Origin: Peptococcaceae bacterium
GTDB lineage: Bacteria; Bacillota; Peptococcia; Peptococcales; Peptococcaceae
Assembly (NCBI GenBank): GCA_017547685.1
Contig: JAFYPD010000020.1
Span: 52,600 to 116,599 of the forward strand
Length of the DNA: 64,000 bases
Direction: 5' to 3'
Part shown: piece after piece, positions 1 to 64,000 of the stretch
Layout of the letters: every line of letters begins with the position of its first letter
Position numbering within the stretch: the stretch's first letter is position 1
Made by a program: the position numbers and the translations under genes
Notes under the pieces: generated by a model
The model's input: the letters and a program-made list of their open reading frames with translations, nothing else
Told to the model about the DNA's origin: nothing
Databases searched by the model: none

Positions 1-174
1 TGTGACAATGGCTGCGGTAGAACCTTTCCCGTTTGTTCCGGCAATATGAATGGTACGCAGGTGATCCTGCGGATTGCCCATTAGTTCTGCCATCCGCTGC
101 GTGCGTTCAAAGCCGCCCGGCACATTGCGCGCACAGCTGCTGCTCAGATAGTTCAGACAGGACTGATACTCCAT
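1..174 (-). CDS. folC: Folylpolyglutamate/dihydrofolate synthase, N-terminal part (cut by window edge)
   Basis: The first 58 codons of a minus-strand gene that runs off the window start. They translate to a FolC N-terminus: a short helical lead-in (MEYQSCLNYL) and then the P-loop HIAGTNGKGST near residues 43-53. In the family this loop binds ATP for ligating glutamate to folates or dihydropteroate. The ATG at 174 follows an AGGAAG-type ribosome binding site. It begins 15 bases after the hslO stop on the same strand, so the two are probably co-transcribed. The glutamate-binding domain lies outside the window, so completeness cannot be judged. Confidence 0.88.
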   Translation of the reverse strand, partial: MEYQSCLNYLSSSCARNVPGGFERTQRMAELMGNPQDHLRTIHIAGTNGKGSTAAIVT

Positions 175-189
175 TGGCGCCACTTCCTT

Positions 190-1083
190 TTAATCCTTTG
201 CTAAATCTTCCTTCATGCCAGCCAGAATCTCTTCCAGCTCTGATCTGTCAAAATGATACCTGGTGCTGCAGAAATGACAGGTCACTTCCGTTTCCCCATC
301 GTTTTCAATCATATCTTCCAGTTCTTCCACACCAATACTTTTCAGCAGACCGCTAATCCGGTCCCTGCTGCAATTGCAGTGCCACTGTACCGGATTTTCT
401 TCCAGAAGCTGCACTTCCACGCCCGGCAGATAATTCCGGATGATATCCGCAATGCCGGCCCCTTCATTGATTAAGGTACTCACAGGCCGTGCGCCCTGCA
501 GTCTGGCTTCTAAATCATCCAGAACCGCCTCATCACAGTTCGGCATGGCCTGCAGAATAATACCGCCTGCAGCTGCTACCGTGTAATCCGCATTCACCAG
601 CACACCCACCGATACCACCGACGGTGTCTGCTCGGATGTCATCAGGTAGCTTGCCACATCATCTCCAATCTCGCCGGTCACCAGCGGCACACTGCCGGTG
701 TAAGGCTCTTTCAGTCCGATATCTTTTGAGATATACAAATCCCCGGTTCCGATGGCGCCGCCCACATCCAGCTTGCCTCTGCTGTTCAGCGGCAAATCGG
801 TCTGCGGTTCCTGCACATAGCCTTTTACATTTCCTTCCGCATCGCCGGTTACAATGATACCGCCCAGCGGGCCGTCGCCAAAGATGCGCAGGGTGATATG
901 CCCCTCCCCTTTTAAGCCCCAGGACAGCAGCAAAGTGCTGGCCATGGTTCTGCCCAGCGCTGCGATTGCAGTCGGAAACGCATCATGACACTGACGCGCC
1001 GTTTCCACCGCATCGGTGCAGATAACCGCAGAAACGCGAACCTGTCCATCATACGCTAACGCACGAATAATCCCATCTGACAT
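190..1083 (-). CDS. hslO: Hsp33 redox-regulated holdase chaperone
   Basis: A 297-residue protein of normal Hsp33 length. It has an N-terminal substrate-binding domain and a C-terminal zinc redox switch: CNC at residues 236-238 and CHFC at 269-272. In the family these four cysteines bind Zn in reducing conditions; oxidation forms disulphides and activates the cytosolic holdase. The ATG at 1083 is preferred over an in-frame GTG at 1092, because GGAGG lies 10 bases before the ATG and too close to the GTG. Upstream thrC is separated by a terminator hairpin, so hslO probably starts its own transcript and continues into folC. Confidence 0.95.
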   Translation of the reverse strand: MSDGIIRALAYDGQVRVSAVICTDAVETARQCHDAFPTAIAALGRTMASTLLLSWGLKGEGHITLRIFGDGPLGGIIVTGDAEGNVKGYVQEPQTDLPLNSRGKLDVGGAIGTGDLYISKDIGLKEPYTGSVPLVTGEIGDDVASYLMTSEQTPSVVSVGVLVNADYTVAAAGGIILQAMPNCDEAVLDDLEARLQGARPVSTLINEGAGIADIIRNYLPGVEVQLLEENPVQWHCNCSRDRISGLLKSIGVEELEDMIENDGETEVTCHFCSTRYHFDRSELEEILAGMKEDLAKD

Positions 1084-1123
1084 AACATACACTCCTCCAA
1101 CACCACGGTTTTATAAAATAATA

Positions 1124-1146
1124 CAGGGCGATGCCGCACCGCCCTG
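1124..1146 (-). terminator. Intrinsic terminator after thrC
   Basis: CAGGGCG (1124-1130) pairs with CGCCCTG (1140-1146). On the minus strand it is followed by a T-rich stretch (TATTATTTTAT). It lies 30 bases past the thrC stop and before hslO. Confidence 0.7.
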
Positions 1147-1176
1147 TTGTTTTCATTTTTCCAACGGATTCGCCGG

Positions 1177-2655
1177 TTACAGCCCCAGAATCGTCTGGAC
1201 TGCTGCGCTGATGCCGTCTTTTTCACATACGGTATTGTGGCGCACCGGTTTTTTATCTAAATCCAGCAGCCCGACATGCTGTGCAATACCGGTTTTTGCA
1301 GCCAGTTCTTCCAGTTGTTCCAGTTCGCTGGCCTGGCTTGGCGCACCGTTTAATGCAGTCAGTACGCTGGATACAAATTTGCATGGATGGGCAGTGGAAT
1401 CGATAACGGCCACATTGCCGCTGTTCTGTTCTCTGCTCACTTTCAGCGCAACCGCTGTGTGAGTATCCAGCACATAGTTGTGCTCTGCGTAGCACTGCTG
1501 AATCATAGCCAGCGTTTCTGCCTCGTCAGCCGCACCGCCCACAACAAATTGATCTATATTTGCTTTTGTTTCCGCATCAACGGTAAAGATACCGTCCTGT
1601 TTCAGCGCATCCATCCACTGTGCCACTTTATCGCCGTTGCTGCCGGTCATGGCAAACAGGAACCGTTCCAGATTGCTGGAAATCAGAATATCCATGGATG
1701 GGCTGTTTGTCTGATAAAAATCGCGGCGGCGGTCATACACGCCAGTTGCAAAGAAATCGGTCAGAATACGGTTCCTGTTGGACGCACATACCAGCTGCCC
1801 CACCGGCAGACCCATCTGACCGGCATACCATGCTGCCAGAATGTTGCCGAAATTACCGGTTGGAACAACAAAATCCACTTTGTCGCCGTACTGGATGGCC
1901 TGTTTGTCCACCAGATTCAGATATGCTGCAAAGTAGTACACAATCTGCGGCAGCAGCCGGCCCCAGTTGATGGAGTTTGCAGAAGAAAACTGATAGCCCT
2001 TCTGCGCCATTTTTTCTTTCAGCGCCTGGTCTGCAAAAATTTCTTTTACCGCACTCTGGCAATCGTCGAAGTTGCCTTCCACGCCAACCACATACGTGTT
2101 ATCCCCGTCCGTGGTTACCATCTGCAGTTCCTGCACACGGCTGACACCGTGTGCGGGGTAGAATACAATAATACGGGTGCCTTTTACATTTTTGAAGCCT
2201 TCCAGCGCTGCTTTACCGGTGTCACCGGAAGTTGCAACCAGAATGATAATCTCCTGTTTCAGATCCAGCTTTTCGATGGCCTTCACCAGCAGACGAGGGG
2301 TTAACTGCAGTGCCATATCTTTGAACGCAGCTGTCGGGCCATGCCATAATTCCAGCACATATTCCTTCTCGGTTAATTTCACCAGCGGTGCAATTTCCGC
2401 TGTATCAAAGTTGGTGTTGTATGCGCCCTGCACGCAATCGGCAATCTCCTCCGCGGTATAATCGGTTAAATATTTACCCAGAATCCATGTTGCAATTTCC
2501 TGATATGGTTTTCCTGCCATTGCCGCAATTTCATCGGCAGCCAGCGCCGGGACAGACTGCGGCACAAACAGACCGCCGGCCGGCACCATGCCCTGTGCAA
2601 TAGCCGCAGCCGCACTGACTGGCTCATAATTATTTCTGGTACTGATATAATTCAT
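1177..2655 (-). CDS. thrC: Threonine synthase (PLP-dependent)
   Basis: A 492-residue enzyme of the long E. coli/yeast-type threonine synthase class, which converts O-phosphohomoserine to threonine. The N-terminus MNYISTRN and the PLP-lysine motif GPTAAFKDMALQ (Lys about 112) are diagnostic. ATSGDTGKAALEG is the phosphate-binding loop typical of fold-type II enzymes. The ATG at 2655 is chosen because GGAGG sits 8 bases upstream; a longer ORF starting at 2679 has no such site. A terminator follows, so thrC appears to be a single-gene unit. No other threonine pathway genes are adjacent. Confidence 0.96.
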   Translation of the reverse strand: MNYISTRNNYEPVSAAAAIAQGMVPAGGLFVPQSVPALAADEIAAMAGKPYQEIATWILGKYLTDYTAEEIADCVQGAYNTNFDTAEIAPLVKLTEKEYVLELWHGPTAAFKDMALQLTPRLLVKAIEKLDLKQEIIILVATSGDTGKAALEGFKNVKGTRIIVFYPAHGVSRVQELQMVTTDGDNTYVVGVEGNFDDCQSAVKEIFADQALKEKMAQKGYQFSSANSINWGRLLPQIVYYFAAYLNLVDKQAIQYGDKVDFVVPTGNFGNILAAWYAGQMGLPVGQLVCASNRNRILTDFFATGVYDRRRDFYQTNSPSMDILISSNLERFLFAMTGSNGDKVAQWMDALKQDGIFTVDAETKANIDQFVVGGAADEAETLAMIQQCYAEHNYVLDTHTAVALKVSREQNSGNVAVIDSTAHPCKFVSSVLTALNGAPSQASELEQLEELAAKTGIAQHVGLLDLDKKPVRHNTVCEKDGISAAVQTILGL

Positions 2656-2798
2656 AAACGAACGCCTCCAGCATTTCATAGTTAGTCGTCAATTTTTAAA
2701 CATCTCACTGTGTCAGCTATCGTTTCATTTTACTATATTTTTCTGGCGTTGCCTAGTCTTTTTCCTGTAAATTCATCAAGAATACAGCATGCATACCA

Positions 2799-3143
2799 TC
2801 AGCGCTGATTAAAATTCTCTTCCCCGATCAGATTAAACAATTCATCCTCTCCAGCCTGGTCAAACAAATCACTGTCCGTTATCCAGCCGCCCAGTTCATC
2901 AGCCAGCAAATCCTGCTCCAGGTTTTCTCCGTCATCATTCCGGAACGGATCCAGTAATACCTCCAGCACGGCACCGGCCTGCAGATTCACCAGCTCACTG
3001 GTGAGCGCGATCAGACCCAGCAGGAAAATATGCCCTGCATAGCGCAGAACCGATATACACTGGTCATCATTTGAAGGAGTATGATTCTGTTTTCGTTTTG
3101 GCCGGACCAGCCGCTGATGATACGCTTCCCCGTTCTGCTGCAA
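2799..3143 (-). CDS. Small membrane-associated protein with acidic tail, unknown function
   Basis: I do not recognise this 114-residue protein. It has a basic N-terminal third, one hydrophobic segment (about residues 38-54, including HIFLLGLIAL) and a strongly acidic C-terminal half rich in Asp/Glu. This suggests a single-pass or peripheral membrane protein. The start is TTG at 3143, about 9 bases after GGGAGGAGGG, a strong ribosome binding site that favours a real gene. An overlapping ORF on the same strand (3067-3321) uses the same binding site less well and has no domain-like composition. Divergent from the DUF3243 gene at 3244. Confidence 0.55.
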   Translation of the reverse strand: MQQNGEAYHQRLVRPKRKQNHTPSNDDQCISVLRYAGHIFLLGLIALTSELVNLQAGAVLEVLLDPFRNDDGENLEQDLLADELGGWITDSDLFDQAGEDELFNLIGEENFNQR

Positions 3144-3243
3144 AATACATCCCTCCTCCCTTCAGTATATGAATCAATTTGTTTTTTTGCGTATATCTGA
3201 TTTTGTTTTTGACCATACTACAGACAAGCAGGAGGTGATCAGC

Positions 3244-3507
3244 ATGTTTGGTAAAAACACAAACGAACCGGCACAGTTTCCGCAGGCGCTGGCCCGCGTC
3301 ATCGAGGACGGCCAGAAACACGGTGTGACCGATGAGATGATGGTAAAAGGTATGGTGAGCGTCGGTAACCTGATGGGACAGTTCGTGAAGCCGGACTCTC
3401 CGGAAGAAGCCCTGATGAAAGAAATGTGGGAATCGGCCAATGACCAGGAAAAGAACGCCGTTGCCCAGATGGTGTTAAAAGTAGGCCGCAAAAAACTGGC
3501 CCACTGA
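3244..3507 (+). CDS. DUF3243 family protein
   Basis: An 87-residue protein. Its middle (GQKHGVTDEMMVKG ... GNLMGQFVKPDSPEEALMKEMW) and the end (EKNAVAQMVLKV) match my memory of the Bacillota DUF3243 family: small, helical, of unknown role. The ATG at 3244 is preceded by AGGAGGTGATCAGC, an almost full-length ribosome binding site, so the 25 extra codons of the longer ORF are not used. It is monocistronic: a divergent gene upstream and a clear terminator at 3562-3598 downstream. Confidence 0.85.
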   Translation: MFGKNTNEPAQFPQALARVIEDGQKHGVTDEMMVKGMVSVGNLMGQFVKPDSPEEALMKEMWESANDQEKNAVAQMVLKVGRKKLAH

Positions 3508-3561
3508 CATACTGTGATTTACAGATTATTTTTTGTTTTTCATTTTCTCCCCTCATTTTAT

Positions 3562-3598
3562 AAAAACCGTGCATACGTTCTCAGTATGTACGGTTTTT
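3562..3598 (+). terminator. Intrinsic terminator after the DUF3243 gene
   Basis: AAAAACCGTGCATAC pairs with GTATGTACGGTTTTT with one bulge, ending in a T-run on the plus strand. It lies 55 bases after the stop. Confidence 0.8.
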
Positions 3599-3653
3599 CG
3601 TTGTATAAACATCTCTATCCCCCTGTTTCCCTGCAACGGGGCGAGGATAACAG

Positions 3654-3709
3654 AAAACGGCCTGGATAACGCATGGTATATTTCAGCTATGCGTTGTCCA
3701 GGCCGTTTT
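3654..3709. terminator. Long inverted repeat, probable bidirectional terminator
   Basis: Two 21-base arms (3654-3674 and 3689-3709), pairing with a single G:T-type mismatch, share the core AACGGCCTGGA. They are flanked by A and T runs on both sides. The element lies between the convergent DUF3243 gene and the CDF transporter, 25 bases from the transporter stop, so it may end both transcripts. Confidence 0.7.
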
Positions 3710-3734
3710 GTCATATCACATCAAAACAATCCTG

Positions 3735-4628
3735 TCAGTTTTTACTGCATGCGGCAGGATTGACATGCACCACGCAATGTTTCACCAGCGGAAAGCTCTC
3801 TTCAATGCCGTTATGCACCTGCACCGCAATATCATGCGCCTGGCGCAGCGACAGATTTTCATCAGCTTCAATTTCCACTTCCACATACATTCTGGAGCCA
3901 AACAGACGGGTGCGCAGCACATCCAGTTCTTTCACGCCATGGCAGGATGTAATCAGCTGACGCATGGCGGTTTCTGTTTCAGCATCGCAGGAGCGGTCTA
4001 CCATACGATCGAAGGTTTCCCGGAAAATATCGACTGCCACTTTCAAGATGAGTACGGCAATCACCACACTGGCCACCGGGTCCAGCACGGGATAGCCCAG
4101 ACGGGCACCCAGAATGCCGGCAAAACTGCCAACAGAACTCAGCGCGTCGGAGCGATGATGCCAGGCTTCGGCCATCAAAGAAACAGAGTTGATTTTTTTG
4201 GCAGCAATTTTTGTATACCAGAACAGCCCTTCCTTTACCGCAATGGAAATGACAGCGGCAAACAATGCCAGCTGCCCCGGCACCGTCAGAGCGCTGTAAT
4301 CGCCGGAGAGGACTTTTTCCAGTCCGCTCATGCCGATACCCAGCCCGACCAGCATCAGAATATTGGCCAGAATAATAGATATCACGCACTCCATGCGCTC
4401 ATGACCGTAAGGATGTTCTCTGTCGGCCTCTTTACCGGACACATTGGCACCGATGATTACCAGAAAGGAACCGAATACATCCGATGCTGAGTGTACAGCA
4501 TCGGCTACCATGGCACCGGAACGGGCCGCAACACCGGCTGTCAGTTTCATCACCGTCAGCAGCACATTGAGGATAATGCTGATACGGGATACTTTTATGG
4601 TTAATGCTTTTTCCTCTGACACTGTCAT
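3735..4628 (-). CDS. Cation diffusion facilitator (CDF) metal exporter
   Basis: A 297-residue inner-membrane transporter that would export divalent metal in exchange for protons. About six membrane helices cover the first 210 residues. The two metal-site signatures are visible: DAVHSASD (His46, Asp50) in helix 2 and HHRSD (His157, Asp161) in helix 5. The HxxxD pairs are the arrangement usually linked to Zn-type CDFs, but Fe or Mn transport cannot be excluded. A cytoplasmic C-terminal domain rich in Glu/His follows. The ATG at 4628 has AGGAGG 8 bases upstream. It is divergent from a ferritin-like gene, so both may belong to metal handling. Confidence 0.93.
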   Translation of the reverse strand: MTVSEEKALTIKVSRISIILNVLLTVMKLTAGVAARSGAMVADAVHSASDVFGSFLVIIGANVSGKEADREHPYGHERMECVISIILANILMLVGLGIGMSGLEKVLSGDYSALTVPGQLALFAAVISIAVKEGLFWYTKIAAKKINSVSLMAEAWHHRSDALSSVGSFAGILGARLGYPVLDPVASVVIAVLILKVAVDIFRETFDRMVDRSCDAETETAMRQLITSCHGVKELDVLRTRLFGSRMYVEVEIEADENLSLRQAHDIAVQVHNGIEESFPLVKHCVVHVNPAACSKN

Positions 4629-4719
4629 TGTGATTCCTCCTGTTTGTCATCTGGCATATTGCACCGTCATCCGGCATATACATGAAAATCCCTGAAAAAT
4701 CCTGACAGGAGGAATCATC

Positions 4720-5265
4720 ATGGAATCAACAACATTATATGCTTCGCCGGAGCCTTATCCGTCTATTCAGGCCGCTGCACCCAATATCGCCTATGCACAG
4801 CTGCTGGCCGCGTCCCTGGCTTCCGCCAGAAGTGAACTGACGGCTATTACACAGTATACGTATTTCAGCTGGGTTTTAGACACGGAATGGGCACAGCTGT
4901 GCACTGTATTCCGAAATATTGCGAAAGTGGAGATGCGCCATCTCGATCTGCTGGGGCGCACCATCACAGCACTGGGCGGCAACCCGATGTTTCGCGCATT
5001 CCCTTATAAAAGGCCTGCTTTCTGGAGCAGCGGCGTTCTGCAGTACCAGTCCCATATAGAAAAAGTCCTGCATATCAGCATTGCCGGTGAACAGGAAGCC
5101 ATTGACGGCTACCAGCACCTGTCCAAACTGATTCAGGACCAGAGCGTGATTGATTTGCTGCAGAGAATCATTGTGGATGAAGAAATCCATCTTCATCTCT
5201 TTCAACAGTATCTTACCACAAGACAAACAAAAAGTAAACAATTATTTCACAACGATATAATATAA
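4720..5265 (+). CDS. Ferritin-like / rubrerythrin-superfamily protein
   Basis: A 181-residue all-helical protein with a four-helix di-iron pattern: SELTAITQYTY, EMRHLDLLG (ExxH), GEQEAIDGYQHL and DEEIHLHLF (second ExxH). These positions fit a carboxylate-bridged di-metal site as in rubrerythrin, ferritin and manganese catalase folds. No rubredoxin domain is present. Spore-coat-associated ferritin-like proteins of Bacillota have this size, but I cannot assign one. The ATG at 4720 follows AGGAGGAATCATC. It is divergent from the CDF exporter (92-base gap) and convergent with cobO. Confidence 0.8.
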   Translation: MESTTLYASPEPYPSIQAAAPNIAYAQLLAASLASARSELTAITQYTYFSWVLDTEWAQLCTVFRNIAKVEMRHLDLLGRTITALGGNPMFRAFPYKRPAFWSSGVLQYQSHIEKVLHISIAGEQEAIDGYQHLSKLIQDQSVIDLLQRIIVDEEIHLHLFQQYLTTRQTKSKQLFHNDII

Positions 5266-5337
5266 TTGCCATGAAATAATTATTGCAATCCAAAATATTT
5301 TATTGAAAATCAATTTTAGTTACCCTTGTTAAACAAT

Positions 5338-5856
5338 CTAGTATTCAATGCCTTCCCGGGCAGGAATGTTCTGTCCATACGGATGTTTCCGCCCAATCAG
5401 TTCTGTCACATAATGTGCCTGTTCTATCCACTTTTGCGGCGCATTGCGGCCGGTCAATACCAGTTCCATGGCATCTGGCTTACGGGCAATCAGAGCATCC
5501 ACCATTGTTTCATCGGCCAGCTGTGTCTGACAGGCGGCCATAATCTCATCCAGAATCACCATGTCCCAGATGCCCTCGCTGCATTCACGCAGCACGGTCT
5601 GCAGCATCTGGTTCTGGGCTTCCAGTATGTGCTGCTTTTCAGCATCACTCAGCTGCCATACAAATCCGGCACTGGTCAGGCCGCGCACTGTCACACCAAT
5701 CTGGCGCAGCGGCGCAGCTTCTCCGGAACTGTTATCCTTTAAAAACTGTACAAACAGCACCCGTTTTTTCCGCCCCGCAGCCCGTACCGCCAGCCCTGCA
5801 GCGGCGGTTGTTTTCCCTTTTCCGTCACCGGTATAAATATGAATCATTCCCTGCAT
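5338..5856 (-). CDS. cobO: Cob(I)yrinic acid a,c-diamide adenosyltransferase
   Basis: A 172-residue cytosolic enzyme of the CobA/CobO/BtuR family, which transfers the adenosyl group of ATP to Co(I) corrinoids. The P-loop GDGKGKTTAA (about residues 10-19) lies at the N-terminus. The family end block is present: LTGRNAP, then ELIGRKHPYGQNIPAREGIEY split over the last 25 residues. AAAGGAG precedes the ATG. No other cobalamin genes are adjacent, so it may serve salvage of corrinoids. Upstream secF ends in its own terminator. Confidence 0.95.
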   Translation of the reverse strand: MQGMIHIYTGDGKGKTTAAAGLAVRAAGRKKRVLFVQFLKDNSSGEAAPLRQIGVTVRGLTSAGFVWQLSDAEKQHILEAQNQMLQTVLRECSEGIWDMVILDEIMAACQTQLADETMVDALIARKPDAMELVLTGRNAPQKWIEQAHYVTELIGRKHPYGQNIPAREGIEY

Positions 5857-5876
5857 GAAATCGCTCCTTTACCAAA

Positions 5877-5905
5877 ACAGGCCCTGATGCTGTATCAAGG
5901 CCTGT
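5877..5905 (-). terminator. Intrinsic terminator after secDF
   Basis: ACAGGCC (5877-5883) pairs with GGCCTGT (5899-5905), with extra pairing of TGAT/ATCA. On the minus strand it ends in TGTTTTGG. It lies 22 bases past the secF stop. Confidence 0.65.
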
Positions 5906-5926
5906 CTGTTTCTATGATGTTACCTT

Positions 5927-6799
5927 TTATTTACTGTCTACGCGGCTGCCCTTGAGATGCATTTTCATTTCATACCAGATCGGACTGGCAATGCACAGCG
6001 AGGAATACGTCCCTGCGATGACACCGATAGAGATGGCCAGTACAAAGATTCTGGTTGTCTGACCGCCGAAAATCAGCGTAGCCAGCAGCAAAATCAACGT
6101 ACTGATGGAGGTATTCATGGAACGGGTGAAACTCTGACCGATACTCATATTTACAATACCGGACAGCTGGTCTTTTTTCACACGGCCCATATTTTCACGG
6201 ATACGGTCAAACACAACGATCTTGTCGTTGATGGAGTAACCAAAAATGGTCAGCAGCGCTGCAATGAAGGTGCTGTCGATTTCCAGCTGCAGAATACTGA
6301 AAATCGCCACCACAATAAAGATATCATGGAACAGTGCAATCACACCAGCGATAGCAAAATGCAGCTCAAACCGGAAACTGATGTATGCAATCATCAGCAC
6401 AACAGCCAGCAGCAATGCAACTATGGCATTCTTTTTCAGTTCGGCACCTACACTAGGCCCTACCAGACCGCTGGACACAATTTCTAACGCACCGAATTTC
6501 GCGTTCAGATCCGCCATCAGGCTGTCCTGCTTGGCCTGATCCATGACGGCGGTTTTCAGCACAAAGGAACCGTCATCCAGTTCCTGAATCTTGCTGCCTT
6601 CCAAACCATTTTCATTCAGTGCTTCGCGCAAATCTGCGATGTCCACCTGTTCTTCAAACTGCACTGTGATTTTATTGCCGCCCACAAAGTCGATACCCAG
6701 GTTCAAACCCTGCACCGCCATGGATACCATGCCGGCCAGCAGAATCACGGCAGAAATGATGTACCAGATTTTTCTCTTTTCAATAATATTAATCTTCAT
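5927..6799 (-). CDS. secF: Protein translocase subunit SecF
   Basis: A 290-residue inner-membrane protein with about six membrane helices. After helix 1 it has the family motif GIDFVGG near residues 32-38 and a periplasmic domain. DKIVVFDRIREN marks the cytoplasmic side of helix 4. With SecD it uses the proton gradient to drive late steps of Sec export. The ATG at 6799 (8 bases after GAGAGG) is preferred to a GTG at 6808. It overlaps the secD end by 11 bases, indicating translational coupling. Confidence 0.97.
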   Translation of the reverse strand: MKINIIEKRKIWYIISAVILLAGMVSMAVQGLNLGIDFVGGNKITVQFEEQVDIADLREALNENGLEGSKIQELDDGSFVLKTAVMDQAKQDSLMADLNAKFGALEIVSSGLVGPSVGAELKKNAIVALLLAVVLMIAYISFRFELHFAIAGVIALFHDIFIVVAIFSILQLEIDSTFIAALLTIFGYSINDKIVVFDRIRENMGRVKKDQLSGIVNMSIGQSFTRSMNTSISTLILLLATLIFGGQTTRIFVLAISIGVIAGTYSSLCIASPIWYEMKMHLKGSRVDSK

Positions 6800-8060
6800 C
6801 ACAGACACCTCTCTTCAGACCATACAGTTGCGGATTGCTTACCAGATTGGAAGATACCAGTGTGGTCAGCATGAAACGGGTGAAGGTGATAGCTGTGAGC
6901 ATACTAGCCAGAATACCAATGGTTAAAGTGATGGCAAAGCCGCGCACAGAACCGCTGCCGAATGCAATCAGAATCACCGCTGCAAGCAGTGTTGTGATGT
7001 TGGAATCAAAAATTGTCGCAAATGCTTTTTTGAACCCGGCTTCAATGGCAACACGCAAGGTTTTGCAGACATGCAGTTCTTCTTTGATACGTTCAAAAAT
7101 AATAACATTGGCATCTACCGCCATCCCGACCGACAGCAGGAATGCAGCGATAACAGGCAGCGTAATCGTAGCCTTGATGGCCACATTGGCACCAATAACA
7201 AGGATAGCATACAGCAGCAGTGCAAAGGTGGCAACCAGCCCAGGTACCCGGTAAACAGCAATCATAAAGACTGCCAGTACAGCAATCCCGATGATAGCCG
7301 CTTTGATACTCTTTTCAATAGAATCGGCCCCCAGCTGCGGACCGGTGGTCTGTTTTTCCACGATGGTTAAATCAATCGGCAGTGCACCGCCCTGCAGCAT
7401 CATAGCCAGGCTCTGTGCTTCCTCATAGCTCGCAAAGCTGCCGGAGATCTGTGCTTTGCCGTTTGGAATCGATGATTTTACTGCCGGTGCGGAAATAATC
7501 TGATTATCCAGAATGATCGCAATAATTCTGTTCTGGCGGGTACTGTCATCTGTCCCGTAGGTGTTTACCAGATCTGCTGTGGCATCAGCAAAGGCTTTTG
7601 TCCCTTCGCCGTTAAATTCCAGAGAAACCCCGTACATTTCAGATGCATGGATGGTTTCCTGGTTTACATAAGCGCTTGCTTTTTTCAGCTGACTGCCTTC
7701 CACAATCACCTGTCCGTTATCGTAACGCACAAACTGCAGCTTTGCAGTTGTACCGATAACACGTACTGCCTCCTCGGCATCTTCTACCCCCGGCAGTTCT
7801 ACCGAAATCCGGTTGCTGCCCTCCAGCCGAACCTCCGGCTCGGCTACCCCAAGCGCATTGATTCTGTTTTCAATTACGGTTTTCGCCGCTTCCATTTCTT
7901 CACTGGTGGTTCCTTCCGGCGCTTCCAGACGAACCATAACACCGCCCTGCAGGTCCAGGCCCAGTACCGCATTGTCTGCGTAGATCGGGAACAGAATGCC
8001 TGCGGCCAGTACAACAACCAGAATGGTTGCGACCAGTGTAATTACTTTTGGCCAACGCAT
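6789..8060 (-). CDS. secD: Protein translocase subunit SecD
   Basis: A 423-residue membrane protein: one N-terminal helix, a long periplasmic P1 domain beginning with GLDLQGGVMVRLE, and then five helices. The family block MAVDANVIIFERIKEE is present. The ATG at 8060 has AGGAGG 10 bases upstream; a TTG at 8069 is too close to that site. It forms an operon with secF. yajC lies 4.5 kb upstream rather than directly next to secD, which is the more usual arrangement. Confidence 0.97.
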   Translation of the reverse strand: MRWPKVITLVATILVVVLAAGILFPIYADNAVLGLDLQGGVMVRLEAPEGTTSEEMEAAKTVIENRINALGVAEPEVRLEGSNRISVELPGVEDAEEAVRVIGTTAKLQFVRYDNGQVIVEGSQLKKASAYVNQETIHASEMYGVSLEFNGEGTKAFADATADLVNTYGTDDSTRQNRIIAIILDNQIISAPAVKSSIPNGKAQISGSFASYEEAQSLAMMLQGGALPIDLTIVEKQTTGPQLGADSIEKSIKAAIIGIAVLAVFMIAVYRVPGLVATFALLLYAILVIGANVAIKATITLPVIAAFLLSVGMAVDANVIIFERIKEELHVCKTLRVAIEAGFKKAFATIFDSNITTLLAAVILIAFGSGSVRGFAITLTIGILASMLTAITFTRFMLTTLVSSNLVSNPQLYGLKRGVCDED

Positions 8061-8180
8061 AAAAGTCAATCCTCCTAGATTTTAAATACTCTGCTTCTGC
8101 TGCCTCATCCGGCCAGTACAGCACCGGACGGACAGAAAAACAAAGCGATTTACTCAACTTATCTATTATAGCTCCAAACA

Positions 8181-8212
8181 GAAAAGGTTGCAATTGTTTC
8201 TTTGCAACCTTT
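8181..8212 (-). terminator. Hairpin between catalase and secD
   Basis: AAAAGGTTGCAA (8181-8192) pairs with TTGCAACCTTTT (8201-8212), a perfect 12-bp stem with A and T tails on both strands. It lies 48 bases after the catalase stop. Confidence 0.75.
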
Positions 8213-8259
8213 TTCCAATCTTAACATTTGTAAATTATCTACAGAACAGCCGCTGTTTT

Positions 8260-8928
8260 TTACCGGAATGCCGGATGTTTTACATCTGTATGCGGAAATG
8301 GACTGTCTTTTGGCGAAGGCGTTGACAGATCAAAATACATACGGGCAGCTCTGGTTGTACCAAAATCCTGATTGGAACCGCTCTCCTGCACCTTGTTAAA
8401 CGCTTCGCGAAACATGGCGTTGTGAGCCTCTTCTCTGTTCAGCAGAAAATCAATCGTTTCCCGCACTTTCTTGTCATAAATCTGCCGATACAGATATTCA
8501 TACGTCACTTTCGCCCGCTGCTCTGACGCAATATTGGACAGTAAATCGGCACACAAATCGCCGGTGACCGTAACATAATCAGCTGTCCAGGAATAGCCGG
8601 AAGCATTGATCAATCCCGGATTCAGTCCCAGCACCGTATGGCTCTGAATTTCGCCTCCCGGCACAGTAGAATAATCCACATCATGACCGTTCAGCATATG
8701 AATTGTGGCCGCCAGCATTTCCAGATGACTCAGTTCCTCGGCAGCAATGTCCATAAATAAATCCTTGATTGTCGGGTCTTTGATACGAAAACTCTGTGAC
8801 ATATACTGCATGGCCGCTTTCAATTCACCGTTGGCGCCGCCCAGCTGCTCCTGCAGCAGTGCCGCATACTGAGGGTTTGGCCGCTCTACTGCGACCGGAT
8901 GAAACAATTGTTTTTCATGTTTAAACAT
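8260..8928 (-). CDS. Manganese catalase (CotJC-like)
   Basis: A 222-residue ferritin-fold protein. Di-manganese ligand positions are visible: Glu35 (NGELKAAMQY), Glu65/His68 (EELSHLE), Glu136 (ASEQRAK) and Glu166/His169 (EEAHN). Members of this family disproportionate hydrogen peroxide. Its short C-terminal region resembles the spore-coat CotJC branch more than full-length lactobacillar Mn catalases. The ATG at 8928 has GGAG 8 bases upstream; upstream in-frame codons lack a binding site. It is a single gene flanked by terminator hairpins. Together with the ferritin-like protein at 4.7 kb it suggests oxidative-stress defence in an anaerobe. Confidence 0.9.
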   Translation of the reverse strand: MFKHEKQLFHPVAVERPNPQYAALLQEQLGGANGELKAAMQYMSQSFRIKDPTIKDLFMDIAAEELSHLEMLAATIHMLNGHDVDYSTVPGGEIQSHTVLGLNPGLINASGYSWTADYVTVTGDLCADLLSNIASEQRAKVTYEYLYRQIYDKKVRETIDFLLNREEAHNAMFREAFNKVQESGSNQDFGTTRAARMYFDLSTPSPKDSPFPHTDVKHPAFR

Positions 8929-8995
8929 GGCTTTCACTCCTTTTTGTAATATAAGACTAGTGTCTCCATGTTCTTTTCTGTTATGCCTGCACAAA

Positions 8996-9048
8996 AAACC
9001 GGCCTCTGCGAAATCAGATTTTCACATCTGACCTCTTGAAGCCGGTTT
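8996..9048 (-). terminator. Intrinsic terminator after nrdD, with shared apex sequence
   Basis: AAACCGGC pairs with GCCGGTTT, and an inner stem CAGAT/ATCTG is also present. The minus-strand transcript ends in a T-run. The apex AAATCAGATTTTCAC recurs exactly in the hairpin at 42703-42757. Confidence 0.8.
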
Positions 9049-9061
9049 CAACTGTTTTTAT

Positions 9062-11452
9062 TTACATGTTCTGTGTCACATACCGGCGGATTTCCGGCAC
9101 CGATACGTATTTCTGTACCCCGTCAGCAGTGCTGACAATCAAAGTAGGCGCCTGCATGATTGCATACTGCTGTACCAGATCCGCGTGTTCTTCCGCTGCC
9201 AGTTTTTCGTAGCGGACACCGGCCTGCTGCAATAAGGTTTCCGCCATTTTGCAGTTCGGGCAGGTTCTGGTGGTAAACAGCAGCACTTCCTCCCGGCCGA
9301 TGGCTGTCGGCTCAGGTTCAGCCGGTGCCGGCTGCAGTTCTGCCGGTTTTGCCTGCATGGCAGGATCCCGTTTTAACACGGAAGTGCCAATGTTATATAC
9401 TTTTCTGTCTTTGAATTCTTTGCTCTTGCCGTCGTTCCAGTTCTGCACCGGACGATAGTACCCAGTGATACGGCTGTACACTTCTGTTTTGGCACCGCAG
9501 GCCGGACAGTCGTACACTTCACCGGTGATATAACCGTGCTCTTTACAGATGGAGTAGGTTGGCGACAGGGTATAATACGGCAGGGTGTAGTTTTCTGCAA
9601 TTTTGCGCACCAGAGATGCCGCAGCCTGCCAGTCCGGCAGTTTTTCGCCCAGGAATGCGTGGAATACAGTCCCCGATGTATATAAGGTGTGCAGCTCATC
9701 CTGCAGATCCAGCGCTGTGAAAATATCTTCGGTATAGCCGACCGGCAGATGGGAACTGTTGGTATAGTACGGTGTGTCGTTTGGCTCGGATGCTGTGATG
9801 ATATCCGGATAGTGTTTCACATCGTGTTTCGCTAACCGGTAGGATGTAGATTCAGCCGGTGTGGCTTCCAGATTGTATAAATCACCGTACAGTTCCTGAT
9901 AATCGGATAACCGGCTGCGCATGTGGTTCAGCACATCTTTGGCAAACTGAGATGCTTTTTCATGGGTTAAATCTTCTCTGATCCAGTTTGCATTCAGGCA
10001 GGCCTCGTTCATCCCCACCAGACCGATGGTGGAGAAGTGATTGTCGAAGCTGCCCAGATACCGTTTGGTATACGGATATAAGCCCTCATCCAGCAGTTTG
10101 GTAATCTCTGTGCGCTTGATTTTCAGCGAGCGGGCTGCGATGTCCATCAGCTTGTCCAGACGATGATAGAAATCGGCTTCGTCTTCTGCCAGATAAGCAA
10201 TGCGCGGCATGTTGATGGTCACAACGCCCACAGAGCCTGTGCTTTCCCCGCTGCCGAAGAACCCGCCCGATTTTTTGCGCAGCTCTCTTAAATCCAGACG
10301 CAGACGGCAGCACATGCTGCGCACATCGCTCGGTTCCATATCACTGTTGATATAGTTGGAGAAATACGGGGTGCCGTATTTGGCTGTCATTTCAAATAAT
10401 AAACGGTTATTTTCTGTGTCGGACCAGTCAAAGTCTCTGGTGATGGAGTAGGTTGGAATCGGATACTGGAACCCGCGGCCGTTGGCATCGCCCTCAATCA
10501 TAATTTCGATGAAGGCCTTGTTGATGATATCCATCTCCGCTTTGCAGTCTTTATATTTGAAGTCCATCTCCTTGCCGCCCACGATGGCATACTGTTCTGC
10601 CAGATCCGGCGGCACTACCCAGTCCAGTGTAATGTTGGAGAATGGTGCCTGGGTCCCCCAGCGGCTCGGTGTATTGACACCATAGATGAAAGATTCAATA
10701 CATTTTTTCACCTGGTCATAGCTCAGATTATCTACTTTTACAAAAGGTGCCAGATAGGTGTCAAAGGACGAGAACGCCTGCGCCCCTGCCCATTCGTTCT
10801 GCATGATACCCAGAAAGTTTACCATCTGGTTGCACAGCGTTGACAAATGGCGTGCCGGTGCCGATGTGATTTTTCCAGGAATACCGCCTAACCCTTCCTG
10901 AATCAGCTGTTTTAACGACCAGCCCGCACAGTAGCCGGTCAGCATAGACAGGTCGTGAATGTGCATATCGGCATTACGGTGTGCATCGGCGATATCCTGG
11001 TCATAGATTTCGCTCAGCCAGTAGTTCGCTGTAATGGCGCCGCTGTTGCTTAAAATGAGCCCCCCTACCGAGTACGTTACAGTAGAGTTTTCTTTTACAC
11101 GCCAGTCGGTAACATTCAGATAGCTGTCCACCAGGTCTTTGTAGTCTAAAATAGTAGAGCGCATATTGCGCATTTTTTCCCGCTGTTTGCGATACAGAAT
11201 ATAGGCTTTTGCCACATCGGCATACCCTGCCTGAATCAGTACATCCTCCACGCTGTCCTGAATATCCTCCACCTGAATCATGTTATTTTTTATTTTTGGT
11301 TCAAAATGAGCTGTCACTTTCAATGTCAGCAGGTCAATCACCGTTGGATGATACTGCTTGTTCTGCGCTTCAAATGCTTTCGTAATCGCCGTGCTGATTT
11401 TGGCGATATCAAAATCCGCTGTAGCGCCGTCTCGTTTTAATACAGCGTACAT
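9062..11452 (-). CDS. nrdD: Anaerobic ribonucleoside-triphosphate reductase with fused C-terminal redoxin
   Basis: A 796-residue class III ribonucleotide reductase, which makes dNTPs under anoxia using a glycyl radical. In order: an N-terminal ATP-cone (MYAVLKRDG onward), the ten-stranded barrel with HIHDLSMLTGYC, a CCRL segment in the middle, a zinc cluster (Cys636, Cys649, Cys652, possibly His639) and the glycyl-radical motif RITGYYRPV (Gly about 664). A linker rich in Pro/Glu/Ala then leads to about 75 residues of glutaredoxin/thioredoxin fold with CPNC (731-734). The fused redoxin suggests electrons may come from a thiol system. The ATG is preceded by AAGGGG. Its activase gene nrdG lies directly upstream. 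Confidence 0.95.
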   Translation of the reverse strand: MYAVLKRDGATADFDIAKISTAITKAFEAQNKQYHPTVIDLLTLKVTAHFEPKIKNNMIQVEDIQDSVEDVLIQAGYADVAKAYILYRKQREKMRNMRSTILDYKDLVDSYLNVTDWRVKENSTVTYSVGGLILSNSGAITANYWLSEIYDQDIADAHRNADMHIHDLSMLTGYCAGWSLKQLIQEGLGGIPGKITSAPARHLSTLCNQMVNFLGIMQNEWAGAQAFSSFDTYLAPFVKVDNLSYDQVKKCIESFIYGVNTPSRWGTQAPFSNITLDWVVPPDLAEQYAIVGGKEMDFKYKDCKAEMDIINKAFIEIMIEGDANGRGFQYPIPTYSITRDFDWSDTENNRLLFEMTAKYGTPYFSNYINSDMEPSDVRSMCCRLRLDLRELRKKSGGFFGSGESTGSVGVVTINMPRIAYLAEDEADFYHRLDKLMDIAARSLKIKRTEITKLLDEGLYPYTKRYLGSFDNHFSTIGLVGMNEACLNANWIREDLTHEKASQFAKDVLNHMRSRLSDYQELYGDLYNLEATPAESTSYRLAKHDVKHYPDIITASEPNDTPYYTNSSHLPVGYTEDIFTALDLQDELHTLYTSGTVFHAFLGEKLPDWQAAASLVRKIAENYTLPYYTLSPTYSICKEHGYITGEVYDCPACGAKTEVYSRITGYYRPVQNWNDGKSKEFKDRKVYNIGTSVLKRDPAMQAKPAELQPAPAEPEPTAIGREEVLLFTTRTCPNCKMAETLLQQAGVRYEKLAAEEHADLVQQYAIMQAPTLIVSTADGVQKYVSVPEIRRYVTQNM

Positions 11453-11541
11453 ACTAACACCCCTTGTTCCCTGTTGTTTTTTACCATCAATTCCAATATG
11501 TTTCCCGTCACATTATCATTATGTAACGACTTGCTTCTTTG

Positions 11542-12255
11542 CTAACGAATGGACAAATCCACACCGCGCAGCTTTGCCGATGGAACCTTCGGCAGAATCA
11601 TCTGCCGGAACGCCTCAAGTTCCTCCGGCTCATACGCATGAAGCCCCTTTTCCAGCACTGCATCCGAATCCACAAAACTCTGCAGATAATAAGCCCCGGC
11701 TCCTTCAATCCATGAAGCGATTTGCTGAAAGCTCTGCGCATCGTGGAACTCTTTTACCACCGTGGTGCGAAACTCATAGGGCACCAGCCCTTTTTTTAAC
11801 AGTTCCGCACTGCGCTCCACCGCATGATTGTATAACCCTGTGGTTCCGCTTGTTTCCGCATAACGCTCCGGCGAATTCTTGATATCCATGGCCACATAAT
11901 CTACCAGCTGCGCCTTGATGAATTCCTGCAGTTTATCGGGAAGGCTTCCGTTGGTATCCAGCTTCACCGCATATCCCATCTGTTTCAGTGCCCGCAGAAA
12001 CGAGCCAAGACCTTCCTGCAGTAACGGTTCCCCGCCGGTGATACACACCCCGTCCAGCAGATTTTTTTTCCGGCGCTGTTCCAGAAAAGCCAATACCTCG
12101 CTGCTATCCAGAAGCCCTTTCTTATGGCATGGCAGCAAATCACTGTTCTGACAGAACGGACAGCGGAAATTACATCCGCCTGTAAACAGCGTGCAGGCTA
12201 CCCTTCCCGGATAATCCAGCAGTGTCAGTTTCTGAATGCCCTGTAAACAGATCAT
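11542..12255 (-). CDS. nrdG: Anaerobic ribonucleotide reductase-activating protein (radical SAM)
   Basis: A 237-residue radical-SAM enzyme with the cluster motif GGCNFRCPFC (Cys28, Cys32, Cys35) and the motif ITGGEPLLQ. It would use S-adenosylmethionine and a [4Fe-4S] cluster to place the glycyl radical on NrdD. AGGAGG precedes the ATG. It is transcribed before nrdD with an 86-base gap; the more common order is nrdD first. The length is above the ~155-175 residues of the shortest NrdG proteins and resembles the longer TIGR02495-like form. Confidence 0.92.
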   Translation of the reverse strand: MICLQGIQKLTLLDYPGRVACTLFTGGCNFRCPFCQNSDLLPCHKKGLLDSSEVLAFLEQRRKKNLLDGVCITGGEPLLQEGLGSFLRALKQMGYAVKLDTNGSLPDKLQEFIKAQLVDYVAMDIKNSPERYAETSGTTGLYNHAVERSAELLKKGLVPYEFRTTVVKEFHDAQSFQQIASWIEGAGAYYLQSFVDSDAVLEKGLHAYEPEELEAFRQMILPKVPSAKLRGVDLSIR

Positions 12256-12585
12256 ACCCGCTCCTCCTAATCGTTATCTTAAGAATTATATCACCAATTT
12301 CCCCCTCATTCAAACTGGCAAACTTTTTTGCCATTCCCAAACTTTTTTACTTGACAGTATCAAACCCTGTTGTTAAAGCCGTTTTTGCGATAGAAATATT
12401 TCTAATATATATCTGACATTTAATTTTATGCGTCCTCTTCCCATATTTAGTGATTTTCTTTATCATACACCGGTTCGTACAACTAAATCTAGTATCTGTT
12501 TGCATCACCGGTTCCATTTTGCACGGTTTCAGCAGGTACAAAAAACAGGTGCAAGCCGTCGGGCTCACACCTGTAAAATGCAGTT
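12256..12585. other. Intergenic region upstream of nrdG
   Basis: About 330 AT-rich bases between the nrdG start and the yajC stop. They hold the yajC terminator (12545-12574), a small hairpin TGGCAA/TTGCCA near 12316-12334 and two copies of ACCGGTTC about 40 bases apart. I see no convincing NrdR box and no gene. The nrdG promoter should lie here, but I cannot place it with confidence. Confidence 0.5.
12545..12574 (-). terminator. Intrinsic terminator after yajC
   Basis: ACAGGTG with inner AGCC pairs with GGGCT and CACCTGT. On the minus strand the hairpin is followed by TTTTTT. It is 12 bases past the yajC stop. Confidence 0.85.
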
Positions 12586-12966
12586 TTACATCTTTTTCTT
12601 ATCGGCATCTGCGTCAATGATTTCTTCATCATCTTCGTAATAAATGTCCTCGTCGTCAAAGTCTTCTTCCTCTTCTTCTGCAAAAGGATCTTTCAGACTG
12701 GATAAATCCTCTTCTACAGTCGAAATGGAATTGCGCAGCATTTCAATTACAATACCTTCCGCAACTTCAACATAGATTTTGTCATCGGTAATGCGGGATA
12801 CGGTACCGCAGATACCCCCGATGGTAACAATCTTGTCCCCTGCTTTTAATGCGGTCAGCATTTCCGCACGCTGTTTTGCCTGTTTCTGCTGTGGACGAAT
12901 CAGGAACAGCCAGAATACCAGAAATACCAGTAATAACGATAACATACCGTTCATATTGCCACCCAT
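12586..12966 (-). CDS. yajC: Preprotein translocase subunit YajC
   Basis: A 126-residue single-pass membrane protein. The N-terminal helix (LSLLLVFLVFWLFLI) is followed by the family block RPQQKQ and the soluble segment ALKAGDKIVTIGGICGTV. The last third is unusually acidic (runs of Glu and Asp) and longer than in the ~90-110-residue homologues. It associates with SecDF in the family. GGGGTG precedes the ATG. It is transcribed just after tgt (75-base gap), the conserved tgt-yajC arrangement. Confidence 0.95.
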   Translation of the reverse strand: MGGNMNGMLSLLLVFLVFWLFLIRPQQKQAKQRAEMLTALKAGDKIVTIGGICGTVSRITDDKIYVEVAEGIVIEMLRNSISTVEEDLSSLKDPFAEEEEEDFDDEDIYYEDDEEIIDADADKKKM

Positions 12967-13040
12967 TTGTTACACCCCCTCGTTTTCCTTTTCATTTTTA
13001 CCGTCTGTGCTTAGTTTCTTTCTATGATTTTCAAAATCCT

Positions 13041-14177
<1,137 letters not shown>

Positions 14178-14260
14178 TTATGATGACTGAACGCAGCTGC
14201 GTTTTATTTCTATCAGAATATTTTCCTGTAAAACAAAGCCGTTGTCAAGCAGAAAAAGAA

Positions 14261-14277
14261 AAACGGGAATACCGTTC
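14261..14277 (-). terminator. Terminator after the DUF3990/DUF3791 cluster
   Basis: AACGG and CCGTT form a short stem with a 5-base loop. On the minus strand it is followed by TTTTTCTTTTTC. It lies just past the stop at 14283. Confidence 0.6.
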
Positions 14278-14282
14278 TGCTT

Positions 14283-14495
14283 TTACTGCCACGCAGTTTT
14301 TCCGGTGGCAATGAGGCTGTCGATATCCATAAATGCATTTTCAATAGCCTCTACATGATACAGCTCGTACATGTTGTAAACAAAATCCGTTAACCCTTTC
14401 GTATCCAGCAGATGCAGTACTTCTGATGCCGTGGTTCCTTTGTGGCTGGCATAACTCTCCAGCAGATACGCAAAAAACCGAAACTCTTTACTCAT
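14283..14495 (-). CDS. DUF3791 family small protein
   Basis: A 70-residue protein matching my memory of DUF3791: FAYLLESYASHKGTTASEVL, then LDTKGLTDFVYNMYELYH and an end with AFMDIDSLI. The role is unknown. Its start overlaps the preceding gene by 4 bases (ATGA), so translation is coupled. It is the last gene of a three-gene unit headed by a DUF3990 ADP-ribosyltransferase-like protein, which makes an antitoxin or accessory role plausible but unproven. Confidence 0.8.
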   Translation of the reverse strand: MSKEFRFFAYLLESYASHKGTTASEVLHLLDTKGLTDFVYNMYELYHVEAIENAFMDIDSLIATGKTAWQ

Positions 14496-14746
14496 ACCTC
14501 ATCCCCCCTGATATACAGCGAATTACGCGGATCACCCGTAGCCTCCTCCGCCTCCCACATATCATAAATCGCCAGCGGACTGAAATACCAGAGCTTCATA
14601 TCATCATTTTCCAGCATAGTGTGTGTTTCCGAAGCCAGAAAAATCCGCAACGCATCCATCTCAGATATCTTGCGATTTTCCGCAATCAGACGAGCCAGTT
14701 CCGTATCAAACATCTGGAGAATTGACGGTGCCGTTCGTTTACTCAT
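14492..14746 (-). CDS. Small protein of the DUF3990/DUF3791 trio
   Basis: An 84-residue protein, mostly helical, with ISEMDALRIFLASETHTML and a Trp/Tyr-rich middle (KLWYFSPLAIYDMW). Small genes of this look commonly sit between DUF3990 and DUF3791 genes as far as I recall, but I cannot give a family name with confidence. It overlaps the DUF3990 gene by 8 bases and the DUF3791 gene by 4 bases. Such tight coupling is typical of toxin-antitoxin units. Confidence 0.75.
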   Translation of the reverse strand: MSKRTAPSILQMFDTELARLIAENRKISEMDALRIFLASETHTMLENDDMKLWYFSPLAIYDMWEAEEATGDPRNSLYIRGDEV

Positions 14747-15221
14747 GATGATTCGCCTCCAAATACCGCAAAACCGAAAGCCCTTTCTTCGTTAGAAAGA
14801 CGTACTGATTAGACAGCTTTTGCGGTTTTAATAAAATCAATGCCGTTTCCTCATCAATGTTCCCCATCATGTAATCATTAATGACAGGCATGGTGTTATC
14901 ATTTGCCACAGGCCCGATAACAATATCATACTTTTTGCCTTTATAAATACCTTTTCGATTTGCCGTCACAAAATTCAGCCAATCCGCATCCGGTGCGTCA
15001 AATCGTAATACAGAAAGTTCCTGAAGCTTTTCTTCATCCAGCTCATATATAGAAACCGCTGGTGCCCCACTCTTGCGACGAAGTGTCTGGTTTTTAGACC
15101 ATCGAATCGCCTGGTTCTCACTGGATGTAGTATAAAATCCTGCACCAAAATCAAGCATTCTATTGGAAATAATAATTTCTGGTTCTTTTACCGCTACATT
15201 GCTGCCATGATATAAACGCAT
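14739..15221 (-). CDS. DUF3990 protein, predicted ADP-ribosyltransferase fold
   Basis: A 160-residue protein with the DUF3990 signature: an N-terminal LYHGSN strand, then LDFGAGFYTTSSENQAIRWS (about residues 23-42), then YDIVIGPVANDNT. DUF3990 is placed near ADP-ribosyltransferase toxins, and HG-S plus FYTT would correspond to NAD-contacting positions. The catalytic Glu cannot be pinned down by eye. AAGGAG precedes the ATG at 15221. It heads a translationally coupled trio beside a type I restriction system, so a toxin or anti-phage effector role is my inference. Confidence 0.8.
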   Translation of the reverse strand: MRLYHGSNVAVKEPEIIISNRMLDFGAGFYTTSSENQAIRWSKNQTLRRKSGAPAVSIYELDEEKLQELSVLRFDAPDADWLNFVTANRKGIYKGKKYDIVIGPVANDNTMPVINDYMMGNIDEETALILLKPQKLSNQYVFLTKKGLSVLRYLEANHHE

Positions 15222-15298
15222 GTATATCGCTCCTTATGCTGTTTTATTTCTAATAGAAATATTTGACATTTACAAGGGGAATCCTGCAAAGTTTCAGT

Positions 15299-16840
15299 TT
15301 ATTCTTTTTCTGCCACCATCATAACAGTATTTTCCGGTTCTTCATACACTATGTTATTCTTTTTCATTAACTGTTGCTGCAATTCCTGGAAACTTTCTAA
15401 TGCACTTTGCAGATTTTCAATAATATCTGCCGCCAGCACATCTGGTGATGGCAGATTATCTAAATCAGCCAGCGATTTATCTTTAATCCAGAAAATATCC
15501 AGACTTTTCTTATCTCTCTGGAGAATATCGTTTACATCATATTTTCTCCATCTGCCATCAGGATTTTCCTCCGACCATGTTTCGGTTCGCTCATAACGGT
15601 TCTCTGGATTATAACATTTTACAAAATCCTCTAAATCTTTATCCTGCATTGGATTCTGTTTTAAAGTGAAATGCATATTGGTACGCAAATCATAAATCCA
15701 GATTTCTTTTGTCTGCATTTCTGCACCTGCCGGCTTTTTATCGAAAAAGATAACATTTGCTTTTACACCCGGCTTATAGAAAATCCCTGTCGGCAAACGA
15801 AGAATGGTGTGTAAATCGGTTGTCTTTAATAACTGTTCACGGATGGTTTCTCCAGCCCCGCCTTCAAACAGAACATTATCCGGTACTACCACAGCCGCCT
15901 TACCGGTAGATTTAAGAATTGTGTTAATGTGCTGAATAAAATTCAGCTGTTTGTTGGAACTGGTTGTCCAGAAATCCTGGCGATTATAAACTAAATCCTC
16001 TTCTTCCTGTTCTCCTTCTTCGTTGGTGAAGGTCAGCGAAGATTTTTTCCCAAACGGAGGATTTGTCAGCACATAATCCACACGAATCCCCGGGTCAAGC
16101 AGTAATGCATCCCCCAGAGTAACCGGCACATTGCCGTAAATATCACCGATATTATGCAAATACAGATTCATTAAACACATTTTAAATGTCGTGGGAACCA
16201 GTTCATTACCGAAGAATGTTTCATTTTTCAGAAACTCTTTTTCCTCTCTGTCCAGAGTATGATTATTTACAATGTATTCCTGTGCCGCTAAAAAGAAACC
16301 ACCGCTACCACAGCACGGGTCTGCGATTGTTTTCTTGGTTTCAGGCCGTAAGCAGGCAACCATAGCACGAATTAACGGACGAGGTGTAAAATACTGCCCC
16401 GCACCGCTTTTTACGTCCTCCGCATTTTTCTGCAGCAAACCCTCATAAATTTCACCTTTTACATCAGATGACATCGACACCCATTTTTCCTTGTCAATCA
16501 TCTGGACAATACGGTATAAAATCGATGCATTATTGATTTTATTCGTCGCCTGTTTAAAAATTTTGCCCAGAATACCGCCCTGTTCACCCAGTTTTTCAAG
16601 CGTTTCTTTATACTGGGTTTCCAGTTCCGCACCCTTTAATGTATTCATATCCGACCAGGTATAACCCGCTGGAATCCCTGTTTCCTTTTTGTATGGAGGC
16701 TTGGAATACTCGTCCGACATTTTCAGAAAAATCAGATAAGTCAGCTGTTCCAGATAATCCCCGTAGGAAACCCCATCATCCCGTAACGGACTGCACATCC
16801 CCCATACTTTTGATATAATTGTTGATGATTGTTCAGACAT
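15299..16840 (-). CDS. hsdM: Type I restriction-modification methyltransferase subunit HsdM
   Basis: A 513-residue N6-adenine methyltransferase. The N-terminal helical domain (about residues 10-130) is followed by GQYFTPRPLI, SAM-binding motif I DPCCGSGGF (Asp174 onward) and catalytic NPPFG (260-264). With HsdS it methylates adenines in the bipartite target, and with HsdR it completes the restriction complex. AAGGAG precedes the ATG. It is the last gene of an operon that begins with hsdR at 25.3 kb. The order hsdR...hsdS...hsdM with cargo genes between is unusual. Confidence 0.96.
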   Translation of the reverse strand: MSEQSSTIISKVWGMCSPLRDDGVSYGDYLEQLTYLIFLKMSDEYSKPPYKKETGIPAGYTWSDMNTLKGAELETQYKETLEKLGEQGGILGKIFKQATNKINNASILYRIVQMIDKEKWVSMSSDVKGEIYEGLLQKNAEDVKSGAGQYFTPRPLIRAMVACLRPETKKTIADPCCGSGGFFLAAQEYIVNNHTLDREEKEFLKNETFFGNELVPTTFKMCLMNLYLHNIGDIYGNVPVTLGDALLLDPGIRVDYVLTNPPFGKKSSLTFTNEEGEQEEEDLVYNRQDFWTTSSNKQLNFIQHINTILKSTGKAAVVVPDNVLFEGGAGETIREQLLKTTDLHTILRLPTGIFYKPGVKANVIFFDKKPAGAEMQTKEIWIYDLRTNMHFTLKQNPMQDKDLEDFVKCYNPENRYERTETWSEENPDGRWRKYDVNDILQRDKKSLDIFWIKDKSLADLDNLPSPDVLAADIIENLQSALESFQELQQQLMKKNNIVYEEPENTVMMVAEKE

Positions 16841-16845
16841 TAGGT

Positions 16846-17499
16846 TTACTCCTTATTGCTTTTACGTTTAAATGAGAAATCTTTTATTGTTACTTCACTA
16901 AAGAACGGTAATAAAACTACTAATAATACCGTTCCAAAAACAATTAGCCGTTCAGCAGTTAATACATATTTACCTGTCGCATCTGCTAGCAATAATCCTA
17001 TCGCTAGCAGCGGAACAATAACCCAGCATAAAGGTTTTAGCTTGTCTATGCGTTTAATATGTTCTTCCTGCTTTTGCAAAAGTTTCTTTTCAGATACCCC
17101 TAACTGAATATTTTTATATGAAATTGGCTGTTGTAGAAGATTATTTTCTGTTAAAAGATAATCATAATCCACAACCTTTGCATTATAAATAATATCAGAA
17201 ACATCTAGTACTTCAAAATAAGGTTCACATTCTAATCCAAAAACTAAACTCATTGGTACGGACAATGCCAACATATTCCGCACCCGACTTAATTGGCGTA
17301 TACCTTGTTCAAGTGCTTTTTTTGATTTTTTTCCCTTTATCTCATAAATCGCAACAGGGGTCTTTCCATCATCCGCTAATATTGCTATATCCACCATACA
17401 TTGCTTTGTACCCCATTCCGTTGCAATACTCATTTCTGGATAGCCATGCCGTTTTAAATAAGCGATAAACGCATCAGTGGTGTTTTCATGAAGTTCCAT
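16846..17499 (-). CDS. HsdR-N-like PD-(D/E)XK protein with two membrane helices
   Basis: A 217-residue protein. The N-terminal half resembles the nuclease domain of type I restriction subunits: DIAILADDGKTPVAIYEIKGK gives Asp37, Glu53 and Lys55, the PD-(D/E)XK pattern. A charged stretch (KKLLQKQEEHIKRIDKLK) then leads to two membrane helices (about 157-172 and 184-200) and a basic tail. The ATG at 17499 follows AAAGG; a GTG at 17517 lacks a binding site. It sits 5 bases before hsdM. The catalytic pattern may be intact or degenerate. Function as a membrane-bound nuclease is inference. Confidence 0.7.
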   Translation of the reverse strand: MELHENTTDAFIAYLKRHGYPEMSIATEWGTKQCMVDIAILADDGKTPVAIYEIKGKKSKKALEQGIRQLSRVRNMLALSVPMSLVFGLECEPYFEVLDVSDIIYNAKVVDYDYLLTENNLLQQPISYKNIQLGVSEKKLLQKQEEHIKRIDKLKPLCWVIVPLLAIGLLLADATGKYVLTAERLIVFGTVLLVVLLPFFSEVTIKDFSFKRKSNKE

Positions 17500-17543
17500 T
17501 TCAATACCTTTCAACACTTCTTCTACTAGTACATTACAAATTA

Positions 17544-18482
17544 TTATATATTTCTAAATGGAATCTTTGATTGATTGATGCTCCAATTGATTCCATATTG
17601 CTCTCCAAGAATATTCAAACCATAAGCTGCGTGCTTATCCTGCAATGTTGGAGAAATCCAAACTTCTTCTATACTTTCGACATCATAGTCTAACTCGACA
17701 TATGGAATAAACAATCCATTTTTTTCACGTACTTTTTCCCACATTGTATTTTGAACGTTCTCATATACAAGGCGGATTTCCTTTTCCTCCTTAAATGCCG
17801 GATGTTTAAAATAACACGCTAACAGATTTATATAATCTTCAAAACAATTTGAAATCATCCACCGTATATATTTTATTTCATCACTGTTGTCCATAAGCAT
17901 AATATACATTTCTTGCAATTCCGATAACATTTTTTGTATAATCCGTTCTTGCTCTTTTTCATCATAAATTACATAACCACATTGAACTGTAATATGATTC
18001 GCATTATTGATTGAGCGAACTAACTCACTTGTATCAAAACCAATACTATAACCATCATTTTGAGCTGACTTAGTGTAATAGGTCCACATATTAAGTAAAT
18101 CAGGCTCTAAAGAAAATGATAAAATATAATTTTCTCGGGCAGAATATCTTAAAAATGTCGTGTCATTCTTTAAAGCTCTATCTATCCCATTTATTTCCTT
18201 TAGAAACTTGTACAATTCCGGTGTCTTATCATTCAAAATATGCAAATTATTATCAACAACTTCGTGAATATACCGTAGTTCACTGAAATCATTTAAAAAA
18301 TTCCATTTTGTAAACCAAAGTTTAGCTTTTTCTCCAAGTTTATGTTTTATAATTGATTGCAAGAAAGATGCTCCGGTGTAATGGTAAATACGAAACGGTA
18401 AATCAGAATGAACTTCTTTTTCCAATTCATTATAGACTTCTTCGTATTTTTGATTCAATATTTTCTCATATTCCTGCATCAT
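17544..18482 (-). CDS. DUF2971 protein (first copy)
   Basis: A 312-residue protein with the DUF2971 pattern: IYHYTGASFLQSIIK, LWFTKWNFLNDFSELRY, ILSFSLEPDLLNMWTYYTKSAQNDGYSIGFD and, later, EEKEIRLVYE. The family has no settled function but is common next to restriction and defence genes. Its ATG overlaps the hsdS stop by 4 bases (ATGA), so it is translated with the specificity subunit. It is strongly AT-rich compared with the flanking core genes. The C-terminal motif includes WISPTLQDKH. Confidence 0.8.
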   Translation of the reverse strand: MMQEYEKILNQKYEEVYNELEKEVHSDLPFRIYHYTGASFLQSIIKHKLGEKAKLWFTKWNFLNDFSELRYIHEVVDNNLHILNDKTPELYKFLKEINGIDRALKNDTTFLRYSARENYILSFSLEPDLLNMWTYYTKSAQNDGYSIGFDTSELVRSINNANHITVQCGYVIYDEKEQERIIQKMLSELQEMYIMLMDNSDEIKYIRWMISNCFEDYINLLACYFKHPAFKEEKEIRLVYENVQNTMWEKVREKNGLFIPYVELDYDVESIEEVWISPTLQDKHAAYGLNILGEQYGINWSINQSKIPFRNI

Positions 18483-19669
18483 ACTAGTTCACCCTCAAAT
18501 GCCTGTTTTAAAATGCTTTGACGCATAGCCTCTGTTTGTTGCAATATAACATCAACTGTTTTTTCTATATTATCACAAATTGAAAGTCTTTCTTCTATTT
18601 GTTGCACAATTATTTTTTGTTCAGTTAATGCACAATATGGCACCACTAAATTTTCAAGCGTAGCTAAATTAATATTCTTCTGTGCAGTTGCCGGTGCATA
18701 AGCAGATAATCTAATTTTTGACGCTTCAATAAAATATCGCACATATTCTGGAAATACATATTCATTTGCTGTAAATCCAACTACACTATCCGGAAAACAT
18801 GCATCCATACCTAAAAAAGCCGTTTCAGCAATATTAGCAGCAATAGTAATACACAATGTTCCCTTTGGCCATAACTTGCTTTGTTGAAGCCCAAATTCAC
18901 CATACATATTCGAATAAGTCTCAACATATTTATTTGCAGCTTTCACCTCGCCTGTTTGTATAAACGGATATTTACCATTTTCAAACAGAATCGCTGCATT
19001 TCTTGGACGATGTTTAGATTTACCTCTTCCTAAATCACCCAATTCAGATAGGTTAATATACCGCCATTCAGAAGGTAATATTGGTAACTGTTTTATTTTT
19101 TCATCATATAGCCAGGTTAATTCTACATCTAAATTCACATGCGTTGTTGTCAACTTTCCTTCAAACGCAGCTTTCAACACCGCCTGCTGATAAACAGCCA
19201 ACTGCTCTTTAATTATCTTCAATGTTTCCACTGCTTTATCCAGCTGCGAAAACAATTCTTCAATACGGGCAACAATGCGTTCCTGTTCGGCGATAGGTGG
19301 AACTGGAATTTCATATGAAGTAAAATTAGCCATGCGTACATACTTAACAGTAGAACCAAATTGTTTTCCACTATTAATATAACGCCATTTATGCAACATA
19401 TGATAATACAAATATTTAGGATTAATCTTTATATTACAAAGGACATAAGTTCTTTGATATGCTTCAAATTTGCCATTATAATAAAAGACTAAACCAATAT
19501 CCCCATTACCGGGAACTATTACACATTCCCCAGAAAATGAAAAAGTATCACACATTGAATATTGACTAGCGCATGTGTAAAAACGATATTTTCCTTCTTT
19601 ATTCGCATGGTTCGCATCTTTTTTTCCTGTTTTTATTTCACAAATTTCAGGTAATTTTTTTATAATCAT
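18479..19669 (-). CDS. hsdS: Type I restriction specificity subunit HsdS
   Basis: A 396-residue DNA-recognition subunit with two target-recognition domains, each followed by a coiled-coil spacer. The first spacer contains PVPPIAEQERIVARIEELFSQLD and the second ALTEQKIIVQQIEERLS. The repeated end block (AVLKAAFEGKL and SILKQAFEGEL) shows the internal duplication typical of HsdS. Target sequence cannot be read from the protein. It is a single full-length hsdS with no inverted partial copy nearby, so I see no phase-variable shuffling. Confidence 0.95.
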   Translation of the reverse strand: MIIKKLPEICEIKTGKKDANHANKEGKYRFYTCASQYSMCDTFSFSGECVIVPGNGDIGLVFYYNGKFEAYQRTYVLCNIKINPKYLYYHMLHKWRYINSGKQFGSTVKYVRMANFTSYEIPVPPIAEQERIVARIEELFSQLDKAVETLKIIKEQLAVYQQAVLKAAFEGKLTTTHVNLDVELTWLYDEKIKQLPILPSEWRYINLSELGDLGRGKSKHRPRNAAILFENGKYPFIQTGEVKAANKYVETYSNMYGEFGLQQSKLWPKGTLCITIAANIAETAFLGMDACFPDSVVGFTANEYVFPEYVRYFIEASKIRLSAYAPATAQKNINLATLENLVVPYCALTEQKIIVQQIEERLSICDNIEKTVDVILQQTEAMRQSILKQAFEGELV

Positions 19670-19686
19670 TTATCTATTACTGGATA

Positions 19687-20847
19687 TTACTCTATTCGAA
19701 TTTTTTCAGATATCGTTCCTGAAAATTTAATAGCATATCCTTGCTCCCATTCAGTTAATTTTTTACTAAAAGACGGTTCGTTCTTCGCCAATACTTCAAA
19801 GCCTGTATATATTTCATGTGCTTCAATTTCAATATTTCTATTATTTTCTGATAATTTTTCTTCAAAAAGCACAAAATCCGATATTATTGTCTCTTTAGGT
19901 TTGCCTGTATACCAACGCTCAACTTTTTCTTTTATTATTTCTTTTATTCTTTGCTTATCACCCTTTGACATTTTTGCTCCTAAAACAATTCCTACCAGCT
20001 GAGTTGATTCATAATGAAACAAGCGTTGATGAGTTGTTAAAGAAAATCTTTCACCCGAAAGCCATGGAATATCACCTGATATCACTAGCCTAGCTTCTTT
20101 TTCATATTCCCATACACCATGTTTTTTATAATATACTGTATGAAAAGCATTACGAAATCGCTGCATTTCTTCCTCTGAATAATTTTCGCCACAAATTGCG
20201 GTAGGAAAACACATAAAGGCATTTACCGGTTCTGGAGCTGACAAATATTCAATATCTTTTACTTTAAACGCATCTCCAATATGATATGACATACTTGGAA
20301 AAGGTGATCTAGGTGTTAAATGCGAAATTGATGTTCTTTTCCATAAAGGATTTTGCTTAATCTCCCCATTAATAGGTCGAAATATCAAACAATACCCTTT
20401 ATGATTATTGGCATAGTGTGACCACATTAAATAATTTGTTGCACTTTTTGATAAGGAAACAAAATATTGTTCAGGTGGCACATAGTTATTGATATAGTTT
20501 TTTATTTCTACTAAAACAAATGGTAATAATACATTTTCAGTTTGATTTTTAGCTATCGTCAAAAATTCATCATTTGATAGATTTAATACCTCTCCAACAT
20601 AAATTGGTGATTTCCCAACAAAATAATCTATAATACGTTGTTTCAACTCCACAGCACGTTGCATATTAAATGGCTTTAGTGCTATTTCAATCAAATTACT
20701 CCAACATTCCGCATCTTTATCAAAAACAGCAAATAGTTTCCCCTCATATGGATCATTACATTCACTAACGGAAGCAAAAAACATTTCATCATATATTAAT
20801 TCTTTTATTGATAATTCATTTCCGGTTCTATAACGATAATATAGCAT
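19687..20847 (-). CDS. DUF2971 protein (second, divergent copy)
   Basis: A 386-residue protein sharing the DUF2971 framework with the gene at 17544 but little identity: LYYRYRTGNELSIKELI, ASVSECNDPYEGKLFAVF, YFVSLSKSATNYLMWSHYANNHKGYCLIF and EYEKEARLVISGD. The NDP-E and S-S...W-HY positions are the conserved core. The GAGGTGA binding site is well placed before the ATG. It lies directly upstream of hsdS (17-base gap). Two such proteins around one hsdS suggest a defined role within this restriction locus, but what they do is unknown. Confidence 0.8.
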   Translation of the reverse strand: MLYYRYRTGNELSIKELIYDEMFFASVSECNDPYEGKLFAVFDKDAECWSNLIEIALKPFNMQRAVELKQRIIDYFVGKSPIYVGEVLNLSNDEFLTIAKNQTENVLLPFVLVEIKNYINNYVPPEQYFVSLSKSATNYLMWSHYANNHKGYCLIFRPINGEIKQNPLWKRTSISHLTPRSPFPSMSYHIGDAFKVKDIEYLSAPEPVNAFMCFPTAICGENYSEEEMQRFRNAFHTVYYKKHGVWEYEKEARLVISGDIPWLSGERFSLTTHQRLFHYESTQLVGIVLGAKMSKGDKQRIKEIIKEKVERWYTGKPKETIISDFVLFEEKLSENNRNIEIEAHEIYTGFEVLAKNEPSFSKKLTEWEQGYAIKFSGTISEKIRIE

Positions 20848-20880
20848 TGTTTCACCTCATCATTCCTTCAACAAGATTAA

Positions 20881-21867
20881 CTAATCTTCTAAGAAATCTT
20901 CAACAAATGTAATTTCTATATCAGCCTTCTCATTTATAATCGTTTTACCGTAATTCTCAAAATATTCATCAGTTTCTTTGCAATAATCTTTCAGCTCATC
21001 TAATTTATAAAATAAACATTGCAGAAGATATTTTTCTATTCCTCCACTAAAATCAGATGGCACTTTCGATAATCCTTCATCAAGCAATTTATATATTTCG
21101 TGAATTTCTTTCAGAAGGTAATTATATGGATCTACATTTTCGACAGCGCCATAGCGAAGAACAAGTTCTTCTTCACACTCTTTTACCATCTGTTTTGTTC
21201 TATTGTAATAGTGGTCTTTTGAATGACTATTTTCTACTATATTCTGTATAGCATAATCAAGGCTATCAAAAATCTCTGTCATTTTTCTATCTTTGTGTTT
21301 CTCAATATATGCTTTAAAGTCTCTATCCATTTCTTCAACCACTTTTTCTAGCACCTCTTTGTTGCATTTCTGCACATCATTAATAGCCTTTAAAACATCC
21401 ACACTAATATGCTTACTCTCCTCCGTCTTGGTACTTGCTTTACTGTACCAGAAGCTCTCCTTCTGTAAAGAAATCTGCGCCAAATGCATGAACCATTTTT
21501 CGCTTCTATTCGTCGGATGCCCAACAACATCATTTCTAAATTCTCGCACTTTGTATGCATCTGGATAATCTGTTTTCCAGTCAATACTTTTTGTATTACG
21601 CAAAACAGCATTAATACTTTCTACTGCATCTTGCTGCATAAATAATGCTTGCAGTACTCCATAAGTATAAAGATATTGTCCTCCCAATTCAGAAGGATAT
21701 GGTTGTTCTTGATAGAATCCTATCGCACAAGCGGTATCTTCCACAACATCTAATGCTGATGTAATACGAAACCATTTTTCGAGTTTTTCCATCAGCGCCG
21801 CCTGCTTATGAATATTATTAATATGCAGGCGAATTTTTTTCACAAGGTCAAATAGTTCCTGTTCCAT
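20881..21867 (-). CDS. HEPN-motif protein, putative RNase
   Basis: A 328-residue, highly helical protein of no family I can name. The feature that stands out is REFRNDVVGHPTNR: Arg111, Asn112 and His117 fit the Rx4-6H motif of HEPN ribonucleases, which has a polar residue after Arg. HEPN domains serve as metal-independent RNases in toxin-antitoxin, abortive infection and anticodon-nuclease systems such as PrrC/RloC, which also sit in type I restriction loci. The N-terminal 150 residues would form the HEPN bundle; the rest is coiled-coil-like. AGAGAGG precedes the ATG. Confidence 0.7.
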   Translation of the reverse strand: MEQELFDLVKKIRLHINNIHKQAALMEKLEKWFRITSALDVVEDTACAIGFYQEQPYPSELGGQYLYTYGVLQALFMQQDAVESINAVLRNTKSIDWKTDYPDAYKVREFRNDVVGHPTNRSEKWFMHLAQISLQKESFWYSKASTKTEESKHISVDVLKAINDVQKCNKEVLEKVVEEMDRDFKAYIEKHKDRKMTEIFDSLDYAIQNIVENSHSKDHYYNRTKQMVKECEEELVLRYGAVENVDPYNYLLKEIHEIYKLLDEGLSKVPSDFSGGIEKYLLQCLFYKLDELKDYCKETDEYFENYGKTIINEKADIEITFVEDFLED

Positions 21868-21887
21868 ACTTGCCTCTCTAAGCTTTA

Positions 21888-22193
21888 TTATGTACTTTTG
21901 TGATTGTATTTCTCTTCTTCAAAATATCCAGGAAACATTGTTTCAAAATTATTAACTAGTTCTACAATGAGATCATTTGCAATATAAATACTTTCTGAAC
22001 TATACTGTGCTAATTCTAATCCGTCGCAAATATCTTCACAAATAGCTTTTTGAAGATTTAAATGTTTTCTCCATTTATCATCATCAAAAATATCGTTTTC
22101 TATTAATAAAATGTATTGTTGTAATAAAGCTTCTACCGTGTTTTTTACCGCATTAATTTGACCTACAAGACGTCTATAATGATGCTCACGCAT
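21888..22193 (-). CDS. Small helical protein in restriction operon, unknown
   Basis: A 101-residue protein with a basic start (MREHHYRRLVGQINAVKNTV) and long amphipathic helices with acidic patches. No motif is recognised. Its ATG directly abuts the stop of the preceding 101-residue gene, so translation is probably coupled. It precedes the HEPN-motif gene by 20 bases. The small size and position next to a putative RNase make a partner or inhibitor role possible, but nothing in the sequence proves it. Confidence 0.6.
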   Translation of the reverse strand: MREHHYRRLVGQINAVKNTVEALLQQYILLIENDIFDDDKWRKHLNLQKAICEDICDGLELAQYSSESIYIANDLIVELVNNFETMFPGYFEEEKYNHKST

Positions 22194-22499
22194 CTATACC
22201 GAACCCTTACCTTCGTATGTCGAATCAGATGCCAAAATAAGTAGCCATTCTTTTAATGTCCGTTCTTGATTTGTATCACAATAATTCAAACATCTTCTAG
22301 CAGGAAACATCCGTAACTCATCCATGCTACTTTGATATGCAATAAAAACCAGTTTTTTCTTCTTTTGATATTCTTTATTTTTTCTGCTACACTCTGACCT
22401 ATCTAGCAATCCAGCTGCAAAAACGGAACCTGTAGCCCCTATTAAAAAGTCATCCAAATAATCTAACGAATCAATTCCTTGTAGTTTTTGAACTATCAC
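22194..22499 (-). CDS. Small protein in restriction operon, unknown
   Basis: A 101-residue protein of unknown family, with a mixed composition: an N-terminal GIDSLDYLDDFLIGATGSVFAAG stretch, a Lys-rich middle and ARRCLNYCDTNQERTLKEWLLIL near the end. It begins with GTG at 22499, overlapping by 4 bases the stop of a 28-codon micro-ORF, and it abuts the next gene. The gene is AT-rich like its neighbours. No function can be assigned. Confidence 0.6.
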   Translation of the reverse strand: MIVQKLQGIDSLDYLDDFLIGATGSVFAAGLLDRSECSRKNKEYQKKKKLVFIAYQSSMDELRMFPARRCLNYCDTNQERTLKEWLLILASDSTYEGKGSV

Positions 22500-22582
22500 A
22501 AAGAAAGTAATATTAATATTAAAATAAAATAACTCTTAATATCAACTCTATATTTTTCCTCATATTTTTGTTCATTGTCCAT
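22496..22582 (-). CDS. Micro-ORF, 28-residue possible membrane peptide
   Basis: An ATG at 22582, 3 bases after the hsdR stop, opens a 28-codon frame. It starts with a charged half (MDNEQKYEEKYRVDIK) and ends with a hydrophobic segment (SYFILILILLSL). Its stop overlaps the GTG start of the following gene (GTGA). The tight coupling on both sides argues that ribosomes pass through it. It may be a small membrane peptide or only a coupling device; no strong binding site is visible. Confidence 0.35.
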   Translation of the reverse strand: MDNEQKYEEKYRVDIKSYFILILILLSL

Positions 22583-22585
22583 TAC

Positions 22586-25324
22586 TTACGCCACCAGTTC
22601 TATATTCATTTCCTGCAGGATTTCTTCATAACTATCCCCAAAGACTTCGTAAAACCGCCCTAAGCCGCCTTTGCGGTCAAATGGATGAAGTTCTAAGTCA
22701 TCGGGCACAACACTTAATGAGGTTGCGATATGGTCTTTTACTAAACGCAGCCATTCCATCTGTTCTTCGGTAAAGTGTACGGCACCGGCGTTCTGTTTCA
22801 GTGTCCACTGCATAAAGTTGTAATTCACTTTATCTGCAAATGGTGCCAGGTTATCCGAATAGCCCATTTCAAAACGAATCAGGGAAATTAAATCTGTAAT
22901 ATTGGCCAGTACACCGCGTTTTACTTTATCCGGTTTCTTAATGGCATAGCAATCCCACAAGCGTTCTATGGTAATACCTTTTGTATTGAGTTTTTCCTGC
23001 AGTTCTTTCAGCTTTTCAATGGCCATTGGCCGGTCTTTGTATGCCACATTGTATAAAATCCGCAGGGCTATAATTTCGTCTTTGTTCTCGTCAATATACT
23101 CCCGGAAGGATTTGATAACCCGGTCTGCATTTTCCTCCTGCTGGGTGTCATACCCGGCAAAGGTAACGCTATCAATATTGACGGTATCGATAATCTGGTC
23201 ATGGCTGCGGCGAATATTCTCGATATATTCCCGCACTTCCGGTTTATAAAACGGTACCACTGCATCGGATATCAATGCTTTTTTCGCCTGTTCCAGCTGG
23301 TCTTCTGTCGGCTCCAAAACGCTGTAATCCTGCTGCGTTTTCTGGAAAATCACATCTTCATCAAATGCATTTAACAGTTTTTCCGCTATTCTGCCTGCGG
23401 AGATTCCTATTTTCTCTTCAAAGTGTTTTCTTTCTCCGGCAGTCATCTGACTGTTTAAACGAATTACACGGTTTGCCAGAGAAGTAAGCGTATCGGCATC
23501 TTTTGCACCTAATGCTACATTCATCATTAATTCTTTCATGGAAACAGACGGTTTTCGTTCCAGAGGACGTGTATCGGATTTTTTAGACTTTGTTACACCC
23601 ACAGCATCCACAATTACAAAGTGGTCTTTATTTTCAGTAGCAGATGGAGATACTTTCTGTAAATCATCTTTACTTAAGGTACGTGTGCCTCTGCCTTTCA
23701 TCTGTTCAAAGTAGTTCTTGCTACGTACATCACGCATAAAAATCAGGCATTCAATTGGTTTTACGTCTGTACCGGTAGCGATCATATCTACGGTAACAGC
23801 AATACGAGGATGATATCCATTACGAAATTGGCGCAGTACTTCTTCCGGCTTTTCTGCCGCATAGGTAATCTTCTGGCAGAATTCATTGCCTTCTCCAAAC
23901 TCCTGCCGCACAATCTGAATAATATCATCAGCATGGCTGTCTGTTTTCGCAAAAATTAATGTTTTCGGCACTTCTTTACGCCGAGGGAATAAGGTTGTAA
24001 ACAGATTTTCCTTAAATGTGCGAATTACTGTGAGAATCTGGCTTGGATTCACAATATCTTTATCAAGCTGGGAAGGACGATAATCAATATCCTCATCCAT
24101 CTGCATCCAGCGTTTTTCTCTGGTTAATCGCTCTCTGCACTCTATCATCTGCTTCATAATATGAGCGCCATTTTTCCCGACCTCGGTTTCAATCAGGAAT
24201 ATATCTTCCCCTACGTTTACCCCGTCAACAATGGCCTGTTCACGCGGATATTCGCTGACAACATTCTGGTCAAAGAATGCAAATGTTCGTTTATCCGGTG
24301 TGGCTGTTAAGCCTACAATAAATGCATCGAAATATTCTAACACCTGTTTCCAGACATTATAAATAGACCGGTGGCATTCATCAACGATAATACAGTCAAA
24401 AAATTCCGGTGGATATTTTTCATTATATTTTACTTCTTTTGCAGTTTTCTGTTCAGCTGTAGTGAATTCATGAAATGATGTTTCTTCCATGGATTCATCC
24501 AGTTCTTCCCCGCTCAGAATAGAATACATACGTTGAATAGTACTGACACAAATCTGCACATCTTCCGGAATATACGGCGATTTCAGCCGGCGCACACCAT
24601 AAATGCTTGCAAACGAACGGTTATCATCATTCGGCCGATATGCCATAAACTCACATTCTGCCTGTTCGCCTAAGCTTTTGGTATCTACCAGAAACAGAAT
24701 ACGATTCATCTTGCCGTATTTTAACAATCGATAACAAGATGTAATAGCAGTGAAAGTTTTCCCGGCACCGGTAGCCATCTGAACTAACGCTTTCGGGCGA
24801 TTTTCGGCAAAAGATTTATCCAGGTTCGCAATGGCTATTTCCTGACATTTACGAAAACCGGTCAGGTCAAATGCAGGAATATGCTTCAGATTATTGCGAA
24901 CGGTATCCGGCTGGCTTAATAATCTCTGCAATGTTTCCGGACGATGAAACGAAAATACCGTACGGGAACGATATTTTATGTCATCGTAATCTGTAAATCG
25001 TGTCAGTTTGTCCGTAGCTTCATATGCAAAGCGAATCCGGTAGTCAACTTTTACCCATTTGAATGTGCTCTGGGCATAACGGGCAGACTGCGCCTCAATT
25101 GTTGTAATATTTTCTCCCAGTTCGCTTTTCTTTGCTTCTACAACACCAACAGGTTTTCCATCCACAAAAAGAGCATAATCAACCGGCCCGGTGCTTGTAG
25201 GGAATTCACGAACCGCAACACCAAGCGAAGCAGATGGGTTCAATTCCTTTACATCCTGAATAACCCATCCAGACTGTATTAATTTTTTATCAATCACTTC
25301 ACGTGCCTTTTGTTCAGGTGGCAT
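22586..25324 (-). CDS. hsdR: Type I restriction endonuclease subunit HsdR
   Basis: A 912-residue motor-nuclease. The N-terminal PD-(D/E)XK domain shows DYALFVDGKPVGVVEAKK (Asp49, Glu63, Lys65). It is followed by superfamily-2 helicase motifs: Walker A ATGAGKT (184-190), DECH (315-318), TATP (in VGLTATPDKRT) and GRGTRT (motif VI). The C-terminal region is the helical part that contacts HsdM. It translocates DNA and cleaves when it meets unmodified DNA. The ATG at 25324 with AGAGGA upstream is preferred over a TTG at 25345. It is the first gene of the island operon and less AT-rich than the cargo genes. Confidence 0.96.
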   Translation of the reverse strand: MPPEQKAREVIDKKLIQSGWVIQDVKELNPSASLGVAVREFPTSTGPVDYALFVDGKPVGVVEAKKSELGENITTIEAQSARYAQSTFKWVKVDYRIRFAYEATDKLTRFTDYDDIKYRSRTVFSFHRPETLQRLLSQPDTVRNNLKHIPAFDLTGFRKCQEIAIANLDKSFAENRPKALVQMATGAGKTFTAITSCYRLLKYGKMNRILFLVDTKSLGEQAECEFMAYRPNDDNRSFASIYGVRRLKSPYIPEDVQICVSTIQRMYSILSGEELDESMEETSFHEFTTAEQKTAKEVKYNEKYPPEFFDCIIVDECHRSIYNVWKQVLEYFDAFIVGLTATPDKRTFAFFDQNVVSEYPREQAIVDGVNVGEDIFLIETEVGKNGAHIMKQMIECRERLTREKRWMQMDEDIDYRPSQLDKDIVNPSQILTVIRTFKENLFTTLFPRRKEVPKTLIFAKTDSHADDIIQIVRQEFGEGNEFCQKITYAAEKPEEVLRQFRNGYHPRIAVTVDMIATGTDVKPIECLIFMRDVRSKNYFEQMKGRGTRTLSKDDLQKVSPSATENKDHFVIVDAVGVTKSKKSDTRPLERKPSVSMKELMMNVALGAKDADTLTSLANRVIRLNSQMTAGERKHFEEKIGISAGRIAEKLLNAFDEDVIFQKTQQDYSVLEPTEDQLEQAKKALISDAVVPFYKPEVREYIENIRRSHDQIIDTVNIDSVTFAGYDTQQEENADRVIKSFREYIDENKDEIIALRILYNVAYKDRPMAIEKLKELQEKLNTKGITIERLWDCYAIKKPDKVKRGVLANITDLISLIRFEMGYSDNLAPFADKVNYNFMQWTLKQNAGAVHFTEEQMEWLRLVKDHIATSLSVVPDDLELHPFDRKGGLGRFYEVFGDSYEEILQEMNIELVA

Positions 25325-25519
25325 AAGCAATCCTCTTTTCAACAATTCGAAATTTGCTATATTGCAGTACTACGACTATTTCTAAAAATATAATCATGTA
25401 AAAGAGATTTTTCCTTTTATATCAAAAAGGGTATATTTACTCTTATTTTATTATACCGGGAATCATTGTATTTTGCAAATTTCGACAAGATATTTACAAA
25501 ATGCAAAGCATTTTTTTGC

Positions 25520-25541
25520 GGGACACCAATGGTGTCCCCTA
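25520..25541. repeat. Short palindromic repeat ending CCCCTAC (copy 1)
   Basis: GGGACACC (25520-25527) and GGTGTCCC (25531-25538) form a perfect 8-bp stem with a 3-base loop, followed by CTAC. It shares layout and end with the elements at 25645 and 35036. Confidence 0.6.
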
Positions 25542-25644
25542 CGGTTTCATCCGCATTTCTTATCGGCACCAAAAAGCATGGTTTATCCTATCCCTGCTGT
25601 TTCGTGTTTTTCCGTCAGGCTTCTGCAGAAAAACAAATGATTCC

Positions 25645-25669
25645 GGGACGCCGAGGCGTCGTCCCCTAC
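25645..25669. repeat. Short palindromic repeat ending CCCCTAC (copy 2)
   Basis: GGGACGCC pairs with GGCGTC/GTCCC with one extra base, followed by CCTAC. It differs in stem sequence from copy 1 but keeps the pairing and the end. Confidence 0.55.
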
Positions 25670-25928
25670 CATGTTTCAACAATATATTCTCTTTTACTCG
25701 CATTCTGTCGAATTTTACATCCAGATGTTTCCAAACTCATTCTTTACAAGTAGTACCACACGTCGTATAATAGCTTCACAAAGAGATACAGAACTATTAT
25801 CTGTTGCTGTTTTTTATATTTTAGACACCATTTCATATACTATTACAGGCATACCTGATATGTCGGCAGCACAAACAAAAACAGGCCACCGCAAAACAAA
25901 ATGCGCGCAGCCTGTTTCTATATTGGTT

Positions 25929-26183
25929 TTATTCTTCTTCTGCCGGACCATGTTCTTTACGGTAAACACGGGCAGCCAGAGATTTATCTGTATACCATTT
26001 GCCAACCTGGGTGGATTCAAACTCTTCCAGCTTTGACGGGTCTTCCAGCAATTCTTTTAAATAATAACCAGCCAGCCCGGAGTTAAATCGTCCCAGCCAG
26101 TCCCGGCAGGTCCCGCAGCTGCAGCCGCAGGTGCACTGATCCCCTGTTTTTTTCGAGCAAAACACATTGGTTACTACTTTCAT
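25929..26183 (-). CDS. Small cysteine-rich protein, unknown
   Basis: An 84-residue protein. Its N-terminal third carries a dense cysteine cluster, CSKKTGDQCTCGCSCGTC (six cysteines in 18 residues), followed by RDWLGRFNSGLAGYYLKELL and an acidic tail. The cluster could bind a metal or Fe-S cluster. I do not recognise the family. The ATG at 26183 is chosen because AGGGGA lies 9 bases upstream; a longer form adds 12 residues without a binding site. It is monocistronic and downstream of the rbgA unit. Confidence 0.6.
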   Translation of the reverse strand: MKVVTNVFCSKKTGDQCTCGCSCGTCRDWLGRFNSGLAGYYLKELLEDPSKLEEFESTQVGKWYTDKSLAARVYRKEHGPAEEE

Positions 26184-26277
26184 CTGCACCATCCCCTGTT
26201 TCCGATGTTCCATCGGCATGATATCAATTTATTCTATTGTATCAATTCACAGGCCATTGTGCAATAGCATATTTGGA

Positions 26278-26655
26278 TTATGGTTCCCGATACGGCTCCA
26301 GCAGCGCAGCCATCTGGGTATAGAGCCGCACCGATAATTTTTCCAGACTGAGCCTGTATCGGCGTTTCCCATTGATATACAGATACACACAGGTTTCACC
26401 GCGCTGATACTGTACCTGCTCCAGTTGATAGGTCAGCCAGTCGTTGTACAGAAAAACCTTGATGCCAACGGCGCCTTCCTCCAGCAGAATCCGGTCCGGA
26501 TACACATTGTTCAGATAAAACCCGGCCAGCACCAGCAGCACTGCCGGCACTTTCCATACAGCCAGCCAGGGCAGCACAAAACTGCACAGCAAAGGCATAC
26601 CCAGCAATACCGTCAGCTTTACCAGTAAAATCACACGCTGATTGACCAGATACAT
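26278..26655 (-). CDS. Small membrane protein, unknown
   Basis: A 125-residue protein. Two hydrophobic helices (about residues 6-29 and 34-48) are followed by a soluble domain of predicted beta character (RILLEEGAVGIKVFLYNDWLTYQLEQV ... VYLYINGKRRYRLSLEKL). The arrangement resembles short bacterial PH-like membrane proteins, though I cannot confirm that. It starts 3 bases after the rbgA stop and uses a binding site inside the rbgA end (CTGGAG), so it is co-translated with rbgA. Confidence 0.65.
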   Translation of the reverse strand: MYLVNQRVILLVKLTVLLGMPLLCSFVLPWLAVWKVPAVLLVLAGFYLNNVYPDRILLEEGAVGIKVFLYNDWLTYQLEQVQYQRGETCVYLYINGKRRYRLSLEKLSVRLYTQMAALLEPYREP

Positions 26656-26658
26656 AAG

Positions 26659-27513
26659 CTACTCCAGTGTAATGCGGCCGATTTTCGCCTGCCGGAAATC
26701 AATCAGAATCCCTTTGGACACTTTGCTATAATCAATTTTGCCGCCTTTCAGCAAGCACCCGCGGTTTTTCCCAATCTGATCCATAATGGCCAGCGGCTCT
26801 TGTTCCATCATTGTATCATCCAGTTTGAACCGTTCCTGCAGCAGTTTCGGATAGCGTTCTTTTAAGAAACCGATCAATTTGAATGCCGCCTCATCGTTGT
26901 CAAACACATCGTCATTGACAGCACCGCTGACCGCCAGACGGAACCCTACTTCCTCATCCTCAAATTTCGGCCACAGAATCCCCGGCGTGTCCAGAAGCTC
27001 TAAATCCTCGTCCAGACGAATCCATTGCGTACCGCGGGTAACCCCCGGTTTGTCGCCGGTCTGCGCCGCTTTTTTCCCTGCAATAATATTGATGAAGGTA
27101 CTTTTTCCCACATTGGGAATCCCGACAATCATGCAGCGAATGCTCTGCTTGCGAATCCCTTTTTTAGCCTGACGCTCCCGTTTTTCCGCCGTCAGTTCCA
27201 TCAGTGCCTCTTTCAGTTTACTGATTAACTGTTTCTTTCCAACAGTGGCATTGAAGGCCAGCGCCTTACATTCGCTCTGCTGGTTGAAATAATTGACCCA
27301 GTAGGCGGTACGCTGCGGGTCAGCCAAATCTTCTTTATTCAGAATCACAACGCGAGGTTTTTTCCCGCCCACCAGCTGTTCCAGAAGCGGATTACGGCTG
27401 CTGATCGGCAGCCTGGCATCCACAATTTCTATCACAACATCAACCAGTTTGATCTGTTCCTGAATCATACGTTTGGTTTTGGCCATATGGCCTGGAAACC
27501 ACTGTACGTGCAT
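26659..27513 (-). CDS. rbgA: Ribosome biogenesis GTPase RbgA (YlqF)
   Basis: A 284-residue, circularly permuted GTPase needed for late 50S assembly. The N-terminus HVQWFPGHMAKTKR is diagnostic. The G motifs occur in permuted order: NKEDL (G4), then GIPNVGKST (G1), PGVTRGTQ (G2) and DTPGILWP (G3). The C-terminal helical domain follows. The ATG at 27513, 8 bases after GGGAG, is preferred to the GTG at 27522. The small membrane gene at 26278 follows without a gap. Confidence 0.96.
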   Translation of the reverse strand: MHVQWFPGHMAKTKRMIQEQIKLVDVVIEIVDARLPISSRNPLLEQLVGGKKPRVVILNKEDLADPQRTAYWVNYFNQQSECKALAFNATVGKKQLISKLKEALMELTAEKRERQAKKGIRKQSIRCMIVGIPNVGKSTFINIIAGKKAAQTGDKPGVTRGTQWIRLDEDLELLDTPGILWPKFEDEEVGFRLAVSGAVNDDVFDNDEAAFKLIGFLKERYPKLLQERFKLDDTMMEQEPLAIMDQIGKNRGCLLKGGKIDYSKVSKGILIDFRQAKIGRITLE

Positions 27514-27835
27514 ATGTATCACTCCCTATAACTTTTCATCATTTTCTATAAAACCTGCAAACCCGCTTCATTAAGCCATACGGAGCTTGTGTCAGAACGT
27601 CAAAACTTATACTAAACCTTTTTGTATTTTTCCATCATTTTTTATAAAATCCGTAGGCACGCAGGCAAAATATAGGCAAAATCATAAAAATGCAGGCAAG
27701 AAATCAGCGGATATTCTCTAACAAAATAATTTATTATTTTATCATTAAATTTTTGTTTTGTCTACTTTTGCAAATAAAAAGACAGTGTCACCTTACCGCC
27801 GGCAAGTCAGCATTTTATTCGATTTCCCATCAGAA
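27514..27835. other. AT-rich intergenic region between rbgA and the permease gene
   Basis: About 320 bases. They include AGGCAA-type short direct repeats near 27660-27705 and long A/T runs. I see no gene, RNA or clear terminator; promoter elements for rbgA probably lie here. Confidence 0.5.
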
Positions 27836-28450
27836 TTACAGAATTTTTCCGTAGCGTTTTTGCAGTAAACCATTCAGTTTTACAGAAAGCAGCGCTGTCA
27901 TTGGGATCATCACAATCAGCGCATACAGCCCCCAGTGACCCAGCAGTGAAAAACTGCCGTCCATAACCGTCAGTGCATATTTTGCAAAAGACATAAACGC
28001 AATTTCTATTAAAGCCAGCATACCGCCGGTTAAAAAGCGCTGCATCAGATTCAGCGAATACGTCAGCGGCACCAGAATACTGATAAAACACAGATTACAC
28101 ACAATCACCAGAGCGAAGGTTTCCCGCAAAAGCGGATTTTCCACATACCCCGGAAACCAGCATGCCCCCAGCGTTGTAATGCCTTTCAGATAGAACAGCC
28201 CGACTGTCATCAGCAAGTAACTCATTATATAACGGCTGAAAAGCTCCCGTTCTTCCGTTACATCCGCAGCAAAACAGGTCACATGCTTTGTCTGTGAAAA
28301 AAACGGAAGAAATGCCGTACAAAGCCCTGTAAGCGCAATCGCATCGCCAGACATAAACGTGCGCACCGTTACCAGCACCAGCATAATTCCTGCCATAAGA
28401 TTCATGCGCAGACTCATAAACTGCCCAATTAACAGGTGAAACATTCTCAT
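27836..28450 (-). CDS. ABC-2-type permease-like membrane protein
   Basis: A 204-residue protein with about six hydrophobic helices and short loops. It fits the ~200-residue ABC-2 membrane proteins of Bacillota that pair with an ABC ATPase. No ATPase gene is adjacent in this window. GAGGATG precedes the ATG. A near-consensus promoter (28491-28519) lies just upstream, with an inverted repeat in its spacer, so a regulator probably controls it. Substrate and partner are unknown. Confidence 0.65.
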   Translation of the reverse strand: MRMFHLLIGQFMSLRMNLMAGIMLVLVTVRTFMSGDAIALTGLCTAFLPFFSQTKHVTCFAADVTEERELFSRYIMSYLLMTVGLFYLKGITTLGACWFPGYVENPLLRETFALVIVCNLCFISILVPLTYSLNLMQRFLTGGMLALIEIAFMSFAKYALTVMDGSFSLLGHWGLYALIVMIPMTALLSVKLNGLLQKRYGKIL

Positions 28451-28490
28451 TGCACATCATCCTCTTTTATATGATCTCTTTTCATCTGTT

Positions 28491-28519
28491 ATTATAGCAT
28501 ATATACACAGTTGTATCAA
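28491..28519 (-). promoter_or_regulatory. Sigma-70-type promoter with dyad operator for the ABC-2-like gene
   Basis: On the minus strand TTGATA (28519-28514) and TATAAT (28496-28491) are separated by 17 bases. The spacer carries ATACA-CAGT-TGTAT (28503-28516), a perfect 5-bp dyad. This is a typical repressor site layout, as used by GntR/YtrA-type regulators, though the regulator is not identified. Confidence 0.7.
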
Positions 28520-28580
28520 CAGGTAACAAAAAATTGTTTTGCAACAGGTTTTCTCCGGAATCCCTCCGACTATAAAAATC

Positions 28581-28703
28581 AGGCTGAGACAAAACCTGAC
28601 TAAAATACAGAAACAGCATAGTATGTTTCCCAAAATTCCTCTGCAGTGGAGATGGAAATGCTACTATGCTGTTTCCAGATCAAGTGCTGTTTTGTCCCAG
28701 CCT
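28581..28703. repeat. Large palindromic element after prfB
   Basis: Outer arms AGGCTGAGACAAAAC (28581-28595) and GTTTTGTCCCAGCCT (28689-28703) pair with one mismatch. Inner arms GAAACAGCATAGTA (28610-28623) and its exact complement (28662-28675) form a 14-bp stem. The element starts 10 bases after the prfB stop and could act as a terminator. The outer arm resembles GGCTGGGACAAAA repeats I recall from other Bacillota genomes. Confidence 0.7.
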
Positions 28704-28712
28704 CTTGGTATA

Positions 28713-29838
28713 TCAGTCTTCTTTTTTGCGTACCGCTTTTGCGGCCTGCTGTTTCAGATACCCCTGGATGAAGTCCTGAATGTCACCGTCCATCACGGCC
28801 TGAATGTTCCCTTTTTCAATATTGGTGCGATGGTCTTTGGCCATGCTGTACGGGTGGAACACATAAGAGCGAATCTGGCTGCCCCAGCCGATATCCTGCT
28901 GTTCGCCCTGCAGCGCCGCCATTTCCTGTTCGTGTTCTTTGATTTTCAGTTCAACCAGACGGCTGGTTAACATTTTCATACAGGTAGCGCGGTTCTGAAT
29001 CTGAGAACGCTCCGACTGACACTGCACTACAATGCCGGTCGGCAAGTGGGTGATACGAACCGCCGAGTCGGTGGTATTGATGTGCTGCCCGCCTGCACCG
29101 GTAGAACGGTAGGTATCCACTTTCAAATCTTTTTCATCAATCTGGATGTCGTTGTCGTGCTCTACTTCCGGCATAACCTCCACCGCAGTGAACGATGTAT
29201 GACGGCGGCCCGCAGAGTCAAACGGAGAAATACGAACCAGACGGTGCACCCCTTTTTCCGCTTTCAGATAGCCAAAGGCATTTTCCCCTTTGATTAACAG
29301 GGTCACACTTTTAATGCCCGCTTCCTCGCCGGCCAGGTAATCCAGCAGGCTTACACTGAATCCGTTCTTTTCCGCCCAGTGCACATACATGCGATACAGC
29401 ATGTCGGCCCAGTCCTGCGACTCGGTGCCGCCAGCACCAGGATGGATGGAAATAATGGCATTGTTGCGGTCATATTTGCCGTTCAGCAATGTTTCCAGCT
29501 CCATTTTTTCCAGCGCTTCGGTAGCCTTGTTGGCCGCCTCCGCTGTTTCTGCCAGTAAGTCCTCATCATCATCCATTTCCTTAAACATTTCGTATAAAGT
29601 TTCAGCATCTTCCACTAACGTCTGCACAGCGTTAAACTGATCCATTTTACTGCGCAGCCCTGTAATTTTCTGCATAACCTGCTGGGCCTCATCCGGTTTA
29701 TCCCAGAACCCGGGAGCTGCAACCTGTTCCTCTAACTCCGCAATCTGTGCCTGCCGCCCGGCAAAGTCAAAGAGACTCCCTCAAATCTTCGAGAATTTTT
29801 CTTGCAGCCTCCAGCTGTTTTTTGATTTCAAAATCCAC
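28713..29838 (-). CDS. prfB: Peptide chain release factor 2 with programmed +1 frameshift
   Basis: RF2, 374 residues after frameshifting; it releases peptides at UGA and UAA. A GTG start at 29838, 9 bases after AAGGAAG, opens 23 codons ending CTT TGA C at 29772-29766. AGGGAG (an internal Shine-Dalgarno) lies just upstream, the classic RF2 autoregulatory site. After a +1 shift the frame reads DFAGRQAQIAELEEQV and continues to the stop at 28713. The SPF codon-recognition motif is at about residues 204-206 and GGQ at about 249-251. Low RF2 activity favours the shift and so more RF2. In B. subtilis prfB follows secA directly; here a GNAT gene lies between them. Confidence 0.97.
29767..29782 (-). 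promoter_or_regulatory. Programmed +1 frameshift site in prfB
   Basis: On the minus strand AGGGAG, then TCT, then CTT TGA followed by C. The TGA at 29769-29767 is in frame with the GTG start; skipping one base at CTT moves ribosomes into the long frame. Confidence 0.95.
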
Positions 29839-29952
29839 AAAAATCACTTCCTTATAGCGAATGACTCCGTCATTTCATAATTTATCACATCGCTTTATTA
29901 TATCGTTTCTGCAATGCAATGGCAAGCCGGAAAATTACACACTCATATATAA

Positions 29953-29982
29953 AAGAGCCCCGAGATATGTCTCGAAGCTCTT
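29953..29982 (-). terminator. Intrinsic terminator after the GNAT gene
   Basis: AAGAGC with CGAGA pairs with TCTCG and GCTCTT. On the minus strand TTTTATAT follows. It lies 21 bases past the GNAT stop and separates it from prfB. Confidence 0.8.
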
Positions 29983-30002
29983 GAAAACATCTATTCGTTA
30001 TT

Positions 30003-30641
30003 TTAGAAAAGCTGACCTGGAAGTTTTAATTTCACTTTCGGCGGAAACTGTTTATCAAATTCCTCTGCCGCAGCTTCATCCACAAAGTAACCTTGTGGTG
30101 GCGCATATTCCCCAGTAATATCGCTCAGATATCCTGGAATCAGTTCTTTACAGAGAAAAAATGATGCATCTTCTCCTTCCGGCAATCCATGATAACGGAT
30201 TCCATATTGGCTCGCATAAGTAAAACCGCTTTTCCCGTAAAAGGCGATATTGCCCTCAAAGCATAACGCTCCGCAGCCAAGCATTGCTGCCTGTTCTACT
30301 GTATAATCCAGCAGAATTTTCCCATAACCTTTACGTTTCAAGTCATTACAGATACAAATAGGCCCCATTGTCATAATTGGAATATCCCTGCCATCGTCCG
30401 CTTTAATAACGGCACGCATAAACATATTCTGCCCAATCAGTCGGCCATCCTGCTCCATCACAAAATTCAGTTCCGGTACAAAGGCAGAATCGTTTCTCAG
30501 CTGATGCAAAACGTAATGTTCCAGGCATCCCGGCCGGTACACATTCCAAAATGATTCTCTAACGAGACTTTCTACTTCACGTTGATCTTCTTTTCGTTCC
30601 AGCCGAATGCTATAGTTTTTATTATTGTTTTTATTTTTCAT
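30003..30641 (-). CDS. GNAT-family N-acetyltransferase
   Basis: A 212-residue acetyl-CoA-dependent acyltransferase. The GNAT core is visible: IRLERKEDQREVESLVRESF at the start, a central strand with MTMGPICICNDLKRKGYGKILLDY (the acetyl-CoA loop), and CFEGNIAFYGKSGF. This resembles predicted acetyltransferases of the YhbS/Eis-like type. The substrate is unknown. AGGAGG precedes the ATG. The 5' leader holds a possible 11-codon peptide and a GC-rich hairpin. The gene separates secA from prfB and has its own terminator, so it looks inserted into an ancestral secA-prfB unit. Confidence 0.88.
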   Translation of the reverse strand: MKNKNNNKNYSIRLERKEDQREVESLVRESFWNVYRPGCLEHYVLHQLRNDSAFVPELNFVMEQDGRLIGQNMFMRAVIKADDGRDIPIMTMGPICICNDLKRKGYGKILLDYTVEQAAMLGCGALCFEGNIAFYGKSGFTYASQYGIRYHGLPEGEDASFFLCKELIPGYLSDITGEYAPPQGYFVDEAAAEEFDKQFPPKVKLKLPGQLF

Positions 30642-30686
30642 GATTGTTTCCTCCTGAATGATTGAATGGTTTCATAGATTCTTCAT

Positions 30687-30722
30687 CCGGGAGGAGTGCA
30701 CGACTCTGATGCAACCTCCCGG
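30687..30722 (-). promoter_or_regulatory. Leader hairpin before the GNAT gene
   Basis: CCGGGAGG (30687-30694) and CCTCCCGG (30715-30722) form an 8-bp GC-rich stem, with TGCA-type inner pairing. Its downstream arm (TCCTCC on the minus strand) could also pair with the AGGAGG of the GNAT gene. Confidence 0.5.
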
Positions 30723-30758
30723 TTACATCACAATCTCCAGTGTATTAATATATTTCAA
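30723..30758 (-). CDS. Possible leader peptide (11 residues) for the GNAT gene
   Basis: On the minus strand AAGGAG is followed, 8 bases later, by TTG AAA TAT and so on, encoding MKYINTLEIVM and then TAA. The stop abuts the hairpin at 30687-30722. Layout of binding site, short frame, hairpin, second binding site and gene is that of a translational attenuator. There is no experimental support. Confidence 0.35.
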   Translation of the reverse strand: MKYINTLEIVM

Positions 30759-30817
30759 AAAGCAAATCTCCTTAGATTTAAATAAATTTATAGTCTGCCA
30801 CCAGCCCAGGAACGCAG

Positions 30818-30923
30818 GATTTTTTGAATCTGACTAGGCGGCTTTTGATTTTTCGAGCGACGCGTACATATGGTACGCAAGGCGAGAAAAATCAAAAACA
30901 ACGACGTCAGATGCAAAAAAGAC
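30818..30923. repeat. Covarying palindromic repeat, copy 1 (after secA)
   Basis: Centre GCGTAC-ATATG-GTACGC, inner stem TTTTGATTTTTC/GAAAAATCAAAA and outer stem ATCTGAC/GTCAGAT. The internal-loop strings AAGGCGGC and ACAACG are shared with copies at 37488, 56822 and 62622. It ends 8 bases after the secA stop. Confidence 0.85.
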
Positions 30924-30930
30924 CAGTTCC

Positions 30931-33435
30931 TCATTTGCCGCAGCAATGTTTGTACTTCTTGCCACTCCCGCATGGGCACAAATCATTTCTGCCCACTTTT
31001 TCCTTGTTCACTTTCGGTTTTTTCACAGCAGCTTCGTCACCGTGGGAAGCGTTAAGGATATCAGTGCGTTCTTTTGGTTTTTCCACGATGGCTACACGGA
31101 AAATCAGACGAATGGTTTCGTACTGGATTTCGTACATCATCTGCTGGAACATGTCAAAGGCTTCATTTTTGTATTCGTCAACCGGATTGCGCTGTGCATA
31201 GGCGCGCAGATTGATACCCTGACGGAGCTGGTCCATAGCATCCAGATGTTCCATCCATTTGATGTCTACATTTTTCAGCAGAATGAGACGTTCGATTTCA
31301 TGGAACTGTTCGCTGCCCAGTTCTTCCTCGCGCTGCTGATAGCGGTTCAGCGCCACTTCTTTCAGATAGTCTTCCACTTCTGGTTTTTCCATTTTCAGAA
31401 TTTTTTCTCTGTCTAACTGATCCGGCAGATTGAAGGCTTCCACCATGCGCTGCTGCAGCAGGTCCAGATTCCATTCTTCTGGATATTTGCCGGCTGCGGA
31501 GATTTCATCCAGAATAGCGGCAGCAATCATTTCAATCATGCTCTGCAGGCTGGCGCTCATATTTTCACCCATCAGAATCTGGCGGCGCTGCCCGTAGATG
31601 ACTTCACGCTGCTGGTTCATGACATTGTCGTATTCCAGCACGTTTTTACGGATTTCAAAGTTTCGGGCTTCCACCCGTTTCTGTGCCGTCTCAATGCTCT
31701 TGGAAATCATTTTATTTTCAATCGGCATGTCGTCGTCCATCCCGATTTTATCCATGAGACCGGTGATATTGTCTGCACCAAACCGGCGCATCAGGTCGTC
31801 TTCCAGAGAGATATAGAACTGGGTAAAACCAGGGTCCCCCTGACGACCGCTGCGGCCGCGCAGCTGGTTATCGATACGGCGTGCTTCATGACGCTCAGTA
31901 CCGATGATGTACAGCCCGCCTAACTCTTTCACACCTTCGCCCAGCACGATGTCGGTACCGCGTCCTGCCATGTTGGTGGCAATGGTAACGGTGTGTGCCT
32001 GACCGGCCAGGGCAACAATTTCAGCTTCTTTTTCGTGATATTTTGCATTCAGCACCTGATGCGGAATGCCTCTGCGTTTTAAGAGTTCACTCAGCATTTC
32101 AGAAATCTGAATGGATACGGTACCGACCAGAACAGGCTGTCCTGCTTCGTAGCGCTCTGCCACTTTTTCCACGATAGCTTTATATTTCCCCGCCTGGGTA
32201 CGGTACACCACGTCCGGACGGTCTTCACGCACAACCGGTTTGTTGGTCGGGATAATCACAACATCCATCCCGTAAATGCCGCGAAATTCGTCTTCCTCGG
32301 TTTTTGCGGTACCGGTCATCCCTGCCAGTTTGTTGTACATACGGAAATAGTTCTGGAAGGTGATAGTTGCCAGTGTCTGGGATTCTTTTTCGATTTTCAC
32401 GCCTTCTTTTGCCTCGATGGCCTGATGCAGCCCTTCGCTGTACCGGCGGCCAAACATTAAGCGGCCTGTGAATTCGTCAACAATGATAACCTGGTCATCT
32501 TTCACCACATAGTCACGGTCCCGTTTCATAATCACGTGGGCGCGCAGACCCTGATTTACATGGTGGGCCAGCTCCATATTGGACTCATCCGCCAGGTTGT
32601 CGATACCCAGCAGTTTTTCCACGTGTTCTACCCCTTCTTCGGTCAGAACAACGTTCTTCGCTTTTTCATCCACGGTGTAATCCTGTTCTGCACGCAGACG
32701 AGGAATCAGTCTGGCTACCATGGTGTAGTAATCTTTTGGTTTTTCCGCAACCCCGGAAATGATTAACGGTGTTCTGGCTTCATCGATGAGGATGCTGTCC
32801 ACTTCGTCCACCAGCGCAAAATTCAGTTCGCGCTGTACCATATTTTCCGGATGCATCACCATATTGTCGCGCAGATAGTCAAACCCGTACTCATTATTGG
32901 TACCGTAGGTGATATCTGCCGCATAGGCTTCTTTTCTCTGGTTGAAATCCAGACCATGTACAATCAGGCCTACACTCAAGCCCAGGAAATTGTACAGCTG
33001 CCCCATCTGTTCGCTGTCACGGGTAGCCAGATAATCGTTGACGGTGATAACATGTACGCCTTTCCCGGTTAATGCATTCAGGTAAACCGGCAGGGTTGCC
33101 ACCAGGGTTTTCCCTTCCCCTGTTTTCATTTCCGCAATACGGCCCTGATGCAGGATGATACCGCCCATCAGCTGCACATCAAAATGGCGCATGCCCAGCA
33201 CGCGGGTAGATGCTTCACGCACAACAGCATAGGCTTCCGGCAGAATGTCATCCAGCGTTTCTCCTTTTGCCAGACGCTGTTTAAATTCATCGGTTTTTGC
33301 CCGCAGCTGTTCATCAGACAGTTTTGCAACCGCATCCGTAAAGCTGTTAATCTGGGCAACCTGTTTTTCCAGTTTCTTTATATCTTTTTTGGTGTCGTTC
33401 TTTTCAATATAGCTTCTTAAAAATTCAAACGCCAT
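30931..33435 (-). CDS. secA: Preprotein translocase ATPase SecA
   Basis: An 834-residue motor of the Sec pathway. The order of domains is: Walker A KTGEGKT (about 104-110), the [13 protein letters not shown] region (DEAD-like), the preprotein cross-linking region, NBD2 with [11 protein letters not shown] and [11 protein letters not shown], and the C-terminal SEC-C zinc tail with Cys820, Cys822, Cys831 and Cys832. AAGGAGG precedes the ATG. It is divergent from hpf (243-base gap) and followed by a palindromic repeat rather than an ordinary terminator. Confidence 0.98.
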
Positions 33436-33678
33436 TGAAATAGACCCTCCTTATCTTTTGGGTTCTAAACCGTAACTTATATTATAACACAGCCGACCCG
33501 TTCTTGAAACCATATTTCTTGTAAAATCTGCCTAAAGACAATGACACAGGAATTAATTTTATAAAATTTTAAAAAACGTATTTACAAATTGACGATTATC
33601 GTTCATAATAGAATAAACAGATAAATATTTTTTATCTATCTGGACACAATTTTTTTAGCCCGAAAGGAGTTGGCAATT

Positions 33679-34194
33679 ATGAGAATCACTATAAAAGCCA
33701 AAAACACTCAAGTTACTGAACCATTAACAGACTATATCGAAAAACGGTTTGCAAAACTGGAAAAATATTTCGCTGATGCTGATTTAGCTGCAACCGTAAC
33801 ACTGGTTGTGGAAAAAGGTCTGCACCGCGTGGAAGCTACCATCCCGATGAACCGTTATATCCTGCGTGCAGAAGAAAGCACCAGCGATATGTACGCTTCT
33901 ATTGACGGTATCGTAGATAAACTGGAACGTCAGGTTCGCAAATACAAAACAAAAATCAACCGCAAAGGGAAAGCACAGATTATCAACGATCTGCCTGCTG
34001 TGGAAGAAGAAGCTGAAATCATCAAAACAAAAAGCTTCGTAGTAAAACCAATGGACGAAGAAGAAGCAATCATGCAGATGGAACTGCTGGAACATGATTT
34101 CTTCGTATTCCTGAACGCTGATTCTAATGCCATCAATGTTGTTTACAAACGGAAAGACGGCCAGTACGGTTTGATTCAGCCTATCATCGATTAA
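33679..34194 (+). CDS. hpf: Long-form ribosome hibernation promoting factor
   Basis: A 171-residue HPF of the long type. The N-terminal S30AE domain (RITIKAKNTQVTEPLTDYIEKR ...) is joined by a linker to the C-terminal dimerisation domain (VVKPMDEEEAIMQMELLEHDFFVFLNADSNAINVVYKR). It pairs 70S ribosomes into inactive 100S dimers in stationary phase. The ATG at 33679 has AAAGGAG 9 bases upstream; a TTG at 33670 overlaps that site. It is usually co-oriented with secA in Bacillota; here it is divergent. The next gene is a cold-shock protein. Confidence 0.96.
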   Translation: MRITIKAKNTQVTEPLTDYIEKRFAKLEKYFADADLAATVTLVVEKGLHRVEATIPMNRYILRAEESTSDMYASIDGIVDKLERQVRKYKTKINRKGKAQIINDLPAVEEEAEIIKTKSFVVKPMDEEEAIMQMELLEHDFFVFLNADSNAINVVYKRKDGQYGLIQPIID

Positions 34195-34239
34195 TTCCTT
34201 CTCTGCCGAATATTTTTTCTGTGAAATGTGGAAAAGTCC

Positions 34240-34268
34240 TTGCCATTTATTTGAAAGACCGTTATAAT
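34240..34268 (+). promoter_or_regulatory. Sigma-70-type promoter for the cold-shock gene
   Basis: TTGCCA (34240-34245), a 17-base spacer and TATAAT (34263-34268). It leaves a leader of roughly 50 bases before the ATG at 34323. Confidence 0.75.
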
Positions 34269-34322
34269 GGTTAATGTAGTTGTGACAGCGCAGCTATTAT
34301 CTATCTTGAAAGGATGATTCAC

Positions 34323-34520
34323 ATGCAGGGTAAAGTAAAATGGTTTAATGCAGAAAAAGGTTATGGTTTTATCGAAGGTCAGGACGGCAAAGATGTATTC
34401 GTACACTTTTCTGCTATTGAACAGGAAGGGTTCAAAACTTTAGACGAAGGTCAGGAAGTTGAATTCGAAGTAGTTGAAGGCGCAAGAGGTCCTCAGGCTG
34501 CTAACGTTGTTAAACTTTAA
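34323..34520 (+). CDS. Cold-shock domain protein (CspA family)
   Basis: A 65-residue single cold-shock domain of normal size: [18 protein letters not shown] with RNP1 (KGYGFIE) and RNP2 (VFVHF). It binds single-stranded RNA and DNA and melts structure in mRNA. The ATG at 34323 fits the AAAGG binding site better than an ATG 9 bases earlier. It has its own promoter and terminator, so it is a monocistronic unit. Confidence 0.97.
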
Positions 34521-34572
34521 TTTTAAAATTAATATCTCAGATTTTAATATATAGATTAAAGAAGCACAGCAA

Positions 34573-34605
34573 AGGGCGTACCACACGGTACGCCCTGTTT
34601 TTTTC
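34573..34605 (+). terminator. Intrinsic terminator after the cold-shock gene
   Basis: AGGGCGTACC and GGTACGCCCT form a perfect 10-bp stem with a 4-base loop, followed by GTTTTTTT. It may also serve ridA on the other strand. Confidence 0.9.
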
Positions 34606-34609
34606 AGTT

Positions 34610-34987
34610 TTATTTTACTGCGATGGCTTCCATCTCAATCTGTACATCTTTTGGCAGACGTGCTACTTCCACGCAGGCTCTTGCCGGGCAGTTTTCTTTA
34701 AAATATTCGCTGTAAACCGCATTAATTTTTGCAAAATCATCCATGTTTTTGATGAACACGCTGGTTTTCACCACATGGTCTAATGTTAACCCTGCTGCTT
34801 CCACCACAGCTTTTACATTTTCCATCACCTGACGGGCCTGTTCCTCCACATTGTCGGATACGATGGCGCCGGTAGCCGGCACCACTGGAATCTGGCCGGA
34901 TACATATAACGTATCCCCTGCCAGAATGGCCTGCGAATACGGGCCGATAGCCTGCGGTGCGTTGTTTGTCTGAATTACCTGTTTCAT
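34610..34987 (-). CDS. ridA: RidA family enamine/imine deaminase (internal start)
   Basis: A 125-residue RidA protein, which hydrolyses reactive enamine/imine intermediates of PLP enzymes. Family blocks: [44 protein letters not shown] and [24 protein letters not shown], including the conserved Arg of the ARxxVEV block. The ATG at 34987 has AGGAGG 8 bases upstream, so RidA can be made alone. It is also the in-frame C-terminal part of the longer phosphoesterase reading frame. This is probably the main product, because its own binding site is strong. Confidence 0.93.
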
Positions 34988-35782
34988 GATACATTCCTCC
35001 TGTTTTCTGCTGTCACAAATTATATAACTGCTTATGGGCGGATGTGCTGGCGCGCACTTCTGCGCCGAATCCGCCCCTACAACTTCACAGATTAATTTTG
35101 GTTTAAAGGCCAGATAATCTGCGCTTACCAGCTGAAACGCAATGCCCCAGCGGGTTCCCTCAAAGGCATTCTGCAGCGCGTAGCTGTGCAGATGCCCGTA
35201 AAGGCATATCTCTACTCCATACTGCTCCATTAAATCCACAAAAGCACTTTTTTCATGCTTTCCGTTTACCGGCGGATAGTGCAGCATAACAATTTTATGC
35301 GGGATATCTTCTGGTATACTGTCTAATGATAATTTTAAGCGCCCCAGTTCCCGCTGAAAAATTTTTTCATCGTGGGGGTCGCTGAATGCACCATCTGGAC
35401 AGGTCCAGCCCCGGGTCCCGCACACGGCCACGTCACCGAACACAAAGCTGTTGTTCTGCAGAACCGCAAAGCCCTCCGGCAGAATTTTTCTGATTTTGCT
35501 CAAACTGTCCCACCACAAATCGTGATTGCCTTTTGCAATAATTTTCTGCCCCGGCAAGGCTGACAGAAATTTTAAATCCGGCGCAAACTCTTCCAGCGTC
35601 ATAGCCCAGGAAATATCTCCCGGCAGAAGCACGACATCTTCATCGGTGATAGACTCCTGCCAGTGAACACGGATTTTTTCGCCATGATTCTGCCAGCAGT
35701 CACCAAAAATCCCCATAGGTTTATATTCGTTTCCCTCAGCATCAAAAGATAGATGAGGGTCGCCCAGTGCAAACAGCTTCAT
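34610..35782 (-). CDS. Metallophosphoesterase read through into RidA (390 codons)
   Basis: The first ~236 residues are a calcineurin-like phosphoesterase: DPHLS (D-x-H), [10 protein letters not shown] (GD), [11 protein letters not shown] (GNHD), HYPP and GHLH. The domain appears complete near [10 protein letters not shown], but no stop follows. About 26 linker residues, encoded by a palindromic GGGCGGAT repeat (35036-35080) and the old intergenic space, run straight into RidA. A fusion protein could be made, in addition to RidA from its own start. The ATG at 35782 overlaps the rng stop (ATGA). The phosphoesterase substrate is unknown. Confidence 0.85.
35036..35080. repeat. Short palindromic repeat ending CCCCTAC (copy 3, inside a reading frame)
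   Basis: GGGCGGAT (35036-35043) pairs with ATCCGCCC (35069-35076), with an inner GGCGC/GCGCC stem; it ends CTAC. It shares form and end with copies at 25520 and 25645 and encodes part of the linker between phosphoesterase and RidA. Confidence 0.65.
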
Positions 35783-37461
35783 GGCGTCACCTCCCGGTTT
35801 TTATCAAGCAGTACGGCTTCCGCATGGCTGCGCATCACATGGGTAATTTCAATCGTCACCAGTTTGCCTGTACCGGCCAGTCGGCCGCCGTCCGCCACGC
35901 GAATCACATAGCCTTCCAGCCGGGCAATGCCATCGGTACGGTTGTTCTGATACTGGCTCTCAATTTTCACCTGCAGCACTTCGCCTTTGTGTACCGGCAG
36001 AATATCGCTGCAGTGGTTCTGCTGCTGCACTGCAACGCGGAATTCATGCATCGGCAGATTGCTGCTGCCCCGCAGCATAATTTCACGGCCAAGCCTTTGC
36101 TCTAACTGATTCAGCTGACCGCCCTCCTCACCCAGCAGCCATGCTGCCACAGCAGGATAGCATTCCACGGTCAGAACCGGCTGTTCGGAACGCTGTGCCT
36201 CTTCCTCCAGTTTTTCCAGAATGCGCAGCCCCACGGTAGCGGCACTGTCCACCCGTCCCCGTTCCAGACAGAACGGGCAGGGCTGTTCCAGGGTTTCGCA
36301 CAGCGGAGCGCGCATTTTTTTGCGGGTCATTTCCAGCAGCCCAAGCTGAGTCATGCCCAGCACGTTTGTTTTCACACTGTCCCGTTTCAGGGCATTCTCC
36401 AGTGTCTGAAGCACGGTCTGCTGGTCCTCGGTCTGCTGCATATCGATAAAGTCGATTAAAATGATGCCGGATAAATTGCGCAGCCGAATCTGCCATGCAA
36501 TCTCCTCCGCCGCCTCCAGATTCATCTGCACGATAGTGGACTGAAAATCCTGTTTTCCGGTGAATTTTCCAGTATTCACATCAATCACATTCAAGGCTTC
36601 TGTACGGTCAAATACTACATAGCCTCCGTTTTTCAGCCAGATTTTCCGGCTGTGGATAGCGCGGATGGCACCCTGCAGACCAAACTGTTCGATGAGGTTT
36701 TCTTCCCGCCAGCAAATTTTAAACCGTACGGCGCGCTGCACAATCTGCTGCTGTAATGTTTCATACAGCGCAAAATCATTGACATAGATACCTTCCAGGT
36801 CACCTTCCCGGGCACAATCCCGGATGACCTGGGCGGCTAAATCCTGGTCAGCCTGAATCAGCCCTGGTTTCTGCACCTGTGCAATGTTCTGCTGCAATTG
36901 ATGCCAGCGGTTTAACAGCCACTGAAATTCGCTGCGCAGCTCTTCTGCAGTGCAGTCCTGCCCGGCGGTGCGCACAATCAGGCCGCACTGCTGACCGATT
37001 AACAACTCATCTGTCAGTTCTTTTAACGCCTGCCGTTTTTCATCGGGCGTAATCTTTCTGGACACTGCCGCGTAAGGTTTGCCCGGCACCAGCACCAGCG
37101 TACGGCCCGGAATGGATAATCTGCTGCTGACCTTGGGCCCCTTAGCATCCACCGCTTCTTTTTTTATCTGCACCACGATGGATTGCCCGGCCTTCAGCAC
37201 ATCGCCGATGTTCGGCCTGCAGCCCTCCAGTTCCTCGGGAAGTGCCACATCCTCCAGCGCCAGATAGGCGTTTTTTTCCCATCCGATATCCACAAAGGCC
37301 GCCTGCATCCCCGGCAGCACCGATTCCACCACGCCGCGGTAAATACTGCCGTTCACCGGGCTGTCATCCACCCGATGCACATAGTATTCCGCCAGACGAT
37401 TATTTTCCAGCACCGCCACCTGCATCTGGCGTGCGTTATTCTGAATGATGATTTGCTGCAT
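35779..37461 (-). CDS. rng: Ribonuclease E/G family endoribonuclease
   Basis: A 560-residue RNase of the RNase G/E type. The N-terminal S1 domain (about residues 36-125) contains [17 protein letters not shown]. The catalytic region has [17 protein letters not shown] with Mg-binding Asp and later ILIDFIDM. The Zn-link CPFCLERGR follows, and then a small C-terminal domain ending in a TRAM-like region. It processes rRNA and decays mRNA. AAGGAGG precedes the ATG. It lies downstream of the radical-SAM gene pair, a neighbourhood conserved in Bacillota, but a palindromic repeat separates them here. Confidence 0.94.
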
Positions 37462-37487
37462 GAATGATTCACCTCCTTGCGCTTGGC

Positions 37488-37591
37488 CTTTTTCCCTCCG
37501 GCTGCGTTGTTTTGGATTTTTTTCGCCTTGCGTACCCTTAGTACGCGTCGTTCAAAAAATCCAAAGCCGCCTTGCCGGATGAAAAAAATCC
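37488..37591. repeat. Covarying palindromic repeat, copy 2 (before rng; inverted)
   Basis: The minus strand carries the same order as copies 1, 3 and 4 on the plus strand. Centre GCGTAC/GTACGC with a 4-5-base loop, inner stem TTTGGATTTTTT/AAAAAATCCAAA and outer stem TCCGGC/GCCGGA. Stem sequences differ from the other copies but still pair. Confidence 0.85.
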
Positions 37592-37646
37592 TGCGCGTTA
37601 CTTTTAATCATATTTTGGTCATTCCAGGCACAAAAAAGATAAGTTC

Positions 37647-38348
37647 CTATACTACGTCTAGCGGTGTAATCAAATTTCCTTTTTTATCTAGCAGATATAA
37701 ACCGTTGCGGTGAATCCGCACCACGTTCAGCACCGCAGGCATACCGGCAGACATGAGCCCGTAGGCCACTTCCTCCGGGCGAACATTGAAATCGTTGCCG
37801 GTCTGCACCAGAATGTGCAGCACGGCGTATTTGCCTTCTGCCTCCATGCGGATTTCAAATACGCCCGGACGGATATTCACCGGCTTTTTATCTTTGCTGT
37901 TTTTCTTGTAGCGGAATACGGTAATCTCTTCTCGCTTGAAAAATTCTTCCATGGCGGCATCCAGCTGCTGCTGTGTCACATCGTCCACAAATTCCAGCCG
38001 CAGCCGATAGCTGGCCCGCTCCATGATAGACATCAGCGATGGCACTTTGCCTTCCACCACTTTCATCTGTGTCACTTCAAAGGCCGGCGGCATAGCACGA
38101 TCCAGCGCCTCTTTCACTTCCTCCAGCGGCATATCGCGGGTTAATTCTATATCCATGTATTCGCCGTCGCTGGTGGTACCCACCGCACAGGCGGATGCAA
38201 AATTCATTTTCGGGTGAGGGTTGAACCCCTGGCTGAATCCCAGCGGCAGCTGAGACCGGCGAATCACCCGTTCCCAGGTGTGCATTAAATCCAGATGGGA
38301 CATAAACCGCCCCTCTCTAGTCTTGCGGAACTGCATTCGTATTAACAC
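37647..38348 (-). CDS. TIGR03936 / DUF2344 radical-SAM-linked protein
   Basis: A 233-residue protein: the N-terminus IRMQFRKTREGRFMSHLDLMHTWERVIRR, then LPLGFSQGFNPHPKMNFA, is the DUF2344 signature. The family always travels with the TIGR03960 radical-SAM protein and has no established function. The start is GTG at 38348 (8 bases after GGGGG), inside the end of the upstream gene (32-base overlap); an ATG 12 bases on has no site. The pair forms a coupled unit. Confidence 0.93.
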   Translation of the reverse strand: MLIRMQFRKTREGRFMSHLDLMHTWERVIRRSQLPLGFSQGFNPHPKMNFASACAVGTTSDGEYMDIELTRDMPLEEVKEALDRAMPPAFEVTQMKVVEGKVPSLMSIMERASYRLRLEFVDDVTQQQLDAAMEEFFKREEITVFRYKKNSKDKKPVNIRPGVFEIRMEAEGKYAVLHILVQTGNDFNVRPEEVAYGLMSAGMPAVLNVVRIHRNGLYLLDKKGNLITPLDVV

Positions 38349-40221
38349 GGAGCCAGCCCCCTTTCAAATCCAGTTTCACATCTAAGTCCTGACAGGCACC
38401 GCACGCATGGCACTGCCCGGTGCGGCAGTCGATTGTGGTTTCGGCACGCATGGCTTTTTGATGTTCTCTGATTAAATAGTCTTTGCGCACGCCGCAGCTG
38501 ATATGATCCCACGGCAGCACTTCGTCGTACGGAATCTGGCGGTACGCATAGAATTCCGGGTCCAGCCCGCACTCTTCAAAAGCTTCCATCCACCAGTCCA
38601 TATAAAAATACTCGCCCCAGCCGTCAAATTTACAGCCTTTTTCCCAGGCGCGGTACAGCACCTGGCCCAGACGGCGGTCCCCTTTGGCAAAGATTGCTTC
38701 AATATAGCTGACCTGACTGTCATGATAATGGTAGGTCACCCGTTTATGCTTGATTTTATCCCGCAGATACCGCTGGCGGCGGCGCAGTTCTTCGCCGCGC
38801 ACCTGCGGCTCAAATTCAAACGGGGTAAATGGTTTCGGCACAAAACCGGACACACTGACGGTCACCTGCGGTGACGGCCCTTTGCCTCCGTTTTCCCGGC
38901 GAATCTCATCGCCAATCTGAATCACCTTGTAGGCCAGCGCTGCGATGCCGTCTAAATCTTCATCGGTTTCGGTCGGCAGACCCATCATAAAATACAGCTT
39001 GATTTTGCTCCATCCGCTGGAAAATGCCATGCGGGCCACGCTTTCCAGATTGGCCTCCAGCACCCCTTTGTTGATCACATCACGCAGGCGCTGGGTACCG
39101 GCCTCCGGCGCAAAGGTCAGACCGGTTTTTTTCAGTTTCTGCATTTCGTTGGCCAGATTCATGGAGAAGTTGTCCACTCGTAAAGACGGCAGCGACACGC
39201 TGATGTTTCTCGGTGCCATCTCGGCAATCAGCGAGCGCAGCAGAATATCCACGCTGGTATAGTCGCTGGTGCTCAGCGAAGTCAGCGATAAATCGTTGTG
39301 CCCGGTGTTGCACAGAATGTTGCGGGCCTGCTCTTCCAGCTCGCCCACTGTTTTTTCACGAACGGGACGATACAGCATCCCGGCCTGGCAGAACCGGCAG
39401 CCTCTGGTGCAGCCCCGCTGCACTTCCAGCATGGCTCTGTCGTGGATCACATCCAGATAGGGTACAATCGGTTTTTCCGGGAAGAAGGCGTTATCCATAT
39501 GTTTCAGGAAACGCTTCACAATGGTGCGCGGTGCATCGGGATGGTTGGGGGTTACTGCAGTAACACGGCCTGCTTCATCGTAGGTGACATCATAAAACCG
39601 CGGCACATACACACCCGGAATGTTCACCACTTCATCCAGCAGTTCTTTTTTGTTCATTTTGCCGCCATGGGCACGCAGATGGTCGGCCCACACCTGATAG
39701 AATTCCAGGTTCATCTCTTCCCCCTCGCCGATTAAAATCACATCGGCAAAGTCAGCCAGCGGCTCCGGATTGTACGCACAAGGCCCGCCCATAAAAATCA
39801 GCGGGTCGTCATCGCTCCGCTCCCACCAGCGCAGCGGAATGCCAGCCAGATCCAGCATATTTAAAATGTTGCTGTAGCTCATCTCATACTGCAGCGTAAA
39901 GGCCATACCGTGAAAGTCCTTCACCGGACGGCAGCTTTCCAGGCTGAACAGCGGAATGTTGTTTTCCCGCATCATCCCTTCCATATCCACCCACGGCGCA
40001 AACACGCGCTCCATTAAGCAGTCCGGCTCCTCATTGGCCTGATGATATAAAATACTTAAGCCCAGATGACTCATCCCGATTTCATATACATCAGGAAAAG
40101 CAAACACCATACGCAGTGTGGTGGAATCCCAGTCTTTATGCACGGCATTCATCTCATTGCCCTGATAGCGCAGAGGTTTTTCCACTTTTCCCAAAAGATT
40201 ATCTTCAATCCAGTCTCGCAT
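38317..40221 (-). CDS. TIGR03960 family B12-binding-type radical SAM protein
   Basis: A 634-residue protein. The N-terminal part resembles a cobalamin-binding-like domain (FPDVYEIGMSHLGLSILYHQ); GGPCAYNPEPLADFADVILIGEGEE follows, and then the radical-SAM motif GCTRGCRFC (Cys271, Cys275, Cys278). A C-terminal cluster CRTGQCHACGAC may hold a second Fe-S cluster. The function is unknown; proximity to rng hints at RNA or tRNA modification. The ATG at 40221 fits the AGGAG site; a TTG at 40242 does not. Confidence 0.93.
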   Translation of the reverse strand: MRDWIEDNLLGKVEKPLRYQGNEMNAVHKDWDSTTLRMVFAFPDVYEIGMSHLGLSILYHQANEEPDCLMERVFAPWVDMEGMMRENNIPLFSLESCRPVKDFHGMAFTLQYEMSYSNILNMLDLAGIPLRWWERSDDDPLIFMGGPCAYNPEPLADFADVILIGEGEEMNLEFYQVWADHLRAHGGKMNKKELLDEVVNIPGVYVPRFYDVTYDEAGRVTAVTPNHPDAPRTIVKRFLKHMDNAFFPEKPIVPYLDVIHDRAMLEVQRGCTRGCRFCQAGMLYRPVREKTVGELEEQARNILCNTGHNDLSLTSLSTSDYTSVDILLRSLIAEMAPRNISVSLPSLRVDNFSMNLANEMQKLKKTGLTFAPEAGTQRLRDVINKGVLEANLESVARMAFSSGWSKIKLYFMMGLPTETDEDLDGIAALAYKVIQIGDEIRRENGGKGPSPQVTVSVSGFVPKPFTPFEFEPQVRGEELRRRQRYLRDKIKHKRVTYHYHDSQVSYIEAIFAKGDRRLGQVLYRAWEKGCKFDGWGEYFYMDWWMEAFEECGLDPEFYAYRQIPYDEVLPWDHISCGVRKDYLIREHQKAMRAETTIDCRTGQCHACGACQDLDVKLDLKGGWLRVNTNAVPQD

Positions 40222-40316
40222 TTTTTCAGCTCCTGTTTTCAATTGATTTTATTTCAAATGATTGCCTGATAAACAGATTCATAATGTTTTATTTTACCGT
40301 AAACCGCGAGCAGAAA

Positions 40317-40343
40317 CAATAGAAACGAACGAAATTTCTATTG
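40317..40343. promoter_or_regulatory. Inverted repeat overlapping the -35 of the 40.4-kb gene
   Basis: CAATAGAAA and TTTCTATTG (9 bp, perfect) are separated by 9 bases. The second arm overlaps the predicted -35 (TTGCAT at 40341), so this is a good candidate repressor site. Confidence 0.55.
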
Positions 40344-40369
40344 CATCAGCCCGCACACTATGGTAAGAT
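40341..40369 (+). promoter_or_regulatory. Promoter for the 40.4-kb hypothetical gene
   Basis: TTGCAT (40341-40346), a 17-base spacer and TAAGAT (40364-40369), about 35-50 bases before the gene. Confidence 0.55.
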
Positions 40370-40418
40370 TTGAGTTAATCATACGTAAGGAGGGCGTTCT
40401 GCGCTGAATCAGACGGAA

Positions 40419-41054
40419 ATGAAAGAACTGCTGAAAAAGCAGGCCATGTTAGATATTATTGTGACACCGGAGCACGATGCATGGCGTCGGCTGGTGTCTT
40501 ACGATTACGACAAATCAAAACAGTGTGAAATATTTCGCATCAGCAACGGGTCCGGAGACCATCTGTATGCCATCTTCTCTGCACAGGGCGCTGTCATCAA
40601 AGGGTTTGACCACGAATCCTGCCTGTCGCCTTATCAGAATGAAGAAGAACAGACAGCCGCATCCATCTATGCCAATATGCCAGCCGATTTACTGCGGCTG
40701 TTAGACGACGAAACCGAAAAAGACGACGTCACCTTCTGTATCTGGCAGCATCCGGGAGAAACCGTGTGGCATCAGAACGATATCGAGCTGCCCGACTTCT
40801 GCTTCGACCCGGACCGTACTCAGCCGGAAGACGGCGGTCAGGCATTTCTGATGAGCTATATCTTTTCTAATGCCGAAGAATGGTTTGAATGGGCTTCCAT
40901 TTACTATGAGCTGCAGGAGGAAGCCTGGGATGCAGCCGCACTGCTGTATGAAACCGGCGAAATCACCCGCTCTATGGTGATGGATCTAAACCCGGACCGA
41001 GACTACGACACCATCATCGATGAATGTGAAGTCAGCGGTCTGATTGCCGAATAA
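40419..41054 (+). CDS. Acidic cytosolic protein, unknown function
   Basis: A 211-residue, strongly acidic protein without membrane segments or motifs I recognise. Segments such as GDHLYAIFSAQGAVIKGFDHESCLSPY and EEWFEWASIYYELQ recall the look of SUKH-like immunity proteins, but this is only an impression. The first ATG is at 40419. The good ribosome binding site AAGGAGG (40387-40393) lies 25 bases before it, but only 10 bases before an in-frame CTG (40404), so a CTG start adding five residues is possible. It is monocistronic with a strong terminator. Confidence 0.75.
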   Translation: MKELLKKQAMLDIIVTPEHDAWRRLVSYDYDKSKQCEIFRISNGSGDHLYAIFSAQGAVIKGFDHESCLSPYQNEEEQTAASIYANMPADLLRLLDDETEKDDVTFCIWQHPGETVWHQNDIELPDFCFDPDRTQPEDGGQAFLMSYIFSNAEEWFEWASIYYELQEEAWDAAALLYETGEITRSMVMDLNPDRDYDTIIDECEVSGLIAE

Positions 41055-41072
41055 CCTGTAACAGAAAACAGC

Positions 41073-41118
41073 AAAAAGGCACAGCCTTCAGACAAACTCT
41101 GCTGGCTATGCCTTTTTT
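41073..41118 (+). terminator. Intrinsic terminator after the 40.4-kb gene
   Basis: AAAAAGGCACAGCC and GGCTATGCCTTTTTT pair with one mismatch and end in a T-run. Confidence 0.85.
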
Positions 41119-41164
41119 CTTTGCCTCCCTGCACTGTATCATCTCAGCAGGCAGACTGTCTGTA

Positions 41165-42526
41165 TCAGATTTTCATTGTACCGTCTGCAAGGTCTCTGGA
41201 TACAAACGGGATAAAGTAAAACGGTATCGTAAGCAGTTTTTGTTCAGGATTATAGCCATAATTATTTTTTGACACCTTAATGGCGTACTCAAATTTATTA
41301 TGACCTGAGAACTTTTCGAGAGAGTTGAGCGTACCTCTGCCTTTTTTTACATCAATCGGATACAATTTGTTATCAGATTCGATAATAAACTCAAGCTCGG
41401 CATACGCTTTTCCTCTCCAATAAAACAACTTGTGTTCTTTGGCAATTAATTCGTTTGCCACAAAATTTTCAAAGAAGATACCTGACAGGGTATTTTCTCG
41501 CTCGCTTGATATAAACGAAGCAGCATTGATACCGCTTTGGTATGAAAACATCCCTATATCACCAAGAAACAGACGGAAGCTACTTTCGCTATCCGGCATA
41601 AGTGGCATTGTAACATGCTCCTTCAACTGGAACGACTGATTGACAACGTGTGCCATCGTTAACCATTGAATAGAGGTTGCAAAATCTCTTGTTTTGCTCT
41701 TTTCCTCAATAAGCCCAGGAGAAAAGTTTTTGGATTCTTTGTTTAGTTCTCTGTATATATTCTGGAACAGAACACGGGAACGCAGCACTGCTTCCTGGCT
41801 TGCCTGATACAGTTCCATATCAGCAAGATAGTTATCGTACAAAACTTTGAGAATTTCTCTTGCTTCAAAAAGGTTTTCTCCGTCAATGTAGGCTTCCACC
41901 GCCTCCGGCATACCACCCACAAGCAGATATCTATAAACCTGTTCCATTGCCAGCTCGTGAATTTTACTGGCCAGTGGCTGCCTGCTTTCATACGCCTTTT
42001 TTATCGCATTATAAAGCATTTTGTTACTATTCATAAGAAACTCGTCAAATGTCATAGGATAAACCGTCATTTGATTTATTTTTCCAACAGGAAAAAGAAA
42101 TTTTTCGGTTTCTTTCGCGCCTCTCTTGTGCGTTTCTCTTTGAAGTTTAATACGCACCATTGAGCCGGTTGCAATAACGGGAATCTCTCGGAAATCCTGG
42201 CAGAAATATTTAAGGGAAGAAATGATATTGGGACATTCCTGCACTTCATCAAAAATCAGCAAAGTTTTATAATTAATCTGTCTGCCTTTAAGCAACGAGA
42301 TGTATTCAATGATTTTCTCTGCATTAGCAGTTCTGGAACAAAACTCACGAATCTCATCCTCTTTTTTGCAATCCACATAGATATAGTTATCTTTATAATA
42401 TGTTTCAGCAAAAATTTCCTGAACCAGATAGGTTTTACCGACCTGTCTGGCACCCCAGACAATCAAGGGCTTTTTGCGCTTATTGTTATTCCAGTCTATC
42501 AATTTTTGCAAAGCAATTCGTTCCAT
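41165..42526 (-). CDS. AAA ATPase with DUF4143 domain (first of two)
   Basis: A 453-residue protein. The N-terminal AAA-type ATPase has Walker A GARQVGKT (25-32) and Walker B LLIFDEVQECP; a middle helical region follows, then a C-terminal DUF4143 domain of nuclease-like fold (YWRGKAYAELEFIIESDNKLYPIDVKKG, a D/E...D-x-K pattern). The family is abundant in anaerobes and unassigned; roles in defence or mobile elements are suspected. The ATG at 42526 follows GGAGG. Its promoter (42556-42584) carries a 33-bp-period iteron array. A paralogue lies at 49.3 kb with a similar layout. Confidence 0.9.
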   Translation of the reverse strand: MERIALQKLIDWNNNKRKKPLIVWGARQVGKTYLVQEIFAETYYKDNYIYVDCKKEDEIREFCSRTANAEKIIEYISLLKGRQINYKTLLIFDEVQECPNIISSLKYFCQDFREIPVIATGSMVRIKLQRETHKRGAKETEKFLFPVGKINQMTVYPMTFDEFLMNSNKMLYNAIKKAYESRQPLASKIHELAMEQVYRYLLVGGMPEAVEAYIDGENLFEAREILKVLYDNYLADMELYQASQEAVLRSRVLFQNIYRELNKESKNFSPGLIEEKSKTRDFATSIQWLTMAHVVNQSFQLKEHVTMPLMPDSESSFRLFLGDIGMFSYQSGINAASFISSERENTLSGIFFENFVANELIAKEHKLFYWRGKAYAELEFIIESDNKLYPIDVKKGRGTLNSLEKFSGHNKFEYAIKVSKNNYGYNPEQKLLTIPFYFIPFVSRDLADGTMKI

Positions 42527-42555
42527 AAATGAACCTCCGAGCATTTGATACCTGT

Positions 42556-42584
42556 ATTGTAGCATAACCTGCACCATTTTCCAA
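42556..42584 (-). promoter_or_regulatory. Promoter of the first DUF4143 ATPase
   Basis: On the minus strand TTGGAA (42584-42579), a 17-base spacer and TACAAT (42561-42556). The spacer contains the promoter-proximal iteron of the array at 42568-42682. Confidence 0.75.
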
Positions 42585-42682
42585 GTTATTTTAATAATTA
42601 TTTGTACCTTTATACACTTTTATATTTATATTATTTGCACTTTTATCCATGTTCATATTTATATTATTTGCACCTTTGTACT
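42568..42682. repeat. Four-iteron array with 33-bp period upstream of the first DUF4143 ATPase
   Basis: Plus-strand cores TGCACC, TGTACC, TGCACT and TGCACC have their G at 42571, 42604, 42637 and 42670: spacing exactly 33, 33 and 33. Three of the four are preceded by ATT and followed by a T-rich stretch. The period is close to three helical turns. Confidence 0.7.
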
Positions 42683-42702
42683 GAGGCTGTATTTTTCCAT
42701 AG

Positions 42703-42757
42703 AAAAACCAACCTCCAATAAATCAGATTTTCACGTCCAATTTTTGGAGGTCGGTTC
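42703..42757 (-). terminator. Terminator after the spoVA genes, with shared apex sequence
   Basis: AACC-ACCTCCA pairs with TGGAGGT-GGTT. On the minus strand it ends in GGTTTTTC. The apex holds AAATCAGATTTTCAC, identical to the nrdD terminator at 8996-9048. Confidence 0.75.
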
Positions 42758-42810
42758 AAAATGATACTCTGCGGTTTTAACGTCTAACATATCGTTTCCC
42801 CGACCTTTTC

Positions 42811-43173
42811 TTATCCTTTCGGGTTAAACACCATGGCAACCAGAAAGCCCATAGTCAGTGCCACGGTGATACCGAAGGCCGAGGCGGTGAGACCGCCGGT
42901 AAACACACCTTTTAACCCATCCTCACCTATGGCTTCCAGCACCCCCTGCACCAGCATATGCCCGAACCCGGACAGCGGAACCGTGGCCCCTGCACCGGCG
43001 AAATCCACCAGCGGCTGATACCACCCCAGCCCGCTCAACACAGCGCCGCCCACCACATAGCACACCAGAATATGCGCCGGCGTGATAGAATAGGGCGTCA
43101 GCTCGATAATCAGCTGCGCCAGCACACAAATCGCCCCGCCTACCAGAAAAGCAGTCAGCACCCCCTGCAGCAT
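42811..43173 (-). CDS. spoVAE: Stage V sporulation protein AE
   Basis: A 120-residue membrane protein with about four helices; family segments include LVGGAICVLAQLIIELT, PAHILVCYVVGGAVLSGLG and FAGAGATVPLSGFGH. In spore-formers it belongs to the SpoVA channel that moves calcium-dipicolinate into the forespore and out at germination. The ATG at 43173 shares its A with the spoVAD stop (TGATG), so translation is coupled. GGAGG lies 7 bases upstream. It is the last gene of the spoVAC-AD-AE unit. Confidence 0.95.
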   Translation of the reverse strand: MLQGVLTAFLVGGAICVLAQLIIELTPYSITPAHILVCYVVGGAVLSGLGWYQPLVDFAGAGATVPLSGFGHMLVQGVLEAIGEDGLKGVFTGGLTASAFGITVALTMGFLVAMVFNPKG

Positions 43174-44192
43174 CACAATCCCTCCTGTCTGTATTCAATC
43201 AGCACACCGTGGGCAATCCCGGGAATGGTTTCCCCCTGCTGTACCGTCAACGGGCTCAAAAGCGCACCGGTGCCCACCAGCAACAGTCTGCAGTGCTGTT
43301 TTTCCGCCATCATCGGCAGATATTTGGCGCCCAGCACCACAGCCGAACATCCGCAGCCGCTGCCCCCGGCATGCACATCCTGATCTTCCTCGTGATACAC
43401 CTGCATGCCGCAGTCAAAATATTTGCCGGCAATGTCATAGCCCTGTGCTGTCAGCTCGTTTTTACAGATTTCATATCCGATTTTACCCAAATCACCGGTC
43501 ACAATATAATCCAGCTGATGCAACCCGCCAGTATCCGCAAGCCAGGTTGAGATGGTATCCACCGCGGCGGCAGCCATGGCCGACCCCATATCCGAGCTGT
43601 TGCTGATGCCCCGGTCTACAATTTTGCCGGGTACCGCCTGGGTAATCTGCCAGCTGCCGTGGCCCTGGTCCAGAATGTAGGCACCGCTGCCGGTTACCGT
43701 CCACTGCGCCGATAATGTGCGCTGCACCCCCATCTCTGTTGGATAGCGCAGCTGTCGCTCTGCCGCATCGTGATGACTTGAAGTGCACACTGCCGCCAGT
43801 CTGCCAAAGCCACCGTCCAGCAGACAGCTTCCCAGAATCATACTTTCTGCCAGCGAGGAGCAGGCGCCGTACAGCCCAAAATACGGCGCACCCAGCGCCC
43901 GCGCTGTGTAGCTGGTGGCAACAATCTGGTTGAGCAAATCCCCGCCCAGAAAATAATCCAGCTGATGGCCGTACAGATGCGCCTTTTCCAGCGCCAGCTC
44001 CAATGCATACTGCTGCATTTTCTGCTCCGCACGCTCCCACGATTTTTCACCGAACTGGTTATGCTCTATCACAAAATCATACTGCCTGCCCAGCTTGCCC
44101 TGCCCTTCCTTTCGCCCGGCCACTGTGGCCCAGGACCGGATGGCAATGGGTTTCTCAAACTGCAGGGTTCGATTTCCAATCCGCGTTCCCAT
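43173..44192 (-). CDS. spoVAD: Stage V sporulation protein AD
   Basis: A 339-residue cytosolic protein of thiolase-like fold, which binds dipicolinic acid in the SpoVA complex. Family segments: GTRIGNRTLQFEKPIAIRSWATVAG, the GLYGACSSLAESMILGS loop, and a C-terminal GGSGCGCSAVVLGAKYLP. The ATG at 44192 follows GGGGGG and lies one base after the spoVAC stop. Length is normal. Its presence argues for a spore-forming lineage. Confidence 0.96.
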   Translation of the reverse strand: MGTRIGNRTLQFEKPIAIRSWATVAGRKEGQGKLGRQYDFVIEHNQFGEKSWERAEQKMQQYALELALEKAHLYGHQLDYFLGGDLLNQIVATSYTARALGAPYFGLYGACSSLAESMILGSCLLDGGFGRLAAVCTSSHHDAAERQLRYPTEMGVQRTLSAQWTVTGSGAYILDQGHGSWQITQAVPGKIVDRGISNSSDMGSAMAAAAVDTISTWLADTGGLHQLDYIVTGDLGKIGYEICKNELTAQGYDIAGKYFDCGMQVYHEEDQDVHAGGSGCGCSAVVLGAKYLPMMAEKQHCRLLLVGTGALLSPLTVQQGETIPGIAHGVLIEYRQEGL

Positions 44193-44193
44193 C

Positions 44194-44853
44194 TTACACG
44201 CCCCCCAGTACATAATAAATCAGACCAATCAGCACCGATGCCAGCATGCCGTACAGGATCACCGGCCCGGCAATCTGGAAAATTTTTGCCCCGATGCCGT
44301 AAATCATGCCTTCCCGCTTAAATTCCAGCGCAGCCGATACCACTGAATTGGCAAAGCCGCTGATGGGCACCATAGAACCAGCACCGCCGTAACGGCCAAT
44401 TTCATCATAGACACCAATGCCGGTCAGAATGGCTGTAATGATAACGATGGTGATACTGGCAAAGGGCGATGCCTCTTTTACGTCCAGCCCGTACTGCAGC
44501 ATCACGGCATTGATAATCAGCTGGCCGAATGCACAGATTAAGCCCCCCACCAGAAAGGCTCTGCCGATATTTTTTATCAGCGGTGCCTTTGGTGTCACCG
44601 TTTTAATCTGTTTCTGATAGCGGGTGTCAATCTCTTTCTGCACCATCAGAGACTGGTCTTCGTTCTGTTCCAGCAGCTGCTGATAATAGCCCTGCTCGGC
44701 GCCGTCCACACTGTGTGCCTCCATGGCAACCAGATGCTGATGTTCCTCCCGCAAATCCTGCAGCATCTGTTCCATGGTGGACTTGTCCATTTCCTGCAGA
44801 TGTCGTAATCGTTTTTCACGATGCTGTATGCTATGCTCCAGATGATGTTCCAA
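44194..44853 (-). CDS. spoVAC: Stage V sporulation protein AC with long N-terminal extension
   Basis: A 219-residue protein. The C-terminal ~130 residues are a normal SpoVAC membrane domain (LIKNIGRAFLVGGLICAFGQ, YDEIGRYGGAGSMVPISGFANSVVSAALEFKREG). The ~85-residue N-terminal part is a charged, coiled-coil-like region rich in Glu, Gln and His; B. subtilis SpoVAC (150 residues) lacks this. The start is TTG at 44853, 9 bases after GGAGG. It is the first gene of the spoVA unit. Confidence 0.92.
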   Translation of the reverse strand: MEHHLEHSIQHREKRLRHLQEMDKSTMEQMLQDLREEHQHLVAMEAHSVDGAEQGYYQQLLEQNEDQSLMVQKEIDTRYQKQIKTVTPKAPLIKNIGRAFLVGGLICAFGQLIINAVMLQYGLDVKEASPFASITIVIITAILTGIGVYDEIGRYGGAGSMVPISGFANSVVSAALEFKREGMIYGIGAKIFQIAGPVILYGMLASVLIGLIYYVLGGV

Positions 44854-44919
44854 TGGCTTCCGCCTCCCTTTTTCCTGTAGTATCCCACCCGAATAGAAAA
44901 TTATGCGGAAACAAAAAAA

Positions 44920-44955
44920 GAAGCCGGGGCATCTTCGAAAAGATTCCTCGGCTTC
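44920..44955 (-). terminator. Intrinsic terminator after glyQS
   Basis: GAAGCCG and CGGCTTC with inner ATCT/AGAT form the stem. On the minus strand TTTTTTTG follows. It is 15 bases past the glyS stop. Confidence 0.85.
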
Positions 44956-44969
44956 CAGTTTATTTACTC

Positions 44970-47039
44970 TTACGCCTGTACGATTTTTGTTAAATCGGCG
45001 ATTTTGCCGGAGAGTGTGCTTACGCGTACCAGCAGAGCCAGACGGTTGTTTTTGATAGCTTCGTTTTCATCCATAACCATCACGCCGTCAAAGAATGCGC
45101 TGATGGATTCTTCCAGGGTGGAGATTACGGTTAAGGCTTCTGCATACTGACGGTTCTGCACCTGTGCTGCGATGGCGTTTTCCGCAAACTGTACATCGCT
45201 CCACAGCTGTTTTTCCACATCTTCTACCAGATAAGCCTCGTCAACCACATTGCCGGCGGCTTTTTTCGCCAGATTGTTGGCGCGGGTGAAGGCGGTCAGC
45301 ACTTTTGTGAAGGTTTCGGTAACCTGCATTTTGTTCATTGCTTCTGCACGCAGCAGAGTTTCTGTCAGGTTATCGTAGCCGCATGTTACAACTGCTTCGA
45401 TTACGTCGTAGCGGAAGCCTTTATCGTTCAGTACGTTGCGGATACGCTGTTCGAAGAATTCGTACACACGCTGGCACAGCACATCTTTATCGCCAACGAT
45501 TTCTGCAGGATAGTTGGCAATTGCCTGTTCAATCAGTGCAGTCAGGCTTACCAGAACGCCGCGGCCTAAAATCATGCTGCAGATGCCTGCCGCCTGACGA
45601 CGCAGAGCGTATGGGTCCTGAGAGCCGGTTGGTTCGATGCCGGCTGCAAAACAGCCAACAATGGTATCCATTTTATCAGCCATACTGCAAACCAGACCTT
45701 CAAATGTCAGAGGAATTTCATCGTCTGCATTTTTCGGCATATAGTGTTCGGCAATGGCTTTGGATGTTAATGGATGTTCACCCTGAGCATACGCATATTT
45801 GTAACCCATGATACCCTGCAGTTCAGGGAATTCGTATACAACGCTGCTTACCAGGTCAGCTTTTGCCAGGTAGGCGGCGCGCATAGCGCGTTCTTTTACA
45901 TCATCGCCCAGGAACAGCAGATCGGAAATAACTGCAGCGCCTTTCTGTACACGTTCCATTTTTTCATAGATAGTGCCCAGTTTTTCCTGGAATACGATTG
46001 TTTTCAGTTTTTCTACATTGTCAGCCAGATTAATTTTCAGGTCTTCATCGTAGAAAAATTTCGCGTCAGCTAAACGAGCTTCCAGAACCTTTTCGTTACC
46101 AGCCTGTACGATTTCCAGGTGTTCTGCACCGCCATTACGAACAGTTACGAATTTTGGCAGCAGGTGATGCCCTTTTAATACAGGGAAATAACGCTGATGT
46201 TCTTTCATTGGAGTGATTACCAGTTCTTCCGGAATCATCAGGTATGCAGGGTTGAAGTTACCCATCAGAGCGGTTGGATATTCTACCAGATATAATACTT
46301 CTTCCAGCAGATCTTCATCAATCTGTACGGTGCCTTCTACATCGTCAGCCAGCTTCTGAATCTGTTCCAGAATCATAGTCTGACGTTTTGCCTGGTCTGC
46401 GATAACATAGTCTTTTTCCATCACAGTCAGATAATCTTCGGCACATGGAATTACCAGATGGTCGGTGCCCAGGTACCGATGCCCGCGGGATACATTGCCT
46501 GCGGTGATATCTTCAATAGTAAACGGCACAACAGTATTGCCGTGCAGTGCCACAATCCAGCGGATTGGACGGGCATAGCGCAGTTCGGTAAAGCCCCAGC
46601 GCATTGGTTTCGGGAAATGAATACCGGTCACCAGCTGCGGTAATAAAGCTGGCAGAACCTCGGAGGTAGCTACCCCTGCTGCTTTTTTGGTTGCAAACAC
46701 ATACAGGCCGCCGTTCAGTTCTTTCTGGTATAAGTCTTTCACATCCACACCCTGGCCGCGGGCAAAGCCCATAGCTGCTTTTGTCGGGTTGCCTTCTGCA
46801 TCATAAGCCGCTTTTACAGCAGGGCCTTTTGCTTCTTCTTCCAGATCCAGCTGTTTATCGGCAATATTTTTTACCACCAGCGCGATACGGCGCGGGGTAC
46901 CGTAGGTTACCACTTCATCATAGCCGATACGCTGTTCGTTGAGCGCAGTTTCGGCCATCTGTTTCAGTTCCGCCAGAGCAGGCGGCATAAATTTGGCAGG
47001 TACTTCTTCCAGCCCGATTTCTAATAACAGGTCGCTCAT
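44970..47039 (-). CDS. glyS: Glycine-tRNA ligase beta subunit
   Basis: A 689-residue beta chain of the alpha2beta2 bacterial GlyRS. The N-terminus DLLLEIGLEEVPAKFMPPAL, GIHFPKPMRWG, the central VVYEFPELQGIMGYKYA segment and the C-terminal anticodon-binding helical domain are all present. It charges tRNA-Gly together with GlyQ. Its ATG shares a base with the glyQ stop (TAATG), so translation is coupled. It is controlled by the glycine T-box upstream of glyQ. Confidence 0.98.
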   Translation of the reverse strand: MSDLLLEIGLEEVPAKFMPPALAELKQMAETALNEQRIGYDEVVTYGTPRRIALVVKNIADKQLDLEEEAKGPAVKAAYDAEGNPTKAAMGFARGQGVDVKDLYQKELNGGLYVFATKKAAGVATSEVLPALLPQLVTGIHFPKPMRWGFTELRYARPIRWIVALHGNTVVPFTIEDITAGNVSRGHRYLGTDHLVIPCAEDYLTVMEKDYVIADQAKRQTMILEQIQKLADDVEGTVQIDEDLLEEVLYLVEYPTALMGNFNPAYLMIPEELVITPMKEHQRYFPVLKGHHLLPKFVTVRNGGAEHLEIVQAGNEKVLEARLADAKFFYDEDLKINLADNVEKLKTIVFQEKLGTIYEKMERVQKGAAVISDLLFLGDDVKERAMRAAYLAKADLVSSVVYEFPELQGIMGYKYAYAQGEHPLTSKAIAEHYMPKNADDEIPLTFEGLVCSMADKMDTIVGCFAAGIEPTGSQDPYALRRQAAGICSMILGRGVLVSLTALIEQAIANYPAEIVGDKDVLCQRVYEFFEQRIRNVLNDKGFRYDVIEAVVTCGYDNLTETLLRAEAMNKMQVTETFTKVLTAFTRANNLAKKAAGNVVDEAYLVEDVEKQLWSDVQFAENAIAAQVQNRQYAEALTVISTLEESISAFFDGVMVMDENEAIKNNRLALLVRVSTLSGKIADLTKIVQA

Positions 47040-47956
47040 TATTCTTCCTCCTTCGGCTGATCCAGATTCAGTCTGGCACGCAGCTCGGCATCTTTAATCA
47101 TTGGATAGCCCAGTGCTTCGCGCTGTGCCACATAAGCCTGCGCGCAGGCGCGGGCCATATTGCGCACGCGGGCAATATAATGGGTGCGCTCGGTAACGCT
47201 GATTGCCCCTCTGGCATCCAGCAGATTGAAGGTATGAGAACATTTTAATACATAGTCGTATGCCGGCTGTACCAGGCCTGCTTCTACTACACGCATAGCT
47301 TCTTTTTCGTAAGCGTCAAAGAAGGTGAACAGCATGTCGGTATCTGCCACTTTAAAGTTATATTCGGAGTAATCTACTTCATTCTGGTGGAATACATCGC
47401 GATACTGTACATCACCAACCCACTGGATATCGTAAACGCTGTCCACACCCTGAATAAAGGTTGCCAGACGTTCCAGCCCGTAGGTGATTTCCCCGCAGAC
47501 CGGTTTGCAGTCAATCCCGCCGCACTGCTGGAAGTAGGTAAACTGGGTCACTTCCATGCCGTCCAGCCATACTTCCCAGCCAAGGCCCCACGCGCCCAGT
47601 GTTGGAGATTCCCAGTTGTCTTCTACAAAACGGATATCGTGTTCCAGCGCATTGATGCCCAGTGCTGCCAAGCTCTGCAGGTACAGCTCCTGAATATTGT
47701 CCGGAGACGGTTTTAAGATAACCTGATACTGATAATAGTGCTGCAGACGGTTCGGGTTTTCCCCGTAACGGCCGTCTGCCGGGCGGCGGCATGGTTCAAT
47801 GTATGCCACGTTCCATGGTTCCGGCCCCAGTGCGTGCAGGAAGGTGGACGGGTTCATGGTACCGGCCCCTTTTTCAATGTCGTACGGCTGCATAATGATA
47901 CAGCCCTGCTCCCCCCAGAACTTGTTCAATGTTAAAATCATTTCCTGAAAGTTCAT
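47039..47956 (-). CDS. glyQ: Glycine-tRNA ligase alpha subunit
   Basis: A 305-residue catalytic alpha chain. [26 protein letters not shown] is the family start. [50 protein letters not shown] carries class II aaRS motif elements. The ATG at 47956 is chosen by this alignment and by AAGGAG upstream; ten extra codons upstream are not conserved. It is the first gene after the T-box leader. Confidence 0.98.
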
Positions 47957-48114
47957 TGTAACATTCACTCCTTCATTCTGATTCATGATTCCGGCTCATG
48001 ATGCCTGTTTTTTCAGCAGCGCTGTGTTATTCTGATACTGTACTGTTTGGTATCGTACCTTTGCGAGGCCGTATTTTTATGCTGCTGCAGATGTTACAGA
48101 CCGCGGCCGGAGCC

Positions 48115-48345
48115 AATAAAAAAACTCCCGCCTCTGTCTGTTCGACAGGGACGAGAGATTGTATTCCCGCGGTTCCACCCTGATTGACACAGCATACGCC
48201 GTGCCCTCTTTGTGTATCCGGCTCCAGAGCGCCCTTCACCTGAACGCCGCACCGGGCTTTCACCGCCCCCGGCTCGCTATTGCTTCTGTTCAGCCTACTC
48301 TTCTCTTTCAACGCCAGCAATATGAAAATGATTATGCTTCAATAT
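48115..48345 (-). promoter_or_regulatory. Glycine T-box riboswitch upstream of glyQS
   Basis: On the minus strand the T-box core AGGGTGGAACCGCG (48181-48168) is followed by a terminator hairpin (48157-48125) and a T-run. Upstream, AAGAGAAGAGTAGG and the AGCGAGCC...GGCGGTGAAAGCCC block are typical of Stem I. GAAGGGCGCTC near 48225-48236 offers GGC (48233-48231), a glycine codon, as specifier. Uncharged tRNA-Gly would stabilise the antiterminator and turn on glyQS. This leader accounts for the 445-base gap between glyQ and the regulator at 48.4 kb; nothing else is seen in the gap. Confidence 0.92.
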
Positions 48346-48401
48346 AGCACAAGAGAGATTGGCTGTCAAGCGCAAAATCAGGTCAGATGCAGCTGTTTTG
48401 C

Positions 48402-49166
48402 TTATCTCTTTTTGTAAACAACTAATTCTGGGTTTGAACCGTTTTCTTCATACGTGCATACAAGAAGAAAGTCCATATTCGCAACAATTCCAAAGCATCT
48501 GTCTCCGCCGAATTCACATTCAAGCTGATTGCCGAGATATGTGGTGTTATCATCCAGATATTTTACGGTTCTTCCGTTTGGGAGTCTGTATTCAAGATTA
48601 ATATAACTGCCGACAAGTGCGTTTAGCTTTGTCAGTTTCGGCATACCCTCAATATTGAGAGCGTTGATTTCTTCGATTAGAAGTTTTTTAAATTCTGCAA
48701 ATGATCCATTGCCACCAAGCGCTTCATATCGCTTCCAGTAATCCAGTTTTGGAAGAGTCTCTTTGAGATATATGCGTACTTCTTCTTCCGAATATTCCTC
48801 ACTGGCCATATTCTTCACACAGACATCAATTAAATCGTCCATATCGCTGTACATATATTCGCCGTCTGCGTAACACCATTTGCAGTATTCCTCATTGAAT
48901 ATACCGTCTGCCTCTTTGCTTGTGGTGGAGTCATCAAGCGGCATACCGCAGCACTGGCAAATCAGCTGCCGAGGCGAACCAAGCAGTGTGTTGATAGAAA
49001 CATCAAACAGCTTCGACAACAGCTTCAATGTTTCTGTGTTTGGTGTCGTTTCCCCATTTTCCCAGCGTGATACAGCCTGCCGGGTAACATATACTTTTTC
49101 TGCAAGTTCATCCTGGGATAATCCTGCTTTCGTTCGCAATTCTAATATAACATCTTTTGTTTCCAT
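48402..49166 (-). CDS. XRE-family HTH regulator with zinc-ribbon domain
   Basis: A 254-residue protein. Residues 1-65 form an XRE helix-turn-helix (DVILELRTKAGLSQDELAEKVYVTRQAVSRWENGETTPN). Next comes a putative zinc ribbon with CQCCGMPL and CKWC. The rest is a helical and beta domain ending in DRCFGIVANMDFLLVCTYEENG, perhaps an effector-sensing part. The ATG at 49166 follows GGAGG. It lies between glyQS and the second DUF4143 ATPase. It could bind one of the iteron arrays nearby, but there is no direct evidence. Confidence 0.88.
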   Translation of the reverse strand: METKDVILELRTKAGLSQDELAEKVYVTRQAVSRWENGETTPNTETLKLLSKLFDVSINTLLGSPRQLICQCCGMPLDDSTTSKEADGIFNEEYCKWCYADGEYMYSDMDDLIDVCVKNMASEEYSEEEVRIYLKETLPKLDYWKRYEALGGNGSFAEFKKLLIEEINALNIEGMPKLTKLNALVGSYINLEYRLPNGRTVKYLDDNTTYLGNQLECEFGGDRCFGIVANMDFLLVCTYEENGSNPELVVYKKR

Positions 49167-49267
49167 GAACCGTTCACCTCCATGGATATTATATACTGAA
49201 TATACCGGACTGCAAAGCAACCTGCTGTTGCTTTAGATTTGAGACTACACCTGGACTATAACCGGAA

Positions 49268-50626
49268 TCATACACCCAATCCACTGATATCCACTTTAAA
49301 ATGCATATTGATTCGTTCCGGCTGCTGGTAGCAGAGAATCATATACCACGGCAGATAAAGAATTTCTCCGTTCTGCTCAATATTTCCGCGACAGAATACG
49401 ATTTTACGGTCAAAATTCCAGTTCTCTACGGCTGCTGTTTTGTCCAGTGCATGATGTTTTTTATAATCGCTGCCAGATTTAATTTCCAGCAGGTCTGCTT
49501 TCATGCCGCGCTGTACTACAAAATCCAGTTCCCCATATTTTTTGGAGTCAAAATAATGCAGTTGAAATCCTTTGCTTTTAATTTCCTGCGCCATACAGTT
49601 TTCCAGAATACTGCCCATGTTAATTTCCAGATTTCCTGTTAAAATATCAAACTGAACATTCTCCATACAGGCTGCACAGAGCAGTCCTGTATCAGCCATA
49701 TACAGCTTAAAGAGATTATGTTTTTCATTCAGCTGCAGAGGCGGCTGCGGTTCTGTGACATTATAGCAGGGCAGTGCAACGCCGGCTTCTGCCAGCCAGT
49801 CAAAACTGTTGGCATAACGATTCTGCCTTCCATTCTTGTCAATGCTGTTCAATATAAACCGTCTGTTTTTATCGTTCAGCTGCGCCGGTATCGCATCCAG
49901 AATAGCACGGATTTTTATTTTATCGCTATCTGATGCATACTTGGCAATATCCAGCCGGTATAGCGCCAGAATATCCAGCTGATTCTCCACGGTTTTTCCA
50001 ATATCATGCGTATTCACATAAGTCTGCACAACCTGTGGCATACCACCGACAACCATATAGGTATAAAACAGCTGCAGCATCGTTGTATGCACCGAATCTG
50101 ACACAGCTTCTTTTTTCTCAAAGCAGGTTCTCAAATAGTGCACGGTTTCCGGCTGTACATCATTTGCCCACAAAAATTCCTCAAAATCCATCGGATATAA
50201 ATAATAGATTTCCTCAAACCCCACCGGATAGGAACGTACCTCCTTATAACGAACCCCCAGCTGGGAACCGGTTTCAATATAATCAAATCTGCCGTCTTCC
50301 ACAAGAAATTTTATGGCTGTACGAGCTTCCGGACATTCCTGTATCTCATCCAGAAGAATCAGCGTTTTTCCTGGCTCCATTTTCTTCTGCACATAAGCCG
50401 TCAAATTAATCATAATCTGTTCTGCCGATAACGTGCCGGAAAAAATCTGTGCGGCCTTTTCATCGGTCAGAAAATTCAGCTCAGCAAAACAGTCGTACTG
50501 TTCTTTGCCAAACTGGCGAACCAGCGTTGTTTTCCCTGTCTGGCGGGCACCAATCATACAAAGGGCCTTTTTATGCTCGCTCTGTTTCCAGTCAAGCAGT
50601 TTTTCGTACGCTTTTCTGCGCAGCAT
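49268..50626 (-). CDS. AAA ATPase with DUF4143 domain (second of two)
   Basis: A 452-residue paralogue of the protein at 41.2 kb. Walker A GARQTGKT (26-33), Walker B LILLDEIQECP and a C-terminal DUF4143 nuclease-like segment (HYFDSKKYGELDFVVQRGMKADLLEIKSG, with E...D and E-x-K) are visible. The ATG at 50626 follows TGAGGTG. Its upstream region has a four-iteron array with the same 33-bp period as the first paralogue but a different motif. No toxin-like partner gene is adjacent. The function is unknown. Confidence 0.9.
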   Translation of the reverse strand: MLRRKAYEKLLDWKQSEHKKALCMIGARQTGKTTLVRQFGKEQYDCFAELNFLTDEKAAQIFSGTLSAEQIMINLTAYVQKKMEPGKTLILLDEIQECPEARTAIKFLVEDGRFDYIETGSQLGVRYKEVRSYPVGFEEIYYLYPMDFEEFLWANDVQPETVHYLRTCFEKKEAVSDSVHTTMLQLFYTYMVVGGMPQVVQTYVNTHDIGKTVENQLDILALYRLDIAKYASDSDKIKIRAILDAIPAQLNDKNRRFILNSIDKNGRQNRYANSFDWLAEAGVALPCYNVTEPQPPLQLNEKHNLFKLYMADTGLLCAACMENVQFDILTGNLEINMGSILENCMAQEIKSKGFQLHYFDSKKYGELDFVVQRGMKADLLEIKSGSDYKKHHALDKTAAVENWNFDRKIVFCRGNIEQNGEILYLPWYMILCYQQPERINMHFKVDISGLGV

Positions 50627-50679
50627 AGTTATCACCTCAGCAATCAATCTTTTCCCGCGTTACAAGTTTCATATTATGT

Positions 50680-50708
50680 ATTGTAACATTTTTCTCATGT
50701 TTTATCCA
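50680..50708 (-). promoter_or_regulatory. Promoter of the second DUF4143 ATPase
   Basis: On the minus strand TGGATA (50708-50703), a 17-base spacer and TACAAT (50685-50680). The promoter-proximal iteron overlaps this -10. Confidence 0.6.
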
Positions 50709-50795
50709 CTCTTCTGTAACATTTTTCTTGGTTTTTAATATGGATTTGTAACATTATTCTCGCATTTATGCCATACCCCTGTCACATTTTTCTAA
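50681..50795. repeat. Four-iteron array with 32-33-bp period upstream of the second DUF4143 ATPase
   Basis: TGTAACATTTTTCT-type repeats begin at 50682, 50715, 50747 and 50780 (spacing 33, 32, 33). The third has ATTATTCT and the fourth begins TGTCAC. Sequences between repeats are not conserved. Confidence 0.8.
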
Positions 50796-50813
50796 TCCAT
50801 CCGCTTCACAGCA

Positions 50814-50850
50814 GAACAGCCCTCCGGTTGAAAAGCCGGAGGGCTGTTCT
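50814..50850. terminator. Strong hairpin after the AlbA/Schlafen gene
   Basis: GAACAGCCCTCCGG and CCGGAGGGCTGTTC form a perfect 14-bp stem with an 8-base loop. There is no long T-run, but its position 22 bases past the stop fits a terminator. Confidence 0.65.
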
Positions 50851-50871
50851 ACTGTGACATCCATCAATTCA

Positions 50872-52281
50872 TCAGGATTTCAGTTTATATACTCTGTTTC
50901 GGCGGTTGCCTTCCGCCACGATGATTTCCTCCTGCAGCAGTTCTTTGAGAATCATAATCACGCGGGCGGCGCTCAGCCCTGAGATTCTTCTGAAATCAGC
51001 ATTGCTGCCGGTGACATGATCGGTCAGGTAATCAACAATGGCTTCTTTATGGGTCATTGCTGTTTTCATTGTTTTGTATGTTCGCGCTTCGCCAAAGGTC
51101 AGTGTCAGTGTGGTGCGGTCCGGTGCAAACAGCTCCTGCACAACAGGGTCATCCCAGCCGCGCTGCTCCCACGCATCATAGATATGCGGCATCCCGCGCC
51201 CTGTGCCGTGCCCCGCACCAATCAGGCTGAACATACGAAGCAGTGCAGCGTTTCGCGGGTCAGAAATCCCGCCGTTTTTCGCCTCCCGCACATCAATCCG
51301 GAAGGTTCCCGGATTGGAGAACACCACGGCATCGTTCTTTTTGAGAATCACGATGCCCCGCGAACCCTGATAATCTGCATGAATCAGGCAGTTGGCCAGC
51401 GCCTCGCACAGCGCACTGCGGATGGAGGCCTGATCGGTTGTGTCAGGGATGGCCTGTGTCAGTTTTTCATATACACGAAAATAAAAATCGTACAGATTGC
51501 CGCTCCAGTCAGCGGAAGAAGACGTAATATGCTCTTCCAGCTGTCCTGCATCACCGCTCTGTTCCTGATAATCCAGCATATAATGCGGATACTGGCGAAT
51601 AATTGCCGTTTCCCGCCCGAACATCAGCAGCCCGGCCGCAGTTGGATGCAGCAAATCGTCTGTGCTTTTGCCAGCGGCACCCAGCTGATATAAAAATGCT
51701 GTGTCGTCCAGTGTTTCCCAGGCTTGGCCTGGCCGCCGCTCCTTCATTCGCATCCGATAGCGATGCACCGTATCATAATCTAAATCTGCAAGGCTGCTGT
51801 CATTCAGCACTGCCATATCCTGCGTCTGCACAGCGGCATCGCGCATCATAGCCAGTACTTCCTCCCGGGTACACCGGTAATCCCCTTCCCCGCTGCGCCG
51901 GTAGGTACCTGTAAACGGGTCGCCGTCCACATATACCGGCCTGCTGTAGCGCTGCGCCCGGGGGATATCAATTACAATGATGCGGTTTCCGTCAATTTCT
52001 TCAATGGAAACATCCTGCTCTGACAGAATATTGACATTTACTTTCTTCGGATTGCTGAGCATACTGAAAAATTCCTGCACAAGCGCTTCCGGGTCCGGCA
52101 GATTGACCAGATGCAGCGATTTGTCTTTGTGTTCCTCCACCCCCAGCAGCAGAATGCCGCCCAGGGTATTGGCAAAGGCCGAATAGGTTTCCCACAGGCT
52201 TTTCGGCAGCCCGCCGAGAGACCGCTTTGCCTCAATGCGGTTGTTCTCTCTGTATTTCTGTATGTTGGCAAAATCAATCAT
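50872..52281 (-). CDS. AlbA/Schlafen-domain ATP-binding protein
   Basis: A 469-residue protein. The N-terminal AlbA_2/Schlafen-type domain has EAKRSLGGLPKSLWETYSAFANTLGGILLLGVEE. A middle region is followed by a GHKL-type ATP-binding part (LCEALANCLIHADYQGSRGIVI, then VFSNPGTFRID and GAGHGTGRGMPHIYD). The C-terminus looks like a winged helix. Proteins of this type act as transcription regulators or in phage defence; the role here is unknown. GGAGGG precedes the ATG. It follows the HAD gene by 45 bases with no terminator between. Confidence 0.88.
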   Translation of the reverse strand: MIDFANIQKYRENNRIEAKRSLGGLPKSLWETYSAFANTLGGILLLGVEEHKDKSLHLVNLPDPEALVQEFFSMLSNPKKVNVNILSEQDVSIEEIDGNRIIVIDIPRAQRYSRPVYVDGDPFTGTYRRSGEGDYRCTREEVLAMMRDAAVQTQDMAVLNDSSLADLDYDTVHRYRMRMKERRPGQAWETLDDTAFLYQLGAAGKSTDDLLHPTAAGLLMFGRETAIIRQYPHYMLDYQEQSGDAGQLEEHITSSSADWSGNLYDFYFRVYEKLTQAIPDTTDQASIRSALCEALANCLIHADYQGSRGIVILKKNDAVVFSNPGTFRIDVREAKNGGISDPRNAALLRMFSLIGAGHGTGRGMPHIYDAWEQRGWDDPVVQELFAPDRTTLTLTFGEARTYKTMKTAMTHKEAIVDYLTDHVTGSNADFRRISGLSAARVIMILKELLQEEIIVAEGNRRNRVYKLKS

Positions 52282-52326
52282 GCAGGCCCCTCCCTCCTGT
52301 TTCGCACATCCGGTGCAGCATGTATC

Positions 52327-53034
52327 TTACAGGCTCTGTACAAACTTCAGAAATGCTTTTCTGTCCCCTTTTCTGCCGGTGAATGCCTGTTCCGCTTCCG
52401 GAGAATCCTCATTCAGCAGCAGATAAAAATCCATGCCCAGTTCCGTGGCCGGATAATCTTTTACCAGGCTGTCACCAACCATCATACATTCCGCCGGATT
52501 CAGATTGTATTTTTCACAAATCTGCTGAAAATACTTCACATTCGGCTTGCTGTAGTTGTATGTTTCAAAGCTGGTAACATCCACCCACGGAATATCGCTT
52601 AACCCGCTCCAGCGCACGCGCTCCTCGTTTGCAATGCGAGGGATGACCGGTGTGGTGGCCACCAGAAGCTGGAAGCCTTTCTGTGCCAGCAGACGAACCG
52701 CTTCCTGCATGTTGCTGTCCGGTACATAGGTGTCGCCGATGTGGGTAAAATCGGTCTGATAATACTGCGTAATCACCGGTTCAATTTCGTCCTGGGTTTT
52801 GCCGCTTGCTTTTTCAAAAGCTTCCCAGAACACCTCCAGATTGGTTCTGGTGCCGTCGCTGGCTTTCATCACCTCTGCGCCGCAGCCCACTGCTTTTACA
52901 ATCTCTTTCCCTCTGCCCGGATAACGCTGTTCCAGAAACAGTACCATCCGTTTCAGATATTCTTTTTCAAAAGCACTTTCTCCCATGTTCAGCAGCGTGC
53001 CGTCCATATCAAATAAAACTGTTTTGATTGTCAT
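52327..53034 (-). CDS. HAD-superfamily hydrolase
   Basis: A 235-residue phosphatase-like protein: motif I DMDGTLLN, motif II in LVATTPV, a Lys (SKPNVKYF) and motif IV MVGDSLVKDYPA. The helical cap between residues 17 and 100 indicates a C1-cap member of phosphoglycolate-phosphatase type. The substrate is unknown. The ATG at 53034 fits GAGGGG 8 bases upstream; an earlier start adds ten residues. It is divergent from the PadR operon and co-oriented with the Schlafen gene. Confidence 0.9.
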   Translation of the reverse strand: MTIKTVLFDMDGTLLNMGESAFEKEYLKRMVLFLEQRYPGRGKEIVKAVGCGAEVMKASDGTRTNLEVFWEAFEKASGKTQDEIEPVITQYYQTDFTHIGDTYVPDSNMQEAVRLLAQKGFQLLVATTPVIPRIANEERVRWSGLSDIPWVDVTSFETYNYSKPNVKYFQQICEKYNLNPAECMMVGDSLVKDYPATELGMDFYLLLNEDSPEAEQAFTGRKGDRKAFLKFVQSL

Positions 53035-53155
53035 GTGATACCCCTCATCTGAATTTATATCCATAAATTAACCGGTTTTTCAGTTTATTATATCACAGAT
53101 TTCGCAGCATGCAATTGATGTGATACATGTATTTTTACTATTCTTTATTTTTTAG

Positions 53156-53187
53156 TACTTGACAATACAAGGTAGTAGGTATAACAT
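53156..53187 (+). promoter_or_regulatory. Promoter and putative PadR operator
   Basis: TTGACA (53159-53164), a 17-base spacer and TAACAT (53182-53187). TACTTG-ACAATA-CAAGGTA (53156-53174) is an imperfect dyad covering the -35 and could be the autoregulatory PadR site. Confidence 0.65.
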
Positions 53188-53211
53188 ATAACTCGTAAGG
53201 AGGTGGTGTTT

Positions 53212-53532
53212 TTGAATGCACAATTCAAAAAAGGCGTGCTGGAGATGGTTGTACTGCTTTCCCTGGCCAGGAAGGACATGTACGGCTATGAAATCGTCAG
53301 CGAGGTTTCCAAAATTATTGAAGTGAATGAAGGTACCATTTATCCGCTTCTGAAACGCTTAACCAACGAAAAATATTTTGAAACCTATCTGCGCGAATCT
53401 TCAGAAGGTCCACCGCGAAAATATTATCATCTCACCAAAGTCGGCGAGATGTATAAAGAAGCGTTAAAAAATGAATGGCTCCAGTTTAACGAGAGCGTTA
53501 TAACTTTTATCAAGGAGTGTGATACCCCATGA
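53212..53532 (+). CDS. PadR-family transcriptional regulator
   Basis: A 106-residue winged-helix regulator of the short PadR class: KKGVLEMVVLLSLARKDMYGYEIVSEVSKI, then VNEGTIYPLLKRLTNEKYFETYL and PPRKYYHLTKVG. The start is TTG at 53212, about 8 bases after AAGGAGGTGG; the nearby ATG is out of frame. Its stop overlaps the DUF1700 gene (ATGA). PadR regulators commonly control a membrane operon and themselves, which fits this layout. Confidence 0.94.
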   Translation: MNAQFKKGVLEMVVLLSLARKDMYGYEIVSEVSKIIEVNEGTIYPLLKRLTNEKYFETYLRESSEGPPRKYYHLTKVGEMYKEALKNEWLQFNESVITFIKECDTP

Positions 53533-54554
53533 CAAAGACAGAATTTCTTACCTTTTTAGAACAGCGGCTCATGGTGCTCAACGATAGTGAACGAGCCGAT
53601 TTGTTAAACGAATACGAAGAACACATCGATATGAAAATGGACTCCGGCTTATCGGAAGAAGAAGCCATTGAAGGCTTCGGCGACCCGGAAGAACTGGTGA
53701 AAGAACTGCTGGATGCCTATCACTTAAACACCGATTACCAGCCGCCGGGCAGTGCCGCTGCATCGCGCATCGGCTATTATGTAAAAAGCTGCGCTCATTT
53801 TGTAAGCAGTATGTTTGATACGCTGTTTCATTACAGCATGCGTGATTTATTTAAGCTGTTTTTACAGGCATGTTTTCTGGCAGCGTTCCTGGGCGTGATT
53901 CTGATTGGCGGCGCTTTCTTTGGCGCCCTTCTGCGCAGCACTATCTGGCAGTTCTGGATTGGGCGTGTACTGTATGATGTTATCGCCTTCTTCGCGTGGA
54001 TTATTTACATGGCACTCGCCGTTTATCTGGTTGTGTTCTTTATCAGACGCTACATCCTGATTGATTACCAGCCGTTAGAACCGCCTGTTCTGAACAGTTC
54101 TCCAAAAGAACCGTTCCGCATGGAAAATCTCCATCTGGACGAGCATTTTGACAGTGCAAAAAACTATGCAGGCAGTATGGCGGAACAGACCAGCGAAGCC
54201 TTTGCCCGCATGAAACAGAAAGCAGCGGAAAGCCGCGAACTGCGCGCTGCAAAACGGGAAGGCCGGGAACCGGTCAAAATTCCGTTTCCGGATATTTCGC
54301 TGGGCGAACTCTGCATGAAAATTATCGTGTTCTGCTGCCGGTTTATCGCATTCTTCTTCCTGCTGATGGCCGGATGCGCCGCACTGGGGCTCATTGCAGC
54401 ATCGGCCACAGGCCTTGTATTTCTTGTAATGGGTTACAAACTGTTCGGCCCGTTCCTGATGATTCTGGGCTGCGCTCTGTTCTCGGTTGTGGCAACCGGT
54501 ATTCTTCTGCAGTTTGTATTCGGCATTGGAGGTGACAAGCATGAAACTGTTTAA
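53529..54554 (+). CDS. DUF1700 / HAAS-domain membrane protein
   Basis: A 341-residue protein. The N-terminal ~75 residues are the DUF1700 helical domain (EFLTFLEQRLMVLNDSERADLLNEYEEHIDMKM, GFGDPEELVKELLDAY). Two pairs of membrane helices follow (around residues 115-175 and 265-330), with a charged, coiled-coil-like cytosolic stretch between them. DUF1700 genes typically follow PadR genes and are thought to sense or transduce membrane stress. It is coupled to both neighbours (4-base and 14-base overlaps). Confidence 0.9.
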   Translation: MTKTEFLTFLEQRLMVLNDSERADLLNEYEEHIDMKMDSGLSEEEAIEGFGDPEELVKELLDAYHLNTDYQPPGSAAASRIGYYVKSCAHFVSSMFDTLFHYSMRDLFKLFLQACFLAAFLGVILIGGAFFGALLRSTIWQFWIGRVLYDVIAFFAWIIYMALAVYLVVFFIRRYILIDYQPLEPPVLNSSPKEPFRMENLHLDEHFDSAKNYAGSMAEQTSEAFARMKQKAAESRELRAAKREGREPVKIPFPDISLGELCMKIIVFCCRFIAFFFLLMAGCAALGLIAASATGLVFLVMGYKLFGPFLMILGCALFSVVATGILLQFVFGIGGDKHETV

Positions 54555-55362
54555 AAAAACCTTCAGCATGTATGTGCTTCTCTCCATTCTGGGCGTAGTA
54601 TGCATCGGTCTGGGGTGCGGCATCTCGGTGTTTGAGCTGAGCGAATACAAAGTGGCGGATTATCGAACCAGTCCGGCTGACCCTTCTCTTCCGCAGCTGA
54701 AATCCGAAGTGGTAACATTGGAGGCGCCGCTTTCCGGCAGTGAACTGTTTAAACTGGACGCCACCTACTGGACCATAAACGGATATGATATCCAGTACGA
54801 TAATACACTGACCGATAAAGTTATCATTGAGATAACAGCGCCAGAAGATTTTTATTCGATTTCGCTTCAAAAAGCAGATATGCAGCAGGAGAATTACTAC
54901 TATCTGGAATGTACCGTGGATGAATTTGCGCTTATGCGTTTCTCACTGGGTTTAGCGAAACAGGGCTATATTCCGGATAATTATCCGCCTGCCGAAGTAA
55001 CGCTGATTATGAGCGAAACACAGGCAAAAAACTTTAAGCTAAATGAAATGCGTGACAAACGCAATGCGCTGGAACAGAGCTATCAGGAAGAAATCCGGAT
55101 GCAGCAGGAGCACTATAACGAACAGCTGAACGAAGTACATGCACAATATAATGAACAGCTCCAGATGACACAGGAACAGCACAGCGAACAGATCCAAAGC
55201 ATAAATCAGCAGCATGAAGAGCAGCTGCAGGCTGTCCGCGAGCAGTACGAAGAGCAGCTGCAGGCTGTCCACGAGCAGTACGAAGAACAGCTGATGCTGA
55301 AAGAGGAGAAAATCCACAATCTGCAGCAGCAATTGAATGATGTTCGCAGCTCATTACAATAG
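54541..55362 (+). CDS. Membrane-anchored coiled-coil protein with 11-residue repeats
   Basis: A 273-residue protein. An N-terminal signal-anchor (KKTFSMYVLLSILGVVCIGLGCG) is followed by an extracytoplasmic beta-rich part (about 30-165). The C-terminal ~85 residues are a helical rod. Six tandem 11-residue repeats of the form (Y/H)xEQLQxxxEQ occupy residues 192-257 (bases 55114-55311). The period suggests a hendecad coiled coil. The beta part may correspond to the putative adhesin seen in other PadR-DUF1700 operons, but I cannot recognise that fold. GGAGG precedes the ATG at 54541. Confidence 0.8.
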   Translation: MKLFKKTFSMYVLLSILGVVCIGLGCGISVFELSEYKVADYRTSPADPSLPQLKSEVVTLEAPLSGSELFKLDATYWTINGYDIQYDNTLTDKVIIEITAPEDFYSISLQKADMQQENYYYLECTVDEFALMRFSLGLAKQGYIPDNYPPAEVTLIMSETQAKNFKLNEMRDKRNALEQSYQEEIRMQQEHYNEQLNEVHAQYNEQLQMTQEQHSEQIQSINQQHEEQLQAVREQYEEQLQAVHEQYEEQLMLKEEKIHNLQQQLNDVRSSLQ

Positions 55363-55398
55363 CACAGCATTACAGCAGATTTTATAACCCACGCTCCG

Positions 55399-55440
55399 CA
55401 GATAACCGCATGTTTTGACTCCATGCGGTTATCTGTTTTT
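55399..55440 (+). terminator. Intrinsic terminator after the PadR operon
   Basis: CAGATAACCGCATG and CATGCGGTTATCTG form a perfect 14-bp stem followed by TTTTT. Confidence 0.92.
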
Positions 55441-55491
55441 CTTGCAACACATTACAATGTTTTATCCGCAGCAAATATCCCCTGCAAACTC

Positions 55492-55520
55492 TTGACAAAC
55501 ACATTTAAATCAAGTATTGT
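55492..55520 (+). promoter_or_regulatory. Sigma-70-type promoter for uppP
   Basis: TTGACA (55492-55497), a 17-base spacer and TATTGT (55515-55520), about 50 bases before the uppP ATG. Confidence 0.75.
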
Positions 55521-55575
55521 AGCAAAGGACGATTTGTACATATATCAGATTATTATCGATTAGGAGATTGCAATC

Positions 55576-56415
55576 ATGACTGATTTTTTATCGGAATTGC
55601 TGAAAGTTATCATCATCGGCATTGTGGAAGGGATTACCGAGTGGCTGCCGGTTTCCAGCACCGGACATATGATTCTGGTGGAAGAATTTCTGCAGCTGAA
55701 TGTATCGGCAGAATTTCTGAAAATGTTTAACGTTGTCATTCAGCTCGGTGCCATCCTGGCTGTTGTGGTGCTGTATTTTCACAAGCTGTGGCCGTTTCAG
55801 CGCAAGGTGAAAGGCTTTCAGGGATGGATGAAACGGGACGTATGGGATTTGTGGATCAAGGTTATCATTGCGGTTATCCCTGCGGCTGTTATCGGGATTC
55901 CGCTGGATGACTGGTTTACCGAACACTTCCACAACTATCAGGTGGTTTCCCTGATGCTGATTGTGTACGGGATTCTGTTTATCGTGGTGGAAAACTACAA
56001 CAGGCACCGCTCCCCTGCTATCACCAGCTTTTCGCAGATGAGCTGGAAAATGGCGCTGGCCATCGGCGCATTTCAGGTATTATCGTTAATTCCTGGTACT
56101 TCCCGCTCCGGCTCCACTATTTTAGGGGCACTGCTTTTGGGCAACTCCCGCTTTATTGCTGCTGAGTTCAGCTTCTATCTGGCCATCCCGGTTATGTTCG
56201 GGGCAAGCCTCCTGAAACTGCTGAAATTCGGTTTTTCCTTCACTATGGCGGAAACCATCATCCTGATTACCGGTATGATTGTGGCTTTTGTGGTATCCAT
56301 TCTGGCGATCAAATTCCTGATGAGCTACATCAAGAAAAACGACTTCAAAGCCTTCGGGTATTACCGTATCGTACTGGGGATTCTGGTGCTGGGCTATTTC
56401 AATTTTATTGCATGA
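55576..56415 (+). CDS. uppP: Undecaprenyl-diphosphatase (BacA/UppP)
   Basis: A 279-residue membrane enzyme that recycles undecaprenyl pyrophosphate to the monophosphate carrier for cell-wall synthesis; it can give bacitracin tolerance. Motif [14 protein letters not shown] (about residues 17-30) and the second signature [14 protein letters not shown] are intact, and about eight helices are predicted. A GGAG-like site lies before the ATG. It is monocistronic, with promoter and terminator visible. Confidence 0.97.
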
Positions 56416-56425
56416 GAAAATAAAC

Positions 56426-56463
56426 GACCTGTATCCATAACAGATTTGTCAGCGATACAGGTC
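56426..56463 (+). terminator. Intrinsic terminator after uppP
   Basis: GACCTGTATC and GATACAGGTC form a 10-bp stem followed by ATTTTTATT. Confidence 0.85.
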
Positions 56464-56487
56464 ATTTTTATTGTTCTCGCGACCGTT

Positions 56488-56760
56488 TCAGAACGGATTC
56501 ATTATTATAATGCCACATAAAGCAGCAACAGGCAGTTTGCTCGACGGCTTTCCCTCAGTTCCTCGGACATTTCCTCGACTGTTCACTTTTGACGGATTCG
56601 GCGCAAGCGCCAACTCCGTCACAGTTGAACAGTCATCGTCAAAGTCCGCCTCAATTCGGAAGGCGCCGCTCGCAATACTGCCTGTTCTGCTTTTTTGTAA
56701 AAATGTATCTGCCACTATAGAATGCAAGTCGTGAATCTGGCAGGTGATATCAAAATTCAC
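56488..56760 (-). CDS. Doubtful 90-residue ORF or relic between uppP and lpdA
   Basis: A GTG-started frame whose product includes ADFDDDCSTVTELALAPN and RGTEGKPSSKLPVAAL. The stretch occupies the gap between uppP and the palindrome before lpdA. Its ribosome binding site is weak and there are no domain signs; a plus-strand frame (56471-56734) covers the same bases. I recall similar peptide fragments in other gut Bacillota genomes, which would suggest a repeated or mobile-element remnant, but I cannot confirm this. Treat it as unproven. Confidence 0.25.
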   Translation of the reverse strand: MNFDITCQIHDLHSIVADTFLQKSRTGSIASGAFRIEADFDDDCSTVTELALAPNPSKVNSRGNVRGTEGKPSSKLPVAALCGIIIMNPF

Positions 56761-56821
56761 TGTACCGTCCCTGTATAACGCAAAAATATTTTAAAACAGG
56801 ATACCCCTTTTTGCAAGGCGG

Positions 56822-56929
56822 AGGATTTTTTGTATCTGACAAGGCGGCTTTTGATTTTTCGAGCGACGCGTACATATGGTACGCAAGGCGAGAAAAATCA
56901 AAAACAACACAGCCAGATGCAAAAAAGAC
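56822..56929. repeat. Covarying palindromic repeat, copy 3 (after lpdA)
   Basis: The core from AAGGCGGCTTTTG to AAAACAAC is almost identical to copy 1. The outer stem is ATCTG/CAGAT with TTTTTT/AAAAAA, and an AAGGC/GCCTT pair extends it up to the lpdA stop codon. Confidence 0.85.
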
Positions 56930-56934
56930 AAGCC

Positions 56935-58329
56935 TTACCGTCTACTTGGGGCAGTATGAATGCTATGTCCACTTGCCCCCTCCACCGCTTCTGTAATCCC
57001 TTCGCAGAAGGTCGGATGCGGCCGCATGGTGCGAGCCAGCTGTTCTCTGGTTAATCCCAGCGATACGGCTGTGACCAGTTCGGTAATCAGGTCGGTTGCG
57101 CGGGCGCACATCAGCTGAGCCCCGATGATAACATCGGTTTCTTTATCAAATACCACTTTGATAAAGCCTCTGTCCTGCTGTTCAATGATGGTTTTTGCAT
57201 TGCCGTTCATCACATATTTGCCGGTGGTGACTTCACGGCCCTGTTTTTTTGCTTCATCGGCAGTAATGCCCACCGATGCAATTTCCGGTGTGGTGTATAC
57301 GCAGGACGGCACTAAATCACAGTTGACACTGGCCTGTTCCAGACCGCTGATATATTCTACCGCAGCAATGCCCTGGGCCTCCGCGGCGTGGGCCAGCTGC
57401 ATGCGTCCAATCACATCGCCGATGGCGGAGATAGTCGGCGCCGAGGTGCGGAATTTATCATCCACAGCGATGAAACCGCGCTCTGTCTGTTCTACCGCAA
57501 AGCCTTCGGCAAACAGCCCTGCTGTGCAAGGCCTGCGGCCCACACTGATTAATACCACATCGGCTTCTGCTGTCTGTTCACCTTTTTTATCGGTAAAGTG
57601 ACACAGCAGGCCGCTGTCGGTTTTGCTGATTTCCGAAACCATAGCGGATGTAAATACGGTCACACCGCGTTTTTTCAGAATCATGGACAGGTTCTGGGAA
57701 ATTTCCCGGTCCATCGGCGGCAGAATCCGTTCTGCTGCCTCCACAATGGTAACCTGTTTGCCCAGCGATGCGTAAATGGAAGCCATTTCTACCCCAATCA
57801 CACCGCCGCCGATGATCAGCAGCCGTTCGCAGTTCACACCCTGTTCTTCCAGCAGCGCATCACTGGTTACCACACCAGGCAAATCGGCGCCTTTGATTGG
57901 CGGCACTGCCGGCACCGAACCGGCGGCAATAAGAATATGACCGGCTGTCAATGTTTCTTCCCCGGCCTGTACCGTATTGCCGTCCACAATTTTTCCTGCA
58001 GCCTGATACACGTCCACTTTATTGGCTTTCAGCAGCTGACCGATGCCGTCGCGCAGCTGGGCCACCACATCATTTTTACGCTGATGGATTTTTTCAAAAT
58101 CATAGCTGCGTTCCCCCATCTGCAGGCCCAGCGCTTCACATTCGCCGGCTTCCCGGTATAGATTGGCGGTATGCATCAGGGTTTTGGTCGGGATACAGCC
58201 TCTGTTCAGGCAGGTGCCGCCCAGTTCCCGTTTTTCAATCAGTGCTGTCTTCATGCCCAGCTGGCTGGCGCGAATAGCCGATACATACCCGCCCGGGCCG
58301 CCGCCGATTACAAGTACATCATATTGCAT
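56935..58329 (-). CDS. lpdA: Dihydrolipoyl dehydrogenase (L protein)
   Basis: A 464-residue flavoprotein that reoxidises dihydrolipoyl-H protein with NAD+. FAD motif VIGGGPGGY, redox-active disulphide GGTCLNRGC (Cys40, Cys45), NAD motif IIGGGVIGVE and the C-terminal HPTFCEGITEAVEGA are visible; the last contains the family active-site His-Pro-Thr. The ATG at 58329 follows AGGAGG; a 23-residue longer form is not needed. It is the last gene of the gcv operon and lacks an N-terminal lipoyl domain. Confidence 0.97.
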   Translation of the reverse strand: MQYDVLVIGGGPGGYVSAIRASQLGMKTALIEKRELGGTCLNRGCIPTKTLMHTANLYREAGECEALGLQMGERSYDFEKIHQRKNDVVAQLRDGIGQLLKANKVDVYQAAGKIVDGNTVQAGEETLTAGHILIAAGSVPAVPPIKGADLPGVVTSDALLEEQGVNCERLLIIGGGVIGVEMASIYASLGKQVTIVEAAERILPPMDREISQNLSMILKKRGVTVFTSAMVSEISKTDSGLLCHFTDKKGEQTAEADVVLISVGRRPCTAGLFAEGFAVEQTERGFIAVDDKFRTSAPTISAIGDVIGRMQLAHAAEAQGIAAVEYISGLEQASVNCDLVPSCVYTTPEIASVGITADEAKKQGREVTTGKYVMNGNAKTIIEQQDRGFIKVVFDKETDVIIGAQLMCARATDLITELVTAVSLGLTREQLARTMRPHPTFCEGITEAVEGASGHSIHTAPSRR

Positions 58330-58408
58330 TGCAGCAATCCTCCTCTGTTCCAAAAAAGCCGCCGAAATCAGCGTTTGCCATTTCAGCGGCTTCTCCATAT
58401 TTTTTATT

Positions 58409-59392
58409 TTACATATTCAATTCCAGCAGATACTCACACAAATCTGTTATCTCCTGCCGATGTTCCATCTGCATCAGCCGCTCAGCCATCGCTTTACTGC
58501 CAAAGGCACACCCCTGCAGCTGTAATGCCATCTGCTCTATGAGGCCGGCATCCATCGCGTCAGAATAAATCTGTACCTGTTTGAGTTTCCCCTCGTTGGC
58601 TTCACATTGCAGCTGAATCTCGCCCCATGCAAAGCGATGGGTCATCTCCCAGCTGAACGGAATGCGCCGTCCCAGCCGGAAGGCATCCGATGCATAATGC
58701 TGCCGGTAGGCTTCCACCTGCTGTATATCCAGATTCTCCTGCGGCCATGGCCGGGCTTTGTGCTCATATACCAGTTCCATGGCATCAATGAGTGCCTGCT
58801 TCAGCTGTTCGATAGTCAGCTCCGGTTTTAATTCGGTTAAGTTAACCACTCTGGCCTGCACGGAAGCTACGCCTTTGCTCTTCAGCTTGCTGGCTGATAC
58901 CTGCAGGTATTTGCCAAGCTGTTCCCGGTCCACCTGCACCATCAGCGTGCCGTGATGATAACACCGGTTCCCGTTTTCATAAAAGGCATTGCCGGAAAAC
59001 TTTCTGCCGTCGGCCAGCAAATCATTGCGGCCGCTTTTCTCCGCAGAGATACCCAGCAGCTCCAGTGCTTTCAGAATCACATCCAGCTGGCGGGAAACAT
59101 GATAATCTGCTTTATGAATCAGAAAGGTGAAGTTCAGATTGCCCAGATCATGATAGACAGCACCGCCACCCGACAGTCTGCGGGCCATCAGGCCGCCGTC
59201 ATCGGCCAGCTGCTGCAGTCTGCACTCTTTCCAGCAGTTCTGGTTTTTTCCGATGACCACCGTATGCCGGTTCTGCCACAAATACAGGATGCAGCTGTTC
59301 TCCGGCACGGTTTCCATCAAATGCTGTTCTGTTGCCAGATTCTGAAACGGGTCATATCCTTCCTGTATATAGTAATAAGTCTGGTCAATCAT
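58409..59392 (-). CDS. lplA: Lipoate-protein ligase A
   Basis: A 327-residue ligase that attaches free lipoate to H protein through lipoyl-AMP. Family segments: LYLWQNRHTVVIGKNQNCWKEC, ARRLSGGGAVYHDLGNLNFTF, GRNDLLADGRKFSGNAFY (with the catalytic Lys region) and HHGTLMVQVD. The C-terminal ~90 residues are the accessory domain of full-length LplA. The ATG at 59392 fits AAGGTGA. It lies between gcvPB and lpdA, as expected for loading GcvH (Lys64). Confidence 0.95.
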   Translation of the reverse strand: MIDQTYYYIQEGYDPFQNLATEQHLMETVPENSCILYLWQNRHTVVIGKNQNCWKECRLQQLADDGGLMARRLSGGGAVYHDLGNLNFTFLIHKADYHVSRQLDVILKALELLGISAEKSGRNDLLADGRKFSGNAFYENGNRCYHHGTLMVQVDREQLGKYLQVSASKLKSKGVASVQARVVNLTELKPELTIEQLKQALIDAMELVYEHKARPWPQENLDIQQVEAYRQHYASDAFRLGRRIPFSWEMTHRFAWGEIQLQCEANEGKLKQVQIYSDAMDAGLIEQMALQLQGCAFGSKAMAERLMQMEHRQEITDLCEYLLELNM

Positions 59393-59429
59393 CGCACTCA
59401 CCTTCTGTCTGTCGTTTTATTGTATTGTC

Positions 59430-60854
59430 TTACGCCTGCTCCCACTGATAACGCAGCACCGGCTGGCGGGCAGCCAGTACTTCATCCGGCCGTTTAATCT
59501 GTGCATGATGCGGAGCGTGATGCATCTGCTCGCTGTCTTCACGGGCCATCTGATACAGCTGGTGCATGATTTCGATAGCTTCGTCCAGTGTTTCGCGGGA
59601 TTCGGTTTCTGTTGGTTCAAACATCAGCGCTTCATGCACAATCAGCGGGAAGTACATGGTTGGCGGATGAATGCCGTTGTCAATCAGCGATTTTGCCACA
59701 TCTAATGCAGAAACACCGGTCTCTTTTTTCAGGTGTTCCAGATCCAGTACAAATTCATGCATACAGTGGTCACCGGCATAAGCAACCGGATACACATCCT
59801 GCATGCCTTTCATCATATAGTTGGCATTTAATACCGCACCTTCACAGGCACTGCGGATGCCTTCTGCACCCAGCGTCAGCATGTAGGTCATGGCTCTCAG
59901 CACAACCAGGAAGTTGCCGTAGAATGCTTTCAGCTGCAGTTTTCCTTCGGTGCCGTCCTGTCCGCTCTGAATAGCAGAAGCCGGCAGGTACGGTGCCAGA
60001 ATGGCTTTGCATGCCACAGGGCCGCTGCCCGGGCCGCCGCCGCCATGCGGTGTCGCAAATGTTTTGTGCAGGTTCAGATGCACAACATCAAAGCCCATAT
60101 CGCCGGGACGAACCACACCCATGATGGCGTTGAAGTTTGCGCCGTCATAGTAGTTTAAGCCACCGGCTTTATGAATCATATCGGTGATTTCTAAAATATT
60201 CGGGTCAAAAATCCCCACGGTATTCGGATTGGTCAGCATCAGCCCGGCGGTATCCTCGCCCACGTTTGCACGCAGTGCATCCAGGTCAACGCAGCCGTGT
60301 TCATTGGACGGGATGGTAATTACAGTGAACCCGGCCATTACAGCACTGGCAGGGTTGGTGCCGTGTGCCGCATCAGGAATGATGATTTTTTTGCGGTTAA
60401 AATCGCCTCTCGCCTCGTGATAGGCTTTCATCAGCAGTAAGCCGGTGAATTCCCCGTGGGCACCAGCGGCAGGCTGGAACGTGATATCGTCCATACCGGT
60501 TGCTTCACACAGATACTGTTTTGCAGTATCCAGCACCTGCCGGCATCCTGCTGTTGTTTCAGCAGGCTGTAACGGATGAATGCCTGCAAACCCCGGGAGC
60601 GCAGCCATCTCTTCATCAATGCGAGGATTATATTTCATGGTACAGGATCCTAACGGATAGAACCCGTCGTTGACACCGTGGGCCCGTTTTGCCAGCGCCG
60701 TGTAATGACGGCTGATTTCTGTTTCCGATAACTCCGGCAGGCGCAACGCCTTTTCCCGCTGCAATTCTTCCGGCAATATAACTTCCGGCACATCACAGGC
60801 TGGCAGCATCATACTGCCTCTGCCCTGTTTGCTTTTTTCAAAAATCAGCTGCAT
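59430..60854 (-). CDS. gcvPB: Glycine dehydrogenase (decarboxylating) subunit 2
   Basis: A 474-residue PLP-bearing half of the split P protein. LNLHKTFATPHGGGGPGSGP carries the PLP lysine (about Lys264); DAAHGTNPASA and GFYPLGSCTMKYNP are further family blocks. With GcvPA it decarboxylates glycine and passes the aminomethyl group to GcvH. The ATG at 60854 follows GGAGG and overlaps the gcvPA stop by 10 bases. Confidence 0.98.
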   Translation of the reverse strand: MQLIFEKSKQGRGSMMLPACDVPEVILPEELQREKALRLPELSETEISRHYTALAKRAHGVNDGFYPLGSCTMKYNPRIDEEMAALPGFAGIHPLQPAETTAGCRQVLDTAKQYLCEATGMDDITFQPAAGAHGEFTGLLLMKAYHEARGDFNRKKIIIPDAAHGTNPASAVMAGFTVITIPSNEHGCVDLDALRANVGEDTAGLMLTNPNTVGIFDPNILEITDMIHKAGGLNYYDGANFNAIMGVVRPGDMGFDVVHLNLHKTFATPHGGGGPGSGPVACKAILAPYLPASAIQSGQDGTEGKLQLKAFYGNFLVVLRAMTYMLTLGAEGIRSACEGAVLNANYMMKGMQDVYPVAYAGDHCMHEFVLDLEHLKKETGVSALDVAKSLIDNGIHPPTMYFPLIVHEALMFEPTETESRETLDEAIEIMHQLYQMAREDSEQMHHAPHHAQIKRPDEVLAARQPVLRYQWEQA

Positions 60855-62170
60855 GCTGCACACACCTCCCTGATAACAGCTGCTGCTTTGTCCAGCTGTT
60901 CTTTGCTTACTACTTCAGTAACACACCACAGTACGCCTTCTTTTACCGGCAGACCGCCCAGAATATCCTGTTCGGCCAGCGCATTCAGTACAGTTTCAGC
61001 CGCAACCGGCAGCGTTGTCACAAATTCATGGAACCATGCGCCCTGATTCTGTACGGTTACGCCTGGAATCTCTGCCAGCAGCTGTGCAAAGTAATGGGCT
61101 TTGCTCATGGACTGACCTGCTGCCTGTCTCACGCCTTCCGGCCCCATGGTGCTCATATAAACCGCTGCGGTTAAAGCACACAGCGCCTGGTTGGAGCATA
61201 CGTTACTGGACGCTTTTTCACGGCGAATATGCTGTTCGCGAGCCTGCAGGGTTAATACATAGGCACGGTTGCCGTCAGCATCTTTTGTTTCCCCTACAAT
61301 ACGGCCAGGCAGTTTACGAGTCATAGCTGAGGTTGCAGCCATAAAGCCCAGATACGGACCGCCGTATGCCAGCGGCATGCCCAGCGGCTGCCCTTCGCCC
61401 ACAGCAATATCTGCACCGCAGGCCGCCGGCGTTTTCATCACGGCCAGCGCCATCGGATTGCAGCCCATGATATATTTTGCACCGGCCTGATGAACGGTTT
61501 CGCCCAGTGCTGTGCAATCTTCAAAGTTGCCGTAGAAGTTCGGCTGCTGTACATAGAAACAGCACACATCAGCCGTTAAGGCTTCTGCCAGTGCTGCTGC
61601 ATCGGTACGGCCGTCTTTTTCCGGCACCATACGCATTTCATAGCCTGCACCGTAGCAGTAGGTACGGATGGTTGCCACCACATCCGGATGGGTGGTAGCC
61701 GATACCAGCGCAACGGTACGTTTGCGGTCACGGCACATCGCCACAGCCTCTGCCGCAGCGGAAGCACCGTCGTACACACTGGCGTTTGAGGCATCCATAC
61801 CGGTCAGCTCGCAAATCATAGTCTGATATTCAAAGATAGACTGCAGAATCCCCTGGCTCATTTCCGCCTGATACGGGGTATATGCGGTCACAAATTCTTC
61901 TTTTGCAGAAATGTATTTTACGATGGAAGGGATATAGTGCTGATATGCACCGGCACCGCGCAGAATGGTGCCGAATACTTTATTCTGTCGGCTCATGGCT
62001 TCCACTTCTCTGCGCACTTCCAGCTCCGATTTCCCGGCTGGCAGGTTTAAGGGTTCTTTCAGCAGAACCGAATCGGGAACATCTTTGAAAAAGGCAGCCA
62101 CCGACTCAGCACCGATGGCAGCCAGCATTTCCTGCTGTTCCTCTCTGGTAGATGGTATATACTGTCCCAT
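60845..62170 (-). CDS. gcvPA: Glycine dehydrogenase (decarboxylating) subunit 1
   Basis: A 441-residue first half of the split P protein: YIPSTREEQQEMLAAIG at the start, GAGAYQHYIPSIVKYISAKEEFVTAYTPYQAEMSQG and the later GRIVGETKDADGNRAYVLTLQAREQHIRREKASSN. It lacks the PLP lysine, as expected. The ATG at 62170 lies one base after the gcvH stop. The split P protein is the usual form in Bacillota. Confidence 0.98.
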   Translation of the reverse strand: MGQYIPSTREEQQEMLAAIGAESVAAFFKDVPDSVLLKEPLNLPAGKSELEVRREVEAMSRQNKVFGTILRGAGAYQHYIPSIVKYISAKEEFVTAYTPYQAEMSQGILQSIFEYQTMICELTGMDASNASVYDGASAAAEAVAMCRDRKRTVALVSATTHPDVVATIRTYCYGAGYEMRMVPEKDGRTDAAALAEALTADVCCFYVQQPNFYGNFEDCTALGETVHQAGAKYIMGCNPMALAVMKTPAACGADIAVGEGQPLGMPLAYGGPYLGFMAATSAMTRKLPGRIVGETKDADGNRAYVLTLQAREQHIRREKASSNVCSNQALCALTAAVYMSTMGPEGVRQAAGQSMSKAHYFAQLLAEIPGVTVQNQGAWFHEFVTTLPVAAETVLNALAEQDILGGLPVKEGVLWCVTEVVSKEQLDKAAAVIREVCAACS

Positions 62171-62171
62171 A

Positions 62172-62552
62172 TTATTCTCCCTGTGCGATAAATGCTTCAT
62201 ATTCCGCTGCGCTCAGCAGTTCTTCACTGCCGCTTACGTTTTCTACTTTAATCAGCCATGCATCATATGGTGTTTCGTTGATTAACTGCGGTGCATCCAG
62301 CAGTTCTTCGTTCACTTCTGCTACGGTGCCGCTTACCGGGCAGAATACATCGGATACTGCTTTTACAGATTCCACATCGCCGAACGGTTCGCCGGCAGTT
62401 ACATCATCGCCGGCAGCCGGCAGGTTTACGAATACCAAATCGCCCAGTTCCTGCTGTGCATAGTCGGTTAAGCCTACTGTTACAGTACCGTCAGCATGTT
62501 CCAGTACCCATTCATGAGATTTTGTGTATTTCAGATTTTCTAAAGTTGCCAT
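62172..62552 (-). CDS. gcvH: Glycine cleavage system H protein
   Basis: A 126-residue lipoyl carrier. [11 protein letters not shown] contains the lipoylated Lys64. [36 protein letters not shown] is the family core. The ATG at 62552 follows TTGGAGGAATTTACA; five more codons upstream are not used. A palindromic repeat separates it from gcvT, but it probably shares the transcript. Confidence 0.98.
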
Positions 62553-62621
62553 TGTAAATTCCTCCAATTGATTTTAATTATTTATTTGTCAGTATTAAAC
62601 TGTCTTGCCTGTAAACCAGGG

Positions 62622-62731
62622 CGCCGGAAAAATTTCGTAGAACAAGGCGGCTTTTCAATTTGTGAAGCGCCGCGTACTTGAAGGTACGCAAGCAAGCAAA
62701 TTGGAAAACAACGCAGTTATACGGAATTTTG
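62622..62731. repeat. Covarying palindromic repeat, copy 4 (between gcvT and gcvH)
   Basis: Centre GCGTAC-TTGAAG-GTACGC, inner stem TTTTCAATTTG/CAAATTGGAAAA and outer stem AAATTTCGTAGAAC/GTTATACGGAATTT with mismatches. An AGGGC/GCCCT pair (62618-62622, 62736-62740) extends it to the gcvT stop. Loop strings AAGGCGGC and ACAACGCAG are conserved. Confidence 0.85.
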
Positions 62732-62741
62732 ACCAGCCCTA

Positions 62742-63833
62742 TTATTTTTTCGGGCGTTTATAGAATGGCAGCGGAATCACTTCCGCTGTCACTTTGCGCC
62801 CGCGGATTTCAATTTCCACCTCGGTGCCGATTTCACCGTATGCTTTGTCTACCAGTGCCATGGCTACCGGCATACCGATAAACGGACAATGGGTACCGGA
62901 TGTGGTCATCCCGATCTGCTGATCGCCTACATAAACCGGGCAGTGTTCCCGGGCAATGCCGCGGCCTGTCACTTTTAAACCAACGCGGCAGCGTTTTGGT
63001 TCACCGGCTGCCACCAGTGCATCTTTACCGATAAAATCTGCTTTGTCCAGTTTTACAAAGAAACCCAGATCGGTTTCCAGCGGTGTTACGGTGTCATCCA
63101 TTTCATGGCCGTATAATGGCATCGCTGCCTCCAGGCGCAGGGTGTCACGGGCACCTAACCCGCAAGGAATCAGGCCGTATGCTTTGCCTGCTTCCAGCAG
63201 TAAGTTCCACAGTTTCGGGCCGTCTTCCGCAGCACAGTACAGTTCATAACCCAGTTCCCCGGTGTAACCGGTGCGGGAAATTAAACATCTGATACCCTGC
63301 ACATCGGCTTCCTGCACGAAACTGTAGTATTTTTTCGGAATCTGCTCGTCTGCAACCAGACTTGCTAACATTGGAACTGAATTTGGCCCCTGCAATGCTA
63401 CCTGCGCCACCGATTCAGAAATATCCTCAAATTTCACATCGCCGGATAAGTGGCTGGAAATCCATGCAGCATCCTTGTCTTTGTTGGATGCATTCACAAC
63501 CAGCAGATAGGCATTGTCGTTTACCTTGTAAACCAGAATATCATCTACCACGCCGCCCTGTTCATTGCACATCGGGCTGTATCGAACCTGACCGTCATAC
63601 ATACCGCTGCAGTCGTTAGTGGTTACCATCTGCACATTGCTCAGCGCATCCGGACCAGTCAGCATGATTTCCCCCATGTGGGAAACATCAAACAGACCGC
63701 ACTCGGTACGAACTGCCATATGCTCCTTGATTACACCTGTTTCGTACTGTACCGGCAGCAGATAGCCCCCAAACGGTACAATTTTGCCGCCTGCTGCCAC
63801 ATGGCAGTCATACAGCGGGGTTTTTTTCTCCAT
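62742..63833 (-). CDS. gcvT: Aminomethyltransferase (T protein)
   Basis: A 363-residue folate-dependent enzyme, which releases ammonia from the aminomethyl group on GcvH and forms methylene-tetrahydrofolate. Family segments: HVAAGGKIVPFGGYLLPVQYE, FDVSHMGEI, ISRTGYTGELGYELYC and GLGARDTLRLEAAMPLYGHEMDD (with the folate-binding Asp). AAGGAGG precedes the ATG. It is the first gene of the gcv operon, behind a riboswitch-like leader. Confidence 0.98.
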   Translation of the reverse strand: MEKKTPLYDCHVAAGGKIVPFGGYLLPVQYETGVIKEHMAVRTECGLFDVSHMGEIMLTGPDALSNVQMVTTNDCSGMYDGQVRYSPMCNEQGGVVDDILVYKVNDNAYLLVVNASNKDKDAAWISSHLSGDVKFEDISESVAQVALQGPNSVPMLASLVADEQIPKKYYSFVQEADVQGIRCLISRTGYTGELGYELYCAAEDGPKLWNLLLEAGKAYGLIPCGLGARDTLRLEAAMPLYGHEMDDTVTPLETDLGFFVKLDKADFIGKDALVAAGEPKRCRVGLKVTGRGIAREHCPVYVGDQQIGMTTSGTHCPFIGMPVAMALVDKAYGEIGTEVEIEIRGRKVTAEVIPLPFYKRPKK

Positions 63834-63900
63834 ACTGATTCCTCCTTGTTGTTATTTCAGATTTTTTCTTTCTAGTATTTGTGAAAAAATGAATTAATAT

Positions 63901-64000
63901 AAAAAAACAGAGGCATAAAAACAATAACAGCATCAACAGCATCCTCTGTCATTGTTTTTATGCCTCTGTAACTGTAACCTGAAAGATTCCCTGTATAAAC
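63901..64000 (-). promoter_or_regulatory. Glycine-riboswitch-like leader, 3' part (cut by window edge)
   Basis: On the minus strand the window opens with GGGAATCTTTCAGG, then TTACAGTTACAGAGG, which matches the 3' end of glycine aptamers (CTCTCAGG...ACAGAGG). It runs into a perfect 19-bp terminator stem (63907-63925 with 63951-63969) and a T-run (63907-63901). The aptamer end overlaps the terminator arm, so glycine binding could prevent termination and switch on gcvT. The rest of the aptamer is outside the window. Confidence 0.75.

Follow-up and report, generated by a model that had tools for sequence, protein, structure and literature searches.

The gene at 50.6 kb of the window (the whole 64-kb stretch of DNA analysed here) is intact and codes for an ATPase of the AAA_14-DUF4143 type. 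The first TTG of its frame lies at 50647. Before the gene there are four copies of a direct repeat, TGTAACATTTTTCT, which start at 50682, 50715, 50747 and 50780. The sense strand of the gene is the minus strand, and there the repeat reads AGAAAAATGTTACA. These starts, with their spacing of 33, 32 and 33 bp, had been claimed in the earlier note, and we found them as stated. The chain detector, which requires three or more evenly spaced windows of 14 nt, gives the array a score of 15 (z = 13.2), and none of 200 dinucleotide shuffles was as good. It had also been claimed that the first copy overlaps the predicted -10. It does, since TACAAT at 50685-50680 falls on copy 1. Promoter-like sites over the whole 64-kb window show no excess over chance (6 found, 4.2 expected). 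The features and their coordinates are collected in Table 1.

Table 1. Features of the two DUF4143 loci of the window, array motifs of the same genome and spans of DNA homology between pairs of related loci.
Locus	Feature	Position	Strand	Remark
Window, 50.6 kb	AAA_14-DUF4143 gene, intact	49268..50626	-	452 aa from ATG; Pfam, PADLOC PDC-S01
Window, 50.6 kb	predicted -10 TACAAT	50680..50685	-	overlaps copy 1
Window, 50.6 kb	repeat copy 1	50682..50695	-	promoter-proximal, includes predicted -10
Window, 50.6 kb	predicted weak -35 TGGATA	50703..50708	-	in spacer of copies 1 and 2
Window, 50.6 kb	repeat copy 2	50715..50728	-	
Window, 50.6 kb	repeat copy 3	50747..50760	-	
Window, 50.6 kb	repeat copy 4	50780..50793	-	distal; two mismatches against group consensus
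Window, 50.6 kb	22-nt inverted repeat	50806..50857	.	95% complementary, 8-nt loop; separates upstream gene from array
Window, 42.6 kb	paralogous AAA_14-DUF4143 gene	41165..42526	-	453 aa
Window, 42.6 kb	paralogue array, four copies	42564..42680	-	sense AGGTGCAAATAA; spacing 33, 33, 33
L007 (50.6-kb gene)	own-genome motif			AGAAAAATGTTACA
L010	own-genome motif			AGGTGCAAATAA
L011	own-genome motif			TGCGCATAATCTCAT
L005	own-genome motif			GGAAAAAGCTGCATAC
L003	own-genome motif			ATGCAAAAGTTCCTA
L006	own-genome motif			TATAAGTATACTTTAAG
L002	own-genome motif			CGCCAACTTTCCGAAAAA
L030/L032	homology span	2887-4358		first copy at 2888
L031/L032	homology span	2863-4358		
L034/L035	homology span	2872-4346		first copy at 2874
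L036/L037	homology span	2876-4346		
L036/L039	homology span	2875-4337		begins at third copy of L036

The inverted repeat beyond the array is possibly the end of the upstream gene's transcript; no terminator with a T-run was found at 50806..50857. The upstream neighbour (50872-52281, minus strand) encodes a Schlafen AlbA_2 domain and a RecG-C-like ATPase domain. In the own genome, GAAWAATGTTACA with at most one mismatch has 20 matches, against 12 for the reversed control. The array accounts for four of the 20 and for three of the four exact matches; no second cluster of such matches was seen elsewhere in this genome.

The 50.6-kb protein passes both Pfam cut-offs, PF13173 (AAA_14) and PF13635 (DUF4143), with 93.5 bits (cut-off 27) and 99.1 bits (cut-off 28.1). 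At E<=0.001, these are its only Pfam domains; no initiator domain and no sensor domain of repeats were found there. The PDC-S01 model of PADLOC gives 560 bits over residues 8-455 of the 459-aa frame, and both DUF4143 proteins of the window match it over almost their full length. The ATPase core and the winged helix stand in the STAND arrangement. Walker-type residues are conserved. In the C-terminal domain, E342, E366 and K383 are invariant, and D368 and E381 are at least 90% conserved (68 sequences). This domain is a putative PD-(D/E)XK fold. The best Foldseek match is 8bob_C, an entry on maltose-system regulation, with a low TM-score (0.27). Presumably it is MalT. Orc1/Cdc6 is also among the Foldseek matches, and there was no PDB sequence match at E<0.05. 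We predict a STAND-type ATPase that carries both a winged helix and a nuclease domain of PD-(D/E)XK-like type.

The same genome has 12 DUF4143 genes, as found by a PF13635 search. Eight of them have an array by the test of 200 shuffles, none as good: six at 32-34 bp, L002 at 22-23 bp and L004, irregular and weak (z 3.2). L001, L008, L009 and L012 fail this test. The second array of the window, at 42.6 kb, had been described with the same copy number, the same period and another motif, and it is as described. The proposal of a paired ATPase/operator module stands in one part. The array goes with its own DUF4143 gene, but the pattern is wider than a pair: six paralogues of this genome have clear arrays at 32-34 bp, a seventh has one at 22-23 bp, and other clades seem, by eye, to use palindromes. 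The six arrays at 32-34 bp fit their own consensus in 16-17 of 18 positions and the other arrays in 10-14.

The two window genes have relatives of different closeness. Among its best 120 database matches, the 42.6-kb paralogue has 119 other proteins, all 90-93% identical over 99-100% of it, which suggests a recent wide spread. Relatives of the 50.6-kb gene are far less close (66-81% identical).

We also scanned 323 kb of the genome, made up of the 64-kb window and 20 stretches of 259 kb in total. A score of 8 or more was reached at nine places, of which four have a spacing near 33. Two are the window arrays, which are non-coding, and two lie in reading frames. The latter, L123:16295 and window 55111, were rejected as operator arrays because they are coding. 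The one at 55111-55300 (plus strand) is a series of QYEEQLQAVHE-like repeats, of 33 bases and in one case 30, within the frame 54487-55362.

To see the family as a whole, 108 distinct DUF4143-like genes were gathered, with truncated matches left out. Of these, 101 were testable and seven had too little upstream DNA or N. Arrays with z>=4 precede 28 of the 101 genes and are absent in 73, and in 33 none of 100 shuffles was as good; this set, like the lag histogram below, includes 16 loci chosen as relatives of the window protein. As controls we used genes of the same loci with an upstream gap of at least 100 bp (the first 150 of 158 eligible, 137 testable). Seven reached z>=4 and nine beat all 100 shuffles, so the detector is imperfectly calibrated. 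Four of the seven control arrays are DUF4143 arrays viewed from the neighbouring gene. The remaining three (o654, o748, o795) are other repeats.

The links in the 28 arrays are 32 (14), 33 (39), 34 (6), 35 (1), 22 (1), 23 (10) and 40 (2). Likewise, the lag histogram of 102 DUF4143 upstream regions peaks at 32 and 33 (16 and 19 genes; 0.2 and 0.4 in shuffles), with minor peaks at 22-23 (2 and 4 genes) and 40 (4 genes). In the tree of the 108 proteins, arrays cluster by clade. The ~33 label requires 10 changes on it, where shuffled labels require 22.8, and one fully supported six-row clade takes in five of the six ~23-bp genes.

Two further sets gave similar arrays. Ten of the 24 matches listed from the plasmid and phage collections (31-42% identical) were taken, and eight have an array with no shuffle in 100 as good, seven at 33-34 and one at 42. 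L137, an unannotated gene with an estimated start, and L143 have none. The motifs of this set differ, and several have a GAAAAGTG-like core in common. The phylum set held 28 further loci, the best matches in 398 genomes. Nine of the 27 tested were positive, with median spacings of 31-34 (L160 has 33 and 29). The remaining locus, L173, is identical with the own gene L005; the negatives L167 and L176 repeat genes of the first survey. Start codons in this set were placed by a simple score, and eight loci were taken from the match start instead.

Some members without an array have two copies or palindromes, judged by eye. In clade J (L008, L020, L065), there are two palindromes each around the promoter, GCAACAAGTTGC, GTGCAAATGCAC and TGCCGTTTACGGCA; by eye, these differing palindromes form a third operator layout. 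In clade I (L013, L050, L054, L069, L080 and others), single inverted repeats of differing sequence lie over the -10 or the leader, also by eye. Rarer periods were seen as well, with three copies at 42 and 42 in L138 upstream of 1998 and three at 40 and 40 in the upstream region of L023. In L097, CAAATGTTTGTTGCT repeats with spacings of 45, 46 and 47 stand upstream of the frame at 2427, downstream of the DUF4143 gene.

The earlier note had named arrays unlinked to DUF4143 genes in relatives as the outcome that would speak against it. The relatives did not show that outcome, and orthologues share the motif. In genome_contigs we found ten Bacillota orthologues (62-70%) and six Bacteroidota relatives (32-35%). 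With the window gene included, the orthologue group has 11 members, of which nine carry at least three motif copies; the exceptions are L029 with two and L033 with one. Over 35 units of this group, the motif columns hold 0.9-2.0 bits and the flanks 0.0-0.9, mostly below 0.5; the units were chosen by motif match, and three are out of register. The Bacteroidota relatives retain the 32-33-bp spacing with AAAATCTyGATTTGGTGCAAA-like units. Distant relatives retain the period of ~33 bp with other motifs.

Across 39 arrays (741 pairs), motif similarity rises with protein identity. It is 0.30-0.33 below 40% identity, 0.36-0.37 at 40-50%, 0.46 at 50-65%, 0.63 at 65-80% and 0.79 above 80%. Among close relatives, mere descent could account for shared upstream DNA. 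Nevertheless, the flanks drift while the motif stays, so descent alone is not the whole story. The sequences thus establish the array with its period, its motif and its place in front of the gene, and they show that motif and gene are inherited together. One genome out of 46 of the class, and one out of 398 of the phylum, holds the exact paired motif, each time in the own array; this search would miss degenerate arrays such as those of L030-L032. The best protein match outside the own genome is 41% identical (398 phylum genomes, at most four candidates scored in each).

These results bear on the alternative of a functionless remnant of tandem duplication or a chance likeness in AT-rich DNA. 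The AT-rich sequence and the short units would suit it. It is nonetheless hardly credible, given the shuffles of the 50.6-kb array, the motif retained over 11 group members while their flanks drift, and the peak of the lag histogram at 32-33.

In the orthologue group, the predicted -10 falls inside the last repeat in all nine arrays with z>=4. There, the best-scoring promoter has TACAAT or a variant as its -10, at offset 9-11 of that unit, and its -35 in the preceding spacer. Thus, the repeats overlap the gene's own promoter as predicted from sequence. Over 30 arrays, a guessed -10 is within the array span or at most five bases away in 26, and downstream of the array in four; this guess is crude outside Bacillota. 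In several clade-A genes, copies ~32 bp apart flank promoter-like sequence.

The motifs also have a direction. We compared 12 representative motifs, from proteins less than 45% identical. Their similarity is 0.335 in the sense orientation and 0.252 when reversed. Sense is more alike in 50 of the 66 pairs (p ~0.0002 by flipping). For 10 of the 12 motifs, one or more units carry an A-tract followed by GT on the sense strand; for one (L041), it is on the other strand.

The promoter overlap, the gene-tied asymmetric direct motif and the spacing of about three turns make an anatomy that fits a self-repressor. We therefore propose, with a probability of about 60%, that the array is an operator where the protein of the 50.6-kb gene represses its own transcription. 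Several ATPase subunits would line up next to each other along one face of the DNA, since 33 bp is close to three helical turns. The bound subunits would block RNA polymerase from the -10. With its predicted winged helix and nuclease-like domain, the protein may be dangerous to the cell, and self-silencing would keep such a hazardous ATPase-nuclease scarce. Once the protein left the array, for example activated or titrated by invading DNA, its own expression would go up.

The opposite sign of control is unlikely. A MalT-like STAND activator would sit on the array and recruit RNA polymerase, and the array would be an enhancer, not a silencer. The Foldseek match to 8bob_C, taken as MalT, speaks for this autoactivation, as do the four arrays with the guessed -10 downstream. 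MalT, as a multimer, binds its boxes cooperatively and recruits RNA polymerase (PMC4381067). On the other hand, the -10 inside the last repeat of all nine group arrays and the clade-A copies that flank promoter-like sequence count against it. Activators do not usually have sites over the -10.

The partner of the array could also be an unlinked host regulator that binds the arrays and controls the ATPases. This would agree with the winged helix, whose similarity does not track the motif, and with the ATPase being a presumed binder. However, motifs differ among the paralogues of one genome, and such a regulator would need one partner per motif. Orthologues retain their motif in unrelated neighbourhoods, and the exact pair is nowhere else in the 398 genomes. 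We consider this explanation rather improbable.

If the protein itself reads the array, a private motif likely lets each DUF4143 protein recognize and silence its own gene alone. "Private" is relative here, since 13 of the 66 pairs of representative motifs lie above the 95th percentile of a null made by shuffling columns, and so motifs vary around a common skeleton. It had been proposed that the motifs diversify to avoid cross-talk. The 15 co-resident pairs have a mean similarity of 0.365, against 0.334 in the 51 other representative pairs, which gives this proposal no backing; the idea is still compatible with the data. Likewise, the suggested check for co-variation between motif and protein domains singled out no domain. 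Group-specific residues make up 21-27% of each of four domains, and none is enriched. For the winged helix, the natural reader, protein and motif similarity do not rise together, and the partial correlation is slightly negative (-0.22). L142 and L153, for example, have fairly similar motifs, although their winged helices are only 28% identical.

Gene and array seem to form a stand-alone unit. Among the 83 neighbour proteins of at least 120 aa that the window and 16 relatives have, a single pair is common, in L030 and L031, and no other conserved partner gene of this size, as a toxin-antitoxin pair would have, was found beside the DUF4143 gene. In 5 of the 22 pairs compared, DNA homology runs from at or inside the array to about the stop codon (Table 1). 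It is shorter in L030/L033, from 2926, and in L010/L015, with the gene and little more. It is longer in L030/L031 downstream, in L032/L033 to 4713, and in L088/L089. In L037/L038, gene and array match as separate pieces. A motif scan of the 16 loci other than L035 found the sole cluster upstream of the gene and three lone matches with two mismatches elsewhere. L035 has, besides its upstream array, two extra copies of the Bacteroidota motif, 33 apart, downstream of the gene (4438-4491); they may be what is left of a second copy since lost.

Such a unit recalls replication or mobility iterons, in which an initiator-like protein of a mobile unit would use the array as its origin or end. Orc1/Cdc6 among the Foldseek matches, the unrelated neighbourhoods and the two downstream copies of L035 could be read in this way. 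It is a very improbable reading, as the other 16 loci have their sole cluster upstream of the gene, the array lies over the predicted promoter and Pfam finds no initiator domain. Moreover, the scans of viral_contigs, which reach close relatives only, found no viral carriage, though 13 unannotated phage records contain distant relatives.

Another explanation, also of low probability, is a decoy or sensing site. The array would mimic the repeats of a particular invader; the ATPase-nuclease would be on the lookout for such arrays, and its own would keep it inactive until invading copies titrate it. The PDC-S01 match to a defence candidate, the conserved nuclease-like residues and the iteron-like geometry are in its favour. 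The sequences of invaders are not: the exact motif pairs of the 50.6-kb and 42.6-kb arrays have 0 matches each in viral_contigs. At E<=1, the array matches one plasmid record and 23 phage records, and at most 33% of it is matched among the matches listed. An invader origin of the array was rejected on these two grounds.

Returning to self-repression, a wider picture of the family can be drawn, although we hold it as doubtful. The family, among the commonest in prokaryotic genomes, would be a repertoire of self-silenced NLR-like nucleases, each with its own array as brake and identity tag. A trigger of invader DNA or assembly would free the protein, and expression and nuclease activity would go up at once. 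A dozen paralogues could then coexist without being silenced by one another. If true, self-repression would explain how many paralogues of a hazardous ATPase-nuclease coexist in one genome. It would also offer a large natural set of matched protein-site pairs for learning the DNA-reading code. The own operator points to the DNA that each PDC-S01 protein likely recognizes and gives a ready shift or reporter assay.

Some known systems resemble this one in part. The archaeal STAND-type ATPases SSO1545 (2fna) and PABY2304 (2qen) match the protein, but the match stops short of the C-terminal nuclease-like part. Plasmid iterons are evenly spaced direct repeats adjoining the gene of a DNA-binding protein. 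In contrast, the DUF4143 repeats overlap a predicted promoter, and Pfam gives the protein no initiator domain. MalT, likely the top Foldseek match at its low TM-score, differs in that it has a sugar sensor and activates other promoters, whereas the DUF4143 array stands only before its own gene and covers the predicted -10. The likeness is in the several sites bound cooperatively, as the available part of the MalT account has it (PMC4381067).

Both window proteins belong, by model match, to the family of PDC-S01, a single-gene phage-defence candidate of PADLOC. It is given as the fourth most common defence across prokaryotes, with 9,986 counts in archaea and 29,494 in bacteria and with validation pending for most such candidates (PMC12988326). 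Rumen genomes hold 10,358 (PMC13356809). The available parts of these two accounts are silent on upstream repeats; here, the gene has its own array. We found no mechanism for PDC-S01 in the open-access literature searched. Nor did titles and abstract openings in that literature yield an account of arrays before DUF4143, COG1373 or PDC-S01 genes. One expression-change table (plasmid DNA section) lists the Thermus DUF4143 gene TT_P0211 with a value of 6.6 (PMC4406477).

RptR comes nearest in logic. As far as the available text goes, it represses its own promoter via three direct repeats, two of them overlapping the -10, and it controls defence genes (PMC12255303). It differs in being a separate protein of 9 kDa, whose 9-bp repeats contain a single conserved palindromic site (PMC12255303). 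In the DUF4143 genes, the ATPase would be its own repressor, and each paralogue has another motif. Thus, the logic of a repressor on repeats over its own promoter is known, as in RptR, while the presumed ATPase repressor and the paralogue-specific motif appear to be new.
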